The notes under the pieces were generated by a model that did not search any database, had not been told where the DNA came from, and saw only the letters and a program-made list of their open reading frames with translations. This document shows, piece by piece, positions 1-64,000 of a DNA stretch of 64,000 nt. Made by a program: the position numbers and the translations under genes. The first letter of the stretch is position 1, and each line of letters opens with the position of its first letter. Origin of the DNA: Desulfovibrio ferrophilus. GTDB taxonomy: Bacteria; Desulfobacterota; Desulfovibrionia; Desulfovibrionales; Desulfovibrionaceae. The DNA is taken from positions 62,001 to 126,000 of the forward strand of contig NZ_AP017378.1 of assembly GCF_003966735.1 (NCBI RefSeq), given 5' to 3'.

Positions 1-207
1 AGTTCGGATGTGATGTTGCGCTTTGACCGTTTTGAAAATCGCATTGAACATCTTGAGGCCGAAGCCGAATTGGCTGCGCCCAAGCAGCGTTTGGACCTGG
101 AAGACGAGTTTTCTCTTCTTGAAAAAGAGGATAGCATCAAGGACGAACTGTCGGCCCTGAAGAAGTCCAGGAAGCCGGCTGGCGGCAAAGTGGAAAAGAA
201 GGACTAG
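1..207 (+). CDS. pspA: Phage shock protein A, C-terminal fragment (5' truncated by window)
   Basis: The frame is open from the window edge to a TAG stop and encodes a charged helical tail with FDRFENRIEHLEAEAEL, which is typical of the C-terminal coiled coil of PspA/IM30. PspA is a peripheral inner-membrane protein that oligomerises on damaged membranes and restrains the psp activator. The next two genes are pspB and pspC, which supports the call. Only about the last 68 residues are visible, so the N-terminal part cannot be assessed. Confidence 0.85.
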   Translation, partial: SSDVMLRFDRFENRIEHLEAEAELAAPKQRLDLEDEFSLLEKEDSIKDELSALKKSRKPAGGKVEKKD

Positions 208-252
208 CCGGGAGCGCTCCATAGGAGTCTTCCGACAACCAAGGTGGTTTCA

Positions 253-501
253 ATGGGACATTTCGTTGTGGGTTTCATCCTCGTTCCCCTGCTGATTGTG
301 GTGGGTGCGGTATTCCTCCTGGCCAGGCTGTTTTCCGGGGCGTTCTCCCGGAGCGAGCCCGAAGCGAAGGTGGATGAAACCAGGATGGTCCAGGAAATAT
401 ATACCAAGCTCTCGCGTATGGAAGACAGGGTCGATGTTCTCGAAACCCTGCTCTACGAAGCCGGGGGAAAGGGCAAGGAAGGGTCAGATGAGACGTTATA
501 G
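253..501 (+). CDS. pspB: Phage shock protein B
   Basis: This is an 82-residue protein with one N-terminal membrane segment (MGHFVVGFILVPLLIVVGAV) followed by a charged helical cytoplasmic part with a leucine-zipper-like MEDRVDVLETLL, the PspB layout. The ATG at 253 is chosen over the in-frame GTG at 244 because AAGGTGG sits about 7 bases upstream of it. PspB acts with PspC to sense membrane stress and take up PspA. It lies 45 bp after pspA and its end overlaps pspC, so the three are co-transcribed. Confidence 0.85.
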   Translation: MGHFVVGFILVPLLIVVGAVFLLARLFSGAFSRSEPEAKVDETRMVQEIYTKLSRMEDRVDVLETLLYEAGGKGKEGSDETL

Positions 502-934
502 AGGTTGCGGCGGTTCGGGACGACGTCGGCCCTTTGGCTCGGGTGGAAACGGTTGTTCCTTTGCCGATTCACCGGGGAGCGGTTTGTATCGTTCCCGCAA
601 CGGGAGATTCCTGGGCGTCTGCCAGGGGCTGGCCGAGTACTTCGACCTCCCCGTCTTCTGGGTGCGGGTGCTGACGGCACTGTTTGTTCTGTTCACCGGT
701 CTCTGGCCCGGCGTTGCGGTCTATTTCATTGCGGCCTTTTTAATGAAGCTGGAGCCTGTTGTTCAGCCGCAATCCAGTTCCGAGCGTGAGTTTTATAATT
801 CCTATACCCGCTCCAAGTCCGATGCCGTTTCTCGCGTCAGGGATAAGTTCGACCGCCTTGATCGCCGTCTGCGGCGCATGGAGGATGTGGTCACTTCCAA
901 GGACTGGCAGTGGGAGAAGCGCATGCGCGAATAA
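488..934 (+). CDS. pspC: Phage shock protein C (PspC domain)
   Basis: The protein has 148 residues. A Gly/Arg-rich N-terminal stretch is followed by a PspC domain at about residues 34-90 with LYRSRNGRFLGVCQGLAEYF and a hydrophobic segment (VLTALFVLFTGLWPGVAVYF). The C-terminal third is charged and helical. The start ATG at 488 lies inside the last codons of pspB (14 bp overlap), a sign of translational coupling. PspC is an inner-membrane partner of PspB in the envelope stress response. The Gly/Arg-rich extension before the PspC domain is longer than in short PspC proteins. Confidence 0.85.
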   Translation: MRRYRGCGGSGRRRPFGSGGNGCSFADSPGSGLYRSRNGRFLGVCQGLAEYFDLPVFWVRVLTALFVLFTGLWPGVAVYFIAAFLMKLEPVVQPQSSSEREFYNSYTRSKSDAVSRVRDKFDRLDRRLRRMEDVVTSKDWQWEKRMRE

Positions 935-944
935 TCGCCATTTT

Positions 945-970
945 CCGCCCGGTGTCCTGCCGGGCGGCTT
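945..970 (+). terminator. Possible intrinsic terminator after psp operon
   Basis: An 8-bp GC-rich inverted repeat (CCGCCCGG / CCGGGCGG, arms 945-952 and 960-967) lies just after pspC and is followed by CTTTG. The T-tract is weak, so termination may be partial. Confidence 0.45.
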
Positions 971-1020
971 TGTACCAATACATTTTCAGATTGCGAAGGT
1001 GGGTTCGCAGGAGGCTCGTT

Positions 1021-1407
1021 ATGGCAATGAGATGGGTACGCTTTTGTCTGATGACCGGCTTTGTTGTGCTGGTGTTGATGCTGGCCGTGCTGGTGGAGGC
1101 CCATATTTTTGGCCTGGACCAGAGCTGCAATAACTTTGATCACGAGCAGCATCAGCAGCAAATGGATCAGGACTGTTCGGCCTGTCACCACAGAGTGTTC
1201 GAGGGCGAAGAACCCGCTGCCTGCTCAAGTGCCGGATGTCACGATGACCTGAAGGTACGGGCTGGTGTCGAGTCCAAGTATGTGATGATTCATGCTGCGG
1301 ATTCCAGCTACAGTTGCATCGGATGCCATGCGAATGTCGGGTCCGGTCCTGATGAGTGTGGTGAATGTCACCGTAATCCCAGGGGTGGCAGGCACAATCG
1401 CAAGTGA
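1021..1407 (+). CDS. Membrane-anchored tetraheme c-type cytochrome (cytochrome c3-like)
   Basis: The protein has 128 residues: an N-terminal membrane anchor or uncleaved signal at about 8-26, then four heme-binding motifs, CSACH (52-56), CSSAGCH (68-74, the CX4CH type common in cytochrome c3), CIGCH (99-103) and CGECH (113-117). Extra His residues (HEQHQQQ at 41-47, H57, H91) could act as distal ligands. It should sit in the periplasm on the inner membrane and move low-potential electrons. Its place just before cytochrome c553 and the oxidase suggests an electron donor role for that chain. The start follows an AGGAGG site. Confidence 0.75.
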   Translation: MAMRWVRFCLMTGFVVLVLMLAVLVEAHIFGLDQSCNNFDHEQHQQQMDQDCSACHHRVFEGEEPAACSSAGCHDDLKVRAGVESKYVMIHAADSSYSCIGCHANVGSGPDECGECHRNPRGGRHNRK

Positions 1408-1500
1408 GGAGCTTGTTGGAAAGATCAGTGGGGCAGGGAGATTTGCGATGAAGATGGGGTGCGTTGCCCATTGGGACTGGAGCGGAGTTTACGGAAAGTA

Positions 1501-1528
1501 TTGAAAAAATTCGTTTGGCTGGTATCCT
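1501..1528 (+). promoter_or_regulatory. Candidate sigma-70 promoter before cytochrome c553 / oxidase operon
   Basis: TTGAAA (1501-1506) and TATCCT (1523-1528) are separated by 16 bp in the 191-bp gap before cytochrome c553. A short hairpin (AACTCTC / GGGAGTT, 7 bp including one G-T pair) lies in the following leader near 1551-1573. The -10 element is weak. Confidence 0.35.
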
Positions 1529-1598
1529 TTCACCTAGCACTGTGAAGTCAACTCTCTGAAAGGCAGGGAGTTTCACTCTGAAGATGAGAGGAATAACA

Positions 1599-1907
1599 AT
1601 GAAGAAATGTATTGCCCTGATGTCCACCGTGGTCATGATCTCCGCTCTGGCGGCGGCAACTGCCTTTGCAGACGGCGGAGAATTGTACAAACGCTGCGCG
1701 GGTTGCCATGGGGCTGATGGCTCCAAACAGGCCATGGGCGTCAGTGCCCCTCTTAAAGGCCAGTGTTCCGAGGATCTGGAAAAGAAGATGCTCGGATATC
1801 TTGATGGCAGCTACGGCGGAGCCAAGAAGATGATCATGACCAATACGCTCAAAAAGCTCAGTCCTGAACAGATCAAGGAACTCGCTGATCATATTGCCGG
1901 TTTCTAG
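1599..1907 (+). CDS. Cytochrome c553 (monoheme, periplasmic)
   Basis: The precursor has 102 residues. A Sec signal peptide ending AATAFA is followed by a mature protein of about 78 residues with ELYKRCAGCHGADGSKQAMG (heme motif C33-H37), GYLDGSYGG and MTNTLKKLS, which supplies the axial Met. It closely resembles Desulfovibrio vulgaris cytochrome c553. The ATG at 1599 is preferred over the one at 1584 because AGAGGA lies at the right distance. Placed directly upstream of sco-cox, it is the likely periplasmic electron donor to the caa3 oxidase. Confidence 0.9.
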   Translation: MKKCIALMSTVVMISALAAATAFADGGELYKRCAGCHGADGSKQAMGVSAPLKGQCSEDLEKKMLGYLDGSYGGAKKMIMTNTLKKLSPEQIKELADHIAGF

Positions 1908-1916
1908 GGGGCTGCC

Positions 1917-2888
1917 ATGCGTGTGCCAGCAATGTTGGCGGTGGTCCTTGTGACTGTGGCCTGTCTTGGAGTGTCCATTGCCGCCGGCGTACCCACTGAA
2001 CAGAGTCATGAAGCCATGGTTTCGGAGGGGGCACATGCGATTGGTGATGCTCCAGCCAAGGCCTCCCTCTCCATGGATGACATGGATATGCAGGGGATGG
2101 ATATGCAGGGGGTGTCCGACGATGCACAGGCTGTCCCAGCCAAGCCCCATGACCATGAAGCCATGATGGCCAAGGCCGAACAGGAAGGCCCTCCCGTGGG
2201 AGTGATTGAGCATTTGGGGGCATTTCTACCCGGGGATGCCTGGTTCACCGACTCCACCGGCCAGCGGGTCAATCTGCGCGAACTGGTGGGGAACACTCCT
2301 ACCATCCTGCTGCCTGTCTATTACAGCTGCCCCAACGTCTGTCACATTCTGCAAAGCTCCTTTGCCCGGATTTTACCCCAGGTCAATCTTGTCCCCGGCG
2401 AGGAGATCCAGGTGATCTCCCTGTCTTTTGATGAACGTGACAGTCCGCGCACCTCAGCCAATTCCAAACGCAATTTTGCAATGGCCCTGGGCGCTAAGTT
2501 TCCGCCCGAGTATTGGCATTTTCTGAGTGGTGACAAGCAGAATATTCACCGGGCAATGGAGGCCGTTGGCTTCCGATTCAAGCGCGTGGATCAGGACTTT
2601 GCGCACCCCGTGGTGATCATTGCCGTTGCCCCTGGCGGCAAGATCGTACGGTATCTCTACGGAACGGATTTTTTGCCCTTTGATGTGACCATGGCAGCCA
2701 CCGAAGCGGCCGAGGGAAAAACAGGGCTGTCCGTCAAGCGCATGCTCTCCTACTGCTTCAACTACGACCCTGAGGGGCGCCGTTACACCTTCGATCTGAT
2801 GCGTGTGGCTGGTGTGTCCATCCTGAGTTTTATCGCCATTATGCTGATTATTCTGTTCTCTGTGGGCAGAAAGAAGAAACGCCGCTAA
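1917..2888 (+). CDS. Sco/SenC-family copper chaperone with Met/His-rich linker
   Basis: The 323-residue protein starts with a signal peptide or anchor (1-24), then a Met/His/Asp-rich segment (about 50-85) containing a tandem MDMQG-MDMQG and HDH. The thioredoxin-fold Sco domain follows at about 95-280, with the copper site CPNVC (C138, C142) and H230 in DFAHP. A C-terminal membrane helix (297-316) ends in RKKKRR, so the domain faces the periplasm. Sco proteins deliver copper to or reduce the CuA site of oxidase subunit II. It begins 9 bp after cytochrome c553 and ends 9 bp before subunit I. Confidence 0.88.
   Translation: MRVPAMLAVVLVTVACLGVSIAAGVPTEQSHEAMVSEGAHAIGDAPAKASLSMDDMDMQGMDMQGVSDDAQAVPAKPHDHEAMMAKAEQEGPPVGVIEHLGAFLPGDAWFTDSTGQRVNLRELVGNTPTILLPVYYSCPNVCHILQSSFARILPQVNLVPGEEIQVISLSFDERDSPRTSANSKRNFAMALGAKFPPEYWHFLSGDKQNIHRAMEAVGFRFKRVDQDFAHPVVIIAVAPGGKIVRYLYGTDFLPFDVTMAATEAAEGKTGLSVKRMLSYCFNYDPEGRRYTFDLMRVAGVSILSFIAIMLIILFSVGRKKKRR
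2082..2111 (+). repeat. 15-bp perfect tandem duplication inside sco
   Basis: ATGGATATGCAGGGG occurs twice in a row, at 2082-2096 and 2097-2111. It encodes MDMQG-MDMQG in the Met-rich linker of the Sco protein. In-frame repeat expansion of a copper-binding linker is the likely consequence. Confidence 0.9.
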
Positions 2889-2897
2889 GGAAGATAC

Positions 2898-4505
2898 ATG
2901 ACTGAATCCACCGCTCAAGGCACCTTCTGGGATAAGCGAGGGCTGGCCTCGTGGTTGTTCACCACGGACCACAAGCGCATCGGGATGCTCTATCTGTGGT
3001 GCATCATGGCCTTTTTTGCCATTGGTGTGGTCCTGGGTCTTTTGATCCGTCTGGAGCTCATTGCTCCGGGGCAGACCATCATGGGCCAGCAAGCCTATAA
3101 CGCCACTTTCACCCTGCACGGGGTGATCATGATCTTTCTGGTGGTCATTCCCAGTGTCCCCGCCGCGTTTGGAAATATCTTCCTGCCCTTGCAGCTGGGG
3201 GCGGATGATGTGGCCTTCCCCCGGCTGAATATGTTCTCCTGGTGGCTGTATGCCATCGGTGCGGTCATCGCCCTGGCGGCACTGTTCACGGGGGATGGTC
3301 CGCCTGATACGGGTTGGACGTTCTATGTTCCGTTCTCGGCGGTGACCACCACCAATGTCTCGGTGGCCGTGACGGCGGTCTTCATCCTTGGCTTTTCGTC
3401 CATTCTGACGGGCATGAATTTCGTGGTCACCATCCATCGCTTGCGCGCCGAGGGCATGACCTGGGGGCGATTGCCGCTGTTTGGCTGGTCCCTGTATGCC
3501 ACGGCCTGGATTCAGGTTCTGGCCACTCCCATTTTGGGTATTACGCTGCTCTTGATCTTTGCCGAGCGTGTGCTTGGAATGGGCATCTTCGACCCCTCGC
3601 GAGGTGGCGACCCCATTCTCTACCAGCACCTGTTCTGGATCTATTCGCATCCGGCAGTGTACATCATGATTCTGCCCGCCATGGGGGTGATCTCCGAGAT
3701 CATTCCCGTGTTCGCGCGCAAGGCCATCTTTGGCTACAAGACCATCGCCGTGTCCAGCCTCGCCATTGCCTTTGCCGGGTCACTGGTCTGGGCGCACCAC
3801 ATGTTTGTCTCTGGCATGAGTGATACGGCGGTGATGGTTTTTTCACTGCTGACCTTTATCGTGGCCATCCCTTCGGCCGTGAAGGTCTTCAACTGGACCA
3901 GTACGCTCTACAAGGGTTCCATTCGGCTGGAGCCTCCGCTGGTCTATGCCCTGGGCTTCATCTTCCTGTTCACCATGGGCGGCATCACCGGTTTGGTGCT
4001 GGGCAGTGCCGGGACGGATATCCATGTGCATGACACCTATTTCGTGGTTGGGCATTTCCACTACGTGATTTTCGGAGGCACGGGCTTCGGAATGTTTGCG
4101 GCCCTGCATTACTGGCTGCCCAAGGTCTATGGCCGGATGTATAATAAGAAGTGGGCGAATATCAGTGCCGTGATTCTGGTTATCGGCATGAATGGTCTTT
4201 ACTTTCCCATGTATATCCTCGGTCTGGCCGGAATGCCCCGTCGTTATTTCGATTATCTGCCGCAGTACACCAGTATGCATGTCGCCAGCACCGTGGGCTC
4301 CTGGATCACCGCCGTGGGGCTGGTGATGATGGCCGTGAACCTTTGGGTGGGGATGCGCTCCGGCCCACGTGTGGGGCGGAACCCATGGGGTGCGGCCACT
4401 CTGGAATGGCGCACGAAGTCCCCTCCTCCCACGCATAATTTCGATGAGGAACCGATCGTGGATCGTGGCCCGTACGATTTTAAGGGGGTTCAGCCCGATG
4501 CCTGA
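2898..4505 (+). CDS. coxA: Cytochrome c oxidase subunit I, A2-type heme-copper oxidase
   Basis: The 535-residue polytopic protein carries the expected ligands: H74 (FTLHGVIM, low-spin heme), H251 and Y255 (YSHPAVY), H300/H301 (WAHHMF), and H385/H387 (VVGHFHY). The proton-channel Glu of A1 oxidases (HPEVY) is replaced, and YSHPAVY is the signature of the A2 subfamily, as in Thermus caa3. It reduces O2 to water in the inner membrane with proton pumping. It overlaps subunit III by 8 bp. In a sulfate reducer this enzyme probably serves oxygen defence or limited aerobic respiration. Confidence 0.95.
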   Translation: MTESTAQGTFWDKRGLASWLFTTDHKRIGMLYLWCIMAFFAIGVVLGLLIRLELIAPGQTIMGQQAYNATFTLHGVIMIFLVVIPSVPAAFGNIFLPLQLGADDVAFPRLNMFSWWLYAIGAVIALAALFTGDGPPDTGWTFYVPFSAVTTTNVSVAVTAVFILGFSSILTGMNFVVTIHRLRAEGMTWGRLPLFGWSLYATAWIQVLATPILGITLLLIFAERVLGMGIFDPSRGGDPILYQHLFWIYSHPAVYIMILPAMGVISEIIPVFARKAIFGYKTIAVSSLAIAFAGSLVWAHHMFVSGMSDTAVMVFSLLTFIVAIPSAVKVFNWTSTLYKGSIRLEPPLVYALGFIFLFTMGGITGLVLGSAGTDIHVHDTYFVVGHFHYVIFGGTGFGMFAALHYWLPKVYGRMYNKKWANISAVILVIGMNGLYFPMYILGLAGMPRRYFDYLPQYTSMHVASTVGSWITAVGLVMMAVNLWVGMRSGPRVGRNPWGAATLEWRTKSPPPTHNFDEEPIVDRGPYDFKGVQPDA

Positions 4506-5097
4506 GCACCATCGCGACGATGAAGGCGCCAAGCTGGGCATGTGGCTGTTCCTGTTTACGGAAATCCTGCTCTTTGGCGGATTGTTCGTGCTCTATGCGG
4601 TCTATCTGCAGCGCTATCAACCCGATTTCCATCTGGCTAGCGCAGAGTTGGATGTGCGCATGGGCGCGCTGAACACCGTGGTGCTGATCACCTCCAGCGC
4701 TTTTGTGGCCTGGGGTATTGCGGCCTTGAAGCGCGGCAACGTCAAAGTCGCAACCCGAATGACCGTGTTGACCATCGCCTTTGCGGCGGTTTTTCTGGTG
4801 GTCAAATATTTCGAGTGGGGAGCCAAGTTCCATCATGGATTGTATCCCGGTGGTGCTGAGCTTGATGCCCGCGCACAGGGACAGATGGTTTACTTTGCCT
4901 TGTACTATCTGATGACGGGGCTGCACGGTGTGCACATCGTGGTCGGCATGGGGGTTTTGTCCTGGGTGCTGTGGCTTGTGAATACAGGGCATGTGACCCC
5001 GGAGCGATATGTGGCCCTGGAGAATGCGGGGTTGTACTGGCACCTTGTTGATTTGATCTGGATTTATCTGTTCCCGCTGTTCTATCTGATTACATAA
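4498..5097 (+). CDS. coxC: Cytochrome c oxidase subunit III
   Basis: The 199-residue membrane protein begins MPEHHRDDEGAKLGMWLFL and has about five hydrophobic helices, with LGMWLFLFTEILLFGG and YYLMTGLHGVHIVVGMG, both typical of subunit III. It is the short, five-helix form found in caa3 oxidases. The ATG at 4498 overlaps the end of subunit I by 8 bp. The subunit stabilises the core and keeps proton pumping from failing. Confidence 0.92.
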   Translation: MPEHHRDDEGAKLGMWLFLFTEILLFGGLFVLYAVYLQRYQPDFHLASAELDVRMGALNTVVLITSSAFVAWGIAALKRGNVKVATRMTVLTIAFAAVFLVVKYFEWGAKFHHGLYPGGAELDARAQGQMVYFALYYLMTGLHGVHIVVGMGVLSWVLWLVNTGHVTPERYVALENAGLYWHLVDLIWIYLFPLFYLIT

Positions 5098-5132
5098 GGG
5101 GATGGTCGCCGATGGGTGAGAGGAGAGGTGAT

Positions 5133-5435
5133 ATGAATACAGCCGAACATGTTCCGCATCATGGCCCTGGCTATGGCCTGTTGGCTGGAATCTGGGGGCT
5201 GTTGCTGGTACTGACCTGGGTGACGGTCTGGGCTGCGGGCATTGATTTGGGGTATCTGAACGTGGTTGCGGCTTTGGCCATTGCCACGACCAAGGCCTCG
5301 CTGGTTATCCTGTATTTCATGCATCTGAAGTACGAAAACTGGATGCTCAAGGGCTTCGTGCTCCTGACCTTCGTGATTCTGGCCATCTTCATTGGATTGA
5401 CATTCTTTGATACGGCCTACAGGGGGGCGGTATGA
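5133..5435 (+). CDS. Cytochrome c oxidase subunit IV (prokaryotic CoxIV/CtaF type)
   Basis: The 100-residue protein has three hydrophobic segments. The motif TKASLVILYFMHLKYE is diagnostic for the bacterial COX4 family. The ATG at 5133 is chosen because AGGAGAGGTGAT directly precedes it; an in-frame ATG at 5112 has no such site. It lies in the oxidase operon between subunits III and II and overlaps subunit II by 4 bp. Confidence 0.85.
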   Translation: MNTAEHVPHHGPGYGLLAGIWGLLLVLTWVTVWAAGIDLGYLNVVAALAIATTKASLVILYFMHLKYENWMLKGFVLLTFVILAIFIGLTFFDTAYRGAV

Positions 5436-6646
5436 TTCCGCAGGTCTTCGACGCCGCAAAGCAGGTCGACCAGGCCTTCTTGATTATCCTGGGAATCTCC
5501 GTGGGGATTCTGGTGCTGGTGACAGTGCTGCTGGCCGTGTTCGTGGTGCGCTACCATCACACCCGTCATCCCGAGCCGGTTGAAATCCCCGGTAATGTCT
5601 GGCTGGAGCTCGCCTGGACGATCATTCCTGCCATTCTGGTGATGGGGATGTTCTGGTTTGGCTGGGACAGCTACAAGGCCATGCGTGCCGCGCCTGAGAA
5701 TTCATTGATTATCGGCGTGGAAGGCCGGATGTGGTCCTGGTCATTCCTCTATCCCGATGGCAAGCGCTCCAGCCAGTTGGTGGCCCCTGTCGATACCCCG
5801 ATCAAGTTGTCCATGACCTCCGTGGACGTGATTCACAGTTTTTATGTTCCGGCCATGCGCATCAAGATGGATACCGTGCCGGGCATGACCACCTACGTCT
5901 GGTTCAAGTCCGACTCCGTGGGTGATTTCGACATCCTTTGCGCCGAGTATTGCGGTCTGAAACACGCCAACATGATCGCCAGACTATCGGTGGTGAGCCA
6001 GGATGATTACAAGGCATGGCTCGCGGGTGAGGCCAGCGAAGGCGCGGCCAAGGGCGTTGCTCTCTTGGAGGATTACGGCTGCACAGCCTGTCATTCTCTT
6101 GATGGGACCGATGGTGTGGGGCCGAGCTTCAAGGGTATTTCGGGCCGTCGATTTGTGGCGGAACTGCCCGATGGTTCGGAAACCCAGATGATTGCCGACG
6201 CCAAATACTTGAAGCGTGCCATCCTGAAACCGGATGCAGAATACGTGAAGGGCTATTCACCAGCCATGCCTGCCTACGAGGGGGCCATTCCGGACGATGA
6301 TTTGGAAGCCATGGTCAATTTCATGCTCAGTGGTGATGCCACGCCCAAGCCTGCCGGGCGGGAAATGGCCGAGGAGGAAGGGTGTTTGTCCTGTCATTCC
6401 ACGGATGGTTCCGTCATTGCCGGGCCGTCGTTCAAAGGGGTGGCCGGAACCATGCGTCAGGTTGTGGCGGATGGCGCAGTGCGTTCCATCAAGGCTGATC
6501 GGGAATATTTACGTGAATCCATTGTTTCCCCCGAGAATAAGCTGACCGAGGGCTTTGACCCCATGATGCCTGCCTATGACTATCTTGATCCTGCGCAGGT
6601 GGAAGCCCTGATCGATTACATCGAAAGCCTGGGACAGGGGAGCTGA
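5432..6646 (+). CDS. coxB: Cytochrome c oxidase subunit II with two fused C-terminal cytochrome c domains
   Basis: The 404-residue protein has two N-terminal membrane helices (about 15-38 and 56-77), a periplasmic CuA cupredoxin domain with H135, C170, C174, H178 and M181, then two monoheme cytochrome c domains with CTACH (217-221) and CLSCH (318-322). Most caa3 oxidases carry one fused cytochrome c, so the second heme domain is notable. It should accept electrons from cytochrome c553 or the tetraheme cytochrome. It overlaps its neighbours on both sides. Confidence 0.93.
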   Translation: MIPQVFDAAKQVDQAFLIILGISVGILVLVTVLLAVFVVRYHHTRHPEPVEIPGNVWLELAWTIIPAILVMGMFWFGWDSYKAMRAAPENSLIIGVEGRMWSWSFLYPDGKRSSQLVAPVDTPIKLSMTSVDVIHSFYVPAMRIKMDTVPGMTTYVWFKSDSVGDFDILCAEYCGLKHANMIARLSVVSQDDYKAWLAGEASEGAAKGVALLEDYGCTACHSLDGTDGVGPSFKGISGRRFVAELPDGSETQMIADAKYLKRAILKPDAEYVKGYSPAMPAYEGAIPDDDLEAMVNFMLSGDATPKPAGREMAEEEGCLSCHSTDGSVIAGPSFKGVAGTMRQVVADGAVRSIKADREYLRESIVSPENKLTEGFDPMMPAYDYLDPAQVEALIDYIESLGQGS

Positions 6647-7464
6647 TGTCTTTGTCGGTGCTTGTGGCTTTGGCGCGTCTCCGGGTGAGCTCGATGGTAG
6701 GTGCGGCCACGGTCTTTGGGGCGCTGTTGGCTGGTGGTCCCGTAGGTGTCGGGCTGTGGGCAGGGTTGGGGTCCGTGCTGCTTTGCGCAGGTTGCTCGGC
6801 CCTTAATCAGGTTCAGGAGCGCGGGCGAGACAGGCTGATGGAACGCACCCGTGAGAGGCCCTTGCCTTCGGAAGCGGTGACCATTTTGCAGGCCTTGGCC
6901 TGTGCCTTTGCGTTCATGGCTGTGGGATTATGTTTCTATGGATTTCTGGGTGGGTGGCCTCTAGCCGCTTTGGGGCTGACGGTGATCCTGTTCTATAATG
7001 GTTTGTACACGCCGCTCAAACCGGTCTCGACGCTATCACTGCTGCTTGGTGGTCTACCGGGGGCGATTCCGCCGTTGGCAGGATGGCTGGCGGTGGGTGG
7101 AATGGGCAGTGATCCACGAATCCTTGCTGTTTGCGGTGTGTTTTATCTGTGGCAGGTGCCGCATTTCTGGTTGATTGCCGAACGCCATCGCGAGGACTAT
7201 GAGCGTGCAGGGTTCGCGGTCCCCTCTCTGGTTCTACCCAAACCATTGCGAGGGCCCCTGATGGGCTTGTGGATGCTGGCCTATTTTACGGCCATTCTGG
7301 GTATGGCTCTGGTCTTGCCGGAAACTGCGGCCTGGGCCTTTGCCTCGGCAGCCATGGGCTTTGCGACGGTGACCGGTTTTTTTGTCTTGGGTCGCAAACG
7401 GGCGGCGTTGATTTCACTCAATGCCGTAATGGCGTTAACGATGCTTTGCTTTCTCGCCACCTGA
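6646..7464 (+). CDS. ctaB: Protoheme IX farnesyltransferase (heme O synthase)
   Basis: The 272-residue polytopic protein of the UbiA superfamily contains DRLMERTRERPLPS, matching the polyprenyl diphosphate-binding signature of CtaB/CyoE, and LWQVPHFWLIA, typical of heme O synthases. It farnesylates protoheme to make heme O for the oxidase. In the first Asp-rich motif the usual Asp after Asn is altered (NQVQERGRD). It starts on the last base of subunit II. No ctaA is visible nearby, so heme A formation cannot be judged from this window. Confidence 0.88.
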   Translation: MSLSVLVALARLRVSSMVGAATVFGALLAGGPVGVGLWAGLGSVLLCAGCSALNQVQERGRDRLMERTRERPLPSEAVTILQALACAFAFMAVGLCFYGFLGGWPLAALGLTVILFYNGLYTPLKPVSTLSLLLGGLPGAIPPLAGWLAVGGMGSDPRILAVCGVFYLWQVPHFWLIAERHREDYERAGFAVPSLVLPKPLRGPLMGLWMLAYFTAILGMALVLPETAAWAFASAAMGFATVTGFFVLGRKRAALISLNAVMALTMLCFLAT

Positions 7465-7518
7465 GCCCCGTGTCAGGTTGATTGCATACATTTACTGACG
7501 ATCATGGAGGAACACCCC

Positions 7519-7944
7519 ATGCTTTGGATACATCCCGTTCTTCAATTACTGTGCACCCTGCTGGCTCTGTATGTGATGGTGTTGGGTGTGCAGCGCTTTC
7601 GTGCCTCGCACCTCAAGCAGAAGGTGATGTTCAATTGGAAGCGACATGTGTTCTACGGCAAGATTGTGCTGATTATCTGGTTCGTGGCCTTTGTGTGGGG
7701 CGCAGGCGCTGCGCGCATCCTTTGGGGGGCCAGCGACTTGACCGGGATTCATTACGTCATTGGACTGATTATGCTACCGCTTTTGGTCACGGGGTATGCT
7801 ACCGGTCATGTGTTGGACACGGTCAAGAAGCGTCGGGCAGTGTTGCCTGTGGTGCATGGCCTGAATAATATGCTGCTGCTTGGGCTGGCTCTCTACCAAG
7901 TTTGGACAGGAATTGAAGTGGTCAGGGTTTTTTTGCTGCCGTAA
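7519..7944 (+). CDS. Four-helix membrane protein, DUF4079/cytochrome b561-like
   Basis: The 141-residue protein has four hydrophobic helices with conserved-looking His residues (IHPVLQ, RHVFYGK, GIHYVIG, ATGHVLD, VHGLNN). This pattern suggests a small heme-b or DUF4079-type membrane protein, but the family call is from memory. The ATG at 7519 follows ATGGAGGA. It is the last gene of the oxidase operon, 54 bp after ctaB, so it may help assembly or electron entry. Confidence 0.55.
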   Translation: MLWIHPVLQLLCTLLALYVMVLGVQRFRASHLKQKVMFNWKRHVFYGKIVLIIWFVAFVWGAGAARILWGASDLTGIHYVIGLIMLPLLVTGYATGHVLDTVKKRRAVLPVVHGLNNMLLLGLALYQVWTGIEVVRVFLLP

Positions 7945-7981
7945 TGTTCGAAGCAGGTCGGGCGATTGACCAGTGACCAGA

Positions 7982-8027
7982 CAGAAACAAGCAGGCCGCT
8001 CCTACTGGAGCGGCCTGCTTGTTTCTG
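7982..8027. terminator. Bidirectional terminator, 21-bp perfect stem
   Basis: Arms 7982-8002 and 8007-8027 are perfectly complementary (left arm begins CAGAAACAAGCAGGCC) with a TACT loop. It sits between the convergent oxidase operon and the ABC genes. T-rich flanks are modest on both strands. Confidence 0.8.
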
Positions 8028-8143
8028 CTTGATATGTCAGTGCCTTGCCTGGGTTGAGCAGGACCTGGAACACGGGGCTGAGGGGGGGGATGTCCGGTGC
8101 TCGCAGGGCCCTGCCCAATCCGGGCAAGGCACTGGGAGATCAA
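8028..8143. repeat. Long imperfect inverted repeat (extended hairpin) of unknown role
   Basis: After the terminator a second structure spans 116 bp. CTTGAT (8028-8033) pairs with ATCAAG (8138-8143). CAGTGCCTTGCC (8038-8049) pairs perfectly with GGCAAGGCACTG (8123-8134). Further inward GGGTTG and GCAGG pair with CAATCC and CCTGC. The apical part is G-rich. I checked it for signal recognition particle RNA motifs and found none. No credible protein is encoded here. Confidence 0.6.
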
Positions 8144-8169
8144 GTATTTCAAAGATTCGTGTCTGTCAA

Positions 8170-8838
8170 TCAGATGTGAATGGTTCTGCCATCCTCCATG
8201 CGGATGATGCGCTGGGCACGCCTTGCATGAGCCTCGTCATGGGTGACCATGACCACGGTCAGTCCGCTTTCGGACAGACCCGCCAAGAGGTCCATCATGC
8301 CCTCGCCTGTGGCTCGGTCCAGACTGCCGGTGGGTTCGTCAGCAAATAGAACTCGTGAATTTTTGACCAGGGCACGGGCAATGGCCACGCGTTGCTGTTC
8401 TCCACCGGAGAGTTGACCGGGGAGCCGGTCGTGTTTTCCAGACAGTCCCACCCGGTTAAGGCATTGGCGTGCGTGTTTGGCCTGTTCACTCGAGACAGGA
8501 GTCAATCGGTTCATGAACGGCAGGAGCACGTTCTCCTGTGCCGTGAGGTAGGGCAGCAGGTAATGCTGTTGAAAGATCACCGCGAAGTCCGAATGGCGCA
8601 GTGCATTCAGTTCGGTTTCCGACATTGCCAGCAGATCGCGCCCCTCGAACTCCAAACGCCCCTGATCCGGAGCTGTGAGGGTGGACAGCACCGAAAGCAT
8701 GGTGGACTTGCCCGAGCCGGAGCGTCCGACCAGAGCAACGAATTCGCCGCGTTGTACATGCAGGTCCGCATTAGCCAGGGCCGTGGTGGTGATCCCATCG
8801 GAGAGGTAGCTTTTGGTGATGTCTTGGGCAATGAGCAT
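8170..8838 (-). CDS. ABC transporter ATP-binding protein (LolD/MacB-type)
   Basis: The 222-residue ATPase has Walker [11 protein letters not shown]-loop region [12 protein letters not shown], signature LSGGEQQRV, Walker B VLFADEP and the switch His in VTHDEA. It belongs to the LolD/MacB/FtsE group that works with FtsX-like permeases rather than with classical importers. It follows the permease by 8 bp and is the last gene of the DUF2318 operon. It is similar in arrangement to the iron-uptake set next to p19 in Campylobacter, hence a metal-related role is inferred. Confidence 0.88.
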
Positions 8839-8846
8839 GTGATCTC

Positions 8847-10010
8847 CTAGAGCGAAATGAGGGCTTCGGCCGGATCGATGCGTGAGGCCTTGGCTGCGGG
8901 GATTGCCGCCGAGATAATGGTGACCACAGCCACGAAACCGATGGTGACCAACAGATGCAGCGGGACAAAACTCAGATTGGCGTCGGTGGTGATGCCAAGG
9001 ACGGAGGCAACTTTGAAGCTCAGGGCATAACCGGCAACATAGCCCACCAGACCGGAGAGGGCTCCGATGAACAGTGCTTCGAAGCAGAAGATGCCGAAGA
9101 TGGCACGGCGTGAGTAGCCCAGGGACCGCAGAACGCCGATTTCCTTCTTGCGTTCATTCACGGCCGAAAGCATGGACAAACCCACCATGGAGCAGGCCGT
9201 GAGCAGGATGATGATGCTCACCGCCAGAATCAACTGCTTGACGAAATTTACCGAGTACATGCGTTGTTTGACGATGCTTTGCAAAGCTTTGACTTCGACG
9301 CCCGGCAGGGTGTCGGCAATCTGTTGGACGATGTCCTCGATGGGACAACCAGCGCACAGGGCTGCGACTTCCACAAAGCTGACCGCACCAGGGTTGCCGG
9401 TCAATTCCTGAACATAAGACAGGTCAGCCAGAACCACGTTGTCGTCATCACTGCCCGTGGGCAACAGCAGACCACTGACTTTTGCCGAAAGTCCCAGCGG
9501 GGTCAGATCGTCTCCGGGTGCCAGGCCCAGACGCTCGGCCACGGCGGAACCCAGCAGAACTTGTGCCCCGCCGGAAGGATACGAGCCGTTCACTGCCCAG
9601 TAGCCCTTGATGGTCTGTTCGGCCTCGAAGCGCACGCCCACCAAGCCCACGGAGGTTCCACCCAACTCATGCATGGTCACCAGCTTGGGGGCCACACTGG
9701 CGATGTTGGCAGAATTCTTGATGCCCCTGATTTGCGTGGTGGTGTGGGCCTCCTGCAGGTAGCGCACGTCCACCAGCATGTCTCCGAGGTTGAAACCACC
9801 GTAGCTGACAGTGAGGGTGTCCGAAGTGGGGTAGACCAGAATGTTGGCCCCGAAAGCCGTAAGTTTTTTCTCAAGGCTTTGGCCGACCACGCGCGACACG
9901 TTGTTCAGTGCCACGATGGATGAAACACCTAGCGTGAAAACTACCAGCAGGAGCAGGCTGCGCAGCCATTTGCGCCGACTGCTGCGTAGAGGGATGGTCA
10001 GGATATTCAT
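8847..10010 (-). CDS. FtsX/MacB-like ABC transporter permease
   Basis: The 387-residue protein has the MacB layout: an N-terminal helix (about 15-35), a long periplasmic domain (36-265), then three C-terminal helices within an FtsX domain (NERKKEIGVLRSLGYSRRAI). It pairs with the ATPase 8 bp downstream. It starts 9 bp after the stop of the DUF2318 gene. Substrate is unknown; the neighbour points to iron or another metal in the periplasm. Confidence 0.85.
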   Translation of the reverse strand: MNILTIPLRSSRRKWLRSLLLLVVFTLGVSSIVALNNVSRVVGQSLEKKLTAFGANILVYPTSDTLTVSYGGFNLGDMLVDVRYLQEAHTTTQIRGIKNSANIASVAPKLVTMHELGGTSVGLVGVRFEAEQTIKGYWAVNGSYPSGGAQVLLGSAVAERLGLAPGDDLTPLGLSAKVSGLLLPTGSDDDNVVLADLSYVQELTGNPGAVSFVEVAALCAGCPIEDIVQQIADTLPGVEVKALQSIVKQRMYSVNFVKQLILAVSIIILLTACSMVGLSMLSAVNERKKEIGVLRSLGYSRRAIFGIFCFEALFIGALSGLVGYVAGYALSFKVASVLGITTDANLSFVPLHLLVTIGFVAVVTIISAAIPAAKASRIDPAEALISL

Positions 10011-10019
10011 AGTTAGAGC

Positions 10020-10481
10020 CTAAAAGTATCCGGCACCGGTCATGATGTCCGCTTGCGTAATAATCAGCTTGTCACCTTTGATTGTGCGTGTGAGTGGAGC
10101 CGGATTGCAGCCACCTTTGACTTCGTTGATGCGGCTGGAGTGGAAGCGCTGGCCGCAATTGTTGCAGATCATGGACTCACCGTCCTGGTCGTACCCCTTG
10201 CCTTCACGGTAGCAGACGTCGCAGGCATCGAAGGCTGCACGCAGCACATCATCCTGGCTTTTGATCACGAAGAAACGGATATCACGGTCTCCGGCGTTCA
10301 TGCTGTAATAGTGAGCTTTGCCGTCGTTGACCTCCGTCAGTGCAATGGCCACGGTACCATTCTCAGGAGTGACTTGTTGGTATTTGCCGAACATGCCCAG
10401 AAAGGCATGAGCCCCGGTGGCCGTTGATACGGCGATGAAGGCGGTGAGCACCAATGCGGACAGAATGGAAATGGGTTTCAC
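10020..10481 (-). CDS. Periplasmic DUF2318 (Fe-S-like, CxxC-containing) protein
   Basis: The 153-residue precursor has a Sec signal peptide ending TGAHA, then a domain with RAAFDACDVCYREGKGY and MICNNCGQRF, giving CDVC and CNNC pairs, plus KGGCNPAPL. This is the DUF2318 signature. Related proteins are co-encoded with P19/FTR1-type iron uptake and ABC genes. The start is GTG at 10481, preceded by GAGGAG at 7 bases. It leads the operon with the permease and ATPase. Confidence 0.82.
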   Translation of the reverse strand: MKPISILSALVLTAFIAVSTATGAHAFLGMFGKYQQVTPENGTVAIALTEVNDGKAHYYSMNAGDRDIRFFVIKSQDDVLRAAFDACDVCYREGKGYDQDGESMICNNCGQRFHSSRINEVKGGCNPAPLTRTIKGDKLIITQADIMTGAGYF

Positions 10482-10541
10482 GATGGATCTCCTCGTCGGT
10501 CATTTCTTTTGCGACCCCGGTCGCGCGGAATAACTGTGCTG

Positions 10542-10691
10542 GATGTGCAATTCATACTGATTTTGTCGGATATGCAAAGGGCATGCAGAAACAATTTCTT
10601 TCATGAATTGTAGTGAGGTGTGGCGAAGCTGGTGGTGAAGTATGGATCTGATATGTGCAAAAAATGCAATTAACTGCACATCCGATGTGCA
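10542..10691 (-). promoter_or_regulatory. Repeated TTGCACATC-type operator sites upstream of the DUF2318-ABC operon
   Basis: The 314-bp gap 10482-10795 holds a perfect palindrome, TGCACATC-C-GATGTGCA (10675-10691), and three further half-site-like copies: GATGTGCA at 10542-10549, GGATATGCAA near 10568 and GATATGTGCAAA near 10650. Read on the minus strand these are TTGCAYATC repeats upstream of the DUF2318 start. A metal-responsive or other dimeric repressor is a reasonable reader. No coding sequence is visible in the gap. Confidence 0.55.
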
Positions 10692-10758
10692 CTAAATTAC
10701 ACAATCGGGAGGGTGGGATTCAGCGTGAATGGCTTAATCTTGGGCAGTCACGGTATGC

Positions 10759-10788
10759 AAAAAACCGGGGCATCCGCAGATGCCCCGG
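10759..10788 (-). terminator. Intrinsic terminator of the molybdoenzyme operon
   Basis: A perfect 10-bp stem (CCGGGGCATC 10765-10774 / GATGCCCCGG 10779-10788, loop CGCA) is followed on the minus strand by a run of six Ts. It lies just after the FmdE-MoeA gene. Confidence 0.88.
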
Positions 10789-10795
10789 ACACGGC

Positions 10796-12454
10796 CTAGC
10801 GGCCAAATGAACATTTGGGGAAGGTGCAGGTTTTGCACTCGTGGCACAATCCGCCTTCTCCGAATTCGGCCAGATCAGTTCTGGTGATAGGGGTGTCGGC
10901 CAGCAGCCTTGGCAACAGCAGGTCAAGGCTTGTGGTCTTATGGAAGAGGGCGCAGGCCGGGACCCCCAGAATCTGAACCGAACCCAGCTGGCCCACCAGA
11001 GTCATGGCTCCGGGGAGCACGGGCATGCCGTAGAGCATGTCTGCGATTCCTGCATCCTGGAGCCCCTTGCGGGTCACATCGTCTGGGTCAACGGAGAGGC
11101 CAGCCGTGGTGATGATGAGGTCACATTGTTCTGCCACAAGCTTCTGGACCGCTTCGCAGATGGCCTTGGCATCGTCCGGTGCCTTGATGGTGTCGACCAC
11201 CTGACTTCCCAGATGTGTCACCTTTGCGGACACAACAGGCGCGAACTTGTCTTCCACGAGTCCGGTGAATACTTCGGTCCCGGTGACCAGCACACCGACC
11301 CGGGCCTTGCGGAGCGGGTGAATCGAAAAGAGTGGTTCCTCATCCAGAATCTGAAGCGCTGCCTGGAAGTCCCTGTTTGGAAGGTACAGAGGGATGGCGC
11401 GTGTGCCTGCGATCTGGGCGCCTTTCTGTACGATGGAGTGGGATTGGCGACAGGCGCACATGACGCCGGGGACATGGTTGAACTGTTTGAGTCTGACCGA
11501 ATCAACAACCAGTAGGCCGTCGTGATCGGCCACAAGCTTTGATTTGCCTTCGCGCGGGTCGCCAAGCACCCTGGTTCCGGGGCCGGACATGAGTTTGGCA
11601 AAGGCGGTTGCGGCCTTGTTCTCGTGGACCCATTCGGCTCCGGGATTCTGATCGTCCAGGTAAATGCGGCTGCGGCCCATGCGTTGCAGTCGGCAGACGT
11701 CGCCGCCGGTGATGACCTGCCCGTGCAGGAATTCGGGGCCCTTGCTGACGCCGGGTTCGATGCGGGTCATGTCGTGCAGGGGACTTCCGCCAATGGCCTC
11801 TTCCACAAGCGTGGCAACGAGCTCAGGCTCAGCCAGACGCTCTGCGTTGGGACTGTCCACATAGGGCGATTCGCCCTGGCAGGAGCGACAGATGGCCCCG
11901 AATTGGGCCGGGTAGGGCTCTTTGCAGATTGGGCAGGGAACAACGCGACCTTTGCTGCGCTTGATGAGTTGTTCGGGCCTGACCTGCACATCGCGCATGG
12001 AGCAGATACTGGCTCCGGCCTCGATAATTTGACGGCGCAGGAGTTTGGAATTCTGCTCGGGTTTTGGTTTGAGCTTCAGTAGCCAGGTTTTGATTTCGGA
12101 GTCAGGCTCCACTTTGTCTAGATCGAGCCACAGGCGCACACCCTTGCCCGTGAATTTGTCGTACAGACACACGGCGTACAGGCCAAGATTTAGGATTTTG
12201 AGCCAGCCGTTGCCGATGGAACAGGGAGAGAGCATCTGAACCGCATCGGGCAGGCACCATGAGGTTTCGCTGATGGCGTCGAACAGGGTGTCGTCGGGTA
12301 GGGCTTTGATGGCGGCGTCCACCATGAAGCCTCCCAGGACGAGGCCTGGTGCGGCATAGCCATGGAACTGGGTGGCTGCCTCTATGAATTGATCGATTGA
12401 ATAGGGGCCAATGGTATCGGATGGAGCCAGGAGTTGTGAGTAGTCCGTGTTCAT
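10796..12454 (-). CDS. FmdE-MoeA fusion protein (molybdopterin/formate-dehydrogenase-type accessory)
   Basis: The 552-residue protein starts with an FmdE-like domain (about 15-200; FIEAATQFHGYAAPGLVLGG) that includes a zinc ribbon (CPICKEPYPAQFGAICRSC). A MoeA/MoCF-binding domain follows (about 340-520; ITTAGLSVDPDDVT, GMPVLPGAM). It ends with a Cys cluster, CHECKTCTFPKC. MoeA-type domains insert Mo or W into molybdopterin. It lies downstream of a Mo/W oxidoreductase operon, so it likely serves maturation of that enzyme. A hairpin in the 68-bp gap before it may lower its expression relative to the upstream genes. Confidence 0.8.
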   Translation of the reverse strand: MNTDYSQLLAPSDTIGPYSIDQFIEAATQFHGYAAPGLVLGGFMVDAAIKALPDDTLFDAISETSWCLPDAVQMLSPCSIGNGWLKILNLGLYAVCLYDKFTGKGVRLWLDLDKVEPDSEIKTWLLKLKPKPEQNSKLLRRQIIEAGASICSMRDVQVRPEQLIKRSKGRVVPCPICKEPYPAQFGAICRSCQGESPYVDSPNAERLAEPELVATLVEEAIGGSPLHDMTRIEPGVSKGPEFLHGQVITGGDVCRLQRMGRSRIYLDDQNPGAEWVHENKAATAFAKLMSGPGTRVLGDPREGKSKLVADHDGLLVVDSVRLKQFNHVPGVMCACRQSHSIVQKGAQIAGTRAIPLYLPNRDFQAALQILDEEPLFSIHPLRKARVGVLVTGTEVFTGLVEDKFAPVVSAKVTHLGSQVVDTIKAPDDAKAICEAVQKLVAEQCDLIITTAGLSVDPDDVTRKGLQDAGIADMLYGMPVLPGAMTLVGQLGSVQILGVPACALFHKTTSLDLLLPRLLADTPITRTDLAEFGEGGLCHECKTCTFPKCSFGR

Positions 12455-12479
12455 GGTGTCCCTGTGAGATTAGATTGGC

Positions 12480-12515
12480 AAAGGGCCGACCGACGGAAAT
12501 GTCGATCGGCCCTTT
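12480..12515 (-). terminator. Intergenic hairpin between Fe-S subunit and FmdE-MoeA gene
   Basis: Arms AAAGGGCCGA (12480-12489) and TCGGCCCTTT (12506-12515) form a perfect 10-bp stem. It lies within the minus-strand operon. It could be a partial terminator or an mRNA stability element that sets subunit ratios. Confidence 0.6.
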
Positions 12516-12522
12516 GTATGAG

Positions 12523-13077
12523 TTAGGGAGTCTTGGTGTAGATGATGGACTGGGTGCTCATTTTTTTGATCACCTGTTTGCCGTCGGCCTCGGCCTGCAT
12601 CAGCAGGATCTCCTTTTCACCGAAGCTCAAGGCATCGGTCAGGCAGACGTCCACACAGACGGGGTCCAGGCCGTGGGTCACGCGATCGTAGCACATGTTG
12701 CACTTGTGCGCGTAATTGTTCTGTTTGTTGAATTGGATGACTTTGTAAGGGCACTTGTCGATGCATTCGCCACAGCCGTTGCACTTTTCCTGGTCGATGA
12801 GGACGATGCCGGTCTGCTCATCCTTGGTGATGGCACCGACTTCACAGACCTTGGCACAGGGGGTCTTCTTGCAGTGCTGGCACATGACCACCCAATAGTC
12901 TTCCTGCAACGAGGGGAAAGTTCCCTCAAGTTTGCTTTCCACCCGGAGGTAGTTTGGAATGGCACCGGGTTGATCGTTTTCGTGATCGATGATGTCGTGG
13001 TGGTTGCGGCAGGCCACGATGCAGGTCTTGCACCCGATGCAGCGATCGAGATCCACCATTATGCTGAGCTGTCTCAT
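12523..13077 (-). CDS. 4x[4Fe-4S] ferredoxin subunit of the molybdoenzyme (PsrB/DmsB/FdnH type)
   Basis: The 184-residue protein holds four cluster motifs: CIGCKTCIVAC (13-23), CQHCKKTPCAKVC, CNGCGECIDKC, and CNMC with DPVCVDVC. This is the electron-transfer subunit of CISM enzymes. It lacks a signal peptide and a membrane helix, so the complex is cytoplasmic. It starts 12 bp after the catalytic subunit, with GGAGT as ribosome site. No NrfD/PsrC-type membrane partner follows, so electrons probably go to a soluble carrier. Confidence 0.88.
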   Translation of the reverse strand: MRQLSIMVDLDRCIGCKTCIVACRNHHDIIDHENDQPGAIPNYLRVESKLEGTFPSLQEDYWVVMCQHCKKTPCAKVCEVGAITKDEQTGIVLIDQEKCNGCGECIDKCPYKVIQFNKQNNYAHKCNMCYDRVTHGLDPVCVDVCLTDALSFGEKEILLMQAEADGKQVIKKMSTQSIIYTKTP

Positions 13078-13089
13078 TTCAAACTCCTT

Positions 13090-15225
13090 TTATTTGTAGA
13101 TCTTGACCCGGGTGGAAACGTGAGCTTCGCCACCGCGCATGTCCTGTTCGTCCAGGGTGGAGCCTGCATCGGCGATCAGCTCGTTATCGCCGATCCAGTT
13201 GCCGCGTGAGGCTACCTTGCCCATGGTCTGGCCAAAGCCGTGGATGATGCCAGCACAACCAGGGATGATCTTTTCCGTGAGCATGATGGGGACTTCGACC
13301 TTGCCGCTGCCGGATTCCATGGTCACCGTATCGCCGTCTGCAATGCCCAGCTTCTTGGCGTCGATGGGATTCAGCAGGCAGGGGTTGGCGTCCAGGCCAG
13401 AGGCCGGGTCGCGGAGTTGGGCGTTGTTTTGGGACCAGGCTCCGGTGTTGTTGAGGAAGATGGTCCTGAAGTTGACCAGAATGAATGGGAATTCCTCTTC
13501 ACCTCGGCGATATTCCAGAGGCAGCTCAGGGCTGGGCCACTCTTGCCCGATGTCTTTGTACATCTGCCATTCCAGCTCGATTTTGCCGGAAGGGGTGTTG
13601 AACTTGCCCTGATCCTCGTACTTGCGGAAGCCAGCAGTGCCGGGGGACCACAGGCCACCGTTCTCCTGAAGCTTCTTCACGGACATGCCCACACCGGCGA
13701 GTTCGATATCATAGTACTCGACGTCGTCCTTGAAGGCGAAGTATTCCGGGAACATGCGCTTGCCAAGCTCGATGAAGACCCTGTTGGCATGGCGTGCCTC
13801 GCCAATGGGTTCGACTACGGGCTGGCACAGGGCAGTGCCGTGACCGAAGTTGTACCACCAGGGCATATACAGCAATTCCCAACGCTCGAAATTGGTCTGG
13901 TCGGGCAATACGAGGTCGGCCCATTTCATGGTCTCCGACGGCATGATTTCCGTGACCACAAGCAGCTCAAGTTTGTAGTCGCCATTCTCGTCCTTCATGG
14001 TCACGGCCTTGCGCCACTCGCCCGAACCCATTTCCGACAGGGCAGGGTTGCACTCCGAGGCGAAGAAGACCTTGAGCCCGTCGTCCTTGATGGCCTGGGC
14101 TGCGTACCATGTGGGCTCCAGGAAGAAGTTGTAATTGTCGAACTTCTCGCGGTTCTTGCCTGTGCGGTGGTAGCCCAGTTCCCCAAGGTCGGGGCCAGCG
14201 GGCACGGGTTCGACCGGAGCCATGGGAGCGATTTCCGGCAGAGGCTGCCCACCGGGGTTGTCCAGGTTGCCGGTGATGACGAGGAAGGTTGACCATGCGT
14301 GGCCCCAGTCCATGCCGTTGCCGTACATGATGGACTTGAAGGCATCGATGCAGGCGCTGGGTGCTTCTGCGACCATCTTTGCCAGTTTCTCGATGTCCGC
14401 AGCCGGAACGCCACAGATCTTGCTCATGGCCTGGGGGGTCTTGTCGGCGATGTATGCCTTCAGGCTCTCCATGTCTCCTTCACGAACCCATTTGTCGCAG
14501 AACTCCTTGTCGTGCAGGTCATTGGCCAGCAGATAGTTGCAGACGCCCAGGAACAGGGACGCATCTCCGCCGGGCTTGATGGGAATCCACCAGTCGGCCT
14601 TGGAGGCTTCGGTGCGGTAGATGGGATCGATGACGATGAGCTTGGCTCCACGTGCCTTGGCATCAAGGATGTGTTTGGGCACACAGGCATCATCCAGACA
14701 GCCGAAGGGGTGACGACCGGACAGAATCATCAGGCCACCCTTGGGTACGGTATTGTACATGGGGGCGATATGGTGGTTGGGGAAGCAGCCAAAAGTGTGC
14801 ATGTGGGCCATGATCTTGGCCGAGTCACAATGCGGCAGACCCGTGGAAATGAAACCTCCGCAAGCGTTCACAAATCGCCATTTGGGATCGGTGACTGAAT
14901 GAGGGAACATGGAATAGGTGAACTTGTGGGCCTCGCCACGGTCACGGAGTTCGGTCAGTTTGGTTTCCATGATGCCCATGGCTTCGTCCCAGGTGATGCG
15001 TTCGAACTTGCCGCTTCCACGTTCACCGACACGCTTCATGGGGTATTTGAGCCGCTCCGAGGAATATAACGAAGTGATACCGGCCATGCCCTTGACGCAG
15101 GCCTTGCCGCGACCCCGGGGATTGCCTTTCACTTCCTTGACGACGCCGTCTTCCACGCGGGCCAGAATGGCGCATTCAGCCTTGCACTGATAGCAAACAG
15201 TTGGAATCCACCCATCTTCATACAT
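13090..15225 (-). CDS. Mo/W-bis-MGD oxidoreductase, cytoplasmic, PsrA/PhsA/acetylene-hydratase-related; substrate unknown
   Basis: The 711-residue protein of the DMSO reductase superfamily carries an N-terminal [4Fe-4S] motif (C11, C14, C18, C43). A likely metal-ligand Cys133 lies in STGLPHCDSAK. Further signatures are LILSGRHPFG-like, LIVIDPIYRTEAS and GGDASLFLGV. The C-terminal molybdopterin dinucleotide-binding domain begins near 585. No Tat signal is present, unlike periplasmic Psr/Phs/Ttr enzymes. The motif around Cys133 is not that of nitrate reductases or formate dehydrogenases. An FNT channel upstream suggests a small anionic substrate. The start follows AGGAG. Confidence 0.85.
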   Translation of the reverse strand: MYEDGWIPTVCYQCKAECAILARVEDGVVKEVKGNPRGRGKACVKGMAGITSLYSSERLKYPMKRVGERGSGKFERITWDEAMGIMETKLTELRDRGEAHKFTYSMFPHSVTDPKWRFVNACGGFISTGLPHCDSAKIMAHMHTFGCFPNHHIAPMYNTVPKGGLMILSGRHPFGCLDDACVPKHILDAKARGAKLIVIDPIYRTEASKADWWIPIKPGGDASLFLGVCNYLLANDLHDKEFCDKWVREGDMESLKAYIADKTPQAMSKICGVPAADIEKLAKMVAEAPSACIDAFKSIMYGNGMDWGHAWSTFLVITGNLDNPGGQPLPEIAPMAPVEPVPAGPDLGELGYHRTGKNREKFDNYNFFLEPTWYAAQAIKDDGLKVFFASECNPALSEMGSGEWRKAVTMKDENGDYKLELLVVTEIMPSETMKWADLVLPDQTNFERWELLYMPWWYNFGHGTALCQPVVEPIGEARHANRVFIELGKRMFPEYFAFKDDVEYYDIELAGVGMSVKKLQENGGLWSPGTAGFRKYEDQGKFNTPSGKIELEWQMYKDIGQEWPSPELPLEYRRGEEEFPFILVNFRTIFLNNTGAWSQNNAQLRDPASGLDANPCLLNPIDAKKLGIADGDTVTMESGSGKVEVPIMLTEKIIPGCAGIIHGFGQTMGKVASRGNWIGDNELIADAGSTLDEQDMRGGEAHVSTRVKIYK

Positions 15226-15262
15226 ATCGTACTCCTAGGTTTCACTGTATCCAAAGCACTGA

Positions 15263-15397
15263 TTATTTGCCTTGTCGCTCGTCTTCACCAAAATGGTGTT
15301 TTTTTCGGTACGTATTACCAATGACCCAGATGATCGCCCAGGCGGCAATGAAGGCCCCCCAGATGACGGGATTAAATGGGCTGTAATCGTAGTCCAT
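15263..15397 (-). CDS. 44-residue single-pass membrane peptide in the molybdoenzyme operon
   Basis: The short frame begins MDYDYSPFNPVIWG, has one hydrophobic helix (about 11-28, rich in Trp, Ile and Ala) and a basic then acidic tail (YRKKHHFGEDERQGK). A strong AGGAGG lies 6 bases before the ATG. It sits 9 bp after the FNT gene and 37 bp before the oxidoreductase, so it is surely co-transcribed. Size and position suggest an FNT partner or a docking peptide for the enzyme at the membrane. I do not recognise a family. Confidence 0.7.
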   Translation of the reverse strand: MDYDYSPFNPVIWGAFIAAWAIIWVIGNTYRKKHHFGEDERQGK

Positions 15398-15406
15398 CCA
15401 TCCTCC

Positions 15407-16297
15407 TTAGGTGTGTTTGTCCGGTGCGGTCTGCATCCGGCGTTTGCGGTACAATTCCTTGAGTTTGAGCGGGTCGACCACAAGCTGAAAAATGACGGCC
15501 ACGAAGAGGGTTCCACCGATGGCGTTGCCCATGACAGTAAACAGCTGGTTGTGTGCCCATCCGAATTTTCCGAATCCCCAATGCATCAGCACGGGCGTTA
15601 TTTCGTTCATGTTCGAGACGGCCTCAATCCACAGGTCCTGCTGGAACAGTGGCACCGCCAGAAAGCCGATGTTGGCAATACAGTGCTCATTCATGCCGGC
15701 GACAAAGGCCAGAGGACCGTAGGCCGTCAGCATGATCTTGCTCATGTCGTCGTTGGTTTTCATGAAAAGGATGGCTGCGGATTGGAGCGTCCAAGTGCAG
15801 ATGATGCCCATGACGAATATTTCCATGGCGGTTTCACCAGTCTTTGCCAGGCCGATATCGTGTGCGCGCATAAGCCAGGGCAAGGCGTGGTAGCCCCCCC
15901 CCTTACTCATGATCCACATGAAGCTCATGGAACCGGTGAAATTGCCGACATAACCGGCAAATACGCCCAGAGCGAATTGTCCCCAGGATATCCGGCTTTG
16001 AAACACGCCGACCAGACCGTAGGCCATGTCAGCGGTGACCAGTGTCATGCCACTGAACATGATGATGACCAGCGAGAACATGAACACCAGCCCCATGAGC
16101 AGATTGGCCAGCCCCGGTGCCAGATTTTGCGGGACCCCGGCTGATACGGCCAAAGCGAGCATGGCCCCGAAGCAGACAAATGCACCTCCTGCGAATGCTG
16201 AAAGCAGGAAAGCAAGGGGTCTGTCCCTGAGCATTTCCCATTTTTTGGAACAGAGGTCCGCGACCCCCAGAATATGTTCCTCTGAATTCAACGGCAT
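15407..16297 (-). CDS. Formate/nitrite transporter (FNT) family channel
   Basis: The 296-residue protein has about six hydrophobic helices. Signatures of the FNT family are FVCFGAMLALAVSAG, FSGMTLVTADMAYG and the central MNEHCIANIGFLAVP, with the conserved His and Asn. FNT pentamers conduct small monovalent anions or acids such as formate, nitrite, hydrosulfide or lactate across the inner membrane. Start ATG at 16297 is set by AGGAGA five bases upstream. It heads the molybdoenzyme operon and probably supplies the substrate or exports the product. Confidence 0.88.
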   Translation of the reverse strand: MPLNSEEHILGVADLCSKKWEMLRDRPLAFLLSAFAGGAFVCFGAMLALAVSAGVPQNLAPGLANLLMGLVFMFSLVIIMFSGMTLVTADMAYGLVGVFQSRISWGQFALGVFAGYVGNFTGSMSFMWIMSKGGGYHALPWLMRAHDIGLAKTGETAMEIFVMGIICTWTLQSAAILFMKTNDDMSKIMLTAYGPLAFVAGMNEHCIANIGFLAVPLFQQDLWIEAVSNMNEITPVLMHWGFGKFGWAHNQLFTVMGNAIGGTLFVAVIFQLVVDPLKLKELYRKRRMQTAPDKHT

Positions 16298-16591
16298 CAA
16301 GTTCTCCTGTGGAAACGTCCTTTGCCCTGATGAACTGTGGGTGTGGATGTTCAACTGTTCCCGTCAACGGGAGATGTGGTACCTCTTGGAGTCCATTGCT
16401 TGGCGCGGTGCACTGCGCGCAGACCTTTTTCAGTGCCTGCAAGATAAAGAGCCGCGAGGTACCGAAAAAGTTACCTGTCTGGAGAAAAAAAGTTGAAAAT
16501 AAACGGGAGAACCGAAGCGGAAGTAGGGGGCGGGTGCTCGTCCTGAAAGGAGATGCGGGAGTGCCTGTGCGATTGGCGCAACGGGCAGGCG
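16298..16591 (-). other. 294-bp leader of the FNT-molybdoenzyme operon with long-range inverted repeats
   Basis: Between the sigma-factor gene and the FNT gene no open frame is credible. GGTACCTC (about 16379-16386) and GAGGTACC (about 16457-16464) form a perfect 8-bp inverted repeat enclosing about 70 bp that itself contains a GC-rich palindrome (GCGCG..GCGCGC near 16410). A smaller hairpin CCCGT-CA-ACGGG lies near 16360. This is the natural place for the promoter read by the upstream sigma factor, and it could hold an attenuator. Confidence 0.45.
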
Positions 16592-17992
16592 TCAGCGAAA
16601 TTTGTTGCACACGAATTGATCCAGATCGCAAGGGGCGGAGAGCACTCCGCTGGCAAGGGCGAGTTTCATGAACTTGGCCATTCTGTTTTTGTCCGGGTGT
16701 AGATTGTCGAAGGTCACGACTTTGCCTTCAAGAACCCGGGCGGCGAGTTCGCTCTGGATGCCGGTGTAGATGGCCTGGGTTTCCGCACAGTATTTAATAT
16801 CAGTATGAATCTTGTCCCGTGCCCGGAGCAGGGCGCAGACATATTCGCTGACAAGATTGGGATGTGCCTGGCAAAAGTCTTCGCGCACGGCCACGACACA
16901 GCATGGATGACCGGGAGCGAGATCCTTGGAGCGGATGAAGACGTTGGCATCGCCTTCACATACGCATTTCGTGCTCCATGGCTCCGCACAGAAGAACGCG
17001 TCGATTGTCTGGCTTTTCAGGGATCGAATGGCATAAGACGGATTGGTGTCCGCGGTGTTGATGTTTTCCCAGAGTTTCGGGGCTTCATTGGCTAATTTGC
17101 CCAGCAGGACGCGGTGTGTTGAATAAGGGCCGGGGACACCCACGAGTTTGCCCTGGAGCTTGTTGGTGGACGCTGCCAGGGCGCTGCCATCATGATGTCC
17201 GTCCAGGACGTATTTGAGGTGTGTACCGGAGTTGCACAACTGCATGGCAAGGGGGGCCATGATAAAGGCCGCATCAATTCGCCTCTGCTTCAGGGCCTCG
17301 GCAAGGACGCTCCACGACAGGAAACGTTTCATGTGGATTCTCGAGTGCCGTCCTTTGCTTAACCTGTGGGCTACCATGCCCAGCAGATGGTCGGATATGG
17401 GTAGATACCCGACCCGGATTGCTGTTTCCCCCATTTGATCCTTGAGCATGCTGGCAAGTCTAGGCTGAGCGCTGTGCAATCGCTTGCGGACGGTGCCTTT
17501 GTTGACGGCAAGGATGTCGGCGATTTCGTCGATGGAATGGCCGGATTCGTAGTAGAGAAGACAGACGTCGCGCAGGGGAGCGGACAATTGCAGGAAGGCG
17601 TGATTGACCGCTGCCTTGAAACAGCGCTGCTCATACCTGGATGCCGGGTCCAGGGCTTTCGGGGCTAGCGGTTGGTAGCGGTCCAACCCCTCCAGGGAAA
17701 CCTCTTTTCCTCGTTTGCGTAAATGCCGGTAGCATTGAGAATCGACAATGGATCTGAGCCATCCCGGAAAGCTGTTGACGTCCCGAATCTGGTCAAGCCT
17801 GGTGAAAGCGATGATGAGGGCTTCCTGGACGACATCTTGAGCCTCTTCCCGGGAGAGAAGGATTCGCCCTGCACGCACGAGCATCCCTGGCATCAGCTCT
17901 GATATCAGCTTGGCGAACCCGTCTGTATCGAGGTTGTTTCCTTGCTGTTGAGCCGGGCTGTTTCGTTTATCAAATTCTCTGGCTTGAGCCAT
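16592..17992 (-). CDS. ECF-type sigma factor fused to a cytoplasmic NrtA/NasS-like solute-binding domain
   Basis: The 466-residue protein joins two families. Residues 28-182 form an ECF sigma factor: region 2 with EEAQDVVQEALIIAF and FPGWLRSI, region 4 with LSAPLRDVCLLYYE, SIDEIADIL and GTVRKRLHSAQPRL. Residues 191-466 form an NMT1/NrtA-type solute-binding domain (IRVGYLPISDHLL, RRIDAAFIMAPLAMQL, HPCCVVAVREDF). No signal peptide or membrane helix is present, so the sensor is cytosolic, like NasS. It lies upstream of and co-directional with the FNT-molybdoenzyme operon. I infer a one-component, ligand-gated sigma factor. Confidence 0.85.
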   Translation of the reverse strand: MAQAREFDKRNSPAQQQGNNLDTDGFAKLISELMPGMLVRAGRILLSREEAQDVVQEALIIAFTRLDQIRDVNSFPGWLRSIVDSQCYRHLRKRGKEVSLEGLDRYQPLAPKALDPASRYEQRCFKAAVNHAFLQLSAPLRDVCLLYYESGHSIDEIADILAVNKGTVRKRLHSAQPRLASMLKDQMGETAIRVGYLPISDHLLGMVAHRLSKGRHSRIHMKRFLSWSVLAEALKQRRIDAAFIMAPLAMQLCNSGTHLKYVLDGHHDGSALAASTNKLQGKLVGVPGPYSTHRVLLGKLANEAPKLWENINTADTNPSYAIRSLKSQTIDAFFCAEPWSTKCVCEGDANVFIRSKDLAPGHPCCVVAVREDFCQAHPNLVSEYVCALLRARDKIHTDIKYCAETQAIYTGIQSELAARVLEGKVVTFDNLHPDKNRMAKFMKLALASGVLSAPCDLDQFVCNKFR

Positions 17993-18525
17993 GATGCGAT
18001 CACCTTGAGTGCTATAGATGAATCTAATTAGGTGGTGTGCGTTTGTGGATCAGCTGATGCGTTAGGTGAGAATCCTTTGCTGTTGTTGACAACTCAAGAC
18101 AGTTGTCTGGTATAAGTGAAGCGTTAGTTTGTGAGTAAGTACTTGCTTCTGAAGACGTCTTTTTTTGAACCTATCACATGGATATTTAGTTCACAATTAC
18201 AATTGGTTAGTCTTTTGATAAATACGCAATGCTGTTTGAGGGCGTAATGCTGCTCCGGTGGGAAGTTCAACGTGGGTGGATGGTTTGTCGGGTGCGATTA
18301 TGTTGTTCTATAGTGTATTGATGATTGCGTAAGCAGGGGTCGGGATCTTGATGTTCCATGCTGTCTTGCACGACGGTACTTTTGGCAGGAGTGCGTGGGT
18401 TGCCCATGAGCCAGCCTTGTCTGCTGAAAGCAGGTATGAGCAGGCTTCACCCCGCAAAGGGCTTGTGATAAAACCGCTGCAAAACAATGAATCCAGCCGC
18501 TCCTTTAACGGGGCAGGAGGCCATT
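17993..18525. promoter_or_regulatory. Divergent intergenic region with promoter and 20-bp inverted repeat
   Basis: This 533-bp gap separates the minus-strand sigma gene from the plus-strand adenosine-kinase-family gene. TTGACA (18086-18091) and TATAAG (18111-18116) with a 19-bp spacer make a plausible plus-strand promoter. The spacer holds an inverted repeat, GACAACT-N6-AGTTGTC (18088-18107), a likely operator. Short frames in 18240-18520 lack ribosome sites, and I see no supported gene there. Confidence 0.5.
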
Positions 18526-19008
18526 ATGGAATTGAGTACTGTAAAGATCGAGAATCCTGATGCCCTGAATCTGATTTTTGGGCAATCGCATTTCATCAAA
18601 ACCGTTGAGGATCTGCACGAGGCCATTGTGGGCGCCGTGCCCTTTGCCAAGTTCGGACTGGCATTTTGCGAGGCCTCGGACAAATGCCTGATCCGTCTGT
18701 CCGGTACCGATGAAGGCTGTATCGAGTTGGCCAGCAGGAATGCTCAGGCCTTGTCCTGTGGGCATAGCTTCATTCTGTTCATGAAGGATATGTTCCCCAT
18801 CAATATCGTGAACGTCGTGCAGAATGTGCCCGAAGTCGTTCGCCTGTTCTGTGCTACTGCCAATCCGGTGGAGGTTGTTGTGGCAGAGACTGATTTGGGA
18901 CGTGGAGTGATGGGCGTCATCGATGGTTTTGCTTCCAGAGGAGTGGAGACGGAGGCGGACGTTGAGCACCGCAAAGGTTTTTTGCGAACCATTGGTTACA
19001 AGCTGTAG
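18526..19008 (+). CDS. Adenosine-specific kinase family protein (DUF355)
   Basis: The 160-residue protein contains NLIFGQSHFIKTVEDLHEA, FGLAFCEASDKCLIRLSG and NPVEVVVAETDLGRGVMGV, with features of the small adenosine-specific kinase family known from archaea and anaerobic bacteria. It is probably a soluble cytoplasmic protein. ATG at 18526 follows CAGGAGG and is preferred over an ATG 39 bases upstream. It appears monocistronic, with a terminator directly after it. Confidence 0.75.
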   Translation: MELSTVKIENPDALNLIFGQSHFIKTVEDLHEAIVGAVPFAKFGLAFCEASDKCLIRLSGTDEGCIELASRNAQALSCGHSFILFMKDMFPINIVNVVQNVPEVVRLFCATANPVEVVVAETDLGRGVMGVIDGFASRGVETEADVEHRKGFLRTIGYKL

Positions 19009-19034
19009 GCTATTGAAATGCCATGATTCGATGA

Positions 19035-19065
19035 GCCGCCGTCCCCTGTGGGCCGGCGGCTTTTT
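19035..19065 (+). terminator. Intrinsic terminator
   Basis: GCCGCCG (19035-19041) and CGGCGGC (19054-19060) form a 7-bp stem followed by TTTTT. It closes the adenosine-kinase-family gene. Confidence 0.8.
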
Positions 19066-19146
19066 GTTGTCTGCGCGGTATCGTGGTACAGAGGAATCAT
19101 CGGAATTATCAGGGAGTTGGAAGTGCCTACAATGCAGTTCATGCGC

Positions 19147-19176
19147 TTGACAATCTTGAAGCCATGTTCGTATAGG
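19147..19176 (+). promoter_or_regulatory. Candidate sigma-70 promoter of the EF-G paralogue
   Basis: TTGACA (19147-19152) and TATAGG (19171-19176) are separated by 18 bp, about 90 bp before the start codon at 19267. Confidence 0.5.
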
Positions 19177-19266
19177 TCTAAACCTTCGAAAGTTTTTTGA
19201 GCAAGGGACACGATGCCGGTATTTCCCTCGGAATGACCCGGTAAATAAGGAAAAAGGGAGAAACCA

Positions 19267-21324
19267 ATGTCGTTGCAGAACCAGAGAACGTACGCCCTGG
19301 TGGGACATGGCGGCGTCGGCAAGACCTCCGTGGCCGAGATGTTGCTCTTTCAAACAGGCATCATCAATCGGTTGGGCAAGATTGAGGAAGGGACTACCTC
19401 TCTCGATACCGAACCCGAGGAGATCAAACGTCGAGGCTCCATTCAGCCTGCCTTCGCCAGTTATGACTGGAAGAAGAACACCCATTTCCTGATCGACACC
19501 CCGGGTGACAACAACTTTGTCGGCGACCTCAGCTATTGCTTGGCCGGTACCGACGCCGTTGTGTTTACCATTGATGCCGTGGACGGTGCCAAGCCTCTGA
19601 CCAAGCGCCTTTGGGAGCAAGTCAAAGCTGTTGGGCGTCCGGCCATGGTCTTCATCAACAAGATGGATCGCGACCGTGCGGACTTCCAAATGGCCTTTGA
19701 CAGTTTACACTCGATTCTGGGGATTCGCCCGGTCCTGTTGTATATGCCCATCGGCGCCAAGGAAGATTTCAGGGGCGTGGTTGATGTCCTCGGTAACAAG
19801 GCTCTCCTTTTCGATGCTGACGGCAAGACGATCGAGGGTGAGATCCCCGGCGACATGGCTGATGAGGTCGAAATTCTGCGTGAAACCATGATCGAGAACA
19901 TCGCCGAAAGCGATGAAGAACTCATGGAAAAATATCTGGAAGAGGGTGAACTCTCTGCCGAAGACATCGCTCATGGCATGCGCCTTGGCGTGCTGGCTGG
20001 CGAGTTGGTCCCCGTGGCCTGCGGTGCCGCTCTGCAGAATGCCGGTGCCCAGCAGATCCTGGATATTGCCCAGGATTTGTTCCCTGCGCCGACGGAAAGT
20101 GGTCCCTGGCAGGGCGAAGGTGAAGGCGATGAATTGACTGCCGATCCTGACGGCCCTCTGGTCACCTTTGTTTTCAAGACCATCTCCGATCCTTTTGCCG
20201 GACAGTTGACGGTCCTGCGTGTACTTTCCGGTACTTTGAAGCCAGATTGCACGCTCTTGAACACTTCCAAGGAAGAAAAAGAGCGCGTGGGGCAACTCCT
20301 GAATATGGTGGGTAAAGAACAGAAGCCCATGAAAGCACCGGCCGGGCCTGGTTCCATTGTCGCCCTGGCCAAGTTGAAGAGCACACATACGGGCGATACC
20401 CTTTGTGCCGAAAAGGGCTCCTTCGTCTTTCCCAAGCCCAAGCTTGCTCCGGCGCTGATCTCTTACGCTTTGGCTCCCGAGGAGAAGGGCGAGGAGGACA
20501 AAGTCTACACCGCAGTGCACAAGATTCTTGAAGAGGACGTGTGTCTGAATTTGCATCGCGATGCCGAAACCGGAGATATCCTGCTCTCGGGCTCTGGCCA
20601 ACTGCATATCGAGATTTCGGTGGAAAAGGCCAAGCGCCGTTACAAGACCGGAATCCTGCTCAAGACTCCGAAGATTCCCTATCGTGAAACCTTCAAGGCC
20701 AAGGCCGATGTCCAGGGCCGCCACAAGAAACAGTCCGGTGGCCGTGGTCAGTTTGGTGATTGTTTTATTCGACTTGAGCCACAACCCCGTGGTGCCGGTT
20801 ATGAGTTTGTGGACGAAATCGTGGGTGGCTCCATTCCTCGGCAATACATCCCTGCCGTGGACAAGGGGGTTCAGGAAGCTGCTGCACGCGGCGTTATCGC
20901 CGGGTATCCCGTGGTGGACTACAAGGTCTCCTGCTACGACGGCTCCTATCATTCTGTTGATTCATCGGAAATGGCCTTCAAAGTTGCCGGGTCCGTGGCC
21001 TTCAAGAAGGCCGCAGAGGTGGCCAAGCCAGTGTTGCTTGAACCTGTGGTTCAGGTCAGCGTGTTCGTGCCTGACGAGTTCATGGGCGATGTGATCGGCG
21101 ACCTTTCCAGCCGCCGGGGCAAGGTTCTGGGGTCCGACTCCCAGTCTGGACTGACCGAGGTCAAGGCGCATGTGCCCATGGCGGAGGTTCTGCAATATGC
21201 ACCGGACCTGCGCTCCATGACTGGTGGGCAGGGTACGTTCACAATGGAGTTTGACCATTATGAAGAGGCTCCGCCCAATGTGACCGAGCAGGTCATTGCC
21301 GAAAGCAAGAAGGAAGAGCACTAG
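19267..21324 (+). CDS. Elongation factor G paralogue (EF-G2-like GTPase)
   Basis: The 685-residue protein has the EF-G domain order: GTPase domain with G1 GHGGVGKTS, G3 DTPGDNN and G4 NKMD, then domain II, III, IV (GRGQFGDCFIRLEP) and V (GDVIGDLSSRRGKVLG). The G1 loop (GHGGVGKT) departs from the AHIDAGKTT of canonical EF-G, as in EF-G-like paralogues. It stands alone, not in a str operon. So it is probably an accessory factor in ribosome recycling or stress, not the housekeeping fusA. Confidence 0.88.
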   Translation: MSLQNQRTYALVGHGGVGKTSVAEMLLFQTGIINRLGKIEEGTTSLDTEPEEIKRRGSIQPAFASYDWKKNTHFLIDTPGDNNFVGDLSYCLAGTDAVVFTIDAVDGAKPLTKRLWEQVKAVGRPAMVFINKMDRDRADFQMAFDSLHSILGIRPVLLYMPIGAKEDFRGVVDVLGNKALLFDADGKTIEGEIPGDMADEVEILRETMIENIAESDEELMEKYLEEGELSAEDIAHGMRLGVLAGELVPVACGAALQNAGAQQILDIAQDLFPAPTESGPWQGEGEGDELTADPDGPLVTFVFKTISDPFAGQLTVLRVLSGTLKPDCTLLNTSKEEKERVGQLLNMVGKEQKPMKAPAGPGSIVALAKLKSTHTGDTLCAEKGSFVFPKPKLAPALISYALAPEEKGEEDKVYTAVHKILEEDVCLNLHRDAETGDILLSGSGQLHIEISVEKAKRRYKTGILLKTPKIPYRETFKAKADVQGRHKKQSGGRGQFGDCFIRLEPQPRGAGYEFVDEIVGGSIPRQYIPAVDKGVQEAAARGVIAGYPVVDYKVSCYDGSYHSVDSSEMAFKVAGSVAFKKAAEVAKPVLLEPVVQVSVFVPDEFMGDVIGDLSSRRGKVLGSDSQSGLTEVKAHVPMAEVLQYAPDLRSMTGGQGTFTMEFDHYEEAPPNVTEQVIAESKKEEH

Positions 21325-21359
21325 GCTGATGCTGTTTGATTGTTGTCTGTCATGATTCA

Positions 21360-21388
21360 GGGCCGCCCCCATGGGAGCGGCCCTTTTT
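21360..21388 (+). terminator. Intrinsic terminator after EF-G paralogue
   Basis: GGGCCGC (21360-21366) and GCGGCCC (21377-21383) form a stem followed by five Ts. Confidence 0.85.
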
Positions 21389-21443
21389 CTGTCCCTTGAC
21401 CTGGCGGCGGTCAACTCCTACTTTTTTGCTTGGAGGAATGTCC

Positions 21444-21902
21444 ATGGACAGAAGCAATGAGACGAGTATCCAGGCGCGAAGTGGATTGAGGACGCTGAAA
21501 TTGTGGTCGTTGATGACCCTCGTCCTGATGATGGTCATTGCCTCGGGATGTGGGAATCTCGAGGATGGAGAGAACACCCTGAGTGCACGTCAGGCCTGGG
21601 AGCTTGTCAGGGAACGACCAGACGAAGTGGTTGTTCTGGATGTGAGAACCCCGGAGGAGGTCGCAACAGGAATCATCCCCGGAGCGCAGGTCATCAATTT
21701 TTATGACTCGCAGTTCGAGGCGCGCATCGCCGGATTGGACCGAGGGAGAATCTATTTGGTCTACTGTCACTCGGGTGGCAGGAGTGCGACAACCATCAAC
21801 CGGATGCGCTCTCTGGGATTTGCAGATGTCAGGCATGTGGGTGGTGGCATTGTGGAATGGCTACGCGAAGGGCTGCCTTTGGTCCGGTCTGGCGATAGCT
21901 AA
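21444..21902 (+). CDS. Rhodanese-domain lipoprotein
   Basis: The 152-residue protein has an N-terminal hydrophobic segment ending in the lipobox IASGC, so it should be a lipid-anchored envelope protein. The rhodanese domain spans about 45-150, with VVLDVRTPEEVATG and the active-site loop YCHSGGRSA carrying the catalytic Cys. It may carry sulfane sulfur in the periplasm. The start at 21444 follows GGAGG at a 7-base spacing. Confidence 0.85.
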   Translation: MDRSNETSIQARSGLRTLKLWSLMTLVLMMVIASGCGNLEDGENTLSARQAWELVRERPDEVVVLDVRTPEEVATGIIPGAQVINFYDSQFEARIAGLDRGRIYLVYCHSGGRSATTINRMRSLGFADVRHVGGGIVEWLREGLPLVRSGDS

Positions 21903-22037
21903 GCCTCTTTTGTCTCAAATCCTCCTTCTCCTAGTGGATCACGGGTTGTCCGGGCACGTCTTTTCCAGTACATTGCCACTCGACCCAAAGCCTCTAACCG
22001 ATTCACAGGGCGGGAAAGGCCGCCGATTCGACAACAT

Positions 22038-22736
22038 ATGATTCGAAATATTCTATTCTTCCTCTTTTTTACCCCGGCTACGGCTCTTGCTTCTTTGACG
22101 TGCGCTATCTTCAAATCGCAAGCTGTCTGGGCCTCCCAGATGTGGGCTCGTTTTACGATCTGGATGACCATGTTGCCGCTGGACGTGGATCTTTCCGAAT
22201 TGGATCCCGAGCAGACCTACGTGTTTATGGCCAACCACCAGAGTCAATTGGATATTCCGCTTTTGACTGCCCTGCTGGCTCCGCGCAAGGTGAGCTTCGT
22301 GGCCAAACAGTCATTGTTCAAGATCCCCGTGTTTGGTGCGGCCATCAAGGCTGTAGGGCATATCAGCATTGATCGCTCCAATCGCCGTCGAGCTATGAAG
22401 AGCATCGAATCTGCCGTGCAAAAAGCCCAGGGGGGACGTTCAATTATGATCTACCCCGAAGGCACCCGAGCCGAAGATTTGGATAACATTCAGGAATTCA
22501 AGATCGGCGGCGTGATCATCGCCCTGAAGACCGGACTGCCCGTGGTGCCCATTGTGCTGTCCGGTACCGGTGAGGTTCTGCCCAAGCACAGATTGCTGTT
22601 GCGCTCGGCCCCCTTGAAGGTCAAGGCTTTGCCCCCGATTGATACCGGGAAGTATACGATGAAGGATCGAGAGGCCTTCAAGGATGATTTGTACAAGATG
22701 ATGAATGACGCCTACCTGGAGATGCGCAGTGACTGA
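22038..22736 (+). CDS. plsC: 1-acyl-sn-glycerol-3-phosphate acyltransferase
   Basis: The 232-residue protein has an N-terminal hydrophobic segment and the acyltransferase motifs NHQSQLD (HX4D catalytic), FVAKQSLFKIP, GHISIDRSN and YPEGTRAED. It acylates lysophosphatidic acid to phosphatidic acid at the inner membrane. The ribosome site is weak. Its last codons overlap the start of the RNase J gene, so the two are coupled. Confidence 0.88.
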   Translation: MIRNILFFLFFTPATALASLTCAIFKSQAVWASQMWARFTIWMTMLPLDVDLSELDPEQTYVFMANHQSQLDIPLLTALLAPRKVSFVAKQSLFKIPVFGAAIKAVGHISIDRSNRRRAMKSIESAVQKAQGGRSIMIYPEGTRAEDLDNIQEFKIGGVIIALKTGLPVVPIVLSGTGEVLPKHRLLLRSAPLKVKALPPIDTGKYTMKDREAFKDDLYKMMNDAYLEMRSD

Positions 22737-24381
22737 TCACGAGTTGAAAATCACGCCGCTGGGAGGCCTTGGCGAGATCGGCATGAACTGCATGGTTCTG
22801 GAAACCAACAGTTCCATGGTCATCATCGATTGCGGGTTGATGTTTCCCGAGCATTCGCTGTTTGGCATCGACGTGGTTATTCCGCGTTTCGATTATATTC
22901 TGAAGAACAAGGATAAGCTCAAAGGCATTGTTGTTACCCACGGGCATGAGGACCATATCGGGGCGTTGCCCTGGCTGGTGCCGCATGTGGACGTTCCGGT
23001 CTTCGGCTCCGAGTTCACTCTGGGCTTGGCGGCCAGCCGCCTGAAGGAACACAACCTGGACCGTTACGTGGATATGCGTGTGGTCAATGGTCGTGACCGG
23101 GTGGAACTGGGCGATATTGCCGTGAATTTCTTCGAAGTCTGTCACTCCATTGTGGGTGGCTTCGGGCTGGGGCTTGAGACTCCTGCCGGCAAGGTTGTGC
23201 ATACCGGAGATTTTAAGATTGACCGCTATCCCTTGCATGGCGTGGAGACGGACCTCAAGGCTTTTGAGGAGTTCTCCACGAGCGGTGTGGTTCTGATGAT
23301 GTCCGATTCCACCAACGTGGAGCGCGATGGGTATTCCCTGACCGAGCGCGAGATCATGGCTTCTCTGAAGCAGATCTTCGGCCAGGCCGAAGGGCGTATC
23401 CTTGTGACGCTGTTCTCCAGCCACATCCAGCGAATGCAGGAAGTCTTTGAGCTGGCCAAGGAGTATGGACGTAAGGTCGCCGTATCAGGCCGTAGTCTGG
23501 CTCGGAATATCGAGTTGGCTGACGAGCTGGACTATTTGCGCATTGGTGGCGGTACGCTGATCAATATGGAAGATCTGCACCGCTATAATGATGACCAGTT
23601 GGTGTTGTTGGTCACGGGATCTCAAGGTGAGCCGTTGGCATCTCTGTCGCGCATTGCCCAGGGCGAGCACCGTCAGCTCAGGATTCACAAGGGTGACCTG
23701 GTGTTGATGTCTTCACGCTTTATCCCCGGCAACGTGCGCGCCATTACGCGAGTCATCAACAATCTGTATCGCCTGGGTGCAGAGGTGATGTACGAAAAAG
23801 TTTCCGGAATCCACGCCTCTGGACATGCCCACCGCGAGGAATTGCGCATCATGCTTGAGACCGTGGACCCCAAGTTCTTTGTGCCCGTGCACGGAGAATA
23901 CCGTCATTTGGTCAAGCATTGCCGCCTGGCGCATGAATATGGCGTGGCCCGTGAGCGGACCGTCATTCTTGAGGATGGGGACCCCCTGACCCTGACCGCC
24001 ACCAGTATTCGGCTGGAAGAGCGCGTGCCCGTGGAGTGCATTTACGTGGACGGCAAGGGCGTGGGCGATGTCGGACAGTCGGTGCTCAAGGAGCGGCATC
24101 TGCTGGGTGGCGAGGGCCTTGTCATGGTCAATATGGTCGTGGACAAGAGTACCGGAGAGATCCTGTTCGGCCCTGACATCATGTCCAAGGGCTTTGTGTT
24201 CGAGCAGCAGTACAGTCATCTGCTTGAAGACGCCAAGTGCATTGTACTTGATATTTTCGAGAACATTCGGCCCGGTGATACCGACAAGCTCAAGGAGCGC
24301 ATCCGCTCGTCGCTCAGGCGGTTCTTCCGTCGTGTTCTGGAGCGGGACCCTGTGGTGGTCCCGACCGTTGTGCTGCTCTAG
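22729..24381 (+). CDS. rnj: Ribonuclease J
   Basis: The 550-residue metallo-beta-lactamase/beta-CASP protein shows GGLGEIGMNC, the metal motif THGHEDHIGALPW, HTGDFKID, SDSTNVERDG and the C-terminal HASGHAHREEL and PVHGEYRHL. RNase J is a 5'-to-3' exonuclease and endonuclease in RNA processing. The start is taken as GTG at 22729, with TGGAG seven bases upstream, overlapping the plsC stop. Confidence 0.92.
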   Translation: MTDHELKITPLGGLGEIGMNCMVLETNSSMVIIDCGLMFPEHSLFGIDVVIPRFDYILKNKDKLKGIVVTHGHEDHIGALPWLVPHVDVPVFGSEFTLGLAASRLKEHNLDRYVDMRVVNGRDRVELGDIAVNFFEVCHSIVGGFGLGLETPAGKVVHTGDFKIDRYPLHGVETDLKAFEEFSTSGVVLMMSDSTNVERDGYSLTEREIMASLKQIFGQAEGRILVTLFSSHIQRMQEVFELAKEYGRKVAVSGRSLARNIELADELDYLRIGGGTLINMEDLHRYNDDQLVLLVTGSQGEPLASLSRIAQGEHRQLRIHKGDLVLMSSRFIPGNVRAITRVINNLYRLGAEVMYEKVSGIHASGHAHREELRIMLETVDPKFFVPVHGEYRHLVKHCRLAHEYGVARERTVILEDGDPLTLTATSIRLEERVPVECIYVDGKGVGDVGQSVLKERHLLGGEGLVMVNMVVDKSTGEILFGPDIMSKGFVFEQQYSHLLEDAKCIVLDIFENIRPGDTDKLKERIRSSLRRFFRRVLERDPVVVPTVVLL

Positions 24382-24400
24382 TCCTCTTCTTTGCTGGGTA

Positions 24401-24438
24401 CAGACAGGGCGCCTTCCGTCAGGAAGGCGCCCTGTCTG
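24401..24438 (+). terminator. Strong intrinsic terminator, 17-bp perfect stem
   Basis: Arms 24401-24417 (CAGACAGGGCGCCTTCC) and 24422-24438 are perfectly complementary around the loop GTCA, followed by TTTG. It closes the plsC-rnj unit. Confidence 0.85.
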
Positions 24439-24534
24439 TTTGTGAGCGGGCGCAATTGCCAGCTGCAAGTTTGGCGGTTTGGCCGTGACCTATGAATGGA
24501 GTGTGCGTGCCGGATGGCCCGTGAGCGTTGGGGA

Positions 24535-24571
24535 ACGGAAAAGGCCGTTACCCGGATGGGGCAACGGCCTT
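24535..24571 (-). terminator. Intrinsic terminator of flgM
   Basis: AAGGCCGTT (24541-24549) and AACGGCCTT (24563-24571) form a stem; on the minus strand TTTTCCGTTCC follows. Confidence 0.8.
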
Positions 24572-24625
24572 GAAATTGTATGGGGCTTTGGCTTTGTTCT
24601 CTTTTGTGCCAGGGAGGTGTTCGAG

Positions 24626-24937
24626 CTATTCGAACAGGTCGAGTTCTTCGGCGACGAGGCGCTCGGCAATGGTGCGCCCATTGGCACTGTAGGTGCCACC
24701 CTGCACCTGGGCCTTGAGTTCGGCCACTTTGTCGGTACGGGTATCCGGGGTTTCGTTGGCCGTTTTCATGGCAATGGAAAGCAGCCGTGCGTCTTCGCTG
24801 ACGGAGATGTTGTCTCCGCTACGCGCCGGATTCTTGACGCCTTTGGCGCCGTTCTCGGCAGCCTCAGCTTCCTGTTGCTTCTGGATATTGATTTGGTCGT
24901 AGGGGCTATTTGTGTTCCCCAAGCCTTTGATAGCCAC
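24626..24937 (-). CDS. flgM: Anti-sigma-28 factor FlgM
   Basis: The 103-residue protein has the FlgM C-terminal signature DKVAELKAQVQGGTYSANG and IAERLVAEELDLFE, plus a disordered N-terminal half with ISVSEDARLL. It binds and blocks the flagellar sigma factor FliA until hook completion. The GTG start at 24937 is set by GGAGG. It follows a 73-residue gene that has its own sigma-28 promoter, so read-through from that promoter could add to flgM expression. Confidence 0.88.
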   Translation of the reverse strand: MAIKGLGNTNSPYDQINIQKQQEAEAAENGAKGVKNPARSGDNISVSEDARLLSIAMKTANETPDTRTDKVAELKAQVQGGTYSANGRTIAERLVAEELDLFE

Positions 24938-24993
24938 GGCTGATCCTCCATTTTGGCGGCCTGAGAGGGCACGCACCTGATCGCTTGTGAAAA

Positions 24994-25023
24994 ATCTTAA
25001 TCCGCCCTCGTGATGGATGTCAA
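24994..25023 (-). promoter_or_regulatory. Candidate sigma-70 promoter of flgM
   Basis: On the minus strand TTGACA (25018-25023) and TAAGAT (24994-24999) are separated by 18 bp, about 57 bp before the flgM start. Confidence 0.5.
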
Positions 25024-25077
25024 ACGAGATGCGGATTCATTTGCAAAAAGGGAACCAAAGTGTGGGGAAGGCCGTGC

Positions 25078-25108
25078 GATGGCCCGGGAGGGGAGTCCTC
25101 GGGCCATC
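25078..25108 (-). terminator. Weak hairpin after the 73-residue gene
   Basis: GATGGCCCG (25078-25086) and CGGGCCATC (25100-25108) form a 9-bp stem. No T-tract follows on the minus strand, so read-through towards flgM is possible. Confidence 0.4.
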
Positions 25109-25141
25109 CGCAATTCAGCCAGGGTTGAAGATGTCTAGCTG

Positions 25142-25363
25142 CTAACCACTGAACCCAAGGGATTGTATCAGCTTTCCACTTGAGTTGTAGGTTGGCGACG
25201 CTTCGACGGCGACGAGCTTTTGAGCCAGCGCCGGATCGGCATAGACTTGGCGACGGAGCTTTGCCTTACGGATTTCCTTCATGGAATCGCTTAAGCTGTC
25301 CTTATTCGCCGGTTGCATCTCCAGCCCCTTTCCGTGAACTTCAGTCACTGCTAAAAGAGCCAT
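25142..25363 (-). CDS. Small protein of unknown function under a sigma-28-type promoter
   Basis: The 73-residue protein starts MALLAVTEVHGKGLEMQP and is polar and helical in the middle (DSMKEIRKAKLRRQVYADPA), with no signal peptide or membrane helix. A GGAGG site precedes the ATG. Upstream at 25418-25444 lies a nearly perfect FliA promoter. Together with the adjacent flgM this points to a role in flagella, motility or chemotaxis. I recognise no family. Confidence 0.7.
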   Translation of the reverse strand: MALLAVTEVHGKGLEMQPANKDSLSDSMKEIRKAKLRRQVYADPALAQKLVAVEASPTYNSSGKLIQSLGFSG

Positions 25364-25417
25364 GATGAACCTCCTTGTTACAATGGCGGCGCAATCCCTG
25401 TGCCACTGTTATAAGTC

Positions 25418-25444
25418 TTATCGGGTGAAATAGGAAAAACTTTA
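25418..25444 (-). promoter_or_regulatory. Sigma-28 (FliA) promoter
   Basis: Read on the minus strand: TAAAGTTT (25437-25444), 11-bp spacer, CCCGATAA (25418-25425). This matches the FliA consensus TAAAGTTT-N11-GCCGATAA in all but one base. The 73-residue gene starts about 50 bp downstream. Confidence 0.8.
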
Positions 25445-25760
25445 GACGTATGCAAGCTGATCTGCTGACTGATGCAGTAATGCGTGCTCTGCTGATGTAG
25501 TAAGGTCTTGTTTGGGCTGACGATATCGCCTGTGGTGTTTATTCTGTGCGCTTGACGGCGCAGATGCTTCCGCAGACTAGTGTGGTGCGAAATTTTGATC
25601 CGGGAGAAGCGCATTTCGTATGGATTATTGCAACACTCTCCCCTCCTCCGACATCGTGGAGTGCAATCAGGCCATTGTCGGCGACATGGGGTGCTCAAGA
25701 TTTGCTGACGGCAGCTTGGGCAAGCAGAGTGGGAATATTCAGCCTCGATGATTTGCTGAC
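25445..25760. other. Intergenic stretch without supported gene
   Basis: The long minus-strand frame across this stretch runs on as a shadow of the next gene and has neither a ribosome site nor a family signature. CTGCTGACT/GCTGATG-like short repeats occur around 25456-25500. I see no further signal. Confidence 0.4.
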
Positions 25761-26276
25761 TTAGTCTGAGGGGGTTTTGTGTTTTGGGCAGTTGGCATTC
25801 AGGTGGCAGGCAGAGCACCCGCCCTTCCAGGGCAGAGGGGTCAGCAGGGCATACCTTCTGTTCAGCGTGTGGCGTTCGGGCCAGCTGAGTCCCAATTCTT
25901 CGGCGGCCTCGCGTACGGCCGGGCTGGGTTCTGGGATAGGTGCGCATCCATGGGCCGCGATTTCCGGTATCAGGTCGGCAGCGGCAGCCATGACGTAATC
26001 CACGGCCAGGGCATGTTCGAGAAACCCTCGATGCGGTGAGGTCTCCCAGCAGCGTTCAACCTGCTGTTCAATATGTTTCTCCAGCCAGATAAGAAGCCAG
26101 GAGCCGGTGCCATTGTCGATGCGTTTGACCTGTATGCCATTAGTCAATGTGTCCCAAAGGGCGCTAAGTTCATTAATTGTTTCTTCGGGCAATTCACCTG
26201 TGTGGCTTGTGGCAATAAATCGGGTGGCGTCAAATTTTGGACTGACGGTGATGGGAGCAATGCGATATTCCGGCAC
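25761..26276 (-). CDS. Unknown protein with C-terminal Cys/His cluster
   Basis: The 171-residue protein has no signal peptide or membrane helix. The middle is acidic and helical (AVREAAEELGLSWPERHTL). The C-terminus carries CSACHLNANCPKH, four metal-ligand-like residues, one pair of which mimics a heme motif (CSACH). Because the protein seems cytoplasmic, zinc or Fe-S binding is likelier than heme. The start is taken as GTG at 26276, after AGAGGAG. Confidence 0.6.
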   Translation of the reverse strand: MPEYRIAPITVSPKFDATRFIATSHTGELPEETINELSALWDTLTNGIQVKRIDNGTGSWLLIWLEKHIEQQVERCWETSPHRGFLEHALAVDYVMAAAADLIPEIAAHGCAPIPEPSPAVREAAEELGLSWPERHTLNRRYALLTPLPWKGGCSACHLNANCPKHKTPSD

Positions 26277-26428
26277 GGGGCGAGACTCCTCTTTTGCGGA
26301 TGGACAGATCAAACGTACGCACCCTATGAGCAAATACCATGCCGCCCGTCTTGCTGGACAGGGCGGTTCGCGAGGCTTATGTTCAATGCTAAGCAGGATC
26401 GGCTCTTCCGACCTGACAGGAGGACAGC

Positions 26429-26689
26429 GTGCCGGAATTGCGAGACACCGTCCATACCAAGGCCTTCAGGGCCATGTTTGATCGAAAGCCGCCCTATACC
26501 GCACATACGATGCGGCAATCGCGGGCGCAGGAGCACGCTCGAATCAGGAGCGCTCATGAAGCCGGTTTTCCGCAACGGACCGAACCGGGCACCCCTCCAC
26601 ACATGAAATTCCATCAGCATCCCACCGTGAGCGGGAGCTTTCAACCCGTCGAAGCAGACACGGGGCGGGTGTTTAGCACCGAAGCCTGA
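26429..26689 (+). CDS. Possible small protein, unknown
   Basis: An 86-residue frame starts with GTG directly behind a good CAGGAGG site. It is rich in His, Pro, Arg and Thr (PPYTAHTMRQSRAQEHARI), without a membrane segment or known motif. It is divergent from the preceding unknown gene. Support is mainly the ribosome site, so this may not be a real gene. Confidence 0.35.
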   Translation: MPELRDTVHTKAFRAMFDRKPPYTAHTMRQSRAQEHARIRSAHEAGFPQRTEPGTPPHMKFHQHPTVSGSFQPVEADTGRVFSTEA

Positions 26690-26823
26690 CCACGCCGGAT
26701 TCTTTTCTTCTCTTTTGCAATTGACGGGGTGACGGCTTGGGCTGGGGCGTTTGTGCTGTGCGTGGTTCGTTGGAAGGACGGGGGGCTGGAGCGAAGCGGG
26801 GAAAACGCTGGTTGATGCTACAC

Positions 26824-27660
26824 TCAGGCTGCGCCGTTCGTCGCCTCGTCGCTAGGGGGTTGATCATCTTGTTCCTGTGGTTCCAACAGGCTGGGGTCTA
26901 TTTTCCCGATAGCTTTTTTCAGCATCATGGCCTCTTTGAAGTCCGGCTTCAGGGCGAGTGCCTTGTCCAGAAATTCGACGGCATGCTCATGGCTGTCGTT
27001 GTCGTAGCAGGCTCTGGCGAGATTGAAGAGTAGATTCTCGTCACTTTTGCATAGTCTCAGTGCCCGCAGATAATACTCCAGACTTTCCCTGTACATTTCG
27101 TTCTTGCGTAGGGCGATTCCAAATTCGTTGAACAGATGTTTGTGTTTCTCGTTAAAGGAGCCTTCGAGGGTGACGATGGTGCGAAAGGTGTGCTTGGCCT
27201 TTTCCTTGTCTCCCATGCTAGCATAGGTCAGTGCTAGACCGAAATTGGCTCGGATATGAAATTCGTCAATGGACAGGGCTTCTTTGTAAGCGAATTCAGC
27301 GCTGTAGTGTTCGTCCTGACTCCGATGCTCGTCCCCTTTGGTTACGGCAGCTTCCACTTCGGCCATTTTGGGGGCTACGCGAGTCATGTAAATATTGGGT
27401 TCCGGGAAAAAATTCTTGATTGCTCGCGCGAGAGGAATTTCAGCGGGATCACCGCTGGGCAGGTAGCTCTTGGAAAGTGGGCGGATAAAAGTGGTCCCCT
27501 GCTCATCGCGTTCAAGAAACCAGAGTTTCTTTATTTTTTCTTTGCGTTTTGTTGCCCCAAAGCCCACGCTTTTGGTAACTATTTCAGAGAACACACCCGT
27601 AAATGGATACGGGATTGTGGTAGTCTCATCGATAGTGGCTTTTGGCGATTCTTCGGGCAT
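26824..27660 (-). CDS. TPR-repeat protein (paralogue of the one at 49.7-50.5 kb)
   Basis: The 278-residue protein has an N-terminal domain of about 100 residues (PYPFTGVFSEI, FFPEPNIYMTRV) and at least three TPR units in the rest (FGLALTYASMGDKEKAKHTF, NEFGIALRKNEMYRESLEYY, LARACYDNDSHEHAVEFL). It ends in an acidic tail. It shares the FxPEPxxYxT and EKHKHLFNEFGI patterns with the TPR protein at 49730-50533. No signal peptide, so it should be a cytoplasmic scaffold. Partners are unknown. Confidence 0.75.
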   Translation of the reverse strand: MPEESPKATIDETTTIPYPFTGVFSEIVTKSVGFGATKRKEKIKKLWFLERDEQGTTFIRPLSKSYLPSGDPAEIPLARAIKNFFPEPNIYMTRVAPKMAEVEAAVTKGDEHRSQDEHYSAEFAYKEALSIDEFHIRANFGLALTYASMGDKEKAKHTFRTIVTLEGSFNEKHKHLFNEFGIALRKNEMYRESLEYYLRALRLCKSDENLLFNLARACYDNDSHEHAVEFLDKALALKPDFKEAMMLKKAIGKIDPSLLEPQEQDDQPPSDEATNGAA

Positions 27661-27816
27661 GTGTAAAGGCTCATGGGGTGATAGGGTGTAAAGCTGCCTT
27701 CATTGTAAACGACTTGATGGCATGGTCAATCCCGATGGGAGTTTTGGATTAACCTTAATAGTCTTGAATAATAGGCAATATTTTTATCCATTTGAGATCA
27801 AAACATCGGATGTTTG

Positions 27817-28332
27817 ATGAAGGATGTCAAGAAAAACAGCCGTTCCGGAGTAGCCGTGTTGCCCCGATTGATCAGGGTGCTGGTGCTTGCGCTTGTGTTG
27901 GGATTGTTTGCCGTGCCAGGGCCTGCACGGGCTGACGCCATGGATCGTATTGATGCCCAAGGGTTGATGAACCTGTTGGAGCAAGAGCGAGGGAAGGTTG
28001 TCTTGGTCAATTTTTGGGCATCATGGTGTGGCCCTTGTCGGGTCGAGATGCCCTTTTTGATAAAATTGCGGGAAGCCATGGCTCAGGAAGACTTGTTTAT
28101 GGTCGGCGTGGCCCTTGATTTCGATGCCGATGCTGCAGCGAATTTTGCCGAAGAGGCAGGATTGAATTTTCCCATTTTTCACGCTTGGGACGATGTGATG
28201 CCTGCTTTCGCGGTGGGAGCAATTCCCAAGACCATGATTTGGGACCGGGAGGGGCGCTTGCGAATAGAGCATGTGGGTGTGATGGCTTCCGAAGCCCTGT
28301 TCGAAGGCGTTGGTGATCTTGTCGGGCAATAG
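27817..28332 (+). CDS. TlpA/ResA-type periplasmic thioredoxin
   Basis: The 171-residue protein has a signal peptide (hydrophobic core at about 15-33, PGPARA) and a thioredoxin fold with WASWCGPC as redox site, the TlpA-specific insert region VALDFDADAAANFAEEAG and cis-Pro loop AIPKT. It should reduce or shuffle disulfides in the periplasm, for instance in cytochrome c maturation. The next gene encodes a small exported Cys-containing protein, a possible client. Confidence 0.82.
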   Translation: MKDVKKNSRSGVAVLPRLIRVLVLALVLGLFAVPGPARADAMDRIDAQGLMNLLEQERGKVVLVNFWASWCGPCRVEMPFLIKLREAMAQEDLFMVGVALDFDADAAANFAEEAGLNFPIFHAWDDVMPAFAVGAIPKTMIWDREGRLRIEHVGVMASEALFEGVGDLVGQ

Positions 28333-28356
28333 AGCTTGGTGGCTGGGGAGGTTGAT

Positions 28357-28683
28357 ATGCGATTGTTATCCGTTTTGGTTCTAGTGGTCGCCTTGAGTTG
28401 TCTGTGGGGGGGGAGCGATGCCTGGGCTGAAGGCGTTGGTGTAGAATTCCAGCTCTGTACCTGCCTGGGAACCATGGCCGATGCTGAGCGTCTGGTTGAC
28501 GAGTCGCAGGAGGCAGTCTCTGGGCTGGAGGCGCAGATACGGCCGCAGAAGATTGATGGTCGGACAGTATTCGAGATTTGGGTCTGGCATCCGGAGATGA
28601 CACCTCAGCAACTGTGCACTGCATTGGGGCGGGCAAGTTGTGCCTCGGCGCGTGGCGAGTGCAAAGAAGATGGCGGTCAGTAA
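28357..28683 (+). CDS. Small exported protein with cysteine pairs, unknown
   Basis: The 108-residue precursor has a Sec signal (LVVALSCLWGGSDAWA) and a mature part with CTCLG, QLCTALGRASCASARGEC and a beta-rich middle reminiscent of SPOR-like domains. A GGGGAGG site precedes the ATG. It lies 24 bp after the TlpA-like gene, so the two are probably co-expressed. Five or six Cys suggest disulfides formed in the periplasm. Confidence 0.6.
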   Translation: MRLLSVLVLVVALSCLWGGSDAWAEGVGVEFQLCTCLGTMADAERLVDESQEAVSGLEAQIRPQKIDGRTVFEIWVWHPEMTPQQLCTALGRASCASARGECKEDGGQ

Positions 28684-28792
28684 TGATTTCAATAGACTTT
28701 GATTTCTTGCAGGATTGACATACAATCTTGTTTCAACTGGAGAATGTCTCTTTCGTGACTCGTTGCGGTTTGAAGCTCTCTAACGAATCAAT

Positions 28793-31105
28793 ATGAATAT
28801 TCGAACTAAAATATTTGCAGGTTTCTTTCTGATTTTCGCTGGAACGATCCTGGCCGGCGGCCTTGTGCTGTATATAATGGTCAAGGATACATTGCAGCGT
28901 AATATCGAGAACGAATTGTCCAACAGCTCTGCCACCCTCCTGGAGTTGGTGAGGAATTCTGTGGACGTGTCCGTTCGCAATCGACTTCGGGCTGTGGCCG
29001 AGAAGAATCAAGAGATCATCTCCAGTTATTACGAGCGGGCAAAGCGCGGGGCCATGACCGAGGCTTCAGCCAAACAGCTGGCCGTGGAAATGATGAATGC
29101 CCAGCGCATCGGGCTGACTGGTTATATCTACTGCCTGGATAGCGACGGGGTTGTGGTGGTGCACCCTGTCACGGAGAATTTGGGCCGGGATGTTTCGGAG
29201 TTCGATTTTGTTCAGCAGCAGAAGGCGCTCAAGGAAGGCTATCTCGAGTACTACTGGAAGAACCCGGGAGAGGATGAGCTCAGACCCAAGGCTTTGTATA
29301 TGGCTTATTTCGAGCCTTGGGACTGGATTATCTCCGTGAGTACATATCGGGAGGAGTTCCGGGAACTCGTGGATATTCGGGATTTCAGGCGTAGCATTCT
29401 GGCCCAACGCTTTGGTCACGAAGGGTATGCCTTTGTGCTTGATTCCCTGGGCAATCTGGTGGCGCATCCGTTCCTGTCCGGGAACATGCTCAATGCCAGA
29501 GGTGTTCGGGGCAGAGAATTGACCCAGGAGATGATCTCCAGAAAATTTGGCAAGATCAAATACTGGTGGAAGAATCCCGGTGATACCGAATCTCGTGAGA
29601 AAATAGTTATTTATAACTATTTGCCGGAGGTTGATTGGATTGTAGCAGCCAGCGGCTATATTGATGATTTCAACGCTCCTCTGACGTATTTGCGCCGCAT
29701 GGCAGTGTTGGTTGTGCTGGTTGTGCTGTGTCTGGGACTGCCGTTTTCCTGGTGGGTCGGAATGTCTGTGACCTCTTCCCTCAAGGAACTGGGGGCTGGG
29801 TTTGCGAAAGCCTCGGAGGGGGAATTCACGGTTCGTCTGGCTGAACGCTCCAAGGACGAGATGGGGCGTGTGGCAAAATATTTTAATAATTTCATGGATC
29901 GGCTGGAAGCATACGACAATAATCTGCGTCGCGAGATCAGGGATCGTCGGGTAGCCGAGGCAGGCGAAAAACAGGTGCGCAATCACCTGCAGGATATCAT
30001 CGACTCCATGCCGATTATTGTCCTTGGTGTCGATGCAGACAACAGGATTACCCTATGGAATCGGCGCGCTGAGGACGAGATGGGGATTCCCAGGGTACAG
30101 GCCTTGGGCAAGGATGTGGCGACATCATGTCCAGCTAGCGGCACTTTTCTTGATCTGTTGGATGAAGTCCAGCGCGAACACCGTTCTGTCTCTCGTGACA
30201 AGGTGATGGGGCTTCATAATGGCCAGGCTGTGTATCGATCCATAGATATTTATCCTCTGGCCGGTGCCGAGGGCGTGGTGATTGTCATTGCTGATGTGAC
30301 CGACCGGGTGCAGATGGAAGAAATGATGATTCAGACGGAGAAGATGATGTCAGTGGGTGGATTGGCCGCAGGCATGGCCCATGAGATCAACAATCCGTTG
30401 GGGGGGATTCTTCAGGGAGCACAGAACATCATCAGGCGCTTATCGCCCCGGATCAAAGCCAATGCCAAGGTCGCAGAAGAAATCGGTTGTTCCCTTGATC
30501 ATATTGAACGCTACATGCAACAGCGTGGCATACTGCACATGCTGGATGGCATTCGTGAAAGTGGGATGCGGGCAGCACAGATCGTGGCCAATATGCTTGA
30601 ATTCAGCCGTGCCAGCGAGTCGAAGCGGGCTTTGAGTGATTTGTCTTCACTTCTGGAAAAAGCATTGGAATTGGCTGGAAGCGAATACGACCTCAAGCGG
30701 CAGTACGATTTCAAGAAGATTCTTGTGGAAAGAGATTTTGATCTGGATTTGCCTCCGGTGATGTGTTCAGCCACCGAAATCGAGCAGGTGTTTCTGAATC
30801 TGTTCCGCAATGCCGCACAGGCGATGTTTCTGCATGGAGCAGCAGGTGTGCCTATGCTCAGGCTCAAGACCCAGCGCGACGGCGATTGGGTTCGAGTCGA
30901 GATTGCCGACAACGGACCGGGGATGGATGAAGAAACCCGGCGGCGTATATTTGAACCCTTCTTTACCACTAAGGAAGTAGGGCAGGGCACCGGGCTCGGC
31001 CTGTCCGTCTCCTACTTTATCATCACCGACAACCATGGCGGAACCTTTGCCGTGGAGTCGTCCCCCGGGCGTGGGGCCACGTTCACCATCCGACTGCCCA
31101 TCTAA
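28793..31105 (+). CDS. Cache-HAMP-PAS sensor histidine kinase
   Basis: The 770-residue kinase has an N-terminal helix (6-28), a periplasmic region with two Cache_2-like units (GLTGYIYCLDSDGVVVVHP; FGHEGYAFVLDSLGNLVAHP), a second helix (about 302-325), HAMP, PAS (IDSMPIIVLGVDADNRI), HisKA with H in MAHEINNPLGG, and HATPase with NAAQAM and DNGPGMDEE. It senses a small periplasmic molecule. No response regulator is adjacent, so its partner is elsewhere. Confidence 0.9.
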   Translation: MNIRTKIFAGFFLIFAGTILAGGLVLYIMVKDTLQRNIENELSNSSATLLELVRNSVDVSVRNRLRAVAEKNQEIISSYYERAKRGAMTEASAKQLAVEMMNAQRIGLTGYIYCLDSDGVVVVHPVTENLGRDVSEFDFVQQQKALKEGYLEYYWKNPGEDELRPKALYMAYFEPWDWIISVSTYREEFRELVDIRDFRRSILAQRFGHEGYAFVLDSLGNLVAHPFLSGNMLNARGVRGRELTQEMISRKFGKIKYWWKNPGDTESREKIVIYNYLPEVDWIVAASGYIDDFNAPLTYLRRMAVLVVLVVLCLGLPFSWWVGMSVTSSLKELGAGFAKASEGEFTVRLAERSKDEMGRVAKYFNNFMDRLEAYDNNLRREIRDRRVAEAGEKQVRNHLQDIIDSMPIIVLGVDADNRITLWNRRAEDEMGIPRVQALGKDVATSCPASGTFLDLLDEVQREHRSVSRDKVMGLHNGQAVYRSIDIYPLAGAEGVVIVIADVTDRVQMEEMMIQTEKMMSVGGLAAGMAHEINNPLGGILQGAQNIIRRLSPRIKANAKVAEEIGCSLDHIERYMQQRGILHMLDGIRESGMRAAQIVANMLEFSRASESKRALSDLSSLLEKALELAGSEYDLKRQYDFKKILVERDFDLDLPPVMCSATEIEQVFLNLFRNAAQAMFLHGAAGVPMLRLKTQRDGDWVRVEIADNGPGMDEETRRRIFEPFFTTKEVGQGTGLGLSVSYFIITDNHGGTFAVESSPGRGATFTIRLPI

Positions 31106-31118
31106 CGGAGAATGTTGG

Positions 31119-31170
31119 AAACACGAACGGGCCACCAAGGTTGATCCCCTGGTGGCCCGTTCGTGTTTTT
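31119..31170. terminator. Bidirectional terminator, 19-bp perfect stem
   Basis: Arms 31119-31137 (AAACACGAACGGGCCACCA) and 31150-31168 flank a 12-base loop and end in a T run. It separates the convergent histidine kinase and HD genes. Confidence 0.88.
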
Positions 31171-31186
31171 GGAAGAGTGCTTGAAC

Positions 31187-32116
31187 TTACTTTTCCAGGC
31201 GCAGGCGTTCCAGTTCGGCGATGCCGGCGCGGTTCAGTTTTTTCAGCAGGCAGTCATAGGAATCACCACATGCCTTGAGCACCATGGCGAGATGCTCCAT
31301 GTTGCGTTCGATGGCTTCGGCATAAAGATCGTGGTTTGTTTCCCAGCGGCGGTTGAAGTGACGGATCATGAAGCGTTGCATGTTGCCCAACGGGCCATCC
31401 AGCCGGGGCTTGGCAACATGGGTGTAAAAAGCTTCCGTCTTATGCAGTAATTCCAGCTCAGAGGTATAGCCAGGAAGCTTGGCCTCTTCGAATTCTTTGA
31501 AGAGTAGCAGTAGTTTTTCCAGATAGTTACGGTCCGCAAGCTGGGCCAGAAGGTCTGCGCTGCCCATGATTCGTGCGACATGGGCGACTTGCTCACTGCT
31601 GAATTCGATGGCATCGGGCGAGGCGCTCAGGATTGTGCAGCGAATCATGTCGGAAATGTCGGTCAGGTCTTGCTCGCTCAGACCAGCCTTGGACAAGTGC
31701 TCCCGCATGAAAGCTATGGAACGGTCTTCGTGGCCGACGGTGTATTTGGCGCCGGTGCCTAGGGTGTCATCCTTGGTCTGGATCAGACCAACATCGTGAT
31801 AGTAGGCGGAAATGATGCCCAACAGGAAGGGACGCAGCTGTCTGTGTCCGCAATCGGTAGCACAGCCATGCAGCAGACGCGCCGTGCAGAGAACCACCGA
31901 GAGGGTATGCTCCAGGTCATGATATTTGGTGTTGCTCCCTCTGTATCCCTCGAAACGACCTTCGAACAAGTCCACAATGTCGTGGTGGATTGCTGGGATG
32001 ATTCGGGTGGCTTCTATGAGGTCCAGATCGCTGGCGAGTACCAGAATTTCTGAGAGGACGTTATCCGGGTAAGCCGGGTTCACAAAATCATAGAGTTGCG
32101 GGATGTCGAGATTCAC
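31187..32116 (-). CDS. HD-domain phosphohydrolase-like protein (paralogue of the one at 50.5-51.5 kb)
   Basis: The protein has about 309 residues. Metal-ligand motifs are YHDLEHT, YYHDVGL and a later SADLLAQLADR, the HD-superfamily order H..HD..D. YHDxxH resembles the YHNxxH signature of class I cyclic nucleotide phosphodiesterases. The GTG at 32116 (NLDIPQLYDF) is preferred because CAGGAG lies seven bases upstream; an ATG 24 bases further up has none. It is cytoplasmic, and the substrate is unknown. Confidence 0.75.
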   Translation of the reverse strand: MNLDIPQLYDFVNPAYPDNVLSEILVLASDLDLIEATRIIPAIHHDIVDLFEGRFEGYRGSNTKYHDLEHTLSVVLCTARLLHGCATDCGHRQLRPFLLGIISAYYHDVGLIQTKDDTLGTGAKYTVGHEDRSIAFMREHLSKAGLSEQDLTDISDMIRCTILSASPDAIEFSSEQVAHVARIMGSADLLAQLADRNYLEKLLLLFKEFEEAKLPGYTSELELLHKTEAFYTHVAKPRLDGPLGNMQRFMIRHFNRRWETNHDLYAEAIERNMEHLAMVLKACGDSYDCLLKKLNRAGIAELERLRLEK

Positions 32117-32417
32117 GTATTGCTCCTGGTGCATGCCCATATCGGCTGGAAGGCCCGTTTCAGAGGGCTCTGGGCACGTTTGGTCAGCCCCATGATCTAC
32201 GGGATTGTAGATAAAAGAGCAATAGTGCTTGAATTGAAGGTACAGGCTCTTGAAATTTATGGAAGACTTTCAGGATGTATGGGGAAAAGAGCAGAGAGTG
32301 GGGCTGGATTTCCTCAGATTTCAAGTTGCAATAGCCGCTCGGGAAGGATCAGTGTTTTTGGAGGGCTTTTTTTCGTAATTGTTGCACCGTTTTTGGACAC
32401 TGTGCTATTGCTGATCA
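32117..32417. other. Intergenic region between divergent HD and GGDEF genes
   Basis: This 301-bp gap is AT-richer than its neighbours and must hold the two divergent promoters. I could not pick out a convincing -35/-10 pair or operator, and no credible small gene. Confidence 0.3.
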
Positions 32418-35400
32418 ATGGCATTCTCTTCACTTCCGACATCCAATAAGAATCAGGAACAGGATGTGTGGCTCTTGAGACTCATCATCGTTCTGGTTCT
32501 TTTCGTAGCCTATCCTGTCTGCTGTGCCGGAGCACAAGACCCCGGCGACATAACACCGCGGATTTTGACCATCAATAGCCCTCCCATCGCTTATTTTGAA
32601 CGGGGGGAGTTGGCTGGATTTGGTGTCGAGGTCGTACGTGTGCTTTCTGAGCGCCTGGGGCAGCCTGTGGATATTGCGATGGGAGCCTATGCCGACAACT
32701 ACAAGAGGAGCCGGCTGGAACCGTCTGTTGCTCTGTTCCCCACTTCCAGAACTTTTGGACGGGAAAAGGAATTCAAGTGGGTCGGGCCACTCATCCCGGA
32801 GCAAATTTGTCTTTACGCTCGAAAGGATAGTGGCATTTCCCTCGCCAGTCTGGAAGCCGCCAAGCATGTGCGGAGTATCGCGACGGTGGAGGGCTATGCC
32901 TCGGAGACCTATCTGCGTGATCGTGGTTTTTCCAACATCGTCAGTCATCGCAGTCCCTCTCAGTGCGCAGACGCCTTGAAATATGGGCGCGTCGATCTGT
33001 GGGTCAGCAGTGATGTCACCATGGCTTCGCTGGCGCGGCAGGCGGATGTTGATCCGGAATCATTGCATAAGGTCCTTATTGTATCTGAGTTCCCAAGTTA
33101 TTTGGCCTTTTCTCCATCCACGCCGGATGTGCTCGTGGATGCCTGGCAGCAGGAGTTGGACCATCTGAAGGCCGATGGTTCCTTCGAGAGGCTCCGAGCC
33201 AAATGGCTCCCCCGCCTCGAGCATGGTGTGGGGCCGATGCTCGCCATGGAGCCAGCGGTCCAATACACAGAAAAGGAACGAGCTTGGATTGCGGGCAAGC
33301 AGGTGATCAAGATCGGGGTGGATTCGGATTATGAACCGCTGGATTTTGTGAATGCCCAAGGCCTGCACTCGGGATACAGCTCGGACATATTGAGGTTGTT
33401 GTCCGAGCGTACAGGTTTGATCTTTGACATCCAATATGGCCTGTCCTGGTCCCAGGTCATGGATGGTGCAATGGAGCACAGCCTGGATATGGTGGCTTGC
33501 CTGACCCCATCCGGCGAGAGAGCGCGGCATCTGCTGTTTACTGAATCGTACGTTCGATTTCCATCTGTTGTCGTGACCCGTATGGATGCCCCTTTCATTG
33601 GAGGATTGAGCGATCTGTCGGGCAAAACCGTTGCCGCTGTGCGCGGGTTTCATACGACGCAACAGCTGCGGGATGAGTATCCGGCAACGAGATTGCTCAT
33701 CGTCGAGAACGCAGCTGAAGCTTTGAGCGCTGTCTCCCAGGGGCGAGCCTATGGATACGTGGGAAACCTCGGAGTCATGGGGTATCTGATCCGCAAGCAC
33801 GGTTTGAGCAACCTCAAGGTGGCCTCTCGGACCGACTTCGATTCGTATGGCTTTGCCATGGGTGTCAGAAGTGACTGGCCCATACTGAGAGATATTCTTA
33901 ACAAGGCTCTCGCAACCATTAGCGAAGAAACACATGCCCAGATCATGGCCAGATGGGTGGCTCCGCCACCTCCCCCCTCTGCTATTGATCAGGCTTTGCT
34001 CCCCTGGCTATGGGCTGGCGGTGTGACGCTGGTGTTGGTGTTGGTGACCGTTGTCTCCTGGAATCGCCGCTTGAGCCGTGAGATCGCTGAGCGTGCCCAG
34101 GCCGAGCAACACCTTGCGGATAGTGAACAGCGTTTTCGCGAACTCTTCGATAACGCCCAAGTGGGTATTTATGAGGCCCGGCTTGACGGTGAAGGCCGGT
34201 TTGTTAGTGCCAACCAGCGTCTGGTGGAAATGTTGGGTTATGACAGTGAGCAGGAATTGCTTCAGGAGTGTGCCTTATCTGAGCATCTACTGGATTCCTC
34301 GACATCCGAGCAATTGCGCCGGGCAATGATTTCTGTTCATGGCTTCTTGAAATTGCGAACCGGGTTGCGCCGTCGGGATGGAGCTATGGTCTGGGCCGAA
34401 TTTTCAGGCAAGATCAATCCCAAGAATGGTCTGGTGACCGGTATTGTCCAGGATCAGACCGAGCAGGTACAGGCTGAGCAGGCCTTGCAAGAGGGGGAAC
34501 TCCTCATGCGGACCGTGCTGGATGCCATCCCGTTTTTTGTTTGTCTGTTCGGAGCGGACAGGCGATTTCGGATGGTGAACAGAGTTGGCTGTGAACTGTT
34601 GGGTATGGACATTGATCGGATCGTTGGTCGTCATATCGGGGACGTCATCCCTGAGGATGTATGGGCGTTGTTCAAGCCCGCCGAAGACAAGGCCCTCGGC
34701 GGAGAATCCTCCCTTGTGGACATGCATACGGATTATGCTCGCCGTCAGGGATTCTACAACGCCTATTATTCTCCATATGTTGATGCCTTTGGCCAGGTTC
34801 AGGGCGTGGCTTGCTGTGTTATCGACGTCACTGATCGCCATCGTGCCGAGAATCAACTCAAAGCCAGTGAAGAGCGCTATCGCGTTGTTGTGGAGCAATC
34901 CAAGGATGCCATCGTCATCGGGTCCATGAAAGGGGAGCTGATGTATGGCAATCCCGCTTCGGAGGAGTTGTTCGGGTATCGGCTGCTTGAGGTCAAGGGT
35001 GTCCAGGTCGAACGGTTTTTCCATGCTGAGGATTGGCCTAGAATTGCGTCCTTCATGGGGCAGGCCGGAGATTTTACGTATGAAGCGAGAATGATCGCCC
35101 GGGATGGGAGTGTGCTGTTCGTGGAGAATTCCCGATCGGTGATTCAGTACGACGGCCAACCTTGCATTTTAGTGCATATTCGTGACGTGACCGAGCGGCA
35201 TCTCGCGGAGCAGCGTTTGCGTCAGAATGAAGAGCGGCTGCAGATGGCCTTGGACAGTCCCGAGTACGGGTTGTGGGAATTGTGGCCGCAGAGCGGGCAG
35301 ATCGATCTGCCGGTTAGAGTTTTTCATGACAGCTTCGGGTTCAGCGGAAATGAGTTGAACAGGGATTTGAAGGGCTGGGCCGAAGTGGTGCATGAGGATG

Positions 35401-36128
35401 ATCTGGTTGCGACCAAGGAAGTCTTACGACCGTATTTGCAGGGAGAGGATTCATCCCTGAAGCATGAGTTCAGAATTCGTGATGCTTTTGGGCATTGGCG
35501 TTGGATTCTTGTACAGGGACGAGTTGTTGAATTTGGAGAGCAGGACCTCCCTGTACGTCTGCTCGGAGTTGTGCAGGACATTACCGAACGCAAGGCTGCG
35601 GAAGAGCGGCTGCGTGAGCTTGCCACGACCGATAGTCTGACGGGCTTGTCCAACAGACGTAGCTTTATGGAAGAAGCCGAACGCGAATTCAGGCGTGCGC
35701 AACGTTATGGTATTGCTCTGTCGCTGTTGATGCTGGATGTTGACCATTTCAAGGAGGTCAATGATTCCTTTGGTCATGAAGTTGGTGATCTGGCGCTCAA
35801 GTCTTTGGCGCAGATCGGTCGCAATGTGCTGCGGAATGTAGATATCATGGGGCGTATGGGCGGTGAGGAATTTGCTGTGCTGCTCCCGGAGACCGGTGTT
35901 GAAGAAGCTCTGGAAGCAGCCGAGCGATTACGCGCAAGTGTCGAGCAGTCCCCAGTGATGATTCGGGATTCATCAGAGGTGCGCTGTACCGTGAGTATCG
36001 GCGTGGCTTTGGCGCATAAGGATGAGACATTGGACGACCTGCTGCGTCGTGCTGATGCTGCCATGTATGCGGCCAAGAGGAAGGGCAGAAACAGGTCTGA
36101 AGTGAACAAGGAAGATGCTGCGGGCTAG
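32418..36128 (+). CDS. Multidomain sensor diguanylate cyclase (2x SBP_bac_3, PAS repeats, GGDEF)
   Basis: The 1236-residue protein has a signal anchor (20-42), two consecutive periplasmic solute-binding domains of the SBP_bac_3 type (about 48-275 and 285-515), one membrane helix (about 525-548), about four PAS/PAC units, and a GGDEF domain at about 1065-1230 with an intact GGEEF signature (GRMGGEEFAVLLPE). It should make c-di-GMP in response to an amino-acid-like ligand. A GTG at 32466 with AGGAA upstream is an alternative start; the ATG at 32418 has a weak site. Confidence 0.9.
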   Translation: MAFSSLPTSNKNQEQDVWLLRLIIVLVLFVAYPVCCAGAQDPGDITPRILTINSPPIAYFERGELAGFGVEVVRVLSERLGQPVDIAMGAYADNYKRSRLEPSVALFPTSRTFGREKEFKWVGPLIPEQICLYARKDSGISLASLEAAKHVRSIATVEGYASETYLRDRGFSNIVSHRSPSQCADALKYGRVDLWVSSDVTMASLARQADVDPESLHKVLIVSEFPSYLAFSPSTPDVLVDAWQQELDHLKADGSFERLRAKWLPRLEHGVGPMLAMEPAVQYTEKERAWIAGKQVIKIGVDSDYEPLDFVNAQGLHSGYSSDILRLLSERTGLIFDIQYGLSWSQVMDGAMEHSLDMVACLTPSGERARHLLFTESYVRFPSVVVTRMDAPFIGGLSDLSGKTVAAVRGFHTTQQLRDEYPATRLLIVENAAEALSAVSQGRAYGYVGNLGVMGYLIRKHGLSNLKVASRTDFDSYGFAMGVRSDWPILRDILNKALATISEETHAQIMARWVAPPPPPSAIDQALLPWLWAGGVTLVLVLVTVVSWNRRLSREIAERAQAEQHLADSEQRFRELFDNAQVGIYEARLDGEGRFVSANQRLVEMLGYDSEQELLQECALSEHLLDSSTSEQLRRAMISVHGFLKLRTGLRRRDGAMVWAEFSGKINPKNGLVTGIVQDQTEQVQAEQALQEGELLMRTVLDAIPFFVCLFGADRRFRMVNRVGCELLGMDIDRIVGRHIGDVIPEDVWALFKPAEDKALGGESSLVDMHTDYARRQGFYNAYYSPYVDAFGQVQGVACCVIDVTDRHRAENQLKASEERYRVVVEQSKDAIVIGSMKGELMYGNPASEELFGYRLLEVKGVQVERFFHAEDWPRIASFMGQAGDFTYEARMIARDGSVLFVENSRSVIQYDGQPCILVHIRDVTERHLAEQRLRQNEERLQMALDSPEYGLWELWPQSGQIDLPVRVFHDSFGFSGNELNRDLKGWAEVVHEDDLVATKEVLRPYLQGEDSSLKHEFRIRDAFGHWRWILVQGRVVEFGEQDLPVRLLGVVQDITERKAAEERLRELATTDSLTGLSNRRSFMEEAEREFRRAQRYGIALSLLMLDVDHFKEVNDSFGHEVGDLALKSLAQIGRNVLRNVDIMGRMGGEEFAVLLPETGVEEALEAAERLRASVEQSPVMIRDSSEVRCTVSIGVALAHKDETLDDLLRRADAAMYAAKRKGRNRSEVNKEDAAG

Positions 36129-36176
36129 CCTCTTTTGGTTGTTTTGGTGTGCATTTCTGGTGGGAAGTAAAGAAAG

Positions 36177-36198
36177 AGGGCCGGCTATTGCCGGCCCT
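36177..36198. terminator. Bidirectional terminator
   Basis: AGGGCCGGC (36177-36185), loop TATT, GCCGGCCCT (36190-36198). It lies between the GGDEF gene and the convergent zinc-ribbon genes; the minus strand continues into a T-rich stretch. Confidence 0.78.
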
Positions 36199-36210
36199 AA
36201 ATAGTTGGAT

Positions 36211-36438
36211 TTATACTTGTGGAACTGGATGGATCTCGTTGCAGAAGTCGTCCCATTCGGCGCAGCTGTCTGGATTTACGGGAGCATTGTAGGGCTTGCC
36301 ACAATCCGGGCAACTGGACAGGGCTTCAGGGGCCTTGCCCTGAGGCAGCGCAGTATATTCTGAAGCTTCGATATGCAACATCTGATGCGTGCCACAATGG
36401 GGACAGTCGGCTTGTACTTCATAGGTTTTTTTTGTCAT
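36211..36438 (-). CDS. Small zinc-ribbon protein
   Basis: The 75-residue protein has two Cys pairs, CPHCGTHQ and CPDCGKPY, spaced like a zinc ribbon, and an acidic C-terminus with one more Cys pair region (CAEWDDFC). It lies 14 bp after a second zinc-ribbon gene. Function unknown; perhaps an adaptor for nucleic acid or protein binding. Confidence 0.65.
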   Translation of the reverse strand: MTKKTYEVQADCPHCGTHQMLHIEASEYTALPQGKAPEALSSCPDCGKPYNAPVNPDSCAEWDDFCNEIHPVPQV

Positions 36439-36452
36439 GTAATGCTCCGTGC

Positions 36453-36659
36453 CTATTCACAGGGTTGATTGAAGTGCCCACATTGGGAGCACATGAAGCC
36501 ATAGACGGTTCCCTTGCCGTTTTCCACACTCACGACATCGACCTCTTCCTGATTGCTGCAGTTCTCGCACATCACAAGCGCTATTTTGCGCTTGGGGTCG
36601 TATGGGCATTCTTCATCGCAGATGGTGATGGTTTCGGTAAATTGATCCAGATCGTGCAT
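36453..36659 (-). CDS. Small Cys-rich zinc-ribbon protein
   Basis: The 68-residue protein carries CDEECPYD, CENCSNQE and CSQCGHFNQPC. The last two CxxC pairs form a zinc ribbon. It heads a two-gene unit with the other ribbon protein. I recognise no named family. Confidence 0.65.
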   Translation of the reverse strand: MHDLDQFTETITICDEECPYDPKRKIALVMCENCSNQEEVDVVSVENGKGTVYGFMCSQCGHFNQPCE

Positions 36660-36760
36660 GTCTGACTCCCGTGGAAAATACTATTAAGAAATATTACTAA
36701 TAAAAATGCTGAAAATGTCAAGCCGATTCTCTTTCACAAAAGTTGCCGGACTGTGATGGT

Positions 36761-36791
36761 GATAAAAAAAGGCCGCTCTTGGGCGGCCTTT
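36761..36791 (-). terminator. Intrinsic terminator of the M48 protease gene
   Basis: AAAGGCCGC (36768-36776) and GCGGCCTTT (36783-36791) form the stem; on the minus strand a run of seven Ts results. Confidence 0.85.
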
Positions 36792-36812
36792 CTGATGGAT
36801 GGGAAAGAAGGG

Positions 36813-38126
36813 TTACTTGACGTAGCCCCATGACTGGAGACGATTGTATGCCCGCTGGGCATTGGCATCCCGGTTCCCACTTCGCAGATAGCGGGAGTAC
36901 TGGCGAGCCGCTTGGTCACGTTGGCCCATGCCATCTAGAGCCATGGCTTCATAGTATATGGTATTGGGGTTGCCGGGCAGCGCGCGTTCATATTGCGTGA
37001 ATTGAGACAGGGCAGCGTCATAGCGCCCCATCTGGAGCTTGGCCAGCCCCGCCACGTGCAAGGCTTGAGCCTCGCCGGGCTTGGAAATCTTGGCCAGCTC
37101 GGCATAGCGCTCTCCCTCTCGTTTGTTGCCCTGAGCCAGTTGGCATTTGGACATCAGAAGAAGTCCGACATAGTCGTCGGGTGCCAGCTTGAGGGCCTTG
37201 CGGAAATGAACTTCGGCATCAGCGTATTGTTTTTTGCTCATGAATTTTTCGCCGGTCTGCATTTCATCGATGGCAGGCTTCAGTGTGCGAAGCTTGGCGG
37301 TGTTGTCCATGTAACGCTCGCGCTTCAGTGGCAGGCCACTGGCTGAGGCGTAGGTGGTTTGCGCTTCATACTTGGCGGTATCGCGCCGCTCCTCGCTCAT
37401 GGGATGGGATGAGAACAGTACTTCCAGCGCTGAGGGAGTGCGATCGTGCATGTCGACCAAGTGCTGTTGCAGTCCTACCATGCCTTGTGGGCTGTAGCCC
37501 GTCTTGACCATGTATTCCATGCCCAGCTCATCAGCCTGACGTTCGTCTTCTCGGGAGTAGTGGGCTAACAGTGCCCCGGCGCCGATGGCACCCAATCCTG
37601 CGGCCAGTGGAGTCAGGGATTTGTATTCCGAGGCCGAGACGCCGATGGCCAGGCCGGCAGCCAGTCCCTGGAGTACCAGGGCTTTGGACATGCGAGATGA
37701 CGTATGCCGGGCATTGACGTGTCCCATCTCGTGCCCCATGAGCGCGCCGAGCTCAGCTTCGTTTTGTAAGGTCAGCATGATGCCGCGCGTTGCAGCGATG
37801 CTACCGCCCGGGAAGGCATAAGCGTTGACGTACGTGGCATTCACGACATTGAAATTATAGGGCATGTCAGGTCGATGCGTGCGTTTGGCCATGTCTTTGC
37901 CCACGGAATTAACGTAGGTCTGCAAGGCGATATCGTCGGTCTTGCCGTAATCGGCAGAAAACTGATGGGGTGCGTTTTGGCGATCGACTTCGACTTCCTG
38001 CTGCGGAGACATGAGCATCAATTGCTGCTGGCCAGTGACGGGGTTGATGGCGCATCCGGCCAGCGCCCCGGCAGCAGCGATGGCTCCGGTATACAGAAAT
38101 TGTCTTCGGTTCATTGAGGCGGGCAT
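36813..38126 (-). CDS. M48-family zinc metalloprotease with C-terminal TPRs, Tat-type lipoprotein
   Basis: The 437-residue protein begins MPASMNRRQFLYTG, a twin-arginine signal, ending in a lipobox ALAGC. The M48 domain has HEMGH (in MGHEMGHVNARH) and the third ligand in REDERQADELGMEY. The C-terminal third holds TPR units, as in BepA/YfgC, an outer-membrane quality-control protease. ATG at 38126 follows TAGGAGG and is preferred over one 27 bases upstream. Lipidation plus Tat export of a zinc protease is less usual than Sec export. Confidence 0.85.
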   Translation of the reverse strand: MPASMNRRQFLYTGAIAAAGALAGCAINPVTGQQQLMLMSPQQEVEVDRQNAPHQFSADYGKTDDIALQTYVNSVGKDMAKRTHRPDMPYNFNVVNATYVNAYAFPGGSIAATRGIMLTLQNEAELGALMGHEMGHVNARHTSSRMSKALVLQGLAAGLAIGVSASEYKSLTPLAAGLGAIGAGALLAHYSREDERQADELGMEYMVKTGYSPQGMVGLQQHLVDMHDRTPSALEVLFSSHPMSEERRDTAKYEAQTTYASASGLPLKRERYMDNTAKLRTLKPAIDEMQTGEKFMSKKQYADAEVHFRKALKLAPDDYVGLLLMSKCQLAQGNKREGERYAELAKISKPGEAQALHVAGLAKLQMGRYDAALSQFTQYERALPGNPNTIYYEAMALDGMGQRDQAARQYSRYLRSGNRDANAQRAYNRLQSWGYVK

Positions 38127-38227
38127 GCGTTTCCTCCTACGTTGCGCTGACAATGTAGCATAGCACGCTAGCAGAGTGTAGAGGGCGGAGATGCCGCTGA
38201 ATCGGTTCAGATTGGCTAGCCCTGGTG

Positions 38228-39016
38228 CTAGGATTCGAAGAGCTGAGCTGGATTGGTCATCAACTCTTCCACCTCGGCGTCGCTGAACCCGAGGCGCAAT
38301 TTCAGACGCTGGGCTTCGGTGCCGGGGTCGAACAACGGGTAATCGCTGCCGAACAGGATGCGTTCGCGCGGGTGGCGGCGGAATATTTCGGCAAGGGTAG
38401 CATCGTCAATGTAAGGAATGGTGCTGGATGTATCGATATAGACATCCGATCCGATGAGTTCATCCAGAGCCCATTTCCAATGAAGATACCCGCCCATGTG
38501 GGCGGCGATGAGGGTCAGCCCGGGAAAATTTTTGGCCACCTGCATCAGCTTGTACGGGCAGGAGGGGTTGTCCTGAGGTTGAGCCTTGTCGCCCACATGC
38601 ACCATGATCGTAAAGCGCCCGCGTGCAGCTTCAAAAATTGGTTCCAAAGCCGGATCATCGAGCCAGAACTGCTGAAACTCGGGGTGAATCTTCAGACCCT
38701 TGATTCCGTGGCTCTCCAGTTTATCCAGCTGTGCCTCCCAGCCTTCGAATCCTGGGTGTACGGAGCCGAAGGGGATGGCCTGCTCAAAGCGCTGGGCCAG
38801 ATCAATGGCCCAGTTATTGGCCGGGATGACCTGCTCTGGGGCTGTGGCTGCAGTGTGGACCACAAAGCGATCTAAGCCAGCATCGGTGACCCGTTGTGCA
38901 AGGTCTTCGGCGGTGCCGTTGCCTATGGCCTGGATTCCGTAGTGGCCGTTCAATTGTTCCAAGACCTTGTGCGCGATCTTGGGATGAAAGGCGTGTGTGT
39001 GTACATCGTAGAGCAT
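38228..39016 (-). CDS. Amidohydrolase-family TIM-barrel protein
   Basis: The protein has about 262 residues. Metal-ligand motifs are DVHTHAFH near the N-terminus, GLKIHPEFQQF, HVGDK, AAHMGGY and FGSDYPLF, the pattern of amidohydrolase_2 (ACMS decarboxylase-like) enzymes. It likely acts in the cytoplasm on a small carboxylate or amide, with substrate not predictable. The start at 39016 is chosen by family N-termini; an upstream ATG at 39091 lacks a ribosome site. Confidence 0.78.
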   Translation of the reverse strand: MLYDVHTHAFHPKIAHKVLEQLNGHYGIQAIGNGTAEDLAQRVTDAGLDRFVVHTAATAPEQVIPANNWAIDLAQRFEQAIPFGSVHPGFEGWEAQLDKLESHGIKGLKIHPEFQQFWLDDPALEPIFEAARGRFTIMVHVGDKAQPQDNPSCPYKLMQVAKNFPGLTLIAAHMGGYLHWKWALDELIGSDVYIDTSSTIPYIDDATLAEIFRRHPRERILFGSDYPLFDPGTEAQRLKLRLGFSDAEVEELMTNPAQLFES

Positions 39017-39352
39017 GACGAAGGGTGTTTTACGCCTGTGCTGATGAAAATCAAGAATTGGTTTAATTGCCTGCGGGCGCAGTAAATGCATGGGTGCTGG
39101 TGCAATCCTCGCCGAGTCAATTCAAAATTGAAACCAGTGTCTTTTGGGCTGTTTTGCAAAATTGTGCGAGATTTTTCTTGCCAAGGTCTGCGGAAGAGGC
39201 TAAGAAGCCCGGTTCATCACAACATCCCACCGATCAGGGCTAATACCCCTTCTGCCTCAATGATTCGACTGAATGGCTGCAAGGACTGTACGGATACAGG
39301 TTTTGAGTGTGTCGCATCGCCGGGGCTGGCTGATCACCAAGGAAAAAGAAAC
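39017..39352. promoter_or_regulatory. Divergent intergenic region with long helicase leader
   Basis: This 336-bp gap lies upstream of the helicase gene. TTGCCA (39178-39183) and TAAGAA (39201-39206), spacer 17 bp, make a plausible plus-strand promoter, giving a leader of about 140 bases. Long leaders are usual for cold-shock helicase mRNAs. No small gene is supported. Confidence 0.45.
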
Positions 39353-41011
39353 ATGGATGCATTCAAAGCCCTAGGCCTGTCCGACCAGACTCTCGAAGCT
39401 CTTACCCGTAAAGGTTTCACCGAGCCCACCCCCATTCAGGAAGCCACCGTGCCGTTGCTTTTGTCCGGCGAGTCCGACGTTGTCGGCTTGGCCGCCACCG
39501 GTACTGGCAAGACCGCAGCTTTCGGTCTGCCCATTGTGGAGTTGGCAGAGCCTAACGCCGGTTTTGTACAGGCTCTCGTTCTGTGCCCCACCCGCGAATT
39601 GGCTGTGCAGGTTGCCCGTGAAATCGGATCCCTGCGAGGCTCCAAGCGCCTGAAGGTGCTCACCGTGTACGGTGGACAGCCCTTTGGCCCGCAGCTCAAA
39701 GGCCTGCGTGACGGTTCGGACGTCGTGGTTGGTACTCCCGGCCGCGTGCTGGACCATCTGCGCCGTGGTAGTCTGGATCTGTCTGAATTGACCTTCTTTG
39801 TTCTGGACGAAGCCGATGAGATGCTCGACATGGGCTTCATCGACGATATCCAGGAAGTCATGTCTGCTGCTTCTCCTGACAAGCGTTCCCTGTTGTTCTC
39901 GGCCACCATGTCTCGCGACGTCATGCGCATTGCGCGTGAGTTCATGCGTGAGCACGAGGTCGTTTCCGTTCAGGGTAGCGAAGAGAAGCCTTTGACAGAA
40001 CAATATTTTCATGAAGTGCCCGAGATGTCCCGGTTCGACGCTCTGACCCGGGTTATTGACTGCGCTGACGATTTTTACGGATTGGTTTTCTGCCGTACCA
40101 AGGCCGATGTGGATGAGGTGGCCGAGCGGTTGAGCTCCAAGGGTTACCCCGCTGAAGCGCTGCACGGCGACATCACTCAGGGTCGTCGCGAGAAGATCCT
40201 TGGTGCCTTCCGCAAAAAACGGACGCAGATCCTTGTGGCCACGGATGTGGCTGCCCGCGGTATCGATGTCCCCGACCTGACCCATGTCATCAACCTGGGA
40301 CTGCCGCAGGACTCCGAGTCCTACGTGCACCGTATCGGTCGCACTGGCCGCGCTGGCAAGACCGGCACCGCCGTGACCATCATCGCCCCTCGTGAATTCG
40401 GTAAATTGCGCTGGATGTCGCGTGCTGCAGATGTGAATCTGCCCAAGCGCAGGCTGCCCAGCGGTGAAGACGTCGTGAATGCGCGCAAGTCGCGCATCGC
40501 TGCCGAGGCCATGGCTTGTCTGGAGTCTGACAACTTCACAAGCTGCATGGATCTTGCCGCCACGTTGTTGGAGCAGGGCGATCCCATGGAAGTGCTTGCC
40601 GCCGTGTTACAGCAGGCTAATGGTGATCGGCTTGATCCCGCCAGCTACACCACCATCGCTGATCCAGAGCGTTCCGGCGGAAGTGGCGGACTGAGCGGCA
40701 ATGTTGAGTTGTTCATGGCCGCTGGTCGTGGTGATGGCTTGAGCCTGCAGAAGCTTCTGGACTTCATCCATGAGGAAACCGGCGTATTCAAGAGCAAGAT
40801 CATGGATGTTCGCCTGTTCCCCAAGCATACCACTTTCGCGGCTCCTGCCCGTGATGCCGAAGTACTGCTCCGCCATTTCAAGAACTCCGATGGTGGTCGA
40901 CCGCTGATTCGTCGTGATCGCTCCAATGGTGGGCCTGCCCCCAAGCGTGGCGGTTACCAGCGTGGTGGTTACCATCGCAACAAGGGGCGCGGTAATCATC
41001 GCGCCGCTTAA
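39353..41011 (+). CDS. DEAD-box ATP-dependent RNA helicase (DeaD/CsdA-like)
   Basis: The 552-residue protein has Q-motif region FTEPTPIQE, motif I ATGTGKT, PTRELA, TPGR, DEAD (VLDEADEMLDMGF), SAT, and the C-terminal helicase motifs ATDVAARGID and HRIGRTGR. A DbpA/CsdA-like RNA-binding domain (about 475-530) and a basic Gly/Arg tail (PKRGGYQRGGYH) follow. It unwinds RNA in ribosome assembly and cold adaptation. ATG at 39353 follows AAGGAAA. Confidence 0.92.
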   Translation: MDAFKALGLSDQTLEALTRKGFTEPTPIQEATVPLLLSGESDVVGLAATGTGKTAAFGLPIVELAEPNAGFVQALVLCPTRELAVQVAREIGSLRGSKRLKVLTVYGGQPFGPQLKGLRDGSDVVVGTPGRVLDHLRRGSLDLSELTFFVLDEADEMLDMGFIDDIQEVMSAASPDKRSLLFSATMSRDVMRIAREFMREHEVVSVQGSEEKPLTEQYFHEVPEMSRFDALTRVIDCADDFYGLVFCRTKADVDEVAERLSSKGYPAEALHGDITQGRREKILGAFRKKRTQILVATDVAARGIDVPDLTHVINLGLPQDSESYVHRIGRTGRAGKTGTAVTIIAPREFGKLRWMSRAADVNLPKRRLPSGEDVVNARKSRIAAEAMACLESDNFTSCMDLAATLLEQGDPMEVLAAVLQQANGDRLDPASYTTIADPERSGGSGGLSGNVELFMAAGRGDGLSLQKLLDFIHEETGVFKSKIMDVRLFPKHTTFAAPARDAEVLLRHFKNSDGGRPLIRRDRSNGGPAPKRGGYQRGGYHRNKGRGNHRAA

Positions 41012-41043
41012 GCGTAATTCTCTTTAATGATTGATTCATAATG

Positions 41044-41071
41044 ACGGCGGGGCTATGCCCCGCCGTTTTTT
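41044..41071 (+). terminator. Intrinsic terminator of the helicase gene
   Basis: ACGGCGGGGC (41044-41053), loop TAT, GCCCCGCCGT (41057-41066), then a run of Ts. Confidence 0.9.
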
Positions 41072-41094
41072 ATTGTCTTGTTCCGGGGGGACTG

Positions 41095-41123
41095 TTGACG
41101 ATTGTGATTGAATTGTCTATATA
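41095..41123 (+). promoter_or_regulatory. Strong sigma-70 promoter of the DM9-like gene pair
   Basis: TTGACG (41095-41100), 17-bp spacer, TATATA (41118-41123). The first start codon is about 57 bp downstream. This is the best sigma-70 match I see in the window. Confidence 0.7.
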
Positions 41124-41179
41124 GATGTACGGTACACCTTCTGTGTCAGTGGGGTGGATTGCCAACCGGGGAGGAAACA

Positions 41180-41692
41180 ATGCGTATTCTTCGCAGCGCT
41201 ATTCTAGGGTTTGTTTTTGCTGTCGTCATGCTTTCGACGGGCTGTCTGTTGGGAAGCAAGGATTGGGCTGAGGGGACAGGTGGTACGGTCCCAGATGGGG
41301 CCAGCACCGTGGCCAACGGGATGTATGCGGTCCGCGTCAAGGTCGAGGTTCCTGGTGGCAAGGCGTGGTACCCCGGAGTGCTCAAGGCTGGTGAACCTGC
41401 GATGGTCTGCAGGCATTGCCTTGATGGCTCGGTCGAAACCGCTTCACAGTATCAGGTCTATCTGCCCCTAGGGCAGTGGAAACAGACTCAGGCAGGAATG
41501 GCCCTGCCGCAGGATGCTGTGGAATTCGGTGATGACGATGGCGAACTGTATCTGGTTCGGGCGCAGCTTACCCTTGGAGGTGAGTATGCATACGGGATGC
41601 TGAGTGAAGCAAACCTCGTCCCATATGTATACAACAGCAACATCTGGGCGCCCGTTCCTGAGTGCGAAGTGCTGTGCGCCGTATCCCCTTGA
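41180..41692 (+). CDS. DM9-like (DUF3421) lipoprotein, copy 1
   Basis: The 170-residue precursor has a lipoprotein signal with lipobox LSTGC. The mature part holds two related modules, GMYAVRVKVEV..WYPGV and ALPQDAVEFG..GELYLVRAQL, that match the DM9 pattern (P-x2-AV-x2-G, LY-x2-RA). DM9 proteins in animals are mannose-binding lectins; bacterial members are scarcely described. It is about one third identical by eye to the next gene. ATG follows GAGGAAA. The family call is moderate. Confidence 0.6.
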   Translation: MRILRSAILGFVFAVVMLSTGCLLGSKDWAEGTGGTVPDGASTVANGMYAVRVKVEVPGGKAWYPGVLKAGEPAMVCRHCLDGSVETASQYQVYLPLGQWKQTQAGMALPQDAVEFGDDDGELYLVRAQLTLGGEYAYGMLSEANLVPYVYNSNIWAPVPECEVLCAVSP

Positions 41693-41778
41693 TGGATAAC
41701 AACCACATCCTTCGCCTGCCTTTTTCATGAGAGAGGGCAAACCAGTTGTCGCCGGGCGTGACCGGCAGGGAGCGGAGT

Positions 41779-42279
41779 ATGCGAAAGATGTGTGCGAAGA
41801 TTTTGTGGATGGTCGTAGCGATCTGGATGCTGATGTTGCTGTCAGTGGCAGGAAATGGCTTTGCCGGTGATTGGGGTTCTGGCAAAAATGGGGGCGTGCC
41901 CAAGTCGGCTCATTCCATTGAGAATGGGGTCTATGCCGTGAAGGCAAAAATACCGACCACGAGTGGCAGCCATGCGTATTATCCAGGAACGGTGAGTCTT
42001 GGAGAGAACAAGGCGGAGATCTATGGGCAGGCTCAGAAATATTCTGCGGCATCGTATGACGTCTATCTGCCCAAGGCCAAATGGTGCAAGGGTGGGGCCA
42101 CTATGGCACCCAAGGGAGCTGTGCAATTCGGACAGGACGGTGGTCCGTTGTATTTCATCAGGGCCAGAATCGGTGGGAAATATTGCTACGGTACCTTTGG
42201 CGCCGTAATTGGTGCGCCGTATGTGTATTGTGGGAACATGCCGCAAGAGGCCTATTCCTATGAAGCCCTGTGCAAGTGA
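41779..42279 (+). CDS. DM9-like (DUF3421) exported protein, copy 2
   Basis: The 166-residue precursor has a signal peptide (LMLLSVAGNGFA) but no lipobox, so it should be periplasmic or secreted, unlike copy 1. Modules: GVYAVKAKIP..YYPGTVSLG and MAPKGAVQFGQDGGPLYFIR, ending SYEALC as in DM9 repeats (YEVLC). Cys residues at C-terminal positions may form disulfides. Tandem with copy 1 (86-bp gap), it arose by duplication and shares its promoter. Confidence 0.6.
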   Translation: MRKMCAKILWMVVAIWMLMLLSVAGNGFAGDWGSGKNGGVPKSAHSIENGVYAVKAKIPTTSGSHAYYPGTVSLGENKAEIYGQAQKYSAASYDVYLPKAKWCKGGATMAPKGAVQFGQDGGPLYFIRARIGGKYCYGTFGAVIGAPYVYCGNMPQEAYSYEALCK

Positions 42280-42302
42280 TTTTCGCTTGGTTTAACAATA
42301 TG

Positions 42303-42327
42303 AAAAAGGCCCGCTTTTGCGGGCCTT
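42303..42327. terminator. Bidirectional terminator
   Basis: AAGGCCCGC (42306-42314), loop TTTT, GCGGGCCTT (42319-42327), between the DM9 genes and the convergent thioesterase gene. On the minus strand it ends in five Ts. Confidence 0.8.
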
Positions 42328-42341
42328 GTCGTGTTCAACGA

Positions 42342-42752
42342 TCAGGTGAAAAGTTCCTTGAGCCAGTCGGGGACCTTGACCGGCTTGCCCTCGGTACTCA
42401 TGCAGGCGTGTTGGGTCATGCCGGTGGTGTGCAGCACTTTTCGAGCTTCGTCGTAGACCTCGTAAGTGAATGTCATCGAGGCACGACCCCATTCGGAGAT
42501 ACCAACCCGGACCTGAAGCAGGTCGTCATAACGCGCAGGGCGTCGATAACGGGCCGAGGCTTCGCGCACAGGCAGAAAGATGCCACGTTCCTCCACCGTA
42601 TTGTAGCTCATGCCGTATTCACGGATGAACTGGCTGCGTGAGCGTTCGAAGAGGTGGAGGTATTCGGCGTAGTACAGCACCTGCATGGCATCAGTCTCAC
42701 CGTAGGATACGCGGTGCTGATACCAGGTCTCGGGGCTGGGAAAGTCGCTCAT
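42342..42752 (-). CDS. YbgC/4HBT-type acyl-CoA thioesterase
   Basis: The 136-residue hotdog-fold protein has HRVSYGETDAMQVLYYAEYL, with the catalytic-type Asp, and FERSRSQFIREYG, both typical of the YbgC group. It hydrolyses acyl-CoA thioesters and is often tied to phospholipid or Tol-Pal functions. Its start overlaps the stop of the phosphoglycerate mutase gene by four bases (ATGA), so they are co-translated. Confidence 0.85.
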   Translation of the reverse strand: MSDFPSPETWYQHRVSYGETDAMQVLYYAEYLHLFERSRSQFIREYGMSYNTVEERGIFLPVREASARYRRPARYDDLLQVRVGISEWGRASMTFTYEVYDEARKVLHTTGMTQHACMSTEGKPVKVPDWLKELFT

Positions 42753-43939
42753 GACAGCACCTCCAGCGTATACTTGAGAGCCTCATGCCCATGCTCGACC
42801 ATCACCCCCGTTCCCGCTGCGTTGGCCTCGGAAAATGCAGGTAGACCGTGCATGGTGCACGACGGGTGCGAGATCAGGAAGGGGACCGGATCAGTGGTGT
42901 GGGTGCGCTCGATGAGCGGAGTGAAGTGGTCGCAGGTGATCATGAACGCCACGTCCTCGCCAGCCAGTGCTTCGATCAGAGGGCCCACGATGTGCTCGTC
43001 GAACTGGTCGATGGCCTTGACCTTGTCGGCGACGATGCCCGAATGGCCGCATTCGTCCGGAGCTTCCACATGCAGATAGACATAATCGCCGCCGCTACTC
43101 AGAAAATCGAGGGCCGCATCCACTTTTCCCTGATAGTTGGTGTCCAACAGGCCTGTAGCGCCAGGGATGTCGATGACCTCCATACCCGAAGCGCGCCCCA
43201 GTCCCTTGACCAGATCAACGGCGGAGATGACGGCACCTTTCATGCCGTAGGTGTCGGCGAAGTCCGGCAGGATCAGCGGGCGACCCTGGCCCCAGGGCCA
43301 GATGGCGTTGGCTTTGGTACCGTTGTCAGGGCGGCCCAGACGTTTGGCCGCAGCGTCGAAAAGGGCTTTCATGCGTGGAGACTGGGCGTAGGCGGTGATG
43401 TCCTGATCCATGGCTTGATCGGTGATGTCGTGGGGGGGGCGGATGGCCAGCTCGGCCTCGGGCTGGTTTGCTCCACCCTTGTGTACCAGCAGGTGTCGGT
43501 ACTGGATGCCGGGGATGAATTCGAAGTCATCATCACCCAGTTGGGATTGAAGGTCCTCGATGAGTGGGGTGGACTGGGCGGTGCCGATATGTCCGGATGA
43601 ATAGTCCAGCATGGTACCTGTTTCGTCAGGACTGGTCACGGAGACCAGATTCAAGCGCCAGACCAGATCGTTCGGGTCAAGCGTTAGCCCTTGGGCGGCG
43701 GCTTCGATGGGGCCGCGTCCGGTATGGTACTTGGCGGGGTCGAATCCCACCAGGCTCATGTTGGCAACGTCTGATCCGGGGGCCATACCCGTGGGCACGG
43801 TGCGGATGAGTCCAGCCACACAGCTTTTAGCCAGTTGGTCCATATGCGGGGTATGGGCAGCTTCCAGGGGCGTCTTGCCCCCCAGTTCCTTTACGGGCCA
43901 GTCGCCCATGCCGTCGGCAATGAGAAAGAGTAGTTTCAT
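42749..43939 (-). CDS. apgM: Cofactor-independent phosphoglycerate mutase, archaeal/ApgM type
   Basis: The 396-residue enzyme of the alkaline phosphatase superfamily has IADGMGDWP at the metal site, GSDVANMSLVGFDP with the catalytic Ser, HVEAPDECGHSG and ITCDHFTPL with metal-ligand His and Asp. It interconverts 2- and 3-phosphoglycerate. The start is taken at MKLLFLIADG (43939). It is co-transcribed with the thioesterase. Confidence 0.88.
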   Translation of the reverse strand: MKLLFLIADGMGDWPVKELGGKTPLEAAHTPHMDQLAKSCVAGLIRTVPTGMAPGSDVANMSLVGFDPAKYHTGRGPIEAAAQGLTLDPNDLVWRLNLVSVTSPDETGTMLDYSSGHIGTAQSTPLIEDLQSQLGDDDFEFIPGIQYRHLLVHKGGANQPEAELAIRPPHDITDQAMDQDITAYAQSPRMKALFDAAAKRLGRPDNGTKANAIWPWGQGRPLILPDFADTYGMKGAVISAVDLVKGLGRASGMEVIDIPGATGLLDTNYQGKVDAALDFLSSGGDYVYLHVEAPDECGHSGIVADKVKAIDQFDEHIVGPLIEALAGEDVAFMITCDHFTPLIERTHTTDPVPFLISHPSCTMHGLPAFSEANAAGTGVMVEHGHEALKYTLEVLS

Positions 43940-43987
43940 GCGTCGTTCCATCGGAGTGTCTGGATCGGGCCGGATTCCGGCAGATTA

Positions 43988-44122
43988 TTAGAAGAAAAGC
44001 GGCAGTAAGGCGGCAACCAGAAATGCCAAAAAAATCACGCAAGTCAATATGATCACAACGGTATGTCGGTTTCCCTGGGTGATGACCTTGCGAAAAAATG
44101 TCGCTAAAACAGAGTGGATCAT
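43988..44122 (-). CDS. Putative 44-residue single-pass membrane protein
   Basis: The frame begins MIHSVLATFFRKVITQGNR and ends in a membrane helix (VVIILTCVIFLAFLVAALL). AAGGGG lies about seven bases before the ATG. It sits between the alcohol dehydrogenase and the mutase genes on the same strand. The clean topology and ribosome site support it, but no family is recognised. Confidence 0.5.
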   Translation of the reverse strand: MIHSVLATFFRKVITQGNRHTVVIILTCVIFLAFLVAALLPLFF

Positions 44123-44204
44123 GACGTTTGCCCCTTTGCCTTGAGTAACCAATACCATGATGCCACGGCAAAAGGAAAGGTCCGTTCTCAGGGTAGAGGT
44201 TGTT

Positions 44205-45383
44205 TCACTTCGATCCTTGCAGGCTGCGTTCAAGTACGGATCGGATGCCAGCGGTGTTCCATCCACTGTCTTCGCCCTTGGAGCGGGCAATGGACATGGA
44301 ACGCTCGGCCAGACCGTCAAGGTCCGGCTTTTCGATGCCTGCCTCGGCAAAGGTAAGAGGCGCGCCGAGTTTACGGTACCAACCGCGCAAGGCCGAGGCT
44401 GTGACCAGTGCTGCGCTACGGTCATCCTGTTCGCTGACACCGAAGAGGCTGCGTCCCCAGCGGGCAATGCGTGTCGGTTCAATTTCAGCCTGATGTTCCA
44501 TCCAGGCAGGGGTCACGATGGACAGGGTGGCTCCATGCAGGGTGTCGTACATGGCGCTGATGGGGTGCCCCAGCATGTGGCAGGGCTTTGCCCATGTTCC
44601 GATTCCCGCCGGACAGAGGCCATTCCAGGCCAGTGTGGAGGCCCACATCATATTCGTCCTTGCGGGGAGGTCTGTGGGGGTAGCCATGAGCACGTGCATG
44701 CAGTCCATAACCGTGCGCACAACTGTATCGGTCAGTCCATCCTGCAGGGGCGTGTCGTTGTCGGCCTGGGTCAGTGTGCCTTCGGTGGCATGGGAGACGA
44801 TGTCCACTGCCGCCAGGATCGTGTATTCCAGTGGGATTGTGGCCGTTGTCGCAGGGTCCATGATCGAGGTCTTGGGCCTTACCAGATCATGGGCCATGCC
44901 GTTTTTGACGTGGGTTTCGTCGTTGGTGATTACAAACACTCCGTTCATCTCCGAGCCGGTAGCGGCCACGGTGGGAACGGTAATCACGGGCAGGGCGCAG
45001 GAGAGGAGCGCCCCGCCCGTGAGATAGTCGTTGATATCCGTATCCATGCAGGCCCCGGCGGCGATTGCCTTGGCCTCGTCCATGACGCTGCCGCCCCCGG
45101 CAGCGATCACGAGGTCGGCCCCGGAGGTCTTGGCCAGTTCGATCCCCTGGCGCAGATGCGAGAGCTTCGGATTGGGTTCGACTCCGCCAAAGTCTACGAC
45201 CTCGATTCCTGCGGCCTCCAGTGAAGCCCGGACCGTGTCATAGACACCACTACGTCGAATGCTCCCGCCGCCTGTGACCAGCAGTGCACGCTTGCCATGA
45301 GCGGCGGCTTCTGCCCCCGTTTGACCCAACACGCCCAAACCAAAGATGATTTTGGTTGGATTGTGGTATACGAAACTCTGCAT
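44205..45383 (-). CDS. Iron-containing (type III) alcohol dehydrogenase
   Basis: The 392-residue protein has the nucleotide-binding GGGSVMDEAKAIA, SEMNGVFVIT and the C-terminal iron-ligand region with HMLGHPISAMYDTLHGATLS. It matches the YqhD/BDH-like branch that reduces aldehydes with NAD(P)H. ATG at 45383 (MQSFVYHNPTKIIFG) follows GGAGA. In this setting it may reduce aldehydes or take part in ethanol or butanol metabolism. Confidence 0.9.
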   Translation of the reverse strand: MQSFVYHNPTKIIFGLGVLGQTGAEAAAHGKRALLVTGGGSIRRSGVYDTVRASLEAAGIEVVDFGGVEPNPKLSHLRQGIELAKTSGADLVIAAGGGSVMDEAKAIAAGACMDTDINDYLTGGALLSCALPVITVPTVAATGSEMNGVFVITNDETHVKNGMAHDLVRPKTSIMDPATTATIPLEYTILAAVDIVSHATEGTLTQADNDTPLQDGLTDTVVRTVMDCMHVLMATPTDLPARTNMMWASTLAWNGLCPAGIGTWAKPCHMLGHPISAMYDTLHGATLSIVTPAWMEHQAEIEPTRIARWGRSLFGVSEQDDRSAALVTASALRGWYRKLGAPLTFAEAGIEKPDLDGLAERSMSIARSKGEDSGWNTAGIRSVLERSLQGSK

Positions 45384-45582
45384 TTTGATTCTCCGGGCCT
45401 TTGAAATCAAGCCATCTGTTTTGTTACTGCGACACATTCAAGTTCGACGGTATTGTAATAATATGCAGCGATCTTGAATGCGTATTGCGCCTCACATCTG
45501 ACTCAATTTGATCAGCCTGTTCTGCCTGAACAGTTTGAATGACCCAGATTCTGTGCTCAGCCGTATGGGGACGTATGTCCTC

Positions 45583-46866
45583 TTACAGGATGCGGTAATG
45601 CATGGTCTTGCCTCGGGTCAGGCCCTGTTCATCGGCTCGGTGCATGGCAGTGTGCACTGCTTCGGCAGTGGCCTCGTGCGTAAGGAAGACCAGGGGCACG
45701 CTTTCGTCACCTTCGGCGCGACCTTTTTGGATGACCTGATGCAGGCTGATTTCGTTATCCGCCAGGATGCCCGCAATATCGCGCAGCACGCCGGGCTGAT
45801 CCGGGACGATGAAGCGCACGTAGTGCTTGCTGACAGCGGCGTCCAGATCGAGGATTTCGGCGTCAGGCAGTGACGTGCTGGTGAAGCCCAGGATGTTCGG
45901 GGCTTCGCCTCGGGCGATGGCCATGATGTCTGCCAGGACGGCACTGCCAGTGGGCAGGTCGCCTGCGCCATGGCCGTGCAGCAGCACCGGCCCGGCATCG
46001 CCATCAAAGCGGATGGCGTTGAATGATCCCTGCACTGCCGCCAGCAGATAGTCCTGCGGTACCAGCGCGGGATACACGCCAGCTTCAATTTTACCGTCCA
46101 CTTCCTTGGCCTGGGCAATAAGCTTCACGGCGTAGCCGAATTCCTTGGCAAAGCCGATATCCATGGAGTCGACCACCGTCACACCGGTCACGGGCAGCTT
46201 GTCCAGGGCGTAGTAACGACCAAGGGCCAATTGGATAAGCAGGGTCAGCTTATGTGCCGCGTCGATGCCCTCGATATCCAGGGTCGGATCGGCCTCGGCA
46301 AACCCCTTGTCCTGAGCCATCTTGAGCGCAGTGTCGAAGTCCAGCCCGCGGGTGGACATTTCGGTCAGGATGAAGTTGGCAGTGCCGTTCAGGATGCCGA
46401 TGAGCGAGCGGATGCGGTTTCCTGCCAATCCTCCGCGCAGAGAATCCAGGACAGGGATGCCGCCAGCCACACTGGCTTCGAAGCCCAGGTGCACACCACT
46501 TTTGGTGGCCAGGGCAAAGAGTTCGTGTCCGTGTTCTGCCAGGAGCGCTTTGTTGGCAGTGACCACATGCTTGCCGGCCTTCAGGGCGGCGACGATCAAG
46601 TCGCGGGCCACGGTGGTCCCACCAATGAGCTCCACGATGACCTGGATGTCGGGGTTGGCGACCATTTCCTTCCAGTCGGTGGTCATGGATGCGCCGTGGG
46701 CTTCGATGGCAGGACGCAGTGATTCGTTGCGCTCGGCCACCATGGTGATGGCGATGGCGCGGCCCGTACGGTCCGTAACTCGCTGACCGCCGGATTTGAG
46801 GACCTCGGCCAACCCGCTGCCGACCGTGCCGAAGCCGGCGATGCCGATTTTCAGGGGCTCTAGCAT
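45583..46866 (-). CDS. hom: Homoserine dehydrogenase with ACT domain
   Basis: The 427-residue enzyme has the NAD(P)-binding [22 protein letters not shown], the homoserine DH signature [14 protein letters not shown] and [10 protein letters not shown], and a C-terminal ACT domain ([16 protein letters not shown]) for threonine feedback. It converts aspartate semialdehyde to homoserine. Its start overlaps the upstream aminotransferase by 7 bp. Confidence 0.93.
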
Positions 46867-48041
46867 GAATGACTCTCCAGTACGTGTTTGATGCCCTTCA
46901 TGGCTTGTTTGGTGCGGTTGTCATTTTCGATGAGTGCAAAGCGGACATGGTCGTCACCGTAGCTGCCGAAGCCAAGGCCCGGCGCAACAGCCACATGGCC
47001 TTCGCGAAGCAGGAGCTTGGAGAATTCGACGGACCCCATCTTGCGGAATGGTTCGGGAATCTTGGCCCAGAGGAACATGGTCGCCTTGGGCGGGGTGACT
47101 TCCCAACCCACTCGGTTCAGACCCTCGCAGAGGATGTCGCGCCGGTGCTGGTAGGTATCCACGATCTCCTTGACGCAGGTCTGGTCCTCATTCAGGGCGA
47201 TGATCGAGGCGATCTGAATGGGCTGAAAGATGCCGTAGTCCAGATAACTCTTGATGCGGGTCAGGGCCTGGACCATGTCGCGGTTGCCGCAACAGAATCC
47301 CACGCGCCAGCCAGCCATGGAGTAGCTCTTGGACATGGAGAAGAATTCCACACCAACGTCCTTGGCACCCTTGGCCTGCAGGAAACTGGGGGCCTTGTAG
47401 CCATCAAAGACCAGATCGGCATAGGCCAGATCATGGATGACGTAGATGCCGTGCTCTTTGGCAAAGTCCACGATACGCTGGAAAAATTCCAGATCAACCA
47501 CCTGTGTTGTGGGGTTGTGCGGGAAGCAGAGCACGAGCAGCTTGGGCTTGGGCCAGGTTTGGCGCATGGCCAGTTCCAGGTCCGCAATGAAGTCGCGCTC
47601 TGGGTCCATGGGAATGCGTCGCACGTCTGCGCCGGCGATGATGCTGGCGTAAGGATGGATGGGGTAGGTCGGGTCCTGGGCAAAGACGACGTCACCTGGA
47701 GAAAGCATGACCATGGACAGGTGGGCAAGGCCTTCCTTGGCGCCCATGGTGACGACGGCTTCCTGGTCCGGATCGATATGTACGTCGTAACGGCGTTCGT
47801 ACCAGGACGAGATGGCCCGGCGCAGGTTGGGGATGCCCTTGGAGGCCGAGTAGCGGTGGTTGATGGGTTTTTGCGCGGCCTCAACCATCTTGTCCACAAT
47901 GTGCTGGGGGGTACCGATGTCTGGGTTGCCCATGCCGAAGTCAACGATATCGATGTTCTGGTGGCGCATCTGCATCTTGAGTTCGTTGACCACGGCGAAC
48001 ACATAGGGGGGAAGCCGGTGTACTCGTGGGAATTGGTCCAT
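46860..48041 (-). CDS. Class I/II aminotransferase (AlaA-like)
   Basis: The 393-residue PLP enzyme has [10 protein letters not shown], the PLP Lys in [14 protein letters not shown], and [15 protein letters not shown]. It resembles alanine or LL-DAP-type aminotransferases that are coupled to homoserine dehydrogenase in sulfate reducers. ATG at 48041 follows AAAGGAGAG and is preferred over one 48 bases upstream. It leads the transcript with hom. Confidence 0.88.
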
Positions 48042-48087
48042 GTCCTCTCCTTTTGTTGTCCCGCCTAGGCGGTTGCTGCATTCGTGC

Positions 48088-48117
48088 ATGTTAGAGGCGC
48101 GAAGACGCGCTTGTCAA
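48088..48117 (-). promoter_or_regulatory. Sigma-70 promoter of the aminotransferase-hom unit
   Basis: On the minus strand TTGACA (48112-48117) and TAACAT (48088-48093), spacer 18 bp. The start codon lies about 47 bp downstream. A GC hairpin at 48139-48161 (CCCCCCG/CGGGGGG), just upstream, may terminate the preceding gene. Confidence 0.55.
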
Positions 48118-48192
48118 AACATCCGCGAACAAGTTCATCCCCCCGCACTTAGGCCGGGGGGTAAACCGGGATGGGGCGGGGGAGGGGGCCGC

Positions 48193-48678
48193 CTACTCGA
48201 ACAGGTAGGCGTACTGGTCTGCCACGGCGGTAGTTCGGCCCGCCAGGGCTTCTGCTGCTGCTGCCACAGTGGCTGCGTCGACGGTTCCGGCCTCGGAGGC
48301 CAGATAATGGGTAAGGACATTCTCGCTTGCGGAGAAGATCCAGACCACTGAGTAGACGCTGCCCACCTGTGGGCGGCTGGGAAATTCGGGCTTGGTGGCG
48401 ACAATGAGCTTGATCTTGGCTTCGTCCTTGGACGTGAGCGTGAACAGGCTGGAGGCGTTGAAGGTCTCTTTGAGCTGGTAGGCCAGACGAGCACCGAGTT
48501 GATCCACGTTGTCGTGAATGACGGCCACGGGAGTGGCACCGGTTTTCATCTCGGAGGGGGTGTTGGGGATGGTCTTGCCCGTGGGAAGGTCCTGAGCCAT
48601 GGCCAAACCTGCGATGAGAATCATCGTGGCAAGGGCGACCAACAGGGCGCTGCTATGGATAGCGGCAAGGCGTCTCAT
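48193..48678 (-). CDS. Exported protein of unknown function
   Basis: The 161-residue precursor has a Sec signal peptide (about 1-28, ending LAMA) and a compact mature domain with VAVIHDNVDQLGARLAYQL and VGSVYSVVWIFSASENVL. No Cys, no lipobox and no motif that I recognise. GAAGGAAAC precedes the ATG. It is co-directional with the unknown gene upstream. Confidence 0.65.
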   Translation of the reverse strand: MRRLAAIHSSALLVALATMILIAGLAMAQDLPTGKTIPNTPSEMKTGATPVAVIHDNVDQLGARLAYQLKETFNASSLFTLTSKDEAKIKLIVATKPEFPSRPQVGSVYSVVWIFSASENVLTHYLASEAGTVDAATVAAAAEALAGRTTAVADQYAYLFE

Positions 48679-48723
48679 GGAGTTTCCTTCATAGATACGA
48701 GCGATTGCTCGTCAACTTCGGAG

Positions 48724-49200
48724 CTACACTGGCTGAGTGAATGCGGTTTTGTCAACACAGGTTTTTGTGTCGAAGAACTTTGCCACTGCTTCCTGGTCAT
48801 CTGTAGTGATGCGTAAATCGGCCACAGACATGGGGGTGAGTTGATTTCCATAGAGCCGGAGCGCCCGGTCAACGAATTCTGCGAGCACAAAGGAAGCGTT
48901 GACCCGACGGGAAATGGGTGGAGACCCCCAGACCACGGTGACTTGGGTCAAGTGCGAGCCATGCACGCCAGTGATCAGGCTGCCTGTCCGGATGAGCGCC
49001 TGTTCGGCCGTGTCGGGAAACATGCCGCTTAATTCTGCCAACCGTGAGAGAAAGGCGGGCATGACACATAAATAGTAATGAGGGTCGATTTTGACGGCAA
49101 CGGAAACACCAGGGACGCCCAGAATCAGGGGGGATTCCAGGTAGGCTTTGCCCAGGCCTTTTTGGAGTCGATCAAGGATCTCGGTGTAGTTCTTCATCAT
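48724..49200 (-). CDS. Unknown soluble protein
   Basis: The 158-residue protein begins MMKNYTEILDRLQKGLGKA and has mixed alpha/beta character with RINASFVLAEF-like and VTVVWGSPPISRR stretches. No signal peptide or membrane helix. GGAGG lies 10 bases before the ATG at 49200. It sits between ComFB and the exported protein, all on the minus strand. No family recognised. Confidence 0.6.
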   Translation of the reverse strand: MMKNYTEILDRLQKGLGKAYLESPLILGVPGVSVAVKIDPHYYLCVMPAFLSRLAELSGMFPDTAEQALIRTGSLITGVHGSHLTQVTVVWGSPPISRRVNASFVLAEFVDRALRLYGNQLTPMSVADLRITTDDQEAVAKFFDTKTCVDKTAFTQPV

Positions 49201-49239
49201 GGGACGCAAGCCTCCATGTGTTTACGCCACAAGTACCTA

Positions 49240-49554
49240 TCATTCGTCAGGAGTGTAATTCGGTCGGGTTCGCACCGTTTCGATTGCTTCGCGCACGGCG
49301 TCGTTGATGACGTCTGGTCGGACCGGTTCGCGCAGGACGATGGTGCCCTGTTGGACATAGCGGGGCGGAAGCGAATTCAGGCTGAGGGCATAGATATCCT
49401 GAATATCGATGTCGTTGGGCGCAAAATCGGGGTGTTCAGCCAGTGCGTGCCTCATGGCTTCGATGACCCGTTTTTCATTCTTGTTGTGAATGAAAAACAG
49501 GTTGGTTTTGCCTACGGCGTACAGCTCCAGCAAGTCAGCGACTTTCTTTTCCAT
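49240..49554 (-). CDS. ComFB-family protein
   Basis: The 104-residue protein has the ComFB core DIQDIYALSLNSLPPRYV and VREAIETVRTRPNY. The Cys pairs of some ComFB proteins are absent. ComFB domains have been reported as cyclic (di)nucleotide receptors in other bacteria. The neighbourhood holds an HD/PDE-like protein, and the window holds a large diguanylate cyclase, so a signalling role is possible. A putative promoter (TTGTAA-N17-TATTCA on the minus strand) lies just upstream. Confidence 0.75.
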   Translation of the reverse strand: MEKKVADLLELYAVGKTNLFFIHNKNEKRVIEAMRHALAEHPDFAPNDIDIQDIYALSLNSLPPRYVQQGTIVLREPVRPDVINDAVREAIETVRTRPNYTPDE

Positions 49555-49729
49555 GAAATTCTCCTGAGTATTGCAATAATGAATAGCAATTCTAGCGCGC
49601 TATTACAAACCGAAAAAGCAATGATCATGCCGATTCGGTTCAGGCCTGTCCGGGGAACACGGTTGGTTGGGAAACAGGAGAGGGGGAGCAGGTCTGATTG
49701 TCCTGCGAATAGGGCTCTTTCACCGTCTG

Positions 49730-50533
49730 CTAGAGGGTGATGGGGCCGAAAGCGGATTCGTGCTTGCGGCGCAAGTATTTGAGGAACAGTTTGGATTCCG
49801 TGAGGTCGGGATTGATTTTCAGGGATTGTTCCAGAAATTTGACGGCGTTGCCGATGTCCTTTTTTTCGAAATAGGCACGGGCAATATTGTGGTGCAGGTT
49901 TTCGTCGCCCTCGGGGGCCAAGTCCAGGGCGCGAAGGTAGTGCTTGAGTGCCGTGTCGAGGAGTCGTTCTTTGCGCAAGGAGATGCCAAACTCATTGAAC
50001 ATGTGTTTGTGCTCGGGGGCGAAGGGGGCTTCGGCCTCGGCCAACTGGGAGAAAATGTCCACAGCCTTGGTCATGTTGCCGCGTTTCAAATAGGTCAGGG
50101 CCAAGCCAAAGCTGGCGCGGGCACTTTTTTCAACGTCCTCGGGTGTTCCGGATAATTCGAATCCTTCGATTTGCGGGCCGCCGGAAGAAACAGGCGGGGC
50201 CTTGGGCTCAGGCGCGGAAGGTTCGTCCAGGTCCAGTACGGATCCATTGCCCGTGGCGGGTTCAGGAACTTCGGAGGTGATGTAGAAATCGGGTTCGGGC
50301 GCGAAGCGGTCCAGCAGGGTGTCTGTGGAAATTGTCCGCTTTTTTCCCGTGGCGATCAGGTTTTCGTTGATGGGCTGGACTTCGACCAATCCGTCATCAA
50401 GTTCGTGCACGAGCCAGTGTTGTTTGACCTTGGTCTTGCGCAGAGTCGTGCCAGTACCAATCTTGCGCGTCTCCATGGTGGAGAAAACGCCGTGAATGGG
50501 CTCGCGTTCTGTTTTGTCGTCCTGATCAGGCAT
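49730..50533 (-). CDS. TPR-repeat protein (paralogue of the one at 26.8-27.7 kb)
   Basis: The 267-residue protein has an N-terminal domain (EPIHGVFSTM, FAPEPDFYITSE), a Pro-rich linker, and TPR units (FGLALTYLKRGNMTKAVDIF, NEFGISLRKERLLDTALKHY, IARAYFEKKDIGNAVKFL). It starts 6 bp after the stop of the HD gene and so shares its mRNA. The repeated pattern FxPEPxxYxT and PEHKHMFNEFGI links it to the other TPR protein. Likely a cytoplasmic scaffold for the HD protein. Confidence 0.78.
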   Translation of the reverse strand: MPDQDDKTEREPIHGVFSTMETRKIGTGTTLRKTKVKQHWLVHELDDGLVEVQPINENLIATGKKRTISTDTLLDRFAPEPDFYITSEVPEPATGNGSVLDLDEPSAPEPKAPPVSSGGPQIEGFELSGTPEDVEKSARASFGLALTYLKRGNMTKAVDIFSQLAEAEAPFAPEHKHMFNEFGISLRKERLLDTALKHYLRALDLAPEGDENLHHNIARAYFEKKDIGNAVKFLEQSLKINPDLTESKLFLKYLRRKHESAFGPITL

Positions 50534-50539
50534 CGTTTC

Positions 50540-51460
50540 TCAGAGCAGCGGCTCGATTTTTTGCACGATGCCGCCCCGTTTGAGTTTGTTCAGGTAGTTG
50601 TCCTGCTCTTCTTCAAGAACCAAGTAGAGGTAGGCCATGTTAGCTTGAATGGACTTGTCGTACAAGTCTTCTTGAACATCCCATTTGGATGTAAAGTGCG
50701 CCAGGGAAAAACGCCGGACGCCGCCAAGCGGACCATCCATGCGGCCCACCATCATGGCATAGAAACCATGGGTTTTTTCAAGAAGATCTCTGGGGGAGGC
50801 GTAAGGCAGGCCTGCTTCCTCAAATTCAAGATATAGCAGCATCAGTTTTTCCAGATATTCGCGGTCGGCCATTTGGGCCAGCAAGTCGGCTGTCGCGAGG
50901 ATCTGAGCACAGAATCTGGTGGTGTCATCACTATAGGCAATGTTGGTGGCGTCTACACCCAGGCAGGTGCATTCGATCATTTTCGAGGCGTCGTGAATGT
51001 CGAACCCCGGGCGTCCGGCCTCATGAAAATAGTCCTTCATGAACGCGATGCTGCGTTGTTCGTGACCAACGGTATATTTGGCGCCGGTCCCTTCCATGTC
51101 GTTTTCTTCCTGAATCAGGCCGACATCGTGCAACAGGGAACTGACCAGGGTCAGCTCCATCATTCGGGCATTGACGGTGATGTTGTCCTGGGCTGCGCCG
51201 TGAAGAAGCCGGGCACAACACAGGAAGACTTCCACTGTGTGCTGGAGATTGTGGTACATGGTCGTACTGGAGCGATAGCCGGGATATTTGCCACGAAAAA
51301 GGCGTTTGGAATCGGCAAATGCCTTGTCCAGGAAACTGAAATCGAAGCCGGGATACATAGTTTCGACAATGGTATGGACTTCAGCCAGCAATACCGACGG
51401 GCTTGTTACGTCAACAAGGTCGTACAATTTTACGTCGGCATGAGTGTCAGCAATTCCCAT
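50540..51460 (-). CDS. HD/PDE-like phosphohydrolase (paralogue of the one at 31.2-32.1 kb)
   Basis: The 306-residue protein carries YHNLQHT, LLHDVGL and ATADLLAQMADR. YHNxxH followed by HD is the metal-binding signature of class I cyclic nucleotide phosphodiesterases, though overall similarity is uncertain. GTGAKYTVGHE is shared with the other HD protein. ATG at 51460 follows AGGGGGATC. It is translationally close to the TPR gene. Confidence 0.78.
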   Translation of the reverse strand: MGIADTHADVKLYDLVDVTSPSVLLAEVHTIVETMYPGFDFSFLDKAFADSKRLFRGKYPGYRSSTTMYHNLQHTVEVFLCCARLLHGAAQDNITVNARMMELTLVSSLLHDVGLIQEENDMEGTGAKYTVGHEQRSIAFMKDYFHEAGRPGFDIHDASKMIECTCLGVDATNIAYSDDTTRFCAQILATADLLAQMADREYLEKLMLLYLEFEEAGLPYASPRDLLEKTHGFYAMMVGRMDGPLGGVRRFSLAHFTSKWDVQEDLYDKSIQANMAYLYLVLEEEQDNYLNKLKRGGIVQKIEPLL

Positions 51461-51647
51461 TGATCCCCCTCGGAAAGTATTTGCCTGACTCATGGCACGC
51501 AGTGATGGCGATGCACCGTTGCAGTGTATTTCTTTTTGGTGACAGGTGCAACCGGACTTCCGATTTACTTGGATTCAGGCGCTTGAAGCAGTGGTGAATT
51601 AGAATCAAAAAACCGATTTCAAAGGGGGCGATGGCGCGTCTTGGGTA

Positions 51648-52445
51648 CTACTGTACCAAAAGCGACAGCCCGCCTGAAAGGATGAAGATCAGGATGGCGA
51701 TGGCCAGCCCGAGGCCAAACCAGCCAAGCGAACGGCCCCATCCGGATTGGCGTTGCAGCGGCGGGCGCAAGCGGTATCTGGCTGCTTCGGCTCCTGTCGG
51801 TGGGGTCAGGGGCAACGATTCGAAGTCCGTGTGTCGAAAATCCAGTGAATCGAGATCGACCGCTGCGGTTGTGGCTGCTGCAGACGGTGCTCGGGGAGTT
51901 GTCCGGGCTGCGGACGCCTGGACTTCGGCGGCAGACTGCACGGGCGAGGCCGTTTGTGGGGGCCGCGTTTGTTCAGGTGGAGCCGGCGAGGTCCCTGGCG
52001 CAACCTTGCTTGTGGGGGCGGATTGCCCCTCATTTGTTGCTGTTGGTGGGACAGGAGGGGCCTGTGGCTTGGGTTTATCCAGGCTCAGCAAGGCGGCCCG
52101 GAACAGGCCATCCAGGGTCTGCTGCCGCGAATGGCGGCTTTCCAGGCACAGGAAGCCATGCAGATAAACGCTACGGACAAGGATGTGATTCTTCTCGAGT
52201 TTGAGGAAGGTAATGGCGATGCGTCGCCCGAAGTTGAGCAGGGAGAACGGCGGTTTGACTACGGTCAGTCCCACTTCTCTGTTTGCCGAGATTACGGTCA
52301 ACCCCAGACGGGTGGCGGCACTGTTAACGGCTTCCCATACAGCGTCGTAGCTGAAGGCGAAGCTGCAGGCCAGTTCCGTCTCTCGGGCAGAAAAAGTGGC
52401 ATGTTCAATGGTGAATGGTTGCTTGGGAGGTAAATTGTCGCTCAC
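51648..52445 (-). CDS. Unknown protein with Pro/Ala-rich linker and C-terminal membrane anchor
   Basis: The 265-residue protein has an N-terminal globular domain (about 1-115; SYDAVWEAVNSAATRLGLTV), a Pro/Ala/Thr-rich linker (120-190) and a C-terminal helix (about 245-262), so the N-domain probably faces the cytoplasm. GTG at 52445 is chosen because AAGGAGG lies five bases upstream. No named family. Confidence 0.65.
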   Translation of the reverse strand: MSDNLPPKQPFTIEHATFSARETELACSFAFSYDAVWEAVNSAATRLGLTVISANREVGLTVVKPPFSLLNFGRRIAITFLKLEKNHILVRSVYLHGFLCLESRHSRQQTLDGLFRAALLSLDKPKPQAPPVPPTATNEGQSAPTSKVAPGTSPAPPEQTRPPQTASPVQSAAEVQASAARTTPRAPSAAATTAAVDLDSLDFRHTDFESLPLTPPTGAEAARYRLRPPLQRQSGWGRSLGWFGLGLAIAILIFILSGGLSLLVQ

Positions 52446-52510
52446 ATGTGCCTCCTTGGATGGCCCTGCAAGCATGCCTCAAATGCGCAAGCGGTGCAAC
52501 GGGGGGAGGT

Positions 52511-53212
52511 TTAATGGGAGAGTGACTCGAATCCTGCCAAGGCCTGTTTTACGAATGTTGCTACGAGCTCAGGGCTTTTTCGACCATCGGGGGTTTCGAC
52601 ACCGGTGTGCGCATCCACCCCTGCGGGTTTGACTTGTAAAATGGCCTGGCGGACGTTGCCGGGGGTCAAGCCTCCGGCCAGAATCAGCGGGATTGGAGAG
52701 AGTTCGACCAGTCGACGACTTGCGCTCCAGTCATGGACCTTACCGGTAGCTCCGGTCGCCCCGGTGGAGGGGTCGTAGGTATCGGTTAAAAACGCATCGC
52801 AGTACGGGGCCAGACTGAGTATTTGCTTCTCCATGCGTTGTATGGATATTGCGTCAGGGGTTGGCGGCACGATGATGCTTTTGATGACGTACAGGTCGGG
52901 GCGGCTGGATTTGAGGGCTGCCAATGCTGTGGCGGAGATGTCCGCATGCAATTGGACATGCGTGACGCCCAGTTGATCACAGAAGGTTCTGATTTCTTCA
53001 GGGTCGGTAACGTAGGTGATGAGCACGGCGGGGACGTCGTTGGGCAGAATCTGGACGATACGTGCGGCTTCATCCTCGCTGATATCTTCGGGATGTACGG
53101 CCAGACGCAGGGGGATGCCGATGGAATTGACTCCAAGCCGGGCAAGTAGGAGTGCCTCGTCCTGATCCAGAACTCCGGCGATCTGGATGCGTGGGCAATG
53201 ACGATCAGTCAT
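52511..53212 (-). CDS. TrpF-like (phosphoribosylanthranilate isomerase family) protein with altered active site
   Basis: The 233-residue TIM-barrel protein has VTHVQLHAD, DTYDPSTGATGATGKVHDW, LILAGGLTPGNV and GVDAHTGVETPDGRKSP, clear TrpF landmarks. The N-terminal KICG, which carries the catalytic Cys, reads QIAG, and the KRYIS substrate-binding Arg segment is lost. The catalytic Asp region remains. It is not in a trp operon; it overlaps the lipoprotein gene upstream by 8 bp. It may be inactive for tryptophan synthesis or do another isomerisation. Confidence 0.75.
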   Translation of the reverse strand: MTDRHCPRIQIAGVLDQDEALLLARLGVNSIGIPLRLAVHPEDISEDEAARIVQILPNDVPAVLITYVTDPEEIRTFCDQLGVTHVQLHADISATALAALKSSRPDLYVIKSIIVPPTPDAISIQRMEKQILSLAPYCDAFLTDTYDPSTGATGATGKVHDWSASRRLVELSPIPLILAGGLTPGNVRQAILQVKPAGVDAHTGVETPDGRKSPELVATFVKQALAGFESLSH

Positions 53213-54827
53213 GTTTGCCGCCTGAGTCTAAATCAAAGTCATTCAGAAAAAAGGCAGCAACGGATTCGGGGGGCAGGTCGGACAGACGCAGAACGTCGAA
53301 TCCTTGTCCTGGATATTGTGGGGACGCTTTGCAGGCCTGACCCGCCAGGGCGAACAAACGGCTGGCGATGCTGTATTCACCATTGTCCCAGGCCATGAGC
53401 CCGTTGTTGAGTCTCTGAAATTCCGTCAATCCCCAATCCCTGGGCGGGAGCAACGGTGGCGTGGGTTCACCCACAAGATGAGCGAGTCGTTCCACTGCCC
53501 GGGCAGGCCAGGTATTGATGTCAGACAGGGCAATGTCGAAGGTCACACTTCTGCCCTGAGCCGGCCAGGGGGTGGATGCACGAGCTACGGCGGCCCAGGC
53601 AGCTTTTCGCAATTCGGGGAGACGTTTTTCCAGGGCCTGCTGCTGCAGGGCAAGCTGTTCGCTTTTTTGTCGGAAGGCCTCGGGCGTGAAGCGACGGACT
53701 CCTTCCATGCCCAGAACCAGTCGGCGTTCGAAGTCCTTGATCCGTGTTTGCAGTTCCGTCATCTCCGCCACGGTTTCGCGGTGCCGTTGCATGGCTTTGA
53801 TGGCCTGCTCTGCATGGCCTTCCCGGTTCATACGGGCGACGGCCTCGGCCAATTGGTCTCGACGCACAAGCAGACTCGACAGGCGGTGCGTGGCATTGAA
53901 ATAGGTCAGGATTTCGGCACAGCGCTCCTGCTGCTCTTCCAGATGTCGGAGCTGAGACTCGGCAGTGGCCCATGCGTTCTCGGCACGGTTACGCTCATTG
54001 GCAAGGCGCTTGGTCCGCCCCTGGAGTGATTCAGTGATCTGGGCGGAGAGGGTGGTGCGCAGCACGCCGGGGTGATCGTCAGGGATGGTCGCGGAGACGG
54101 TTACGGCGTGATCGGCTCCCAGGATGCGGGCCAGCTTCAGGGTTTCATCCAGGGTTGCGGACAGGTCGGAACCGGACTCGGCCCGTAGGGCAGAGGTCAG
54201 GCCCCGTGGTGCTGGCTGCAGAGTGTGCTCGTCGGACAGGGCGTCGAGTAACAGAAAATGCAGTCCTGTATTCATGCCGGGCCGGGCCTCCCGCGGATGC
54301 TCCGGCAGTGCTGCGGGCAGGATAACGGCACTCCCCGCAATCGCAGGCATCAATTCGCCCCTGCGATGATCTTCCAGGATGCGTCTTGCCCCCAGGCGAT
54401 ATGATAGGATGCGCAGTGCCGAAGCCCGCTGGGTCAGCCGCTGCTCAAGCTCGGGGTTGTCGGGGGCAGAGAAGGTTTGCCACAGCTTCTGGGCCTGTGC
54501 CGGATGTCCGGAGAACCACAGGGCAAGGCCAAGCCGAATCGTGACTTCAGCGTTGTCAGGATTGCGTTTGTGCAGGGCCCCGAAGCGTCTGGCCGCCGCG
54601 TCATATCGACGGGCCGCAAAGAGGGCGAGTCCTTTGTCTCGTAGTTCCGCCTCTGAGCTTTGGGCCAGGATGGCCGTTTCACGGGCCTCGGTGTCCAGAG
54701 CGGGCATGTCGAATTCGTGCATGCCCGGGGCACAGCCCGTCGTCAGAAGCAGTGCGCACAGGATGCATACTCCTCGCAGCAGGGAGGGAGGTGTAAGCCT
54801 GAAGAGGGAGGAGATCGTTAAGCACAT
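53205..54827 (-). CDS. TPR-containing lipoprotein
   Basis: The protein has about 540 residues, with a signal and lipobox LTTGC, early TPR-like helices (LFAARRYDAAARRFGALHK, IRLGLALWFSGHPAQAQKL), a middle domain and a long coiled coil (about 280-420; AENAWATAESQLRHLEEQQE). It is probably an outer-membrane lipoprotein facing the periplasm. Translation overlaps TrpF-like by 8 bp. The start is uncertain; ATG at 54827 lacks a clear ribosome site. Confidence 0.65.
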   Translation of the reverse strand: MCLTISSLFRLTPPSLLRGVCILCALLLTTGCAPGMHEFDMPALDTEARETAILAQSSEAELRDKGLALFAARRYDAAARRFGALHKRNPDNAEVTIRLGLALWFSGHPAQAQKLWQTFSAPDNPELEQRLTQRASALRILSYRLGARRILEDHRRGELMPAIAGSAVILPAALPEHPREARPGMNTGLHFLLLDALSDEHTLQPAPRGLTSALRAESGSDLSATLDETLKLARILGADHAVTVSATIPDDHPGVLRTTLSAQITESLQGRTKRLANERNRAENAWATAESQLRHLEEQQERCAEILTYFNATHRLSSLLVRRDQLAEAVARMNREGHAEQAIKAMQRHRETVAEMTELQTRIKDFERRLVLGMEGVRRFTPEAFRQKSEQLALQQQALEKRLPELRKAAWAAVARASTPWPAQGRSVTFDIALSDINTWPARAVERLAHLVGEPTPPLLPPRDWGLTEFQRLNNGLMAWDNGEYSIASRLFALAGQACKASPQYPGQGFDVLRLSDLPPESVAAFFLNDFDLDSGGKHD

Positions 54828-54871
54828 CGTGGAGAGTAACCTATCAGAGGCCGCTTGCGGTGCAAAGCTGT

Positions 54872-56365
54872 TCAACGTTGACCTGGCGCGCGATCCAGAG
54901 GCCCACAGTAAGTTGCGACCCCCTGTTCCAGAACAAGTGCCCGCTGGATATTTGCAGGAATTTCTTCCGGGCGGTGGCTGATGCAGATCAGAGTCGTACC
55001 ATCGGTTTCCAGAGCCTCCAGTCCCTCCAGAAAACCGGCACGGGCAGCGGGGTCCAACCCGGCGCAGGGTTCATCCAGAATCAGCAGTGGTGGCCGGGTG
55101 ACCATGGCGCGGGCAATGATCAGTCGGCGAATCTGGCCGTAGGACAAACTGCGGATGGGCCGGTCTTCGAAGCCCTGCATGCCGGTCAGAGCCAGGCATT
55201 GGCTCGCCCGGTCAATCTGGCGCGCGTTGGCCCGGTCATACAGCCCAATGCTGGAAAAGAAGCCCGAAGTGACAAGCTCCAGCCCGGTGATGTTGTAGCG
55301 ATATTTGGCCTGCAATTCCGGTGAGACCAGACCGATGCGTTTACGGATGTTCCAGACATTGACCAGATCGGACTGCCCGAACCAGGCGAGGGCTCCCGTG
55401 GTTGGACGCAATTCCCCGGTGGCCAGGGCTGCCAGGGTTGATTTTCCTGCTCCATTGGCTCCGAGTACTGCCCAATGCTCCCCCGGTCGGACGGTCCAGT
55501 TGATATCGGACAGGACCTTGCGCCCCCCGCGTATTACCGAGACACCTTCCAGGTGCAGAAGAGCTCCAACTCCACTGTCTGCTGTGGGGCGGGGAGGTTC
55601 GATCATCAGCGTTGGGGCACAGGTGATGGGGGTGTCACGGGCCAGGAGTTCCGTCGCGGTCCCTGTGCGTTCAAGGGTGCCGGCACACATCAGGGCCGCG
55701 TGGGTCAGAAATGGTGGGCATTCCGGCAGATGGTGCGTGGAGAGGATGATCTGAGTGCCACTAGCCGCCACGGCAGTCAGTGCGTCCAGAATGCGTTGGC
55801 GCATTCGTTGGTCCAGGCCTTCCAGAGCTTCATCCAGAAGCAGAATGCGTGGTCTGCGCACCATGGCTCGCGCAATATGTACCAGGCGTCCCTGCCCGCG
55901 GGATAGTTCAAGGACATTGCGGTCCGCAAATTCACCTGCACCGATGGCTTCGAGTTGTGCCCTGGCCCGGTCGCGGTCCTCCTGCATGGGTTCTCCCCAC
56001 AGGGCCAGGGTGTCGTAGATTCCGGTGCAGACCAGTTCCTCGCCTGTGTATCCTCGGTCCGAACGCACCCAGGCATCCTGATCATCCGATGAAATCAGGG
56101 CGATGTTGGCGCGGGCATCCAGGGCGCTTTCCGTGGGGCCGTCGCCGAAGTCCCAACTCCGTCTGCCCTCGTGTCCGAAAGGGCGGCCCTGAGCAGGGTG
56201 AACGTCACCACGTACCAGACGCATCAGAGTCGTCTTGCCCGCACCGTTGCCGCCAAGCAGTGCCCAGTGCTGGCCGGGCATGACCTGCCAGCTGGTATCC
56301 TTGAGGGCGTGGCCTGGCCCCAGGCGCACGGCACAGTGGTCGATGGAAATGATGGGAGAATTCAT
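54872..56365 (-). CDS. Double ATP-binding ABC protein (ModF/PhrA-like)
   Basis: The 497-residue protein has two nucleotide-binding domains. N-domain: Walker A GGNGAGKTT, signature variant LSRGQGRL, Walker B ILLLDEA. C-domain: Walker A GANGAGKST, signature variant LSYGQIRR, Walker B LLILDEP. No membrane segment. The order and length match ModF, an ATPase encoded near molybdate transport genes in E. coli. Neither modABC nor a membrane partner is next to it here. The start ATG at 56365 is chosen from family N-termini. Confidence 0.8.
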   Translation of the reverse strand: MNSPIISIDHCAVRLGPGHALKDTSWQVMPGQHWALLGGNGAGKTTLMRLVRGDVHPAQGRPFGHEGRRSWDFGDGPTESALDARANIALISSDDQDAWVRSDRGYTGEELVCTGIYDTLALWGEPMQEDRDRARAQLEAIGAGEFADRNVLELSRGQGRLVHIARAMVRRPRILLLDEALEGLDQRMRQRILDALTAVAASGTQIILSTHHLPECPPFLTHAALMCAGTLERTGTATELLARDTPITCAPTLMIEPPRPTADSGVGALLHLEGVSVIRGGRKVLSDINWTVRPGEHWAVLGANGAGKSTLAALATGELRPTTGALAWFGQSDLVNVWNIRKRIGLVSPELQAKYRYNITGLELVTSGFFSSIGLYDRANARQIDRASQCLALTGMQGFEDRPIRSLSYGQIRRLIIARAMVTRPPLLILDEPCAGLDPAARAGFLEGLEALETDGTTLICISHRPEEIPANIQRALVLEQGVATYCGPLDRAPGQR

Positions 56366-56452
56366 GGCCAGTGTTGTAGCTCGGGCTGCAGTCGATGCCA
56401 AGGGGAGATGGTGCCAAGATGAGCCATGAGGCAATGGCACTGATTGCAAAGG

Positions 56453-56487
56453 CACAGGCCGCCACGCACGATGCGTAGCGGCCTGTG
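56453..56487 (-). terminator. Terminator between cstA and the ModF-like gene
   Basis: CACAGGCCGC (56453-56462) and GCGGCCTGTG (56478-56487) make a perfect 10-bp stem after the cstA stop. The T-tract is poor. Confidence 0.6.
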
Positions 56488-56516
56488 TGGTCGGGATATG
56501 TGAGTCTGTCTATGAA

Positions 56517-57947
56517 TTAGTTGGCAGAGCTTTCTGCAGTCTTGCAGGGCTTCTTCAGGCCGAACTTGAGCATGAAGATGATCAGAGCGATCACGGCACC
56601 AGCAGCGCCGATCATGATGGAGGTCTCCATGGGCAGACCGAAACCGATCTTGGCCTGGGCGATGAAGGTCACGCAGACCGCGGTCATGAAGGTTGCGGGG
56701 AGGGTGCAGATCCAGTGAAGCTTACAGCTCTTGGCCAGATACACGGCACCGGCCCACAGGACCATGGTCGACAGGGCCTGGTTGGAGAACCCGAAGTAGC
56801 GCCAGATGGTGCTGAAGTTCTGGGTGGAGATCACGTAGCCGATGGCGAACAGCGGCACGGCGATCATCAGGCGCTTGGCAGCGGCCTTCTGGTCGATCTT
56901 GAAGGATTCGGCCAGAATCAGGCGGGTGCTGCGGAACGCGGTGTCGCCCGAGGTGATGGGCAGCACGATGATGGCCAGCACAGCCAGGGTTCCACCGATG
57001 GGGCCGAGCAGGGTGTTGGAGACTTCCTTGACCACGGCGGCGGGGCTGCCGGCGGAAATCACGGCCTGCATGGCCTCGGGGGAATTGTAGAAGCTCATGC
57101 CGATGGTGGCCCAGATCAGAGCAATCACACCCTCGATGATCATGGCACCGTAGAAGACCTCGCGGCCTTGCTTTTCGCTGGTGCAGCAACGGGCGATGAG
57201 CGGGGACTGGGTGGAGTGGAAACCGGAAAGGGCACCACAGGACAGGGTGATGAACAGCAGCGGCCAGATGGGCTTGTCACCGGGGTGGGTGTTCACGCTG
57301 AAGTCCATGTTGGGCAGGATGCTGTAGTCACCGACCATCAGGGCAATGGCCAGAGCCACTGTCATCACGATCAGCAGGCCACCCAGGAAGGGGTAGAAGC
57401 GACCGATGAGCTTGTCGATGGGCAGGATGGTGGCCAGGAAGTAGTAACCGAAGATACAGGCCACGAAGATGCCTGCCTGCATGCCGGTGATGCCTGCCAA
57501 CAGCTTTGCAGGGGCCAGCACGAAGACAACACCCACGAGCAGCAGCAGGACCACGGAGAAGACTCGCATGACCTGACGGGCGGTCATGCCCATGTATTCA
57601 CCCACGAGCTCGGGCACGCTGGCACCGTCGTTGCGCAGGGAGAGCATGCCGCTCATGTAGTCATGCACTGCGCCAGCGAAGATGCAGCCGAAGACGATCC
57701 AGAGCAGGGCCACGGGGCCGTAAAGGGCGCCCAGGATGGGGCCGAAGATGGGGCCGATGCCCGCGATATCCAGCACCTGGATGAGAATGAGTTTCCATTT
57801 GGGCATGGGCACAAAGTCCACACCGTCTTCCAGGCGGCAGGCCGGGGTGGTGACGTTGGCGTCGGGTGCCATGATACGGTCAACGAATTTACCGTATGTG
57901 AAATAGCCGATGATAAGAGCGAAAAGGCAGACAAAGAAATACAGCAC
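56517..57947 (-). CDS. cstA: CstA-family carbon starvation / pyruvate carrier
   Basis: The 476-residue polytopic protein begins MLYFFVCLFALIIGYFTYGK and holds GPILGALYGPVALLWIVFG, GAVHDYMSGMLSLRNDG and TLSCGALSGFHSTQSPLIA, typical of CstA. It is the short form lacking the long C-terminal extension of E. coli CstA. CstA and BtsT import pyruvate or peptides. It is downstream of a LytS/LytTR pair, matching the BtsSR-BtsT logic of pyruvate sensing and uptake. Confidence 0.9.
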   Translation of the reverse strand: MLYFFVCLFALIIGYFTYGKFVDRIMAPDANVTTPACRLEDGVDFVPMPKWKLILIQVLDIAGIGPIFGPILGALYGPVALLWIVFGCIFAGAVHDYMSGMLSLRNDGASVPELVGEYMGMTARQVMRVFSVVLLLLVGVVFVLAPAKLLAGITGMQAGIFVACIFGYYFLATILPIDKLIGRFYPFLGGLLIVMTVALAIALMVGDYSILPNMDFSVNTHPGDKPIWPLLFITLSCGALSGFHSTQSPLIARCCTSEKQGREVFYGAMIIEGVIALIWATIGMSFYNSPEAMQAVISAGSPAAVVKEVSNTLLGPIGGTLAVLAIIVLPITSGDTAFRSTRLILAESFKIDQKAAAKRLMIAVPLFAIGYVISTQNFSTIWRYFGFSNQALSTMVLWAGAVYLAKSCKLHWICTLPATFMTAVCVTFIAQAKIGFGLPMETSIMIGAAGAVIALIIFMLKFGLKKPCKTAESSAN

Positions 57948-58068
57948 GAAATCCTCCCTGTGCGGTTGACTATTCCCGGGGATGATCCGGAAACTGCAGG
58001 GGCATTACGCCCATGGAGGATTTATGATCAATGGCCTGTGACTGAACTGTCGTTTTGAGTGTTTGAAA

Positions 58069-58103
58069 TGCATCAGGCCCGGCAGGGAATCGGGCCCGAT
58101 GCA
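58069..58103 (-). terminator. Hairpin after the lytS-like gene
   Basis: TGCATC-A-GGCCCG (58069-58081) pairs with CGGGCC-C-GATGCA (58091-58103), one mismatch. There is no T-tract. It may partly separate lytS from cstA expression. Confidence 0.5.
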
Positions 58104-58117
58104 CATTGATGTCGTGA

Positions 58118-59815
58118 TCAGGCTGTCAGCGGTGTGACCTGTGGGATGCGCAGAGCCACGAGTGTTCCCTGGTCCGGGGAAGATTGGATTTGCAATCCGT
58201 AGTTCGACCCATAGATGTGTTTCAGACGCAGGTTGCAGTTGGCTACGCCAATGCACTTGCCGTTGCCGTCCGAGGCCAGCAGCTTGTCGGGGCGGCCAAG
58301 GGCCATGCCCACGCCGTCGTCTTCCACCATGATGTGCAGTTCGTTGTCGCGAACGCCAGCGGACAGGGTCACCGTGCCACCTTCTTCGCGCCCGGAAATG
58401 CCATGTCGGATGCCGTTTTCCACCAGTGGCTGGATCAGGAACGAGGGTACAAGCCAGTCCTTGCAGGCATCGTCGACGTTGATATTTGCAGTGATGCGAC
58501 CGCCGTAACGGGCCTGCTCGATAGCCAGATACGAGCGCACATGCTCCAGTTCTTCGGACAGGGGGACCACCCCGGTGCCGGAATGCAGGTTCTTGCGCAT
58601 GAACAGAGCCAGGTCCTGAAGCAGTTCGCGGGCCTGGGCCGAGTTGGTGCGGCAGTAGGAAGCAATGGTGTTCAGAGCGTTGAACAGGAAGTGCGGATTG
58701 ATCTGTGCCTGGAGGCGGCGGATCTCCTCGCGGGCTAGCAGCCGTTCCTTGACCTGAATATCCTCCAGCTCCAGCTGGGTGGAAAACAGAGCGGCCAGAC
58801 CTTTGGCGATCTCGAAGCGAATATTGTCCAATTCGGATTTGCGGGTGCCGTAGAATTTGAGGGTGCCCACGATGCGCCCACCCTTTTTCAGGGGCACGAC
58901 GATGGCTGAAGTGAAAGGACACTTGGGATGCCCGCAGCCGATGTCCGCCTGGTTTCTGATGAATGTGGGGGCGGCTTTTTCCAGCACCCTGCGCGTGGCG
59001 CTGGTCACGATGTGCTGACCAGGTCGATGGTGGTCGGCCCCCTGTCCGAGATGAGCCAGTACCCGGGTGGAGTCGGTGATGGCCACGGCGGCAACGCGTA
59101 CACGGTCATAAATCAGCGCGGCGACGGCTCCGGCGGTCTCCTGAGACAGGCCGTTTCGCAGGTGCGAGACCGTGGCGTCGGCGATGGCCAAGATGTGCTG
59201 GGCTTGGCTGGAATCCTGCTTTTCGCGATGTATTCCCACCAAACGGACCGTGTGGATGAACAGCGCTGCTCCGGCGGTGTTGACGGCGATCATGGGCACG
59301 GCGATGACCTTGACCAAAGCCACGGCATCCGCGAACGGGCGTGACAGGGTCAGGACCAACACCATGTGGAAGCATTCGCCCACAAGGGCGATGATGGCCG
59401 CAGGTTTCCAGTGCATGGGGTCCTTGAGGCGCATGGCGATAAAACCGGCGATGGTGCCTTCCAGGAAGGTTGCCAATCCACAGGGCAGGGCCGAGAAGCC
59501 TGAAGGATCGATCACGTTCCGGTGCAGCCCGGCGATGAATCCGGCCCCGGCTCCCACAAGCGGGCCACCGACCAATCCACCAGTGATGACGCTCATGGCG
59601 CGCAGGTTGGCCACCGACAGGTGCACGGCATCTCCGGTGTAGGTGCCCAGGATGCCCAGGCCACCGAAGAGCAGGGTCAGCAGGATAGTGTTTTTGCGGC
59701 TGATGGGCCGAAAGTCCAGGTTGCGAATGGACCCGAAGGCCATGATCAGGAACGCGGCTGTGATCATCAACCCGAAACGTTCGATCAGAACAATCAGAAG
59801 ATCAAGAATGGGCAT
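58118..59815 (-). CDS. LytS-type sensor histidine kinase (BtsS-like)
   Basis: The 565-residue kinase has an N-terminal 5TM-LYT membrane domain (about 1-175; GGLVGGPLVGAGAGFIAGLHR), a GAF domain (about 215-350), then the LytS kinase core with QAQINPHFLFNALNTI carrying the phospho-His, and HATPase with VENGIRHGI and DDGVGM. It follows the response regulator gene by 65 bp. By analogy with BtsS it may sense extracellular pyruvate; this is inferred from the adjacent cstA. Confidence 0.9.
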   Translation of the reverse strand: MPILDLLIVLIERFGLMITAAFLIMAFGSIRNLDFRPISRKNTILLTLLFGGLGILGTYTGDAVHLSVANLRAMSVITGGLVGGPLVGAGAGFIAGLHRNVIDPSGFSALPCGLATFLEGTIAGFIAMRLKDPMHWKPAAIIALVGECFHMVLVLTLSRPFADAVALVKVIAVPMIAVNTAGAALFIHTVRLVGIHREKQDSSQAQHILAIADATVSHLRNGLSQETAGAVAALIYDRVRVAAVAITDSTRVLAHLGQGADHHRPGQHIVTSATRRVLEKAAPTFIRNQADIGCGHPKCPFTSAIVVPLKKGGRIVGTLKFYGTRKSELDNIRFEIAKGLAALFSTQLELEDIQVKERLLAREEIRRLQAQINPHFLFNALNTIASYCRTNSAQARELLQDLALFMRKNLHSGTGVVPLSEELEHVRSYLAIEQARYGGRITANINVDDACKDWLVPSFLIQPLVENGIRHGISGREEGGTVTLSAGVRDNELHIMVEDDGVGMALGRPDKLLASDGNGKCIGVANCNLRLKHIYGSNYGLQIQSSPDQGTLVALRIPQVTPLTA

Positions 59816-59880
59816 GTAAGGATATCCTTGGCTGGGCTATGCCGCATTTCCGGGAGTGCCGGTTCCCGGGCGGCTTTGGG

Positions 59881-60654
59881 CTAGAGGCCTAGGCGTTCTT
59901 TGAAGTACTGCACGCGGCCGCGGCTGACAGCGAGTTCGGTGCCTTCGGCATCGTCCAGTACAAGGTTGTATTTACCATTGAACCAGGGGGAAAATTCTCT
60001 GATGCGCTCCAGATTGACGAGTACCCCGCGTCCGGCTCGGAAAAAGGATCCGCTGCCGAGGCGTTGTTCCAGAGCGTCCATGGTGCAGATGCCGTGACAT
60101 GGCCATGCTTCGTTGGTGGTGTGGATCATCAGCTTACGTGATTCGGAGGCGCAGAACACCACTTCGTCCGGTTTGAGCAGCGCGATACGTCCGTTTCGTT
60201 CCACCGGAATTCGGCTGAACTGGGGCGTTCCCACACCGGCCAGGAGTTGCTCGAGGCTGGCGCGGGCCTTATCGCGTGGTTCCCGAGCGGACAAGGCTTC
60301 CCGTGCGCGGGCCAGACTTTTGGAGAGTCGGTCTTCGGTCACGGGCTTGAGCAGGTAGTCCACGGCGTTTTCTTCAAACGCCCGGATGGCATATTGGTCG
60401 AAGGCCGTTGCAAAAATGATCAATGGCGCGTCTTCCATGTCCAGAGTGGTGGCGACAACGTCGAAGCCACTGCCGCCCGGCATCTCGATGTCCAGAAATA
60501 CCAGGTCGGGCCCGTGAGCCATGACCTGTTCACAGGCTTCGCGAGCGGAGCCTGCCTGGGCGACGACCTCGATGTCGCTGAACTCGGAAAGCAGATACGC
60601 CAGTTCATCCCGAGCCGGTGGCTCGTCGTCCACGATAAGGACGCGAATGGGCAT
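59881..60654 (-). CDS. LytTR-family response regulator (BtsR-like)
   Basis: The 257-residue regulator has a receiver domain with VDDEPPARDEL, phospho-Asp in LVFLDIEMPGGSGFD and Lys in LLKPVTEDRL, then a LytTR DNA-binding domain (about 150-255; FCASESRKLMIHT, FFRAGRGVLVNLERI). It should bind direct repeats upstream of cstA on phosphorylation. CAAGGAGA precedes the ATG. Confidence 0.9.
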   Translation of the reverse strand: MPIRVLIVDDEPPARDELAYLLSEFSDIEVVAQAGSAREACEQVMAHGPDLVFLDIEMPGGSGFDVVATTLDMEDAPLIIFATAFDQYAIRAFEENAVDYLLKPVTEDRLSKSLARAREALSAREPRDKARASLEQLLAGVGTPQFSRIPVERNGRIALLKPDEVVFCASESRKLMIHTTNEAWPCHGICTMDALEQRLGSGSFFRAGRGVLVNLERIREFSPWFNGKYNLVLDDAEGTELAVSRGRVQYFKERLGL

Positions 60655-60747
60655 TGGGGAGTCTCCTTGCCGCCGTATTGTCCCGACCAGAGTACGGCAG
60701 GCAGAAATGCCGGGTAACTTCCGTGACCGGGTGCTGTCAAGCCGTGC

Positions 60748-61725
60748 TTAACCCATCATCATGTAAATGCGCTTTTGCATGATGGCCGGAATGCCATTGT
60801 CCCAGTGGCCTGTGGCCGCGGCCCAGGCCCAGGCGATCAAGAGTAGAACAGCCGCTCCCGTTAACACCAGTAGCGGCGAGATTCGCCAGCGACCAGCCAT
60901 GCGTGGCTCAAGGCATCCTTGTACCGGACAGGCGCCGACGCACTGCATGCAGCCGATGCACTCCGGTGTCCCCACTCGCTGTTTACTCATGACATTGATG
61001 CCCGTGGGGCAGGCGCGGTTGCATTTGCCGCAGTCGATGCATTGGTCCTGCTTGCGATGCACGGCCAGGGGGGAGAACAGAGAAGCCAGCCCAAGGAGTG
61101 CGCCGTAGGGACACAGGGCCCGACACCAGAAGGAGGGCACAACCATGGCCAGCAACCCCAGGACAACGAGCACCGTGATGGAGATCGTTGAGGGAGCCAG
61201 AAAAAAGTCGAGCATGCGGGCATCGGCGGTCAGGTTGTAGGTGCTGGAGAGGAACTGATTGATGGCCCGGGCGTCCATCTGCACCCAAGTGGTCCAGATG
61301 AAGAACCCCAGCACAAGATATTTGGGGACGGACAACGCCTTGCCCAGCTTGGGGCCGGGGGCATGGACGGTGCCTAGGGTTCGTCCGGCTCGTTCCAGCA
61401 GGTTGTGGATGAAACCTACGGGGCAGATGGTGGCGCAGAAGCCTTTGCGCAGCGCAAGGGCGGTGCCCATGGCGACCAGTAGCAGGGTCAGTCCTGCTGG
61501 ATGAACACGATCCCAGAGGCCTGTCAGTAGAAACTGCTTCAGGGCCATGAAGGCACTGATGGGCAGAAAACCCTCCACTGATGGAGGACGAGGGGTGAAA
61601 GCCTCGGCCTTTCCGCCGGTCCAGAGGATGAACTGGTAGAAGCGGACTCCGGCCCAGAGGCAGAACAGACAGAAGGCGGATTGGATCAGAAGACGAAGTC
61701 GTTGTGGTGTCATGTGTCGTTTCAT
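60748..61725 (-). CDS. Membrane polyferredoxin (NapH/CcoG/NosR-C-terminal type)
   Basis: The protein has about 325 residues with five or six hydrophobic helices, two cytoplasmic CxxxCP sites (CATICPVG, CRALCPYG) and two [4Fe-4S] motifs CIDCGKCNRACP and CIGCMQCVGACP. The pattern is that of NapH-like quinol-linked electron carriers. It may pass electrons from menaquinol to periplasmic or cytoplasmic acceptors. An HcpR-like palindrome lies about 80 bp upstream. The start is chosen near MKRHMTPQRL; a Met four codons later is possible. Confidence 0.82.
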   Translation of the reverse strand: MKRHMTPQRLRLLIQSAFCLFCLWAGVRFYQFILWTGGKAEAFTPRPPSVEGFLPISAFMALKQFLLTGLWDRVHPAGLTLLLVAMGTALALRKGFCATICPVGFIHNLLERAGRTLGTVHAPGPKLGKALSVPKYLVLGFFIWTTWVQMDARAINQFLSSTYNLTADARMLDFFLAPSTISITVLVVLGLLAMVVPSFWCRALCPYGALLGLASLFSPLAVHRKQDQCIDCGKCNRACPTGINVMSKQRVGTPECIGCMQCVGACPVQGCLEPRMAGRWRISPLLVLTGAAVLLLIAWAWAAATGHWDNGIPAIMQKRIYMMMG

Positions 61726-61803
61726 GTCGAGTCGCTGGTCAGAGGGTTGGGCCGGTGGACAAAGTCCCTTCGGGGATGATTGCTTCGTTGGTTCTTTGCG
61801 TCC

Positions 61804-61817
61804 TTGACCAAGGTCAA
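61804..61817. promoter_or_regulatory. HcpR-type (FNR/CRP-family) palindrome
   Basis: TTGACC-AA-GGTCAA is a perfect 14-bp palindrome. It matches the TTGACcnnggTCAA site that I recall as the HcpR consensus in Desulfovibrio. It lies in the 182-bp gap between the polyferredoxin (minus) and the 125-residue gene (plus), about 80-90 bp from each start, so it may control either or both. Confidence 0.6.
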
Positions 61818-61907
61818 AAGCAGGCTGGTCAGGACGGTTGCGCTTTCTCTTTTCACTGTGCCGCACAAGAGGTATGCTTATGGGTACTGAAATTCAAGGA
61901 GGATTGC

Positions 61908-62285
61908 ATGAGTGATAGCCATACGGCTCTGGCCGGGATTGTCAGTCGGCTGGACGACATTGCCGTGCAGATCAGGACTCTTGAGGCCGAGGCCGAAATC
62001 CTGTTGCACGAACAGAATGACCCCGCAGCCTCTGAATACAATATGCGTCGCAAGACTGAATTGTTGAGCGAATTGCCCGAAGTCGTCGAGTCATTGACGG
62101 ACGACCTGGACGAAGAAATGCGAAATGCGGTGGAAGATGGGGTGGATGGTTTTGCCCAGCGAGCCATGATGGCGCTGGGGCAGGGCAGCGTGTTCTGGAT
62201 GCGCAATCTGCTCTATCCTGATGATTATGAGCAGGGCCAACCCAATGACCTGGAACGATTCATCGCCGGTTTGGCCGGGCGCTGA
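61908..62285 (+). CDS. Small acidic helical protein, unknown
   Basis: The 125-residue protein is helical and acidic, with a coiled-coil-like first third (IVSRLDDIAVQIRTLEAEAE) and VFWMRNLLYPDDYEQ near the end. No signal peptide. AAGGAGG precedes the ATG at 61908. It may be controlled by the HcpR-like site upstream. No family recognised. Confidence 0.6.
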   Translation: MSDSHTALAGIVSRLDDIAVQIRTLEAEAEILLHEQNDPAASEYNMRRKTELLSELPEVVESLTDDLDEEMRNAVEDGVDGFAQRAMMALGQGSVFWMRNLLYPDDYEQGQPNDLERFIAGLAGR

Positions 62286-62316
62286 TGACAGGTAATCATC
62301 TTTGAGGAGAGCGCAG

Positions 62317-62616
62317 ATGAACGAGATCAAGGTCAAGACCTGTCTGGACGGCATCTTCGGTTGTGGAGATGAAATCAAGTATGAGGACGAAGCCAAGGGC
62401 TATTCAGTTCTGTTTTTGAATGAGCATGACAAGTTTGTGGTTCGTCTTGAACGCCGGACCAGCGAGACCGTGCCCGTTGAGAAGTGTACGGACCATGAAT
62501 GCAAGGACTATGGCGAGGTCGTCGCCAAGCTGACGGATATCGTCTCCATCTATCACGATGAGAGCGACGCGCCCCGAGTTATTGAGACGATACTTTCCGG
62601 CGCTTTACCCAAGTAA
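62317..62616 (+). CDS. Small unknown protein with Cys-containing sites
   Basis: The 99-residue protein starts MNEIKVKTCLDGIFGCGD and has EKCTDHECKDYG in the second half. It is probably cytoplasmic. GAGGAG precedes the ATG, and it follows the 125-residue gene by 31 bp, so both form one unit. Four Cys could bind a metal. No family recognised. Confidence 0.6.
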   Translation: MNEIKVKTCLDGIFGCGDEIKYEDEAKGYSVLFLNEHDKFVVRLERRTSETVPVEKCTDHECKDYGEVVAKLTDIVSIYHDESDAPRVIETILSGALPK

Positions 62617-62621
62617 GGGCT

Positions 62622-62746
62622 AAGGCTGCTGAAAAGCATGCGTCTGCGGCGTTGCTGCACAAGAGATCGGGCTCTCGCGTATGTCTAATACGCGTCGAGC
62701 CCGTTTCTTGTCTGCGCCTGGCATGCACACGCTTTTGAGCAGCCTT
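62622..62746. repeat. Hairpin-forming interspersed element (REP/MITE-like)
   Basis: The 125-bp element begins AAGGCTGCTGAAAAGC (62622-62637) and ends with its near-perfect complement GCTTTTGAGCAGCCTT (62731-62746; one mismatch). Inside, GGGCTC-T-CGCGTA and TACGCG-TC-GAGCCC form a second stem around TGTCTAA, and CAAGA/TCTTG pair as well. The ends and overall plan resemble intergenic hairpin repeats I recall from Desulfovibrio genomes. No coding capacity. Confidence 0.65.
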
Positions 62747-62864
62747 GGGGGAAGAGTAGTAGATTGGTGTCTATACTTGTGGCGGCGAATTGATCATCTA
62801 GTGCGTATAGCGAGATTTATTAACAGGTGTTCCTGTGCTACCCATTCCCAAAAAGGAGAGAGCT

Positions 62865-63206
62865 ATGGAAAGTGGATGGTTTGTCATAATCGGTGCGGTG
62901 ATCGGTGCACTTCCAGCGTTTGTCATATCTAAGATGAACAACAATGCGCATGACAAGCGACAACTTCGGCAGCTCGCTCTCGAAATGGCAATTAATGAAC
63001 GCAATGCGGTTATTGACGTCGCGAAGGCAAAGGGGAGGCATGCTGGAATTCCGCCCCAAAGTGCATTTTTACCAGTAGCATATGCATCGGTTCAGGCTTT
63101 TTTGTCTGGTGATGTCAATTCCATCGATTTTGAAAAAACGTTTGCTGAGATTAATAAGTTGGCTTCTGAGAGTCAGACATATGCTGAGAAATTTTTTATT
63201 AAATAG
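62865..63206 (+). CDS. Small membrane-anchored protein, unknown, atypical base composition
   Basis: The 113-residue protein has one N-terminal membrane helix (WFVIIGAVIGALPAFVIS) and a helical soluble part. AAAGGAGAG precedes the ATG at 62865. It is more AT-rich than neighbouring genes and lies directly behind the hairpin repeat, so recent acquisition is likely. A phage or defence origin cannot be shown from sequence alone. Confidence 0.6.
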   Translation: MESGWFVIIGAVIGALPAFVISKMNNNAHDKRQLRQLALEMAINERNAVIDVAKAKGRHAGIPPQSAFLPVAYASVQAFLSGDVNSIDFEKTFAEINKLASESQTYAEKFFIK

Positions 63207-63231
63207 TTGCGCAATGTCGGCTCGGCGTTCC

Positions 63232-64000
63232 CTATCCCTCGATCACCTTCTTCAAATCCACCCCGTACTTCTTCATGCGGTTGGCTACGGTGCCGCGGTT
63301 GACACTGAGCAGTTTGGCCGCCTGGGATTGGTTGCCTCCGGTGGTTTTGAGGGCACCAATCAACGCCTCCTTTGGGTTTTTTGTGACATCAAAGATAGAA
63401 GTTTGTGTCTCACCGGTGTTGTTAAGGCTATTTTTTTCTCTCTCATGCGGTGCTTCGATGCCAATGGGGTCGCAGGCATTGGCTCCTTCCTGAACCTGAG
63501 GAGGCAGATGCTCGGGGATCAGGGGACCTTCGTCGGTAACGACACAGGCGTATTCCAGAGCGCTCCTGAGTTCGCGGACATTGCCTGGCCATGGATAGCG
63601 AGCGAGTAGGCGCATGGCTCCCGGAGTGGCGCTGCAGGTTGTTTTTCCTGATCGCTTGCTGATCTCGGACATGAAGTGTCGGGCGAGTAGGGGGATGTCT
63701 GCCGTACGCTCGCGCAGCGGGGGGATGTAAATGGGGATGACATTGATGCGGTAGAAGAAGTCCTCGCGGAATTTTCCCTGGCGCACGAGCTTGTTCAGAT
63801 CACGGTTGGTGGCGGTAATGATGCGCGTATCCACCTCCACGGGTCTGTGATCGCCCACCCGTTCGATGATCTTGCTCTCCAGCACGCGTAATAATTTGAC
63901 CTGCGTGTTCAGGGGCACATCGCCAATTTCGTCCAGAAAGATATCGCCCTGATGCGCAGCTTCGAATCGTCCCTGGCGATGACGAATTGCCCCTGTGAAT
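63232..64000 (-). CDS. Sigma-54-dependent transcriptional activator, C-terminal part (5' truncated by window)
   Basis: The visible part starts within the AAA+ domain at FTGA (the sigma-54 contact loop, at the window edge), then IFLDEIGDVPLNTQVKLLRV (Walker B), VDTRIITATNRDLN, DFFYRINVIPIYIPPLRER and YPWPGNVRELRS. The C-terminus carries a Fis-type HTH (GGNQSQAAKLLSVNRGTVANR). The sensory N-terminus is outside the window, so the signal is unknown. It is convergent with the preceding gene at 25 bp. Confidence 0.93.
   Translation of the reverse strand, partial: FTGAIRHRQGRFEAAHQGDIFLDEIGDVPLNTQVKLLRVLESKIIERVGDHRPVEVDTRIITATNRDLNKLVRQGKFREDFFYRINVIPIYIPPLRERTADIPLLARHFMSEISKRSGKTTCSATPGAMRLLARYPWPGNVRELRSALEYACVVTDEGPLIPEHLPPQVQEGANACDPIGIEAPHEREKNSLNNTGETQTSIFDVTKNPKEALIGALKTTGGNQSQAAKLLSVNRGTVANRMKKYGVDLKKVIEG

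Follow-up and report, generated by a model that had tools for sequence, protein, structure and literature searches.

The window, which is the whole 64,000-nucleotide stretch of Desulfovibrio ferrophilus DNA that was analysed, carries on its minus strand an open reading frame (16592..17992) that begins with ATG, contains no internal stop codons, and encodes a protein of 466 amino acids. The N-terminal part belongs to the ECF sigma factors: residues 26-181 match the NCBIfam model sigma70-ECF (TIGR02937; E 4.3e-21, 75.2 bits, cut-off 42.9), and both region 2 (about residues 40-96; Pfam Sigma70_r2, E 1.1e-10, 41.6 bits, cut-off 24) and region 4 (about residues 130-174; Sigma70_r4_2, E 1.4e-7, 31.5 bits, cut-off 25.7) score above their curated cut-offs. 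Behind the sigma regions, the sole Pfam match is the binding-protein (SBP) family NMT1_2 (PF13379; residues 188-395, E 2.5e-24, 86.9 bits, cut-off 24.7), and the protein contains neither a SnoaL nor a TPR domain.

A structure model of the fusion was built from 35 sequences (pTM 0.65; mean pLDDT 84.9, a value silent on the relative placement of the sigma and SBP domains). Residues 189-466, about 278 in all, are predicted to fold into a complete binding protein with two lobes, and this complete fold, together with the profile score, places the domain in the NMT1_2 fold. The last sigma helix stops near residue 182 and the first SBP strand begins near residue 192, so the linker would comprise about 10 residues (about 183-191). 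When compared with solved structures, the modelled SBP is closest to 3UN6 of Staphylococcus aureus (Z 36.6, 274 residues, rmsd 2.1), followed by NrtA (Z 32.6), the regulatory domain of CmpC (about 32), and CmpA (about 31); AioX ranks lower (Z about 16), and the matches also include the enzymes Thi5, MqnD, and DszB. Pfam, NCBIfam, and the model agree with an earlier note, made from the sequence alone, that had described regions 2 and 4 of an ECF-type sigma factor fused to a complete NMT1-type domain. The likeness to NrtA and NasS proposed there holds for the fold (Z 32-33 for NrtA and the CmpC domain), but is not supported for the ligand, given a Cys-Cys signature and 3UN6 as the nearest relative; likewise, the suggested comparison with NrtA and CmpA returned both proteins, but neither is the closest structure.

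The architecture supports a cytosolic location of the SBP, as the earlier note had assumed: the sigma domain fills the N-terminus, where a secreted SBP would have its export features. The ten flanking genes encode no BPD_transp_1 permease of the kind that accompanies NitT/TauT SBPs. A MacB/FtsX-type permease (8847-10010) and an ABC-cluster ORF (8170-8838) lie farther away, but they are of another kind than NitT/TauT. A Pfam scan of the same ten genes detected neither an anti-sigma family nor a NasT/ANTAR family, in line with the view that the output is the sigma factor itself, with no anti-sigma factor and no NasT.

In a set of 59 genomes that contains the window's own, the fusion has one other full-length copy (91% identical) and six further near-full-length matches (38-46% identical), located in six other genomes (two places in G001, and one each in G032, G014, G016, G027, and G046). 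When 297 genomes of the order were searched (E <= 1e-40), 30 gave matches, one of which (G097) covers the SBP part only, at a contig start; no match in either search contains a stop. In a phylum-wide draw of 395 genomes, the full fusion was found in four, all from the window's own family, and six matched in the SBP part only. Searching for the domain order, as the earlier note had advised, was productive: a contig collection scanned with two peptide patterns, which may have missed more distant sigma-SBP fusions, yielded 36 loci: 22 full-length fusions (L028-L048 and L050), a fusion truncated where its contig stops (L049), and 13 further loci. The 22 full-length fusions include 13 from Desulfovibrionales, four from Desulfobacterales or Desulfocapsa (L039, L043, L044, and L050), and five labelled only as Proteobacteria or delta proteobacterium; judged by length and place, the contigs of L028 and L042 are G001:C32 and G001:C17. 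For the relatives, genes were called with a simple ORF picker instead of a trained gene finder. The alignment of full-length fusions comprised 23 sequences drawn from 22 assemblies, L028 and L042 coming from the same one. These repeated full-length copies in other genomes, with matches free of internal stops, rule out a frameshift, chimera, or assembly error, the failure that the earlier note had named for its own reading, and we give such an artefact practically no weight.

We built a quick tree, without bootstrap, from 37 SBP domains; four non-fused rows in it have long branches, and the 23 fused domains form one clade (SH-aLRT 100); the simplest reading is that the fusion arose once. Across 22 loci, the SBP part is better conserved than the sigma part, with mean pairwise distances of 0.54 and 0.65, respectively. 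Such conservation, like the invariant SBP signature described below, is hard to reconcile with an SBP part that is inert ballast on a sigma factor controlled by its own transcription only. Some ECF groups are governed in that way, according to the part of PMC8999054 available to us, but for this family we regard the idea as very improbable.

Next to the fusion gene on the minus strand lies a gene for a channel of the FNT (formate/nitrite transporter) family (15407..16298; Form_Nir_trans, E 1.7e-42); its ORF call begins at a TTG at 16354, and the true start is likely the ATG at 16298, judging from the window sequence and from relatives. It is followed, on the same strand, by genes for a molybdopterin oxidoreductase of 711 amino acids (13090..15225), closest to the catalytic subunits of thiosulfate/polysulfide reductases, and, by family matches, for a 4Fe-4S dicluster electron-transfer subunit of 184 amino acids (12523..13077) and an FmdE + MoCF_biosynth protein of 552 amino acids (10796..12454). 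The last of these comes next in the same direction in the window, L028, and L030. The 711-aa type of molybdopterin oxidoreductase and the 4Fe-4S gene are near the fusion in 23 of 24 loci (the window and L028-L050), the exception being L047, where the contig stops before them. All 24 loci have a transporter near the fusion (FNT in 10, HPP in 14, both in none, with some contigs short), and these two unrelated families seem to interchange in one role. The HPP locus L050 retains, around position 8878 between the sigma gene and the enzyme, a 22-residue relic of an FNT start (score 83, against a best of 49 in 200 shuffles); three other HPP loci tested (L032, L033, and L040) have none. Setting aside the genes for the transporter, the enzyme, and the FeS subunit, no other ORF cluster is found at a constant position in more than a handful of the fusion loci. 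In L044 (4996-6999), the FeS gene matches as two pieces about 1.4 kb apart, as if interrupted.

A transporter so regularly close by could also be a protein partner. The SBP domain might dock onto the FNT or HPP protein, or onto the FeS subunit or molybdoenzyme, with sigma activity tracking the state of transport or of the enzyme; in NrtC, an SBP-like domain belongs to the ATPase chain of the transporter (8wm7 chain C), and the conservation of the SBP could stem from partner binding. We consider this unlikely, however, since the transporter swaps between unrelated families while the signature stays constant, and the invariant residues are found where a ligand cleft is expected.

The molybdoenzyme has a mean column identity of 78% over 25 sequences. 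Among solved structures, thiosulfate (polysulfide) reductase is nearest to it (2vpw, 4.5e-59), followed by acetylene hydratase (4.8e-38) and the FdhF subunit of a CO2 reductase (1e-32); the PhsA model ranks first, yet with 228 bits it is far below its cut-off of 694. The invariant Cys133 aligns with Cys173 of PsrA, which we take to be the Mo ligand, and this cysteine, along with the closest relative, marks the protein as resembling a PhsA/PsrA catalytic subunit. Formate dehydrogenases have a (Se)Cys-His pair at the Mo ligand; here Asp134, not His, follows Cys133 in all 22 sequences compared, and a formate dehydrogenase was rejected on these grounds. PhsA/PsrA reductases are exported and work with a membrane anchor subunit, whereas this enzyme has no export signal visible by eye and no membrane-anchor subunit family among the neighbours scanned, where we saw the FNT channel only. 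The structure model of the enzyme was too poor (mean pLDDT 65.9). As for the transporters, the FNT family is named after formate and nitrite and the NirC model was matched, and the literature search returned no paper tying FNT to thiosulfate or hydrosulfide; HPP proteins of plants and cyanobacteria carry nitrite, according to the available part of PMC10605003.

Within the 297 genomes of the order, the molybdoenzyme (E <= 1e-200, identity at least 61%) occurs in 34 and the fusion in 30 (counting G097, represented by its SBP part only), with 29 genomes common to both. The sole genome with the fusion and without the enzyme, G110, is 63% complete. Conversely, five of the 34 enzyme-bearing genomes (G241, G039, G058, G077, and G091) have no fusion, which indicates that the operon can run without it. 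At these five loci, the FeS gene comes after the enzyme gene, the preceding transporter is FNT in G241 and HPP in G039 and G091, no transporter ORF was called in G058 and G077, and the surrounding 16-kb stretches contain no relative of the fusion. The fusion-less operon of G241 (L079) stands right behind genes that resemble, by eye, an Rnf complex, a possible electron partner. A second copy in G196 (L084, 6616-15841) is a further enzyme/FeS/FmdE set without the sigma fusion, with a transposase-like ORF before it and nitrogenase-like genes after it (by eye), and with the FmdE-like gene split into two ORFs of 264 amino acids.

The earlier note had placed the sigma gene upstream of an operon that it may control, and at the start of this operon we found a predicted ECF-type promoter in 22 of 22 loci, between the fusion gene and the operon (consensus GGGAAC-17 nt-GCTCTT). 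In the window, the predicted promoter is at 16447..16475 on the minus strand (-35 GGTAAC, 16475..16470; 17-nt spacer; -10 GCTCTT, 16452..16447). At the imposed 17-nt spacing, all 22 sites share AAC and two Ts in the -35 region and a single C in the -10. ECF sigma factors recognize bipartite promoters with a -35 of the AAC type, and this sigma factor may read the site. The stretch 16298-16591, described in the note as a leader, is indeed upstream of the next operon and holds the predicted promoter, but it is downstream of the sigma gene, as that gene is on the minus strand.

We examined these sites with leave-one-clade-out matrices, each built from just the two remaining clades. The best match was the hand-marked site in 22 of 22 loci, in a test that is not fully blind, as the sites were first picked by eye and the 17-nt spacing is built into the matrix, and in which related loci are not independent. 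The site outscored all 200 shuffles in 19 of 22 loci; its score was reached by 7, 12, and 9 of 200 shuffles in L039, L044, and L047, respectively. This count excludes L048 and L049 (in one the ORF picker missed the fusion, in the other the contig ends), and gaps were trimmed to 450 nt (L031, L041, and L050). In the window genome, the pattern occurs without mismatch at one place, 16475-16447, and the other 14 matches have 2-3 mismatches each; the total of 15 is below that of the reversed-pattern control (23). Seven related genomes hold eight matches with at most one mismatch (control: 3), seven of them about 110-125 nt beyond the end of the fusion match and one elsewhere, in G132. This distribution is as expected for a sigma factor that would be dedicated to essentially one operon.

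Other forms of control were also considered. A scan of as much as 400 nt ahead of the sigma gene in each of the 22 loci found no comparable site (scores of 11.0, a moderate value, in L050, 6.6 in L034, and at most 1.9 in the others), and autoregulation through the same promoter is therefore not supported. Sigma residues follow the -35 type, but this co-variation proves nothing because both track phylogeny. A riboswitch was rejected, with no Rfam match within the window at gathering thresholds, and generic sigma-70 and terminator scans of the leader region did not rise above shuffles. Downstream of the predicted -10, on the minus strand at 16404..16422, lies a conserved, largely palindromic element, CTGCGCGCAGTGCACNGCG, which is identical in all five aligned loci of the window's own clade (the window and L028-L031). 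It has one exact match in the genome and, at 2-3 mismatches, 13 other matches (one being the same place on the opposite strand), compared with two for the reversed pattern; it is a possible operator for a second regulator in this clade.

In both sequence and fold, the fused SBP is nearest to S. aureus 3UN6 and to SBPs of ABC transporters. Among the 13 non-fusion loci, six have a CODH-cluster (Ni-CODH-family) gene close to the SBP and eight have permease- and ATPase-cluster ORFs directly behind it, assignments for which one CODH, one permease, and one ATPase were checked with Pfam; most of the stand-alone SBPs have signal-like N-termini by eye. According to the available part of PMC6344411, NitT/TauT transporters that accompany clade B Ni-CODHs resemble 3UN6 and have been proposed to import metal; the function of clade B enzymes is considered open in the part of PMC13056359 seen. 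Two non-fusion loci encode other multidomain proteins: L059 (19139-20869, minus strand) has a receiver, NMT1_2, and CheW in one protein, in an ORF that runs off the locus end, and L061 (4698-6479, plus strand), from a Syntrophomonadaceae genome, has a V4R-NMT1_2 fusion with KaiC-like, FeS, and AIRS genes as neighbours. The receptor fold was apparently captured separately by these chemotaxis-type and V4R proteins.

An alignment of 35 rows (23 fusions and 12 other SBP domains) revealed P198, D201, H202, W227, P247, H266, G269, T292, E337, H362, C364, and C365, among others, as invariant; L063, outside this alignment, differs from the D-H/H/C-C signature. In the model, these residues are predicted to sit in loops, at helix starts, or next to strand ends, and we read them as probably lining the ligand cleft. 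Compared with the CmpC regulatory domain, H293, E337, and H362 are retained, whereas D201-H202 corresponds to A-C, H266 to T, and C364-C365 to G-K; the lysine of the NrtA/CmpC branch, presumably a ligand-site residue, is thus not found in the fused SBP. 3UN6 retains H266, the STH and EP motifs, and C-C, and has no equivalents of D201-H202 and H362. With a signature differing from both the CmpC domain and 3UN6, the pocket appears to be of its own kind.

Two variants of a ligand-sensing sigma factor differ in the ligand. The signature could bind a transition metal, with gating like that of CorE: Cys364, Cys365, His202, His266, His362, and Asp201 are invariant in the 35 rows, the title of 3UN6 describes it as zinc-bound (nothing usable was found in the literature on this S. 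aureus protein), and metal import has been proposed for the Ni-CODH-linked relatives in the available part of PMC6344411. We hold a metal sensor to be possible though doubtful, as 3UN6 is without D201-H202 and H362, two stand-alone SBP relatives sit among sulfur-metabolism genes, and the transporter of the operon is FNT or HPP, families for which we know of no metal transport. The NrtA/NasS likeness of the earlier note would suggest nitrate or nitrite and a response to nitrogen oxyanions, and both FNT and HPP have nitrite-transporting members (for HPP, in the part of PMC10605003 seen). Against this, Cys364-Cys365 replaces the Gly-Lys of the CmpC domain, the closest kin of the SBP is other than NrtA, the enzyme is nearest to thiosulfate/polysulfide reductases and not to Nap or Nas, and NasT is absent from the ten flanking genes; a nitrate/nitrite sensor is likewise a minority prospect.

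A soft ligand, either a sulfur species or a metal, would fit the residues of this pocket better than nitrate, while the association with FNT or HPP points to a small anion, for example nitrite. As to ligand class, our guess is a small anion or a small sulfur species, which would at the same time serve the transporter/enzyme pair as substrate or product. Among the Ni-CODH-linked ABC loci, L052 and L058 carry a PALP-family, cysteine-synthase-like gene (one Pfam-checked), and L058 and L062 have ThiF and Cys/Met-metabolism enzymes near the SBP. Sulfur-metabolism settings of this kind are described in the available part of PMC1779556, hinting at a sulfur substrate for these transporters, instead of or beside the published nickel proposal.

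Most ECF sigma factors sense signals through an anti-sigma factor, and the few known to act alone use small domains or metal sites. Sensors with the NMT1/NrtA fold and a regulatory output exist in NasS-NasT, a sensor/antiterminator pair, and in the cytosolic regulatory domains of NrtC and CmpC; the present protein differs in that its output is a sigma factor, Cys-Cys stands for the Gly-Lys of CmpC, and no NasT is nearby. AioX, an arsenite-sensing SBP, is also a binding protein used as a sensor, but it is a separate protein feeding the kinase of the two-component system AioSR, whereas the output here is the sigma factor. The Ni-CODH-operon NitT/TauT SBPs and 3UN6, nearest in sequence and fold (with the signature partial in 3UN6), stand alone, whereas here the SBP is joined to a sigma factor. 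On the sigma side, the available part of PMC8999054 describes at least 26 ECF groups with N- or C-terminal extensions, including ECF41 (SigJ, with a C-terminal SnoaL domain) and ECF42 (TPR), which share with the fusion a C-terminal regulatory domain without an anti-sigma factor, and the metal-gated CorE and CorE2 (ECF238), which are their own receptors, as is OrbS with its on-board iron sensor (PMC9023288, part seen). In contrast to ECF41, ECF56, and ECF42, the extension here is a whole two-lobed binding protein and neither SnoaL nor TPR; CorE has a cysteine-rich domain, with no binding-protein fold in the portion of its description seen. No binding-protein extension is named among the extension-bearing groups in that part of PMC8999054, and no sigma-NMT1/SBP fusion was described in the literature searched, a scope outside which the 2021 ECF classification lies, where a matching group may exist. 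C-terminal sensor extensions on sigma factors are thus known; what seems new is a whole binding protein as the extension, and a sigma factor gated by a ligand within one protein seems not to have been described before, as the earlier note had supposed.

We propose that the observed fusion, its conservation and apparent single origin, the near-unique promoter-like site, the operon linkage, and the FNT/HPP exchange are best explained by a sigma factor that acts as a one-component, ligand-gated switch for one dedicated operon, a reading we consider probable; we infer that the sigma part reads this site, that the SBP binds a ligand, and that the two are allosterically coupled, and likewise the direction of control. 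A sigma factor would double as receptor: a small ligand would enter the inter-lobe cleft of the cytosolic SBP domain, and closing or opening of the lobes would act through the short linker on sigma region 4, so that the state of the lobes would decide whether the sigma part is able to associate with RNA polymerase. The holoenzyme would then read one dedicated promoter, GGTAAC-17-GCTCTT at 16475-16447, and drive expression of the transporter (FNT here, HPP elsewhere), the cytosolic molybdoenzyme, the FeS subunit, and, here, the FmdE-type protein. On the side of the sensor, the SBP-like C-terminal domain of CmpC is called a regulatory domain in its structure title; on that of the sigma factor, CorE offers an ECF example whose gating depends on a C-terminal extension that binds metal (PMC8999054, part seen). 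That a small-molecule receptor with a periplasmic-binding-protein fold is itself a sigma factor serving essentially one promoter is a view toward which we incline.

In summary, in some sulfate-reducing bacteria a sigma-SBP fusion appears to activate a single adjacent operon, which encodes a transporter and a molybdoenzyme. If this is true, a well-understood ligand-sensing fold and transcription initiation would be united in a single polypeptide with one defined promoter, a design that, for this reason, would lend itself to testing and make an appealing sensor. A further gain would be a clue to what substrate the uncharacterised transporter-molybdoenzyme operon handles, and to that of the SBP subfamily of Ni-CODH-linked NitT/TauT transporters (PMC6344411, PMC13056359).
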